From: a virus
DNA: 26,053 bases
Direction: 5' to 3' (one strand)
Virus record (IMG/VR): IMGVR_UViG_3300044642_000527
Location: 1-26,053 of that record
The stretch's first letter is position 1, and each line of letters opens with the position of its first letter. The notes below the pieces were generated by a model. It was not told the DNA's origin, did no database searches, and saw nothing but the letters and a program-made list of their open reading frames with translations. Positions 1 through 26,053 of this stretch are shown piece by piece. A program made the translations under genes and the position numbers.

Positions 1-80
1 GAATTACTCACATCACCTGTATCGTAAGCGAATACTAAATTATTTTCTCCTAATGTATTTGGTCCTCCTGCTACTGGCAT
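1..80 (-). CDS. N-terminal fragment of a virion or fibre protein (cut by the window edge)
   Basis: The frame opens with ATG at 78-80 and stays open to the left edge, giving 26 complete codons. It begins MPVAGGPNTLGENNLVFAYD and continues with TGDVSN. The stop codon of the gene before it ends one base upstream (TAATATG), so it is the next member of the fibre operon. Starts of the kind 'N-L-V-F-A-Y-D-T-G-D' recur at the front of phage structural proteins, from memory of such genomes and not from a search. Too little is visible to assign a domain or role. Confidence 0.6.
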   Translation of the reverse strand, partial: MPVAGGPNTLGENNLVFAYDTGDVSN

Positions 81-81
81 A

Positions 82-303
82 TTATATAAATCTTTCTACT
101 TCTACTATATTCCAGAATGGTAATCCTCTTAACTGAGCTTCCCATCCGTCGAAGTATTCTTTATTAGTATTTTCTTCAGATAAGATCAATCCTCTTTGTT
201 CAAAGATTATATTTCCTTCTAAATCTGTAATTACCTTATCCCATGTACCCTCTCCTTGAGTGAGTATTAATTTCATAGGTTTTAATTGTGTATTTGCTGG
301 CAT
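82..303 (-). CDS. Small protein of unknown function in the fibre operon (73 aa)
   Basis: A 73-residue reading frame starting at ATG 303, just after the stop of the FReD-like gene (TAA at 306-308), and ending one base before the next start. No family is recognised. The protein mixes charged and aromatic residues, with a Trp-rich C-terminal half (DGWEAQLRGLPFWNIVEVER), and has no signal peptide or membrane segment. Its tight packing between fibre genes suggests a fibre-associated role, for example a tail-fibre assembly factor or chaperone, but that is only inferred from position. The coding call rests on gene packing and strand consistency. Confidence 0.7.
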   Translation of the reverse strand: MPANTQLKPMKLILTQGEGTWDKVITDLEGNIIFEQRGLILSEENTNKEYFDGWEAQLRGLPFWNIVEVERFI

Positions 304-305
304 AA

Positions 306-1039
306 TTATTTTATATAAACTGCTCCGTAATTATGATAATCTCCTCCTGAACTATCCCAGTATGGTGCATCTTGGTATCCTCCTCCTGCAAACCAGTTTC
401 CTGACCAACATCCCCCGTACCAGAATGGATTGTTATTGTAGAAGGTTGAACAGTTACCACTTCCGTACGCATCTTGATCATTGTCGTATGTTGTTAAGTT
501 AAATCCATTAAGAGCATGGTAAGAGTACATACCTGGTGTTCCTGTCGATGTCTCATCACTTACAGCTGCTGCACCACTAAATGCATATGTCGAAGTAAAG
601 TTATTAAATCTCCATCTATACCTTTTTGTATGTAATCCAGTTGATCCTAATGCCGCACCTGTTGTTGTTGATACAAAATTTACTACTGTTACATAGCTTG
701 AATTTGCTCTTTTTCCTAATAATTCCCAATACTTAGTTCCTATCCAAATATTATAATTTGATAATCCTGATAGAGGTGAATACGGGTCTACTACCGGTCC
801 TGCTGTATTTGTAGAACCTCCAGTTCTATAGTTACTTGTATTTACAGCATTTGAGTATGTTAAATTTGACATACCTCCTGTATTAATTCTATTGGCTAAA
901 ACACATATCCAACCACCGCCATCATACTCCTGGTCTACATATACAGTAACGTATTCCCCTCCAAGTTTTATTGAATAAAAACCTGAAGGACCTCTTACGT
1001 CTGAAACTTTATTATGTCTTGGTCCATGAATCTCAGCCA

Positions 1040-1040
<1 letters not shown>
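306..1040 (-). CDS. Putative phage adhesin resembling a fibrinogen-related domain (FReD)
   Basis: This 244-residue protein starts with an ATG that overlaps the giant fibre gene's stop codon (TAATG), so the two are probably translationally coupled. The N-terminal part has GFYSIKLGG (about 20-28) and YVTVYVDQEYDGGGWICVLA (30-49), resembling the fibrinogen-domain opening 'G-x-Y-x-I ... V-Y-C-D-M ... D-G-G-G-W'. The C-terminal part has TYDNDQDAYGSGNC (184-197), then FWYGGC (206-211) and SGNWFAGGGY (213-222). This follows the FReD pattern of an Asp/Asn-rich calcium-site loop, a Cys, a W-W/Y pair, a second Cys and an 'N-L-N-G' strand. Cys197 and Cys211 could form the conserved disulfide. FReDs of ficolins and intelectins bind glycans, so a receptor-binding role at the fibre tip is plausible. 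The assignment rests on motif spacing read by eye; a generic Tyr/Trp/Gly-rich fibre tip is the alternative. Confidence 0.7.
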
Positions 1041-6025
<4,985 letters not shown>

Positions 6026-6093
6026 ATTAAGTATTATTACGATTGGTTACCGGATTGCCGGCCCACTTCCTTCTTCAGGTCTATAATATATAA

Positions 6094-6102
6094 TATAAAT
6101 AT
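6094..6102 (-). promoter_or_regulatory. Promoter-like box ATATTTATA upstream of the giant fibre gene
   Basis: Sense-strand ATATTTATA, one of ten similar intergenic boxes. It is 68 nt before the giant fibre ATG and just beyond the stop codon of the 74-aa gene, giving the longest leader except for that of the scaffold gene. The leader contains a short GC-rich patch (6050-6064) that is unusual in this AT-rich DNA. Confidence 0.45.
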
Positions 6103-6103
6103 C

Positions 6104-6328
6104 TTATAGTTCTGCTTTAGCAGCTTTTTCTATCTTTAGAATACCTGCTTGCTTTTTTTTCTCTTCTTCCTCAATCATAGTACGGATTTGAGAAATCTCT
6201 TGATCTAGTTTTACTTGAAGAGTAGCTACAAAGATAGCCGAAGCCCCTTTTATTTCGATTACGTTAAGTGATTGTCTTAGGAGGTTTATTTCTTCTAAGG
6301 ATAAGTTATCTATGCTAAATAAGTTCAT
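6104..6328 (-). CDS. Small helical protein of unknown function (74 aa)
   Basis: Begins MNLFSIDNLSLEEINLLRQS and is predicted helical throughout. The C-terminal half is strongly charged (EEEEKKKQAG, KIEKAAKAEL), consistent with a coiled coil. No family is recognised. It lies between the terminator at 6381-6398 and the box of the giant fibre gene. No promoter-like box is visible in its own 50-nt upstream gap, so it may be read by run-through. A fibre-assembly or trimerisation helper is conceivable from position only. Confidence 0.75.
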   Translation of the reverse strand: MNLFSIDNLSLEEINLLRQSLNVIEIKGASAIFVATLQVKLDQEISQIRTMIEEEEKKKQAGILKIEKAAKAEL

Positions 6329-6377
6329 ATGTTTTTCTTTTTAAGTTATGAGATTTTTTTTAAAGAATCAACTAACA

Positions 6378-6402
6378 AAAAAGAGCCCTAAGGCTCTTGT
6401 TT
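6378..6402 (-). terminator. Rho-independent terminator after the 60-aa gene
   Basis: On the minus strand, AAGAGCC and GGCTCTT form a 7-bp stem (6381-6387 with 6392-6398) around a 4-nt loop, followed by a T run. It lies immediately downstream of the stop codon of the 60-aa gene (6401-6583). Confidence 0.85.
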
Positions 6403-6583
6403 ATTTTTCTAATCTTTCTAATTCTTTTGTTACCTTAACCCATATATTGTAAAACGTCTCAAATTCATGTCCTGTGTAGGTTGCCGATCTCAATTTTAAG
6501 AGTAAAAACTTTAACTCTTCTGCTGTAAAACTTTCAGTCTCTTCTTGTTTTAGTTGAGGCCTAATCTTGTCTATTAATCCCAT
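6401..6583 (-). CDS. Small conserved phage protein of unknown function (60 aa)
   Basis: A 60-residue protein, MGLIDKIRPQLKQEETESFT then AEELKFLLLKLRSATYTGHE and a helical end. Small proteins opening 'MGLIDKI' with 'L-T/S-x-E-E-L-x-F-L-L-x-x-L' are, from memory, common in uncultured T4-like phages, always of unknown role. The start ATG is 25 nt after the fibre gene stop at 6609, and the gene ends right at a terminator, so it is the last gene of the short-fibre unit. Confidence 0.82.
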   Translation of the reverse strand: MGLIDKIRPQLKQEETESFTAEELKFLLLKLRSATYTGHEFETFYNIWVKVTKELERLEK

Positions 6584-6608
6584 TATAACTTTTTTTATTT
6601 AATAACTA

Positions 6609-7679
6609 TTATGAATATATAAAAATATCTCCTGATGTTGCTGTGTATATTGCTCCTGCTGCTACAAATTCTCCTGTTGTTGGTGCTGATACGTGAGCTG
6701 CTTCTGTGAATACATATCCTACAAATGCACTATTACCGTTTGTACCGATTGTAATAGCATTTTGTGTATCTGTTAATCCGTTTTGGAATCCCCATCTATC
6801 TGTATCTACATCGTATCCAAAAGCAATATTTCCTGCTGCATCTGATCCTCTATCAATAATAATACCTGCATCTCCTGCTGAAGCTGATCCTGATGCTAAG
6901 ATAATGAATTTATCTTCTACATACAAGTCAGTTGTGTTTACCTGAGTAGTTGTACCATTTACAAATAAATCTCCTGTTACTGTTAAATTATTTCCAATTG
7001 TAACATCACTTGGTAAACCAATTGTAAGAGTTTGACCTGACATTGATGTCTCAACCTCTAGAGAGGTACCTGCAATAGTAAACGTTTGAGTTTTTAGGTC
7101 AACTGCTCCATTACCTGCTGAGCCAGATACGTTTAGAGTAGAAACTAATCCTGTTAAGTTTGCTCCATCTCCTGAGAATGATCCTGAAAAAGATCCAGAA
7201 AGATTTGAAGCACCTCCTGTTAACTGAATTGAAGTAACACCTGTAATTTCAATACCATTATCAAGTAAAGAAGAAGTTTGAAACTTACCTGCATCGTTAT
7301 CCCATTTTGTAATAGCGTTATCTGTTAAATCTATTGCTCCAGATACTGCTACTGAAACTGGTGCTATATTTGTATAGCTAAATGGTGCAATACCTTCTCC
7401 GCTTGCTATAGCGTTTTGTAAAGATGTACCTGTTGCTACAATTCCTGTTAGGTTTGCTCCATTCCCTTGAAAAGATCCAGAGAATGATCCTGAGAATCCT
7501 GCTGCTTGTACTTGAGCAGTTCCTAGGTTTAATAAAGTTCCATTGTAGGTAAGTCCGCTGCTTTCTAATGCTCCTCCTGCACCTGCTATTACTAAGTTGT
7601 CATCTGTTAAGTTAGAAGCTGTTACACTTAGTAAGTGCGCTGACGAGCCGCTGACAATGACTTTTTTCCAATTTGCCAT
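6609..7679 (-). CDS. Tail fibre / structural adhesin (356 aa)
   Basis: The N-terminus MANWKKVIVSGSSAHLLSVT is nearly the same as that of the giant fibre, pointing to a shared attachment site or trimer base. Two internal repeats, SGSFSGSFQGNGANLTG (63-79) and SGSFSGSFSGDGANLTG (161-177), are followed by a beta region with LTVTGDLFVNGTTTQVNTTD and LYVEDKFIILASGS. That signature recurs in fibres of marine T4-like phages. The C-terminal end is Ala/Thr/Gly-rich (GAIYTATSGDIFIYS). A promoter-like box lies 21 nt before the start. It is likely a homotrimeric fibre; the receptor is unknown. Confidence 0.9.
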   Translation of the reverse strand: MANWKKVIVSGSSAHLLSVTASNLTDDNLVIAGAGGALESSGLTYNGTLLNLGTAQVQAAGFSGSFSGSFQGNGANLTGIVATGTSLQNAIASGEGIAPFSYTNIAPVSVAVSGAIDLTDNAITKWDNDAGKFQTSSLLDNGIEITGVTSIQLTGGASNLSGSFSGSFSGDGANLTGLVSTLNVSGSAGNGAVDLKTQTFTIAGTSLEVETSMSGQTLTIGLPSDVTIGNNLTVTGDLFVNGTTTQVNTTDLYVEDKFIILASGSASAGDAGIIIDRGSDAAGNIAFGYDVDTDRWGFQNGLTDTQNAITIGTNGNSAFVGYVFTEAAHVSAPTTGEFVAAGAIYTATSGDIFIYS

Positions 7680-7700
7680 GTTTTATTGTTTTATTTTATT

Positions 7701-7709
7701 AATAAATAT
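7701..7709 (-). promoter_or_regulatory. Promoter-like box ATATTTATT upstream of the 356-aa fibre gene
   Basis: Sense-strand ATATTTATT, 21 nt before the ATG at 7679, in the 32-nt gap after the 121-aa gene. It is one of the three box copies ending in T. Confidence 0.5.
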
Positions 7710-7711
7710 CT

Positions 7712-8077
7712 CTAATTATTGAACCCTAAGAAGAAAGCATCACTTGAACTATAAAAGATACCCCCTGTTACTGCTGTCGGTGTTACGCTCTGTGGTGCTA
7801 ATTGCAAAGTTCCTTCTGTATTCACTTTTATCTTTTCATTTCCTCCAACTGATATTGCAAAATACTGACCTACTTCACTAAGATTAAGTTGAAAAGATCC
7901 TGTTATTCCTATATTTCTTGTTGTATTCCAATAGGACCCTGTTTGTCTAAAAATACTTTGATTGATAGATAAATCAATTCCGTTCAGTACAATAGATCCA
8001 GATATCTGGAGTGATCCGGTAAATACAGGTGCTCCGTTTAAGTCACCTGTTAACTGTTTCCATCGTATTAATGCCAT
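7712..8077 (-). CDS. Short fibre-like structural protein (121 aa)
   Basis: Starts MALIRWKQLTGDLNGAPVFT, a variant of the 'W-K' N-terminus of the two fibres downstream. It continues with GSLQISGSIVLNGIDLSINQ, the fibre-type 'tGSLxiSGSixLNG' strand pattern, and ends with VTGGIFYSSSDAFFLGFNN. It lacks the collagen or repeat sections of its neighbours. It may be a minimal member of the same family, either a short fibre or a base for the longer ones. Only 5 nt separate it from the stop of the preceding gene, so it belongs to the neck operon. The sequence AGAAGAA before its start is the nearest thing to a Shine-Dalgarno seen here. Confidence 0.85.
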   Translation of the reverse strand: MALIRWKQLTGDLNGAPVFTGSLQISGSIVLNGIDLSINQSIFRQTGSYWNTTRNIGITGSFQLNLSEVGQYFAISVGGNEKIKVNTEGTLQLAPQSVTPTAVTGGIFYSSSDAFFLGFNN

Positions 8078-8082
8078 TTCTT

Positions 8083-9309
8083 CTAATTAAATTTTCCTAC
8101 TATCACTATTTCGTCTGCTCCTGAAAGAGTATACTTGATGCTAGCGGTATCGAATACTACCACTATATCCCCACTTTCTTGAGAAACTGTTCTCTGACTA
8201 TTTGGAATATAGGTACTGTTTATATAAATAGCAAAAGATTCCTGAGTTATTGTGAAGCCAGGTGGAGGTATTGCAAATGCTTTACCTGAAAATACTGCTG
8301 TATCCCCACTTACAATACTTGTACCGGTTACTACTTCAGTGTTGTTAAGTGAGATAAATTCTATCTGTGCTGTTGTCATACTATTATCCTGTACTATAGT
8401 TACTGGGAGTTGATCATAAAACCTTGTTGAACCTGCTTTAGTTGAGGTTGTAGCTTGTCTCTGTAGGGAGGTGCTACTAGTTGCTGTTTCTATTCCAAAA
8501 CTTACTGCAGCTTTGGAGAAAAACTTATTTGGATTACCTACATTTGTATTAATTGCATCCGATACAATATACCCTGCTATTTTAATTTGAAAAGAAGTCT
8601 TTACTGTTCTGTCTCCTCCTTCAACTAATTCAGTTGTTGTTGAATAGTTATCAATTGCTGCTCTAAACTTAAATCTTTCTGGATCTCCCCAGTATGAATC
8701 TGATGCAAAGTTCACTGACTCTACTATCTTATTCATTTGCTCTACGTATTCTGTAAAAATAACACATGAGTAAACCAGGTTTACATAGTCCGGCATAATA
8801 ACTCCGTAATATTCTTTAACAGGTTCTCTATTATTTAAAGTAGAAAATCTATCGTATACATTTTTTTGTGAATATTTTTTTTGAAATACTCCAAAATGTA
8901 CAGGATTATTTGCATCCATTTTATTTCCAAGTGATCTATTCTTTTCAATAGAATCTCTTTTAACCATTATAAGAGGTGTTTGAATCTTACCGTTTTTATC
9001 TCTGTAAAATCCATCTTTTTGCATTGCTGCCCATCTTTCTGGTGATCCATAAATAACCGGAACGTTTACTTTTATGCTGTTCTGAATTACTGATGGTCTA
9101 ATTATATTGTTGAAGTAGTAGAATATAGATTCATCTACATCTTTTAATCCTACTTGAAACTGCTTTACATCATCTCCTTTTACAGTTCTTTGATTCTCTC
9201 TTTTTTTATTAGCAGGTACAAGAGATTTACCTTGACTTAAGTAAGGTTGAATAGTCTCTTGAGACAATTCGACTTGTGATTTCGGTACAGGTTTTCTTGT
9301 TAATGCCAT
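8083..9309 (-). CDS. Tail-completion / sheath-stabiliser candidate (gp15-like), 408 aa
   Basis: The diagnostic stretch lies at residues about 55-115: VDESIFYYFNNIIRPSVIQN, SIKVNVPVIYGSPERWAAMQ and DGFYRDKNGKIQTPLIMVKR. This 'NxVPViYgspERW...kDGf.RDknGk...PlI..kR' block is widespread in marine T4-like phages just after the gp14-like neck gene. I link it to the T4 gp15 tail-terminator position by gene order and general character, not by clear homology. The C-terminal third (about 320-408) is beta-rich and less conserved. The start overlaps the preceding stop (TAATG). A neck or connector protein of another type is the alternative. Confidence 0.85.
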   Translation of the reverse strand: MALTRKPVPKSQVELSQETIQPYLSQGKSLVPANKKRENQRTVKGDDVKQFQVGLKDVDESIFYYFNNIIRPSVIQNSIKVNVPVIYGSPERWAAMQKDGFYRDKNGKIQTPLIMVKRDSIEKNRSLGNKMDANNPVHFGVFQKKYSQKNVYDRFSTLNNREPVKEYYGVIMPDYVNLVYSCVIFTEYVEQMNKIVESVNFASDSYWGDPERFKFRAAIDNYSTTTELVEGGDRTVKTSFQIKIAGYIVSDAINTNVGNPNKFFSKAAVSFGIETATSSTSLQRQATTSTKAGSTRFYDQLPVTIVQDNSMTTAQIEFISLNNTEVVTGTSIVSGDTAVFSGKAFAIPPPGFTITQESFAIYINSTYIPNSQRTVSQESGDIVVVFDTASIKYTLSGADEIVIVGKFN

Positions 9310-9857
9310 TATAATATTGTATTTGCTTGTGTAGTTGCCGTTGTAATTGAATTAGAGTCTATTGGTGTTGCTTCATATCTTGAAACTATTCCAACTTTAT
9401 CTGCTCTTGTTAAATGGCATACACATATAATAGAAAGTGTTCCTGCATAGTCTGGTCCGTAGTCAGTTAGGTTATAATTCTCGTCTCTACCTACAAATAG
9501 CTGGTTCTCTACAGTGTTATCTACTTCGTAGTAATCTTCTTGCCACTGTATAATATCCCCTACTTCAGGTACAGTATTTACATCTTTTAAATCTTCTCTT
9601 AAAAATTTAAAACTTGTAGATCTTCCTCTATCAGGTCCAAAATCATCTACAGACATTCCTGGCTCTCCTCTATCAATAAGACAATTAACTTTTACTGGTG
9701 ACCAATAAACTTTTTCCTGAGCTTCTCCGTATATGTTTGCTTGAGTTTCTTCCAAAGACATTTTGTAATAGAGAATTTCTTGTTCTATTACATCTGATAA
9801 TAACTCTCTGTTTATCTTTATAAGTAGATTAAAATCTCTTTGGCTTCCGAATATCAT
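9309..9857 (-). CDS. Neck protein, gp14-like head completion protein (182 aa)
   Basis: The opening MIFGSQRDFNLLIKINRELL, then IEQEILYYKMSLEETQANIY and GEAQEKVYWSPVKVNCLIDR, is the pattern I associate with T4-like neck protein 14 in marine phages. It continues with DDFGPDRGRSTSFKFLREDL and VPEVGDIIQWQEDYYEVDN. T4 gp14 is longer (256 aa), so this is a compact version. Such proteins bind the portal vertex after packaging and form the head-tail junction. Both ends are coupled to neighbours by TAATG overlaps, which suits parts of one complex. Confidence 0.85.
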   Translation of the reverse strand: MIFGSQRDFNLLIKINRELLSDVIEQEILYYKMSLEETQANIYGEAQEKVYWSPVKVNCLIDRGEPGMSVDDFGPDRGRSTSFKFLREDLKDVNTVPEVGDIIQWQEDYYEVDNTVENQLFVGRDENYNLTDYGPDYAGTLSIICVCHLTRADKVGIVSRYEATPIDSNSITTATTQANTIL

Positions 9858-10156
9858 TATTCTATTTTTTCAATTGATTTTAAAGACAAGTCTACCTTTT
9901 TAATATTAGGTACTAACTTAAATGTATCTTTTTTTAACTTTTCAAATACAACTGGACCTGGTTTGGCAGTTAATATTTTTACTTTTAGTACAACTATATT
10001 TCTATCTTCATCTGAATCAATAGCTGTAACTCTTGTAACACCTGGCATAGCTCTAACGAAATCTGCAACCTCTGAAGCTGTAATTTCATCTTTGTGACCA
10101 ACCCTGATAAGGCCTTGGTATATTCCAAAAGTTACTTCGTTTATTAGTTTTCTCAT
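9857..10156 (-). CDS. Small conserved neck-operon protein (99 aa), unknown role
   Basis: Contains TFGIYQGLIRVGHKDEITAS, VADFVRAMPGVTRVTAIDSD and IVVLKVKILTAKPGP. The helix 'V-x-x-x-V-R-A-x-P-G-V-T-x-V', then an acidic turn and a strand 'N-I-V-V-L-K-x-K-I-L', suggest a small alpha/beta fold of ferredoxin-like type. From memory the same protein recurs beside neck genes in related uncultured phages. It overlaps both neighbours by one base (TAATG). A structural or chaperone role at the head-tail joint is inferred from context only. Confidence 0.85.
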   Translation of the reverse strand: MRKLINEVTFGIYQGLIRVGHKDEITASEVADFVRAMPGVTRVTAIDSDEDRNIVVLKVKILTAKPGPVVFEKLKKDTFKLVPNIKKVDLSLKSIEKIE

Positions 10157-11358
10157 TATCCTACGTATATTAACATTGGTACTTTAGATAAAGCATCATT
10201 GATATATTGTGTTTGTGTTGCTTGTAAGGAAAGCTGGTTTGTTAGAGATGCTGTTTGCATTGTTGCTTTTAAAGATTCTACCAAAGTAGCTTTCTCTGTT
10301 CTTGCATCTGCTAATAAATCTGCTGCATTTAACCTAACTTCTGATCCTGGTACTGGTACTGTTTCGTACTTACCTCTAACGTATGCTAATATCTCTTTAC
10401 AGGTAGCTGCTGCATACTTGAATATCCACTGACGTCCTATTGCGTTTATTTCAGAGTATACTAAATTTTGTGCATTAGCATTTGACATATTGGTTGTTAC
10501 ACCTGTTGTTGAACTACTTCCTCCTGTTCCTGTTATTGCTCCAGAAGAATTTGCAGAAGCTGCAAATGAAATAGTATCACTTATGTATTGACCTGTTTTT
10601 TCACTGAGTATATAATACTGTACTTTTAATTTACCGGCTTTTGCTGGTACTGGAAATAAAGTTAATATATTATTATGAATCTCAAAAGAGTAAGTTGATT
10701 TTCTTATTTGATCGTTAAACTCAATTGCTTGTGTTTTTAATACATCATAAGATGCTGGCATCAATAAGAAGTTTACCCCTGGTGAGAATGATCCAAAATC
10801 AAATGCATCCATAAGAGACTGAATACCTGTTCCTGTTCCTGCATATGGGTCAAAGTATCTCATAATAGCAGGAGGTGCTTCGTAAAATACTTTTCGTATT
10901 TCAATTGCTCCTTGTCCTATTAGAGTTGTAAGGTTATAGTCTTGTTGGTTTGCTACAAGATCAATCATTGCTGTTCTTAGGGTAACTGGTCCTCCTACTC
11001 CTGCTTCTGTTCCGTATTGTGCACTTGTTAGAATTACATTCTGTAAACTAGGTCTAAATATAGTTTGATTTACAGCTGAACCTCCAGCACTTCCTCCTAA
11101 TTGGGAAGATAATGTCTCTGCAGTTATAGCTTCTATTACTTCTTTTCCGTAAGCAGTAACTGCTTCTTCAAAAGCTGCGTAAAGTTGTCTTTCGTGTAAT
11201 TCTATATCTAGTACCGGCCATCCTAATTTCTCAGCACAATAACGTGCTACCTTAGGTGCATCTTCTTGGAAAGATAAGTCATCATCATAAAAGCCAAAGG
11301 GAGTTGATTCCCCTGCTATGAAGTTTGTACTACCATCCCAGATTTGAATATTTGCCAT
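10156..11358 (-). CDS. Neck / head-completion protein candidate (gp13-like), 400 aa
   Basis: The N-terminal block TPFGFYDDDLSFQEDAPKVA, RYCAEKLGWPVLDIELHERQ and LYAAFEEAVTAYGKEV (about 19-75) is the conserved opening of a protein found before the gp14-like gene in marine T4-like phages and often labelled neck protein. The middle is variable. The end is helical, with Ala/Gln-rich sequence and LLADARTEKATLVESLKATM. T4 gp13 is 309 aa, so this form is longer. Gene order (this, small protein, gp14-like, gp15-like) supports a head-completion role, but homology to T4 gp13 itself is not shown. It follows the 139-aa gene by 12 nt. Confidence 0.83.
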   Translation of the reverse strand: MANIQIWDGSTNFIAGESTPFGFYDDDLSFQEDAPKVARYCAEKLGWPVLDIELHERQLYAAFEEAVTAYGKEVIEAITAETLSSQLGGSAGGSAVNQTIFRPSLQNVILTSAQYGTEAGVGGPVTLRTAMIDLVANQQDYNLTTLIGQGAIEIRKVFYEAPPAIMRYFDPYAGTGTGIQSLMDAFDFGSFSPGVNFLLMPASYDVLKTQAIEFNDQIRKSTYSFEIHNNILTLFPVPAKAGKLKVQYYILSEKTGQYISDTISFAASANSSGAITGTGGSSSTTGVTTNMSNANAQNLVYSEINAIGRQWIFKYAAATCKEILAYVRGKYETVPVPGSEVRLNAADLLADARTEKATLVESLKATMQTASLTNQLSLQATQTQYINDALSKVPMLIYVG

Positions 11359-11370
11359 GTTTTAAAAAGT

Positions 11371-11790
11371 TTAAGTAGTTACTACTAAGTATCCAATAGT
11401 AGCTTCTGAGTCAACTGGAGAAGCTTTTACTGATCTTAAATCTCCATATGTAAAGTTATTAAACTGACCGCTTACGTATTCTGAATTAAATATAAAGCTA
11501 CCGCTTCCTCGAAGTAGGAAGTTGAATTGATGTGTTGAACCAGATAGTTGTAAATTAACAGATCCTGTTGAAAGATTTGAAATTCTAGCATACCTTACAC
11601 TGCTTGATACAAAAGTACCTGCTCCTGGAAGTGCTGCTAAGTTAATAATCTCAGTCATTGATCCTGAAGGTACTGACATTACTCTGCTATCTGCATAGTT
11701 AACACCTGTTATAGATGTTTCAAAGTTTGTACCTCTTTCAACTCCGTTTAATTTAAGTCTTTCTCGTATAAAGTATGTAAATTTTGCCAT
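11371..11790 (-). CDS. Beta-rich virion protein, possible decoration protein (139 aa)
   Basis: I place the start at ATG 11790 (MAKFTYFIRERLKLNGVERG) and not at the upstream TTG 11796. ATG is the usual start here, and the promoter-like box then sits 16 nt away, matching other genes. The protein is mostly short Ser/Gly/Thr-rich strands (AALPGAGTFVSSSVRYARIS, GSVNLQLSGSTHQFNFLL, GSGSFIFNSEYVSGQF) with few charges, suggesting a compact beta barrel. No catalytic motif or membrane segment is seen. Similar small proteins sit near the neck and capsid genes of related phages. A capsid decoration or neck-whisker role is possible but unproven. Confidence 0.83.
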   Translation of the reverse strand: MAKFTYFIRERLKLNGVERGTNFETSITGVNYADSRVMSVPSGSMTEIINLAALPGAGTFVSSSVRYARISNLSTGSVNLQLSGSTHQFNFLLRGSGSFIFNSEYVSGQFNNFTYGDLRSVKASPVDSEATIGYLVVTT

Positions 11791-11806
11791 TACCAAATAG
11801 TTTATT

Positions 11807-11815
11807 TATAAATAG
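11807..11815 (-). promoter_or_regulatory. Promoter-like box CTATTTATA upstream of the neck operon
   Basis: Sense-strand CTATTTATA, 16 nt before ATG 11790. The site extends to TATTTATAAATA and is therefore nearly palindromic. It would drive the run of genes from 11790 to 7712. Confidence 0.55.
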
Positions 11816-11824
11816 CGACTTACT

Positions 11825-12511
11825 TTAATCCCTAAAATCTTGATATACCTTTAGTATAGGTGCTACAATCTCATGTCTGTGATTAGCTTTTAAAGCAAAT
11901 ACTCTAAAACCTTTTACTTGCTCTTCAATTCTTGTAAGAAAAGAAAATCCTGTTTCTTTCTTTACTTTTAAATCTATTTGAGCTAAATCCCCGCAGATTA
12001 CCATTTTAGAATTTTTACCAAGTCTCCCCAATACTGTTTCCATTTGATCTTGAGTAACGTTTTGTGCCTCATCTACAATTACAAAAGAGTTAACAAATGT
12101 TCTACCTCTCATAAATGCAAATGGTACAATTTCAATATTTCCGTATTCCAATTCTTTATCTACTTTATCTTTTCCGTATAGCATATAAAGGTTGTGGTAT
12201 ATTGGTGCTAACCACGGATCCATCTTTTCTTTAAGATCGCCTGGTAAAAAGCCTAATTCTTCCTTAGCCACTGTAGGTCTTGTGATAACAATCTTCTCTA
12301 CCTCTTTACAGAATAACATATCTAGAGCTGCTTGTACTGCTACTAAAGTCTTTCCTGAACCTGCCATTCCTTTTAGAACGACTACTGGATTTTCTACGAT
12401 AAGTGCTTTTGCTAATTTTTGTTCGTCATTAAGTTGGAGTTGAAACTTAATTGGGTTTTTTGGTTTTCTCTTTGGAGTAAAAACCTCATCGGTGTGATGG
12501 TTAGAAGCCAT
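11825..12511 (-). CDS. phoH: PhoH-like P-loop ATPase (228 aa)
   Basis: A complete short PhoH-type ATPase. Walker A is GMAGSGKT (48-55), the family block ITRPTVAKEELGFLPGDLKE lies at about 76-95 and KMDPWLAPIYHNL follows. FAFMRGRTF (131-139) is followed by Walker B with VIVDEAQN (144-151), then VICGDLAQIDL (171-181) as the sensor region. It lacks the extra N-terminal domain of cellular PhoH (E. coli about 354 aa), as is usual in phages. The family is widespread in marine phages and used as a marker gene; its biochemical role during infection is still unclear (phosphate-stress or RNA-related ATPase). It has its own upstream box and a terminator before that, so it is expressed separately among virion genes. 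Confidence 0.95.
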   Translation of the reverse strand: MASNHHTDEVFTPKRKPKNPIKFQLQLNDEQKLAKALIVENPVVVLKGMAGSGKTLVAVQAALDMLFCKEVEKIVITRPTVAKEELGFLPGDLKEKMDPWLAPIYHNLYMLYGKDKVDKELEYGNIEIVPFAFMRGRTFVNSFVIVDEAQNVTQDQMETVLGRLGKNSKMVICGDLAQIDLKVKKETGFSFLTRIEEQVKGFRVFALKANHRHEIVAPILKVYQDFRD

Positions 12512-12534
12512 AAATATAAACTGTATTTGTTTAC

Positions 12535-12543
12535 AATAAATAT
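12535..12543 (-). promoter_or_regulatory. Promoter-like box ATATTTATT upstream of phoH
   Basis: Sense-strand ATATTTATT, 23 nt before the PhoH start and directly after the terminator at 12552-12571. A second partial match, TATTTATG, overlaps the start codon itself. Confidence 0.45.
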
Positions 12544-12547
12544 ACGA

Positions 12548-12573
12548 AAAAAGCCTAGTAAAAACTAGGCTCT
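12548..12573 (-). terminator. Rho-independent terminator after the 86-aa gene
   Basis: A perfect 8-bp stem, AGCCTAGT with ACTAGGCT (12552-12559 and 12564-12571), with a 4-nt loop and a T6 run on the minus strand. It ends the unit containing the 199-aa and 86-aa genes. Confidence 0.9.
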
Positions 12574-12580
12574 CTGTTGT

Positions 12581-12841
12581 TTATTTCTTTTCTCCTAATC
12601 CGCAGACTGTATCTGCAATTGGATTTGGAATTACTGTGTTAAAGTAATTAAACTTATCTTCTATAAATTTATCTATTAATTCAATAGACAATCCTTCTTG
12701 TTTTTCAATATCGTAACTAATATATGTTTGATTATTTAGTGTAAATATTTCTTTGACCATCATTCTAGTTCCTTCTACATTAAATATGTCTCCTAGATTG
12801 ATTGTACGGTTTTCTAAAGTGTATGATGCTTGTCTTCCCAT
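12581..12841 (-). CDS. Small protein of unknown function (86 aa)
   Basis: Begins MGRQASYTLENRTINLGDIF, followed by NVEGTRMMVKEIFTLNNQTY, a pattern of alternating beta strands like a small SH3 or OB barrel, then an amphipathic helix (GLSIELIDKFIEDKFNYF). No family is recognised. It starts 4 nt after the stop of the 199-aa gene and is followed by a strong terminator, so the two are a pair. Partner or accessory of the preceding protein is the simplest inference. Confidence 0.8.
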   Translation of the reverse strand: MGRQASYTLENRTINLGDIFNVEGTRMMVKEIFTLNNQTYISYDIEKQEGLSIELIDKFIEDKFNYFNTVIPNPIADTVCGLGEKK

Positions 12842-12845
12842 ATTA

Positions 12846-13445
12846 CTATATTACTACTCCTGTACAAGGATTTATTGTTAAAAAGTTATTTTCTGGACAT
12901 CCGCTGTAGACCTCTGTTCCGTCTAGTTTTAATGTAACCCATGTTACATTAGAGTGACATCCTCCTAATCCCCATCCATAGTCTACATCAATAGGGGTAG
13001 CACATATTAGAGATAGAGATATGTTACTGTCTTCTGATGTTGTTGCTATTTCTTGAACTTGCTCTGGTGTTAGTGTTAGTACGTTATATCGATTAGGTCC
13101 AGATGTTTCTCCTGGCGGGTAGTTAAATTGATCTGTTACTCCACCTGTATTACTTAAATAGACTGTACCTACTGTTGTTGTATTTGCTCTTAAGTAAAAA
13201 GTTGCTGCATCACAGCTGTGCCCTCCCGGGCATTCTCCCAATTCATCATTATACTGTACTATAAACTCCAAAGAACTTAAGCAATTAGATATTGCTGAAG
13301 GTATAGGACCTTTATTTTGATGAATAGTCCATTCGTTAAGTGATACCAGGTATTCATGGTAATGCTGCATTTGCCTGTTTTCGTCTAAGTTTCTTATTGA
13401 ATCTAAAGACCTAAATTGCTGCCAGGTTAATTCTCCTACAATCAT
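12846..13445 (-). CDS. Cys-containing virion-module protein next to the capsid gene (199 aa)
   Basis: The N-terminal 50 residues are helical (TWQQFRSLDSIRNLDENRQM, then HYHEYLVSLNEWT). The rest is beta-rich with seven Cys: NCLSS, GECPGGHSC, LICATP, GGCHSN, SGCPEN and NPCTG. The spacing does not match a known zinc motif. Two strand blocks look alike, TVGTVYLSNTGG and TWVTLKLDGTEVYSGC, hinting at a duplicated small beta domain. It is the first gene after the major capsid terminator and has its own promoter-like box 13 nt upstream. A capsid decoration protein (a positional analogue of Hoc or Soc) is a reasonable guess; a short fibre or adhesin is the alternative. Function is not recognised. Confidence 0.82.
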   Translation of the reverse strand: MIVGELTWQQFRSLDSIRNLDENRQMQHYHEYLVSLNEWTIHQNKGPIPSAISNCLSSLEFIVQYNDELGECPGGHSCDAATFYLRANTTTVGTVYLSNTGGVTDQFNYPPGETSGPNRYNVLTLTPEQVQEIATTSEDSNISLSLICATPIDVDYGWGLGGCHSNVTWVTLKLDGTEVYSGCPENNFLTINPCTGVVI

Positions 13446-13458
13446 ATTATCTATTTTA

Positions 13459-13467
13459 TATAAATAT
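13459..13467 (-). promoter_or_regulatory. Promoter-like box ATATTTATA upstream of the 199-aa gene
   Basis: Sense-strand ATATTTATA, 13 nt before the ATG at 13445 and about 20 nt after the capsid gene terminator, an end-then-restart arrangement. Confidence 0.55.
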
Positions 13468-13486
13468 ACGAAATTATCTTATAAAA

Positions 13487-13511
13487 AAAAAGAGAGCTTT
13501 TAGCTCTCTTT
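13487..13511 (-). terminator. Strong rho-independent terminator after the major capsid gene
   Basis: A perfect 10-bp stem, AAAGAGAGCT with AGCTCTCTTT (13489-13498 and 13502-13511), with a 3-nt loop, followed on the minus strand by a long T run. It lies 21 nt past the capsid stop codon. The flanking A and T runs make it nearly symmetric. Confidence 0.92.
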
Positions 13512-13532
13512 AATTTATTATTCTGTAGTAAA

Positions 13533-15158
13533 TTATACAGTAGCGATATCGCTAACGAAGATTTTACCGTAGAATTCTGGTCTGATCATTTTCTTAGCGT
13601 AACGAGTCATGATACCTTTTACTGGTGTAAAGGTTTCTGGATTGTACACTAATGGAGTCATGATTAATGGAATATATGGAGCATAAACTGCACCAGTTTC
13701 CAAGAATTGAGATCCTCTGTAACCTAATAAGATTACGTTTTCAGTCATGTAAGGGTTTTTGTAAACTCTGAAACGAGAATTCAAGTTACCTACTTTCTGA
13801 ACTCCCATTGCAAAGTCCATTTTGTCACCGTTTGTATCTGCTGCATATCCTGGAATTGATTCTAAGATTGTAGCTACAGTTGGAGAACATACTAAGAAGT
13901 TAGCTCCACCTCTTAAAGTTTTTTGGTGAATTTTGTTAGATACTTTTTGTACTTTAGTACCTAAAGTTCCGAACCATTGACCTTGAGTGTTGTAGAAACT
14001 AGTTCCTGCATTGAATGTACCTGTTTCCCAAGCATTAGTTGATGGGTTCCAGTTTTTGTTGTTAACTGCTGACCATCTTTCAGTTGTAGCTGCATCTTGG
14101 ATTAACATATCCATTAACTCTAAGTCAATCTCCATAGAGATGTACTCTGATAATAATGAAGTTAATTCTGCTTCAGCATCAATTGAATGGTAAGAGTTAA
14201 GATCTTGTGCGAACTCTGGAGTCCATTGTGCTTTTAATTTTCTTGTTTTAGCAACGATAGCTTCAGAAGCTAATGATACGTTGATTTCAGGAATTTTAAT
14301 AGTTCCGTTGTTGTTTCCTGCTGGGTTAGTTCCTCCGTCTTCGAAGTCACCTCTTGATCTGTCAGTTGGTTGCATTTGGTATTTTACAGTAGCTGTGAAA
14401 GATCCTGTAGTGATTCCTGATGCTAATCCTACGAATTTCACATATTCTCCTGCTGCAGAAGAAGATAAGAAAGTAAGTTCTGGGTTAGAAGTTACATCTA
14501 CTGAAGCAGAGTAAAGTCTGAATGCTCTAACACCTTTAGGATCGAATCCTGCGATACTTCCTGTTCCGAATGCTAATGTAAAATAGTTTGAAGGATTTAT
14601 TCCATCTTGGTATGCGATAGAAGAAGATACTGCTGATCCAGTAGTACTGTAAACTCCTGCAGAAGATGCAGAGTTGATTGAGTAACCAAATTGACCTGCT
14701 CCGTATAAACCTCCTGATGGATCAACATCTACTCCAATTTTAGAGTTAGCTGTAGAAACGTTACCGTAAAGGTTATCCCCGTCTGTTCTACCTACTGCGT
14801 TTGTACCGTATTTAAAGTCTAAGTAAAATACAAGTCCTGAAGGTAAGTTCATTGGTTGTACAGAAACGAAATCTTTAGCTGCGATTTGAGCGAATACTTT
14901 ACGTACTAATGGTAAAGCTACTCCAGCCCATTGCTCAGCACCACCTGTAGAAGTACCCATTGCACCTGTACCTGTAGTATTTTCTGATACGATTTGTTTT
15001 GCTTGATTCTCAAGAATCATAGCCATGTTGTTTCTTTCGATTTCGTTAGAAATTCCTTCTAACAAACCTGATTTGGCCCATTTACCAGACAAACGAGCTG
15101 CATCAGCTTGTAAAGTCTTATAGTTGTTCGCCCCTTCGAATAATTGATTTAATTCCAT
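13533..15158 (-). CDS. Major capsid protein, T4 gp23-like (541 aa)
   Basis: Recognised from the block LPLVRKVFAQIAAKDFVSVQ and PMNLPSGLVFYLDFKYGTNA (about 83-122), the hallmark of T4-type capsid proteins ('LV R.. P.L.A.d...VQPM..PtG'). Further support is VAKTRKLKAQWTPEFAQDLN, EAELTSLLSEYISMEIDLEL and the C-terminal RPEFYGKIFVSDIA. T4 gp23 is 521 aa, so the length fits. By alignment the mature N-terminus should lie around residues 46-60, where ILE|N (50/51) and VSE|N (59/60) are candidate gp21 cleavage sites; LLE|G (33-35) is another. The HK97-fold protein forms the hexameric shell. The start is A-rich with no Shine-Dalgarno. The gene follows the scaffold by 26 nt without a box of its own and ends at a strong terminator. 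Confidence 0.97.
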   Translation of the reverse strand: MELNQLFEGANNYKTLQADAARLSGKWAKSGLLEGISNEIERNNMAMILENQAKQIVSENTTGTGAMGTSTGGAEQWAGVALPLVRKVFAQIAAKDFVSVQPMNLPSGLVFYLDFKYGTNAVGRTDGDNLYGNVSTANSKIGVDVDPSGGLYGAGQFGYSINSASSAGVYSTTGSAVSSSIAYQDGINPSNYFTLAFGTGSIAGFDPKGVRAFRLYSASVDVTSNPELTFLSSSAAGEYVKFVGLASGITTGSFTATVKYQMQPTDRSRGDFEDGGTNPAGNNNGTIKIPEINVSLASEAIVAKTRKLKAQWTPEFAQDLNSYHSIDAEAELTSLLSEYISMEIDLELMDMLIQDAATTERWSAVNNKNWNPSTNAWETGTFNAGTSFYNTQGQWFGTLGTKVQKVSNKIHQKTLRGGANFLVCSPTVATILESIPGYAADTNGDKMDFAMGVQKVGNLNSRFRVYKNPYMTENVILLGYRGSQFLETGAVYAPYIPLIMTPLVYNPETFTPVKGIMTRYAKKMIRPEFYGKIFVSDIATV

Positions 15159-15184
15159 TGTGGTTTTTTGTGTTTTTTATTTTT

Positions 15185-16573
15185 TTATTTAATAATTCCT
15201 GCTAACTTCTGCCATCTTGATACTTGCTCAGATACTTCTGATAAGATTTCTTTTGGTGCAGTTGTGTTTGCGTTACCTGTTGCTTTAGAAGCAAAAGATC
15301 TGTGCTCTTTTAATGCGGCTGGTTTAGTAACTACATTTTTAGAAACTGTTTCGAAAACTAATTTTACTTCCTTAACTGTTTCGGCTTTGTCAAATGCTGC
15401 GATAACATTTACTTTTTGACCTTCAGATAAGTTAGTTGATTTGAATACTTTATTTACATAAAGTAATTTTGCATTTAGAAGATTAACTTCTTGAAGTTGG
15501 TTTCTTAAGATTTTAACTGTCTTTAAAGCTTCGTTTAATTCTTCAGACTCTTCAGATACGTTTCTTGCTCCTGCTGCTGCACTACCAACATCGGATAATT
15601 TATCTCCGATTTGTTTTCCTTTTTCACCAAAAACTCCGTTTTTAGCCATTTCGTGTACTTTAGCCATGATAGCAGATAATCCTGTAAGACCTGCTGCTCC
15701 TAAAGCTCCAACTACTAATTGTGCAGTTTGGTTAGTTAAGAATGGGAAAGCATCAATAAGTTGATAGATAATATCGATATTTTCATCTATATTTTCTTCT
15801 TCATTTACTGCTTCAACACCTTCTCTGTTTTGGGTAACTTTGGCTGCTGCACCACCTGCTGCTTGTAATTTTTCAGCAAAAGCTTTACCTGTTGTTCCAA
15901 ATTTACCTGCTAGGGCCATATCCATTACTTTAGCAGCAATTGCAGAAAATCCTGCTAGACCTGCTGCACCAAGTGCTCCTATAACTAATGATGCGGTTTG
16001 CATAGTTAAGAATGGAAACATTTCAACAAGCTGTGCTGCTCCTTCGATATACTCCGGTCCCATTTCGTTTATGTTCTCTTCTTTAACCTCTTCCTTGTCC
16101 ATTTCGTCCAATTCTGCTAATAATTCGTTAATATCGATCTCTTCTGAATCACCATCCATACTTACCATATCTTCTTCTCCTGCTGGAGCTTCTTCGCCTG
16201 GTAATTCTTCTTCTGATTCGTCATGACCTACTTCTTGTGCAACGATATCTCTAATTAGATCTTTCAAGTCTTCAACAGACATATCTTCGATTTCTAATTC
16301 TTCTTCTTCGTTACCTTCTTCTTCTTCACCAGCTTCTTCTTCAGCTCCTTCTTCTCCTTCTCCTGCTTCTACCTCTTCTTCTTCAGCTTCATAGATGTTT
16401 TCTTCAACTACCTCATCTTCTTTATCTTCCATTTCTTGCAACTTTTGAGCAAGCATTTCTTTTAAGTGTGGAGTTAATGTTTCTTCTAAAGCTTCTTTAG
16501 CGTTGGCAATTGCAGCTTCACGAATAGTTTTCGCTTCAGCAATAGCTTGCTTTAATAAATCTTTGTTTGACAT
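15185..16573 (-). CDS. Prohead core scaffold, gp22-like, with duplicated hydrophobic domain (462 aa)
   Basis: The C-terminal third is the recognisable scaffold part: ELNEALKTVKILRNQLQEVN, LLNAKLLYVNKVFKST, LSEGQKVNVIAAFDKAETVK and EVKLVFETV (about 345-410), then a terminal VSRWQKLAGIIK. The N-terminal helix (about 1-45) is followed by an extremely Glu-rich stretch (about 43-165), typical of phage core proteins that are later digested by gp21. Between them lie two copies of a hydrophobic domain (181-244 and 271-334) with a Gly/Ala-rich helix, SLVIGALGAAGLAGFSAIAA and QLVVGALGAAGLTGLSAIMA. T4 gp22 is 269 aa with nothing comparable, so this scaffold is much longer. It probably sits inside the prohead around the portal. 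A box 97 nt upstream and the next gene make it a scaffold-capsid operon. Confidence 0.9.
   Translation of the reverse strand: MSNKDLLKQAIAEAKTIREAAIANAKEALEETLTPHLKEMLAQKLQEMEDKEDEVVEENIYEAEEEEVEAGEGEEGAEEEAGEEEEGNEEEELEIEDMSVEDLKDLIRDIVAQEVGHDESEEELPGEEAPAGEEDMVSMDGDSEEIDINELLAELDEMDKEEVKEENINEMGPEYIEGAAQLVEMFPFLTMQTASLVIGALGAAGLAGFSAIAAKVMDMALAGKFGTTGKAFAEKLQAAGGAAAKVTQNREGVEAVNEEENIDENIDIIYQLIDAFPFLTNQTAQLVVGALGAAGLTGLSAIMAKVHEMAKNGVFGEKGKQIGDKLSDVGSAAAGARNVSEESEELNEALKTVKILRNQLQEVNLLNAKLLYVNKVFKSTNLSEGQKVNVIAAFDKAETVKEVKLVFETVSKNVVTKPAALKEHRSFASKATGNANTTAPKEILSEVSEQVSRWQKLAGIIK
15572..15763 (-). repeat. Scaffold hydrophobic repeat, copy 2
   Basis: Residues 271-334 of the gp22-like protein, begins QLIDAFPFLTNQTAQLVVGA. 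Aligned without gaps to copy 1 at a constant offset of 90 residues (270 nt), I count 40 of 64 identical residues. Identity is highest over FPFLT and GALGAAGL-GxSAI-AKV and falls off at the C-terminal end. Confidence 0.9.
15842..16033 (-). repeat. Scaffold hydrophobic repeat, copy 1
   Basis: Residues 181-244 of the gp22-like protein, begins QLVEMFPFLTMQTASLVIGA. It contains a roughly 20-residue Gly/Ala-rich uncharged helix with membrane-segment character, then a charged amphipathic tail. It is separated from copy 2 by a 26-residue acidic linker. Confidence 0.9.
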
Positions 16574-16670
16574 TTTAATTTGTGTTTGTTTGTCGTACGC
16601 TTATTAAGTAGTAGCGTAATAATGTTTTACTTTGTAGTAGATATCACATAAGGATCGTGATATATTCTTA

Positions 16671-16679
16671 AATAAATAT
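16671..16679 (-). promoter_or_regulatory. Promoter-like box ATATTTATT upstream of the scaffold-capsid operon
   Basis: Sense-strand ATATTTATT, 97 nt before the scaffold ATG and about 25 nt after the terminator at 16705-16723. The long leader (16574-16670) holds no reading frame of note. It contains ATATCACGATCCTTATGTGAT-like dyads (plus-strand gatatcacat / atcgtgatat, about 16640-16662), which could form a leader hairpin. Confidence 0.45.
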
Positions 16680-16697
16680 ACATATATTTTTAAAACA

Positions 16698-16728
16698 TAA
16701 AAAACCCACCTTTATGGGGTGGGCTGTG
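16698..16728 (-). terminator. Rho-independent terminator after the 79-aa gene
   Basis: On the minus strand GCCCACC and GGTGGGT form a 6-7 bp GC-rich stem (16705-16710 with 16718-16723) around a 7-nt loop, followed by T6. It closes the gene cluster that starts at 19606. It is nearly the same sequence as the terminator at 23132-23156. Confidence 0.9.
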
Positions 16729-16731
16729 TTT

Positions 16732-16971
16732 TTATTTTAAAAGACTTACTATGTAGTCTAATATGTCTTGCTTTGCTTGAGGAATATCTTCTGGCTCTGT
16801 CATAGGTCCGTTTTTCCATTCTTCCCAAGCTAATTGTATTGCTTCTATTGCTTCATCAAAACGAGGTCCCATCACTTCTACGTATCCTCCTCCTTCTTGC
16901 ACTGTATTTTCTTTTAGTAATTTTGTCAAGTGTTTAGCTTGCCAATTGTGTATGTCGAAATTATTTTCCAT
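16732..16971 (-). CDS. Small virion-module protein (79 aa), possible capsid-targeted peptide
   Basis: The N-terminus is MENNFDIHNWQAKHLTKLLK followed by EN. 'F-x-I-H-x-W-Q-A-K' is, from memory, a recurring N-terminal peptide on assorted proteins of related phages. The C-terminal half, AIQLAWEEWKNGPMTEPEDI and QAKQDILDYIVSLL, resembles another recurring module ('W-x-x-W-K-x-G-P-x-T-E-P-x-D-I'). The protein is thus two mobile peptide modules joined. LLKE|N at residues 18-22 fits a gp21-type cut site. It is coupled to the protease gene by a TAATG overlap and followed by a terminator. Core or internal head protein is the best guess. Confidence 0.82.
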   Translation of the reverse strand: MENNFDIHNWQAKHLTKLLKENTVQEGGGYVEVMGPRFDEAIEAIQLAWEEWKNGPMTEPEDIPQAKQDILDYIVSLLK

Positions 16972-17549
16972 TATGCTCTTAATATATTGTTAATAATAGA
17001 ATCTAATCTATCGTATTTTCCTACTGATTGTTTTCCTTCGTTTAGTGAAATTGGATTCATAAAAGCTCCTTGTGTTGATGGATTAGAAACGAAATCCCAA
17101 CATACTAATTCAAAATCATCCTGTACCATTAAAGTTCCTTCATTGGTTTGTGATACTGATCCTGTTCCTCTTGAAGAGATTCCAATTGTATGTCCTCCTC
17201 TTAATATTTCTTTTACGATATTTCCTGAGGGTGTATTTAGTAATTCAACTTTACCCATCAAGTCATCTCCATCCCACCATAAGTCTTTTACAACGTGTGA
17301 TGCGTTTTTTAAAGAGACAATTGCTGATTCTGGATGATCTAATTCTCCGTATGCATTTCCTATCTTAACAAAATTCTCTACATAATTTTTTACTTCTTCT
17401 TCAAGAATTTCTCTTTTGTAGATTCTTCCGTTTTGATTCTTAGCTCCTGCTCTCTGCATAATGCCTGTTACTTCGAATACTCCGGGTTTAGCCTTTGATT
17501 CGGTAAGCATTCCTTTGAAAGGAGTTACATTTACTAATAAATTGTTCAT
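16971..17549 (-). CDS. Prohead core protease, T4 gp21-like (192 aa)
   Basis: A serine protease of the T4 gp21 type. The opening KPGVFEVTGIMQRAGAKNQN and GRIYKREIL (about 21-49) is the typical substrate-side strand. GELDHPES (68-75) supplies the catalytic His72. HTIGISSRGTG (120-130) supplies the catalytic Ser (125 or 126). WDFVSNPSTQGAF (151-163) is the conserved closing block. Length is close to T4 gp21 (212 aa). It is active inside the prohead, where it digests the scaffold, trims the capsid protein and then itself. SLNE|G at 168-172 could be a self-cut site. It lies just before the small 79-aa gene and the scaffold operon, preserving the T4 order 20-21-22-23. Confidence 0.96.
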   Translation of the reverse strand: MNNLLVNVTPFKGMLTESKAKPGVFEVTGIMQRAGAKNQNGRIYKREILEEEVKNYVENFVKIGNAYGELDHPESAIVSLKNASHVVKDLWWDGDDLMGKVELLNTPSGNIVKEILRGGHTIGISSRGTGSVSQTNEGTLMVQDDFELVCWDFVSNPSTQGAFMNPISLNEGKQSVGKYDRLDSIINNILRA

Positions 17550-17554
17550 CTTTC

Positions 17555-18532
17555 TTATTTTAATAATTCAGATAACGATTTTTTTCCTTTGTAAAGATCT
17601 TCATCCATTCCTTCACTATCAGCTTGTGCTTTATCTTGATTAGATAAACTCTGTAAAGCTCCTGCTTTAGCTCTATCAATTAGAGATAATAAATGTTTAA
17701 ATTTAATATCTTTAGAAGTAGATGCTTGAGTTTGTGCTTGCTTGTGTAATTTTTCAAATTTAGAAGGCTCTGTTTCGTACATGGTCATTAATTTACGAAC
17801 CATATCTTTGTCAGCTTCAGTATCTGTTGATTCAAATTGAAAATCTGGGTCATCAATGAAAGGATCTGAGAAGTTTTCGTCATCGTAGTCGATTTCGTCT
17901 TGGTCTTCGTATCCTCTTGGATGTGGAATGTCATCTGCTTCATCTTCTCCGTACATTTCGTATACTTCGTCTTCTTTATAGCTTTCAACATCCATTACCT
18001 CTTCAGATAATACTTTTTTAATTAGTTTTTTAAAGCCTTCTTTTAATTCAGCTTTTTTCATACCGTTAAAAACATCTACAGTGTTTTTTGCTGTTACAGG
18101 TACCATTTTATCATGAAGATCCACTTTTGGATTAACTCCTGCTAACTGGTTTGTATAGAATATAGAATCTTTTGCTAAGTTTTTAGATACTTTTACTAAT
18201 GCTTTTGAATATTCTTCTGCTGTTGGTGTTCCAAGAACCCCTGCTACCTCTAACTCAACTCTGATTCCTCTAAGAATCTGTTCGTATGGATACTTATCCA
18301 TTTCGTTAGTTGGTTTGAATCTGTAATCTGTTAGATTGTTTTTAGTAAGTCTAGCTTCTTCTACTCTAGCTTCCTGAATCATTCCTCTGTTCTTTAAAAT
18401 CTGAACAGCATCATCGTATCCATTGAAACGAGTTATTAAGTTTGGAAGTTGCATTCTAGCTTCAGCTAAGAAATGTTCTTTAGAGAATTTTCCCTCTTGA
18501 ATTCCGTTATATTTTTCTTGTAAAGTTCTCAT
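17555..18532 (-). CDS. Conserved head-module protein of unknown function (325 aa)
   Basis: The N-terminus MRTLQEKYNGIQEGKFSKEH, FLAEARMQLPNLITRFNGYD and DAVQILKNRGMI is a pattern I recall from many marine T4-like phages at this position between portal and protease. A second module, YPYEQILRGIRVELEVAGVL with YSKALVKVSKNLAKDSIFYT, follows at about 82-128. The middle (about 178-240) is very acidic (DEVYEMYGEDEADDIPHP, DEIDYDDENF) and the C-terminus is helical and charged. This composition suits a prohead core protein, taking the place of T4 gp67/gp68. FLAE|A (21-25) matches a gp21-type site. It starts 1 nt after the 73-aa gene. No enzymatic motif is seen. Confidence 0.88.
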   Translation of the reverse strand: MRTLQEKYNGIQEGKFSKEHFLAEARMQLPNLITRFNGYDDAVQILKNRGMIQEARVEEARLTKNNLTDYRFKPTNEMDKYPYEQILRGIRVELEVAGVLGTPTAEEYSKALVKVSKNLAKDSIFYTNQLAGVNPKVDLHDKMVPVTAKNTVDVFNGMKKAELKEGFKKLIKKVLSEEVMDVESYKEDEVYEMYGEDEADDIPHPRGYEDQDEIDYDDENFSDPFIDDPDFQFESTDTEADKDMVRKLMTMYETEPSKFEKLHKQAQTQASTSKDIKFKHLLSLIDRAKAGALQSLSNQDKAQADSEGMDEDLYKGKKSLSELLK

Positions 18533-18533
18533 A

Positions 18534-18755
18534 TTATTTATTTTCGTCTAAGTAATCAAACATTTTTGTGTGTGAAGGACGTTTAGGTCTTTCAACTGTT
18601 TTATAACCTAATTTTTCAGCTGTTTTAGTAGCTGTATTTTTACCTTGTCCTTTTTTAGAAAAAGCAAATGGAGTTGATGGTACTGCCATACCTGCTGTTG
18701 TTGACATTTCTGCCAATACTTCCTGTATTGCTTTTAGTACTTCTGATCTTTTCAT
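18534..18755 (-). CDS. Small basic protein (73 aa), unknown function
   Basis: MKRSEVLKAIQEVLAEMSTT is followed by AGMAVPSTPFAFSKKGQGKN and a basic tail ending TKMFDYLDENK. The 'S-T-T-A-G-x-x-x-P-x-T-P-F-A-F' peptide recurs on small proteins of related phages, from memory. It overlaps the upstream gene by ATGA (18752-18755) and is followed after one base by the 325-aa gene, so its translation is tightly coupled. The high Lys content and position suggest a small internal head or core protein, but there is no direct evidence. Confidence 0.82.
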   Translation of the reverse strand: MKRSEVLKAIQEVLAEMSTTAGMAVPSTPFAFSKKGQGKNTATKTAEKLGYKTVERPKRPSHTKMFDYLDENK

Positions 18756-19606
18756 AGATTTCTTAATTCATTTACTAATTCATAGTACTGCATTAATGAA
18801 ACTAAATGATTATCATCTACTTTTTGTGTATTTTTTATAGGAATAATTACTTTTTGAATCTCTTCTAATTTAATTTTTACTACTTTATCAGTAATATTCT
18901 TTTTTAATTTAGAAATCTCTACTTGTAATTTAGTCATTTCTTCATTTACTACGTTTCTTAGTCTTGTAGAAGAGTTAACTGATACTATAAATTCCTTCAA
19001 GATGTTTTTCTGTTCTGGAAGTAAATCTTTATATTGGTGATTAAATTTCTCTAGTAATATTTTATATGTTAAAAGTCTTAAATCTTTATCATATTTAGAA
19101 TACTCTTCAATTAAAGCATTTTTTACTTGACCGGCTGCTGTTTTACTTTGAGTTAAGTGCTCAAGTATTGTAGTTTTATTGTCAACAAATACATCTAGGT
19201 CTACAAGTTCTGCTGCATTTTGTGCTTCCATTAAACAATATAAAGCTGCTAGAGGCTTATATGCTTCTACCTTAATAGAAAAGAACTCCTCTAAATCGTA
19301 ATGACTCTTAAGTTCTTTTATAAGCTCATATTTTTGCTTACTAAGAGATTTTGCATCTAGTTTTCTAGAAATCTCTACAATGGTGCTTAGTATTGATTCT
19401 GCTTTTTTAGGGCCAATGCCTTTATTTTTTAGTACAAAATCGTATAATTTAAACTCTCTTACTAGTGTTGTGTTTCCTGTATAAAATTTTCTTAGTACTG
19501 TCAATGCCGGGGAATCTCTTTTAGATAAGGTATCCGCTGCTATTTGCTTTACTAATAGTTCAAATATTAAGCCTGTGTTTTTATACTTACTGTGTTTAAT
19601 ACGCAT
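18752..19606 (-). CDS. Conserved helical head-module protein, unknown function (284 aa)
   Basis: Opens MRIKHSKYKNTGLIFELLVK and QIAADTLSKRDSPALTVLRK. The 'R-x-K-H-x-K-x-x-N-T-x-x-x-F-E-x-L-V-x-x' start is, from memory, conserved in marine T4-like phages next to the portal gene. It is almost entirely helical and Lys/Glu-rich, with a long likely coiled coil at the end (about 215-265: EEMTKLQVEISKLKKNITDK). No signal peptide or catalytic motif. It is the first gene of the cluster that leads to the protease, with a box 17 nt upstream. A prohead core or portal-assembly factor is plausible by position. Confidence 0.88.
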   Translation of the reverse strand: MRIKHSKYKNTGLIFELLVKQIAADTLSKRDSPALTVLRKFYTGNTTLVREFKLYDFVLKNKGIGPKKAESILSTIVEISRKLDAKSLSKQKYELIKELKSHYDLEEFFSIKVEAYKPLAALYCLMEAQNAAELVDLDVFVDNKTTILEHLTQSKTAAGQVKNALIEEYSKYDKDLRLLTYKILLEKFNHQYKDLLPEQKNILKEFIVSVNSSTRLRNVVNEEMTKLQVEISKLKKNITDKVVKIKLEEIQKVIIPIKNTQKVDDNHLVSLMQYYELVNELRNL

Positions 19607-19623
19607 CTTAGGTATGTCTTTGT

Positions 19624-19632
19624 TATAAATAG
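19624..19632 (-). promoter_or_regulatory. Promoter-like box CTATTTATA upstream of the head-core cluster
   Basis: Sense-strand CTATTTATA, 17 nt before ATG 19606, in the 29-nt gap after the portal gene. It begins the unit 19606-16732. Confidence 0.58.
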
Positions 19633-19635
19633 TGC

Positions 19636-21489
19636 TTAATTATCTAAATCTTTAATATTCTCTTCATTTAAGAGATCCGATTCTTTCTCTGCTTCTTCTT
19701 CAAAGATATTTTGCTTTTTAGGAATAAATATATTCTTGTTTCTAAGAAAAACTGACATTGTATTGTTTATGTTTTCTTTTACATTTTCATTATCACTTGG
19801 AAAGCCGCCTTTCATTCCTTGAACTCCTAGTCTATCTCTTCCTCCTACAGGGTCTGCATTTGTGCCTAGTATAGACATTTTCTCTCTAGGTCTTCCAGGT
19901 TTAGTTTCGTCATACCCTGCTGGTAATTCTCCTTGTTCTCTTCCGTATATTGAAGCTAAATCGTGAGGTGTTCCAAAAGACTGTCCTGTAGCTACTGGAT
20001 CATTTCCTTCGTTTTCAATTTGAGATATTCTAAACTCTCTTTTAGCATCCTCTCTAATAAGTTCTCTCATTTCGTTATACTTATCTTCTGAGATATCAAA
20101 TAACATATCGTAGATATAGTCTGAAGAGAATAGTTTGGTTGCTTGCATTTGAGTTGCTAAGTCAACTTTCTCTTTCCAAAGAGCTACTTTTTCTTGTTCA
20201 TAAATGATAGAAGGAGTAGTTAATTTAATTTCAAAGTTTACTAAAGACTCTTTGTCGAATCCTTGCGAGTATAAATGTACTAAACCAATTTTAGTTAATT
20301 CACTTTCTACAATTCTTTGAATTCTTTCTACTGTTCTAGCAAAACGAATATCTTCTGCTGCAAGAGTTGCTTTACCTGTAAGGTCTTTTTCAAATCCAAA
20401 ATATGCTTTTGGCACTTTTAGTGCTGCAAACATCTTATCTCTTAAGTATTCGATATCGTTTGTACCATCATACTCCAATCCTTTAGTAGTCTCAATTCTT
20501 GTAGATGTATCTCCTCCTCTAACCGGTAAGTAGAAATCCTCCATCATGTTTTGCATGTTGAATTTCAAGTTATATTGACCTGTTTGTGGATCTACATATG
20601 GAGTTTTCTTAATATTGTTAATTGTTTTTTGCATGAACTGCTCAACTTCGTTTGGTGGAATAGATCCTACGTTAATGTAGAACATTCTCTTCTCAGGAGC
20701 TCTCATGATTCTGTGAATCAACATTGCATCCTCCATTAAAGTCAATTGCTTGTAAATTTTTCTAGCTGGTTCAATATAAGCTCTACCATAAGGAAGGTAG
20801 TTTGTATCTGATAGTAATCTGAAATGGGCTACTTCGTAATTATCTAAAGCGATAACTGACTTACTATTATTTGGAATATAGTTTGGATCTGATGAAGAAG
20901 CTAATCCGTCTGGATCGATTGAGAATGTTACTTTAGTTGGATCTTCTTTATCCATCCCTTCATGTCTTACCATATGGTAAACTGTATAAGGAAGAACATT
21001 ATAAACACCAAATTTTTCTGATATTTCTAATTTTAAAAAGAAGTCCCCGTACTTACACATATTTCTAACCCATGACCATAGGTTAAATTCGATGTTCAAT
21101 ACATCGTAATATAAATTATAAAGGACTCTTTGTATGTTTTCGTCTGTAGATTTAATAGAAAGAACCTCTCCCATTGCACTCTTTAGTGTAGACTCATCTG
21201 CTAGTATATCTAGAGTGGAAGCAATAAGTGGATCTGAATCCATTGCTTCATAGTCTGAGTAAAGTTGTATCCTTAATGTCTGGTAATTAAGGTTTGGGTT
21301 AAATATATTTTTATTATTGTAAATATATAGACGAGAGAATCTATCCAATAGTGAATTGGTTTGATATTTCCCTGTTGATTGTATGTGATTAATATCAGCA
21401 ATCTTCAACTCATCCCCTCCTACGTTTCTAACTAATATATCAGTCGAGAATAATCTCTGGAGAGAGTTAAATAAATTTCTTTCTGCCAT
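19636..21489 (-). CDS. Portal vertex protein, T4 gp20-like (617 aa)
   Basis: Portal features in order: YSDYEAMDSDPLIASTLDIL and ADESTLKSAMGEVL (about 71-106), the usual 'Y..YR.Ma.dp.i..AldIladEa' block. Next come WSWVRNMCKYGDFFLKLEIS (about 138-157), RIMRAPEKRMFYINVGSIPP (about 259-278), then TTKGLEYDGTNDIEYLRDKM and FAALKVPKAYFGFEKD (about 342-380). These are the wing and crown parts of gp20-like portals. The C-terminal 110 residues are polar and end with an acidic tail (LLNEENIKDLDN). T4 gp20 is 524 aa, so this one is longer mainly at the end. It forms the dodecameric ring for DNA entry and initiates prohead assembly. A box lies 16 nt upstream. In T4, sheath and tube genes separate it from terminase; here only 29 nt do. 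Confidence 0.97.
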   Translation of the reverse strand: MAERNLFNSLQRLFSTDILVRNVGGDELKIADINHIQSTGKYQTNSLLDRFSRLYIYNNKNIFNPNLNYQTLRIQLYSDYEAMDSDPLIASTLDILADESTLKSAMGEVLSIKSTDENIQRVLYNLYYDVLNIEFNLWSWVRNMCKYGDFFLKLEISEKFGVYNVLPYTVYHMVRHEGMDKEDPTKVTFSIDPDGLASSSDPNYIPNNSKSVIALDNYEVAHFRLLSDTNYLPYGRAYIEPARKIYKQLTLMEDAMLIHRIMRAPEKRMFYINVGSIPPNEVEQFMQKTINNIKKTPYVDPQTGQYNLKFNMQNMMEDFYLPVRGGDTSTRIETTKGLEYDGTNDIEYLRDKMFAALKVPKAYFGFEKDLTGKATLAAEDIRFARTVERIQRIVESELTKIGLVHLYSQGFDKESLVNFEIKLTTPSIIYEQEKVALWKEKVDLATQMQATKLFSSDYIYDMLFDISEDKYNEMRELIREDAKREFRISQIENEGNDPVATGQSFGTPHDLASIYGREQGELPAGYDETKPGRPREKMSILGTNADPVGGRDRLGVQGMKGGFPSDNENVKENINNTMSVFLRNKNIFIPKKQNIFEEEAEKESDLLNEENIKDLDN

Positions 21490-21505
21490 TTTAAAATGTT
21501 TTATT

Positions 21506-21514
21506 TATAAATAG
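21506..21514 (-). promoter_or_regulatory. Promoter-like box CTATTTATA upstream of the portal gene
   Basis: Sense-strand CTATTTATA within ACTATTTATAAATAAAAC, 16 nt before ATG 21489. It extends to the same near-palindrome (TATTTATAAATA) as the box at 11807. Confidence 0.58.
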
Positions 21515-21518
21515 TAAC

Positions 21519-23093
21519 TTATCTTATTAGCCAGGTTAAGTCCTCTTGACCATATGGCGTTTCCATAAGATAAGGATTATTCTGCATAGGAGCAACGTTA
21601 TATACGCCAGGATCTCTTTGATTCAATCCAACAAAAGCATTCATTGTAGCTCTTGAAAGATCCATTCCTTGTTGTCTCATACGAATAGCTGTATCTCTAA
21701 CATATAAAGCTGTTGCAAAAGCCATAATTAAATCGTCGTTATACCCCGATTGTGCCTGTGCTTTACCATTTCTCCATATGAATACTCTCATTTCGGCTAA
21801 TAACCTCTTAGATTGCACTATAACCGATCTTTCCCGTATGTATTCAGTCATTTTAGCTATTACCAGAGGTCTTGTTTTAAGAGACATTGTGAATCCAGGT
21901 ACTAATTTATCTCTTTCGTACTTAGCCATATACGATTCAACTGTCTCATTATCTGATCTTGATGAATAGTATAGGTTTTTATACTCTCTGGATAGTACTT
22001 GTTCAATGGTTGACCATCCAATATTGGCATTCTCTATTACTAGAAGTGCATCACAGTACTCTGTTGCTATTCCTACCAATACGTTTCCGTATTCTTTAGG
22101 TGATATCTTACCTTTATATTCTGCCACTTGTGTACAGCTTTCGATATCAAAGACATGGAAGCCAGAGTAGTCAGTAGAGTCCCCTCTAGCGACATCGGCA
22201 ACAACCATATAAGACTTTTGATAGTCAGGTGATTCCCATATCCAAAGATTTCCATCTACGCCTCTCTTTTCCATCGGCTCTTTTACATATGTCTCTTCGT
22301 AAAAAGCCATATTTTCAACCTCAATTACTGAATCTCCAGATGATAGGAAGTCACAGTCACACTCTTGAGCGGCATGTTTCTCTCCTAATTGTCTTGATTG
22401 TTCATCTCTCCAGTCTTGTGCTCTTTCAGGATGCACATCCCATTTTAATTTAACTGGTACAAACCCATTCTCTCCTGCTTCAGCTTTTTCCCATGTTTTA
22501 TGGAACCAGTTTCCTACACCATTTGGAGTAGAAAGAGCCATACATTGACCCCCTGTAGCAAGTGTTTGTTGTGCTGCAGTAAATGTTTCTTCAATATTAT
22601 CAATGAAAGCAGCCTCATCTATTAGCAGTAACGATACCGCTTCTGAACGAGCAGCATCTGCATTAGATGATTTAGCTGTGATTTTAGAACCGTTTTTAAG
22701 TCTAAGAGATAATTTATTCTTCTCTGTAAAGGGCAACTGTAACCATTTTGGTAGATTCTCATACATGAAAATCGTCTTAGTTACAAGGTTTCTAGCTGTT
22801 GCTTGAGTAATTGCTAATGCCAGTACGTTCTTATCTTTATGAAAGATCATTAACCATAAAGCGTAGGCCGAGGCTAATGTAGAGATTCCTAACTGTCTTG
22901 ATTTTAGAGTTATCAACATCTTTTCATCTCTGAATAAATGTAATACTCCTTCCTGGAATGGGTAGAGGTTAAATAAGATTCTACCTCTTGTTGGATGCTG
23001 TATGTAGCAATACTTCTTCATGAAGTAAGCCGGATCTTTTGCACACTTTATGTACTCCTGTGCTACTATTTGTTTTATATCTGCTTGTGACAT
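21519..23093 (-). CDS. Terminase large subunit, T4 gp17-like (524 aa)
   Basis: An ATPase-nuclease motor that packages DNA through the portal. The ATPase half has the deviant Walker A KSRQLGIST (64-72), with the Lys at the front as in some terminases, Walker B LLLIDEAAF (155-163) with Glu160 as the catalytic acid, and the coupling motif LSTPNG (187-192). The RNase H-like nuclease half has its acidic triad at VVADVARGDSTDYSG (Asp300), LLVIENANIGW (Glu354) and SGYNDDLIMAFA (Asp453/454). Length is close to other marine T4-like gp17 proteins but shorter than T4 gp17 (610 aa). No small terminase subunit is recognisable next to it. A box sits 17 nt upstream, just after a terminator. Confidence 0.97.
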   Translation of the reverse strand: MSQADIKQIVAQEYIKCAKDPAYFMKKYCYIQHPTRGRILFNLYPFQEGVLHLFRDEKMLITLKSRQLGISTLASAYALWLMIFHKDKNVLALAITQATARNLVTKTIFMYENLPKWLQLPFTEKNKLSLRLKNGSKITAKSSNADAARSEAVSLLLIDEAAFIDNIEETFTAAQQTLATGGQCMALSTPNGVGNWFHKTWEKAEAGENGFVPVKLKWDVHPERAQDWRDEQSRQLGEKHAAQECDCDFLSSGDSVIEVENMAFYEETYVKEPMEKRGVDGNLWIWESPDYQKSYMVVADVARGDSTDYSGFHVFDIESCTQVAEYKGKISPKEYGNVLVGIATEYCDALLVIENANIGWSTIEQVLSREYKNLYYSSRSDNETVESYMAKYERDKLVPGFTMSLKTRPLVIAKMTEYIRERSVIVQSKRLLAEMRVFIWRNGKAQAQSGYNDDLIMAFATALYVRDTAIRMRQQGMDLSRATMNAFVGLNQRDPGVYNVAPMQNNPYLMETPYGQEDLTWLIR

Positions 23094-23110
23094 ATTATAT
23101 ACTTATATAT

Positions 23111-23119
23111 TATAAATAT
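23111..23119 (-). promoter_or_regulatory. Promoter-like box ATATTTATA upstream of terminase
   Basis: Sense-strand ATATTTATA, 17 nt before ATG 23093 and about 13 nt after the terminator stem at 23132-23156. Confidence 0.58.
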
Positions 23120-23126
23120 GTGTATA

Positions 23127-23158
23127 TAAAAAAACCCACCTTTAAGGAGTGGGCTTGT
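23127..23158 (-). terminator. Rho-independent terminator after the 296-aa gene
   Basis: On the minus strand AAGCCCAC and GTGGGTTT pair (23149-23156 with 23132-23139, one G-T), loop of about 9 nt, followed by a T run. Stem and tail closely match the terminator at 16705-16723, so the two may share an origin. Confidence 0.88.
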
Positions 23159-23174
23159 TTACTATTGAGTAATC

Positions 23175-24065
23175 TTATTTTCTGTTTTCTGCTAAGAATT
23201 TTCTTAAGTTGAATCCTTCTTGTAAAGCTTCTACTGCTTTTTCTTTAGCTGGAGTTTCTTTCTTTTCTTTACCTGAGAATTTTTTATCAAATTCTTTTCT
23301 TAATTTCTCTTCTGCTTTTCTTAATGTTGCAATATCTTTACGCATTTGCTTAACAGCTTTTTGATCGATATGCTCAGCATGCTCTCCTTCTTCTAAAGAC
23401 CCTACTTTAGCCTCTAAAGCCTCGTAAACTCTTTTCATCTCATCCATTTTGTATTTGTGAGCTGCTTCGTTAGTACCGTGTTCAATCTCTTTCATCAATT
23501 CTTCAATTGATTCATATTTTGGAAGAGGTTTTGCTTCTTCTATATTAGCTTCTCCTTCTGGTATGTTAAGTTCTGGTGCTGGGTTTGGTAGTTGATTTGG
23601 ATCGTCTTGACGTCCCATTGTATAATCTACATTTTCTTCTCCTAAAGCATTTTGAACCATTTCTACTAAACGTCTTTCTTTAGCAGTTAATTTACTTTCT
23701 GCTAAAGCTTCGTCAACTTTTTCAGTATAAGCCATATCCTCGCTAGATGCTTCTTCCATACCATCTTCTTTCTTTGCTTCTAAGTATAGCTGATCATCGT
23801 GAATCATTTGGCTTACTAAATCGTAATTTTCTTCTTGAAACTGTACTAATTCTTCGTCTGTTAATGGAGTACCGTCTTCGTATTCTGCTGCTGCAATATA
23901 TGCATCTACAAAGTCTGGGTAATCTTCTGTATCTATTCCATCGATTTCTACCGATCCAACGTTTACCGGTTTACCGTTAAACTCTATTCCTTCTGAAAGA
24001 AGCTGTGCATTTTTAGTAAGTTTATTCTCTGTTAAGAATGTTCTTAAGTTGAAATTATCTGCCAT
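23175..24065 (-). CDS. Acidic virion-module protein with the same peptide at both ends (296 aa)
   Basis: The N-terminal NFNLRTFLTENKLT (4-17) and the C-terminal GFNLRKFLAENRK (284-296) are two copies of one short peptide. Between them is VNVGSVEIDGIDTEDYPDFV, DAYIAAAEYEDGTPLTDEEL (about 34-73), a small acidic module that I recall from other marine phage proteins. A variable acidic middle and a long Lys/Glu coiled coil (about 190-270) follow. FLTE|N and FLAE|N look like gp21-type cut sites and resemble the T4 capsid-targeting peptide ending FIAE|A. It has its own box (17 nt upstream) and terminator, so it is a one-gene unit, suiting an abundant internal head or core protein. No enzymatic motif is seen. 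Confidence 0.87.
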   Translation of the reverse strand: MADNFNLRTFLTENKLTKNAQLLSEGIEFNGKPVNVGSVEIDGIDTEDYPDFVDAYIAAAEYEDGTPLTDEELVQFQEENYDLVSQMIHDDQLYLEAKKEDGMEEASSEDMAYTEKVDEALAESKLTAKERRLVEMVQNALGEENVDYTMGRQDDPNQLPNPAPELNIPEGEANIEEAKPLPKYESIEELMKEIEHGTNEAAHKYKMDEMKRVYEALEAKVGSLEEGEHAEHIDQKAVKQMRKDIATLRKAEEKLRKEFDKKFSGKEKKETPAKEKAVEALQEGFNLRKFLAENRK

Positions 24066-24082
24066 TGTGTTTTATTTTTGTT

Positions 24083-24091
24083 TATAAATAG
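24083..24091 (-). promoter_or_regulatory. Promoter-like box CTATTTATA upstream of the 296-aa gene
   Basis: Sense-strand CTATTTATA, 17 nt before ATG 24065 and 11 nt after the stop of the upstream gene. Confidence 0.57.
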
Positions 24092-24102
24092 TTTGTTTTT
24101 AA

Positions 24103-25077
24103 CTAAAAAAGTTCAGAGTATATTGTATTAAGAGCCTTAAACACTTTATCTGATACTTTTTGTTGTACTTCTTCTGATGAATATTTTAAATTTACTTCTA
24201 AGTCAATAGCTGTATTAGTACCTCTTGAACTACTATACACAAATTCTGGTGTAATATTGAGGTGTTTTCCTGAGGTATCTGCACTAATTATTGCTTTACC
24301 TGCTGCATCCACTACTCCCCAAGCTTTTTCTGTTACTGATATTTTACTTTGTAGGAAAGTATTTAACGCTTTATTAAGATCATACTTTACCACATGGATA
24401 ACAATTCCTGTAAGAAGTTTCTGTTTATATATCTTTTCTATCCACACAAAAACCTCTTTATTTAACTCTCCTGCTATTTTTTTAGCAATAGAGGATAATC
24501 GTTTATTAATATTATTATATGTTTCGTCAGGAATCTTACCCTGTAGTTCACTTATAGAAAGATTTTTTAGTGTAGGGTCTTGCTTGTATAATGCATTTAA
24601 AGTACTTACTACTTCTTTAGAATCAGAAGGACTTATATTTACTTCATCCGAACCTAATCCTATAGGTTTTCCTTTTGCAGTTGTTTTCAGTGAAATATGA
24701 TGCCCGTTTATTATTATATCTGCAAGTCCTTGAGCTCCTCCAACGTGTTGAGCTTGTACATTGTCTACGGTATTAAGTAACTTTGTTAATAATACTTCTG
24801 AGATTGTTCCTAAAGAATTTGGATCAAAATAATTAAAGATAGATAAGTACTTTGAGTAAGGTACTTTTATATTTTCAAAAGCACTTCTTAATACTGCTAG
24901 ATCTTCTTGAGTTACTCCATCCTCTTTCTTTTTTTCTGGTTTTTCCTCTTCCAAGACTACCCCATATTCTGAATAAATCTCTTTCAATATTTTTATATCG
25001 CTAGGATTATTCATATCCGGGTATCCTTTTTTACAACGGAAAGCCCATTCTGCAACTATTTTATCTATTACGCTCAT
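24103..25077 (-). CDS. Unknown protein with a possible PD-(D/E)XK-like core (324 aa)
   Basis: The N-terminus [20 protein letters not shown] and DMNNPSDIKIL is a short module I recall at the front of varied proteins in related phages. After a Lys/Glu linker, residues 85-135 contain LGTISEVLLTKLL (Glu94 in a helix), GGAQGLADIIINGHHISLKT (Asp120, then Ser129-Leu130-Lys131). The order Glu, Asp and x-x-Lys on two strands resembles the core of PD-(D/E)XK nucleases, though Ser replaces the usual second acidic residue. The remainder is mixed helix and strand (FVWIEKIYKQKLLTGIVIHV). It could be an inactive or variant nuclease-fold protein carried in the virion; this is inference from motif spacing. 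The start overlaps the preceding stop (TAATG). Confidence 0.85.
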   Translation of the reverse strand: MSVIDKIVAEWAFRCKKGYPDMNNPSDIKILKEIYSEYGVVLEEEKPEKKKEDGVTQEDLAVLRSAFENIKVPYSKYLSIFNYFDPNSLGTISEVLLTKLLNTVDNVQAQHVGGAQGLADIIINGHHISLKTTAKGKPIGLGSDEVNISPSDSKEVVSTLNALYKQDPTLKNLSISELQGKIPDETYNNINKRLSSIAKKIAGELNKEVFVWIEKIYKQKLLTGIVIHVVKYDLNKALNTFLQSKISVTEKAWGVVDAAGKAIISADTSGKHLNITPEFVYSSSRGTNTAIDLEVNLKYSSEEVQQKVSDKVFKALNTIYSELF

Positions 25078-26053
25078 TAAAGTGCTTCTGGTGTTTCTGG
25101 TTCTGCTCCTGCTTCTTCTTCCCCTGCTGGTGCTTCTTCTGCTCCAAATTCAGCTGCTGGCTCTCCTCCAGCTTCTCCACCTGGAAAATCTCCTCCTCCT
25201 CCACCTGCTGGTGCTGCTGGATCTGCTCCGAATTCTTCTCCACCTGGTTCTTCACCTTGTGTGATTGGTCCGTTCTTAAGTATATCGTTTATCTTATCTA
25301 AAGCTTGTTGATAGTCTTGTAAAGTATCTAAGTAGTATTTTTTACCTTCTATTTGTGCTTCAAATCCTTTACCCATCCATTTTAAGTTAAATGATTGACC
25401 GTTTTTAAGATCAACTGCAAATGTGGAAGGTTTTGGTGCTACCCATCTTATATCTGTTACAAATTCTGGATATTCTTTTGTAAATAGAGATGTTATTGCT
25501 TTCTTTACTGTAGGAAATTTTCCTAGTATTTCATCTGTAGATGTCTCTAATACTGCTCCTTCTTCTTCTTTAAGAACTTCGATATATGCTTCAAGCATTA
25601 ATTCTCTCAGTTCTTCTTTAGTTATCTTTTTAGAGATAGTATTTCTTCTGTTTTTTAAGTATTTATCAGTCTTATCGACTTTTCCATCATTATTAATATC
25701 GTCATCCTCTTTTCCAACTGCATCTAATGCTTCATTTTTAAAAGGTCTTGGACAAGGTGTACCCTTAACATGGGTATGTCCACATCTTCCGCAATATGTA
25801 GCTTTCTTTTCATTTAAAGCTATTGCAAGTGCTACAGGTTGATGACCCTCTTCATCTTCTTCTGATTCTAGGTATCCTGCTGCTGAGTCTAAATAATCTT
25901 CTGCTTTTGTTAGCTTGGCTTGAACCCATGCATCTAATTGCTCGTTATCTCCTATTATATTCATCAACTTACTTGCATTGGATTGAATAGATTTTAACTG
26001 TGCTTTTGCCATTGTAGATTCGTCGTCTGATTGTTTCCAATCATCTTCGTTTA
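25077..26053 (-). CDS. Virion-module protein with Cys/His cluster and EF-hand-like loop (5' end outside the window)
   Basis: The frame is open through the right edge: before Met 26012 it reads [13 protein letters not shown] in frame, so the true start is probably upstream; an internal start at 26012 is possible. Residues counted from that Met: helical block [20 protein letters not shown] and [20 protein letters not shown] (6-45), a module I recall from many marine phage proteins. Next is [14 protein letters not shown] (Cys74, Cys77, His79/81, Cys87), a zinc-knuckle-like cluster, then [12 protein letters not shown] (105-116), a canonical 12-residue calcium loop. A middle alpha/beta region (about 155-240) follows, then a Gly/Glu/Ala/Pro tail of about 60 residues. 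It is likely a virion component made of mobile modules; the function is unknown. Confidence 0.87.

Follow-up and report, generated by a model that had tools for sequence, protein, structure and literature searches.

What is a duplicated hydrophobic domain doing inside a phage prohead scaffold? The question arises in the window analysed here, a 26,053-nt stretch of DNA from a T4-like aquatic phage (IMG/VR record IMGVR_UViG_3300044642_000527) whose minus strand carries a T4-type head cluster of terminase, portal, S77 protease, a 79-aa gene, scaffold and gp23-like capsid protein. A preliminary description had offered three options: that the domain anchors or nucleates the scaffold core at the membrane, that it packs core subunits together, or that it survives proteolysis and leaves the head with the DNA.

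The scaffold gene and its neighbours

16971..17549 (-): gp21-like prohead protease (peptidase S77; Pfam PF03420, E 2.5e-35; PHROG 207)
16732..16971 (-): 79-aa gene with a conserved leader, between protease and scaffold (comparison with relatives)
15185..16573 (-): gp22-like prohead scaffold, 462 aa (open reading frame between the S77 protease and the gp23-like major capsid protein, as in T4; relatives by tblastn)
16430..16573 (-): conserved N-terminal part of the scaffold, residues 1–48 (identity and dN/dS in seven phages)
16079..16429 (-): acidic region of the scaffold, residues 49–165 (translation)
15188..15529 (-): conserved basic C-terminal domain of the scaffold, residues 349–462 (identity and dN/dS)
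13533..15158 (-): gp23-like major capsid protein (Pfam PF07068, E 8.3e-80)

The scaffold occupies the position of gp22, between the counterparts of the gp21 protease and the gp23 capsid protein, with one small gene separating it from the protease. It shares with T4 gp22 (with gp67 and gp68; cut by gp21) the order protease–scaffold–capsid protein, an acidic, charged and helical character and many L/I-x-E-type protease motifs; the pI of the whole protein is 4.31 and the net charge across residues 1–165 is −54. The C-terminal domain has a pI of 9.95 and ends in RWQKLAGIIK. We use 'gp22-like' as a label by position and composition only, as homology with T4 gp22 is not significant: a single-sequence search with the family model gave E 0.069, and against a model of the scaffold C-terminal domain T4 gp22 scored lower than shuffled T4 gp22. 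Pfam and PHROG matches of the scaffold itself (Vps54, DNApol3-delta_C and phrog_24278) were set aside as chance matches. By analogy with T4, the protein presumably makes up the prohead core and serves as a substrate of the gp21-like protease. Elsewhere on the same strand, 1040-6025 (-) encodes a 1661-aa protein resembling a tail fibre; its PHROG matches are many and overlapping, to tail fibre and collagen-like entries.

A duplicated hydrophobic module

15800..16063 (-): module copy 1, residues 171–258, predicted released peptide of 8.8 kDa (repeat, alignment, mass)
15551..15781 (-): module copy 2, residues 265–341, predicted released peptide of 7.9 kDa (repeat, alignment, mass)
15932..15991 (-): hydrophobic Gly/Ala-rich helix of copy 1, residues 195–214 (Kyte–Doolittle; modelled as a helix by AF2)
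15662..15721 (-): hydrophobic Gly/Ala-rich helix of copy 2, residues 285–304 (Kyte–Doolittle)

The duplication proved exactly as first described: two 64-residue copies, identical at 40/64 positions and offset by 90 residues, lie within 15572..16033 (-), scaffold residues 181–334. They begin at residues 181 and 271 (15842-16033 and 15572-15763, minus strand). Across 2000 shuffled versions of the region, no more than 19/64 positions matched, and BLASTP of two module-length pieces aligned 44/78 identical residues (E 3e-26). Each copy also contains the uncharged Gly/Ala-rich stretch that had been reported (residues 195–214 and 285–304), and T4 gp22 indeed lacks such an insert: at 269 aa, it has neither a duplicated module nor a comparable hydrophobic stretch, its highest 19-residue Kyte–Doolittle mean being 0.68. 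In the window the best 19-residue means are 1.98 (copy 1) and 1.89 (copy 2), the top values of the whole scaffold, against a usual membrane cut-off of about 1.6, and the stretch is Gly-rich; on the octanol scale, the FPFL segment was favoured over the Gly/Ala stretch. We therefore regard the module helix as borderline transmembrane-like, and membrane activity of the helix itself as possible. The stretch does not match a strict GxxxG glycine zipper, since the invariant glycines (module positions 29, 32 and 35, with position 38 nearly invariant) recur every three residues, not four. Across module copies the Gly, Phe-Pro-Phe-Leu and Lys positions are invariant.

The AlphaFold (AF2) model of one module has four helices and is of moderate confidence (pLDDT 68, pTM 0.44); the two-copy region gave no usable model (pLDDT 40). 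Searches of the PDB by sequence and by fold, of BFVD predicted viral folds and of Pfam gave nothing significant for the modules. The two-module region alone had no tblastn match in the annotated phage collection, and a module-wide alignment was too variable to yield a pattern for scanning. In ten large contigs, the window's type of module (A) was found in scaffolds only.

A variable slot in related scaffolds

A tblastn scan of viral contigs recovered 583 related scaffolds. Together with further scans this gave 98 non-redundant scaffolds, 97 of them with a recognisable slot, a biased sample in that relatives were picked by similarity to the window. The slot follows the motif EEIDINELLAELE and runs up to the C-terminal domain, and the scaffold ends are conserved on both sides of it in all 97. 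It holds no module in 33 scaffolds, one in 16, two in 45 and three in 3, so that at least one module is present in 64/97. The duplication is not the main point; a variable slot with 0–3 swappable modules is.

Modules are about 45–90 residues long and fall by single-linkage clustering into at least seven classes with no detectable mutual similarity, a lower bound because class 1 merges several visibly different modules. Besides the window's own hydrophobic class (A), they include a broad one marked by AKKAGKxVxDF-like motifs among others, the GFEQWLDSVSAQ class and rarer ones. Smith–Waterman self-comparison revealed internal duplications in 25 scaffolds, several of them with a repeat unit that takes in the motif-bearing linker. 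Wherever a scaffold mixes classes, the hydrophobic one comes first (22/22). The hydrophobic modules of two scaffolds (classes 12 and 15) fall outside the window's cluster; as their layout is similar, a remote relationship to the window's class is possible.

The nearest annotated relative, Flavobacterium phage immuto (MW353176), is 89% identical to the window over the aligned parts, about half of the scaffold. Its scaffold shares the conserved ends, the gene order and duplicated, motif-bordered modules, whereas the modules themselves (GFEQWLDSVSAQ.. twice) are hydrophilic and do not cluster with those of the window: the window's duplicated domain is absent and a different duplicated module occupies its place. 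The GenBank label of this scaffold (MW353176.1 125582-126823), 'DNA polymerase phi-like protein', is probably a mis-annotation prompted by acidic composition. The preliminary description had allowed that all related scaffolds might share the domain, or that its helices might be buried in a soluble fold. The first is not so, as relatives differ; on the second, the predictions speak with low confidence (pLDDT 68 for one module, 40 for two).

These comparisons bear on the proposed assembly role at the inner membrane, in which the hydrophobic helices would anchor the scaffold core there or nucleate it. T4-type proheads do start at the inner membrane (PMC5694885), the helices show borderline transmembrane hydrophobicity, and hydrophobic modules occur outside the A class as well, in classes 12 and 15. 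The copies, however, are Gly-rich and barely at transmembrane thresholds, a hydrophobic module is present in just 40/97 scaffolds, and close relatives with the same scaffold ends, including immuto, carry hydrophilic modules or none. Since close relatives manage without the module, it is unlikely to be an obligatory membrane anchor. Membrane anchoring or nucleation thus finds no support as an assembly function, and we consider it improbable.

Exchange of modules between phages

Among 292 scaffold pairs with C-terminal domains at least 88% identical, the slot architecture differs in 181, a count that follows the clustering lists and so includes some linker classes. In the pair L150 and L151, the DNA is 96–99% identical on both sides of the junction and the first module is common to both; the sequences part within GELEEGM(E), continue as different modules and come together again ahead of ESxELxEAL, so that the module difference starts and stops within linkers. 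DNA similarity is likewise lost in linkers between the window and L042 and L021, and between L011 and L024. Together, these comparisons demonstrate, at the level of sequence, that whole modules are the units of duplication, gain, loss and exchange between phages.

Rates of change along the scaffold could be compared in seven phages that share one module order. The N-terminal part (mean 96% amino acid identity, dN/dS 0.05) and the C-terminal domain (91%, dN/dS 0.17) are more constrained than copy 1 (dN/dS 0.46) and copy 2 (dN/dS 0.29), indicating that modules are maintained by purifying selection and evolve faster than the scaffold ends. Copy 1 resembles copy 1 of other phages (83–92%) more than copy 2 of its own protein, and the duplication is therefore older than the split of these phages. 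The window's two copies are 58% alike, compared with 42–50% in the other six phages, perhaps through gene conversion.

The slot could also be a tolerant loop, a fast-evolving, recombination-prone filler between two essential domains whose modules have no selected function. Its high variability and the 33 of 97 scaffolds without a module would fit such a loop. A module dN/dS well under 1, the invariant Gly, Phe-Pro-Phe-Leu and Lys positions and the occurrence of related modules in separate proteins (below) argue against it, and we rate this explanation as very unlikely.

Candidate protease motifs at module borders

16064..16072 (-): candidate cleavage motif INE (168–170), before copy 1 (motif position)
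15800..15808 (-): candidate cleavage motif VNE (256–258), end of copy 1 (motif position)
15782..15790 (-): candidate cleavage motif IDE (262–264), before copy 2 (motif position)
15551..15559 (-): candidate cleavage motif VSE (339–341), after copy 2 (V/I-S-E form, as at the capsid propeptide end)
15530..15538 (-): candidate cleavage motif LNE (346–348), before the C-terminal domain (motif position)
14982..14990 (-): capsid propeptide end VSE (57–59), probable protease site (conserved in relatives)

The T4 protease gp21, which cleaves after L/I-X-E, breaks gp22 into several pieces, and a gp22* product stays in the head (PMC9026906). In the related scaffolds, 87 of 91 distinct module starts, picked by eye, follow immediately after [ILMV]-x-E, compared with 5.7% expected from shuffles of the 25 residues upstream of the module start. 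All 8 modules of the A1 type are preceded by the motif. Its middle position (P2) at module starts is mostly N, D or E, and the motif is nearly missing 15–40 residues inside modules. A blind test took scaffolds that differ in module order, aligned them locally and asked where the alignments stop; the right ends of shared blocks lay at most 4 residues from a motif in 80% of cases, compared with 34% expected. Left ends showed no clear enrichment (36% versus 32% expected), probably because the alignments run on through acidic linkers.

The capsid proteins offer a comparison. Nearly all of those from 87 unique relatives contain NQAKQ[IVL][VI]xE followed by variable sequence, a probable capsid maturation site, at a position that we take to correspond to the T4 capsid maturation site. 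The module-start motif [ILMV]xE is close both to the L/I-x-E of T4 gp21 and to this propeptide end. It is also short and common in acidic linkers, and it occurs inside both copies in the window (LVE 182–184 in copy 1, VHE 306–308 in copy 2), so a protease of such loose preference might cut the modules as well. The case for these putative cleavage sites is strong, short of proof.

Related modules and leaders outside the scaffold

Modules also occur in proteins beside the scaffold. In L125, a 189-aa protein encoded directly after the protease consists of the leader MSDFDLRKFLAEQK and two modules, each after a motif: one of the second class (G-type; E 2.6e-11) and one A-like hydrophobic (E 0.0026). 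A single-protein search with it returned only itself. In L197, a leader protein of the same kind carries the A-like module only (E 4.5e-4) and stands beside a module-less scaffold. Module gain or loss thus happens in both carriers, scaffold and leader protein.

The 79-aa gene of the window (16732..16971) follows a similar pattern. Its leader, M..(N)FDIHxWQAKxLxKE, is conserved across phages, and the remainder is unrelated between many of them; the product is probably a leader-tagged head protein, with a capsid-targeting leader and changing cargo. The segment GGYVE..AWEEWKxGP of the 79-aa protein is also found inside larger proteins of the portal–protease interval (L069 2295 ORF, L178 698 ORF), and judged by these occurrences it is another module moving between carriers. 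Hydrophobic proteins of 168–178 aa lie beside the scaffold in further phages (L074 171, L069 5348, L201, L082, L083 and L191; reading frames upstream of the scaffold). They have a short MKLSELILE-like leader and an xNE or xDE motif, and mostly occur where the scaffold has no modules.

A proposed role for the modules

By analogy with T4, we propose that the scaffold is a core-forming polyprotein with a variable slot for independent helical modules, from which maturation frees accessory head peptides that are kept in the head or leave with the DNA; we give this reading about an even chance. The conserved N-terminal part and C-terminal domain would presumably build the core, and core assembly would put many scaffold copies, and hence modules, inside the prohead. 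Once the prohead is filled with scaffold, the gp21-like S77 protease would cut the [ILMV]-x-E motifs and the core would be dismantled, freeing the modules within the head as small peptides (8–9 kDa). The T4 prohead contains 576 gp22 (PMC5694885), and hundreds of module copies could stay with the DNA and then be ejected with it, like the T4 internal proteins. The window's cargo would be two related peptides of ~8.8 and 7.9 kDa. In each, an amphipathic helix would come after the hydrophobic Gly/Ala helix, and the peptides might self-associate or act on the inner membrane of the host. Given that modules are exchanged whole, that protease-like motifs stand at their starts and that related modules occur in leader proteins, departure with the DNA is the best supported of the three options in the preliminary description, although we infer both the cleavage and the fate of the modules, and their membrane action, by analogy. 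Most core fragments exit the T4 head (PMC9026906), so freed module peptides may simply be lost.

The main rival to this cargo reading is that the modules are structural parts of the core, which self-associate through the Gly/Ala face, tune core mass, stiffness or head size, and are degraded and expelled at maturation; they would be exchangeable since generic self-association suffices. The modules do sit in the scaffold itself, which in T4 is removed after proteolysis (PMC9026906), and T4 gene 22 is among the genes affecting head length (PMC2993671). Tandem duplication and the fixed order of mixed scaffolds, with the hydrophobic class first, could also reflect packing constraints. Such a role is harder to reconcile with the third of scaffolds that have no module (33/97), with the alternation of chemically different modules between close relatives, and with related modules in leader proteins outside the scaffold. 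We consider it somewhat unlikely.

Known systems resemble the proposed polyprotein in part. T4 IPI–III and Alt are highly diverse between related phages, are freed in the head by L/I-x-E cleavage and are ejected with the DNA, and IPI blocks a restriction enzyme (PMC9026906, PMC3012670). The window's modules show the same strong diversity between close relatives on a conserved carrier. Unlike them, the T4 proteins are separate genes with an N-terminal capsid targeting sequence; the modules lie mid-scaffold and lack one, and only the stand-alone forms in L125 and L197 have an N-terminal leader. P1 DarA and Hdf are anti-restriction head proteins that have also been proposed as auxiliary scaffold, and DarA loses its N-terminus to the prohead protease (PMC12810830); they differ in having no scaffold with exchangeable internal modules. 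In engineered P22 fusions, cargo is reported to enter the shell fused to the scaffold protein (PMC9962691), an artificial arrangement. Descriptions of a scaffold slot of the present kind were not found in the open-licence literature searched. The component parts, a T4-type prohead core and its protease, are known; the arrangement is new to us.

A further step, plausible though on the doubtful side, is that the scaffold serves as a natural cargo polyprotein through which hundreds of exchangeable effector peptides, membrane-active or amphipathic, are delivered into the host along with the genome; the slot would then be a hot spot for phage–host conflict. Scaffold proteins are generally regarded as transient assembly aids. 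If the cargo reading is right, a slot with interchangeable, mostly motif-preceded modules would connect the delivery of cargo directly with the building of the head. It would also account for the loading of peptides by phages that need no additional genes for it, and would indicate that aquatic phages have a compact set of peptides acting on the host. Such a slot also offers a natural template for packing cargo into phage heads. The cargo reading can be tested in a cultured phage, immuto on Flavobacterium.

Finally, five further immuto proteins share two N-terminal leaders (L205 3762-4307, 18588-18884 and 11631-12092; L203 1803-2315 and 25470-25862): MEN(T)FDLKKFLVEN.LT in three proteins and MKKQILSEQF.RMQ.LAGIITES in two. 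The latter has QKLAGI in common with the scaffold C-terminus, which suggests a common core-targeting signal. Immuto also carries an annotated 7-deazaguanine DNA modification set (L203 18607-36971; QueC, QueD, QueE, QueF, FolE and DpdA), and restriction evasion may therefore matter to this phage group.
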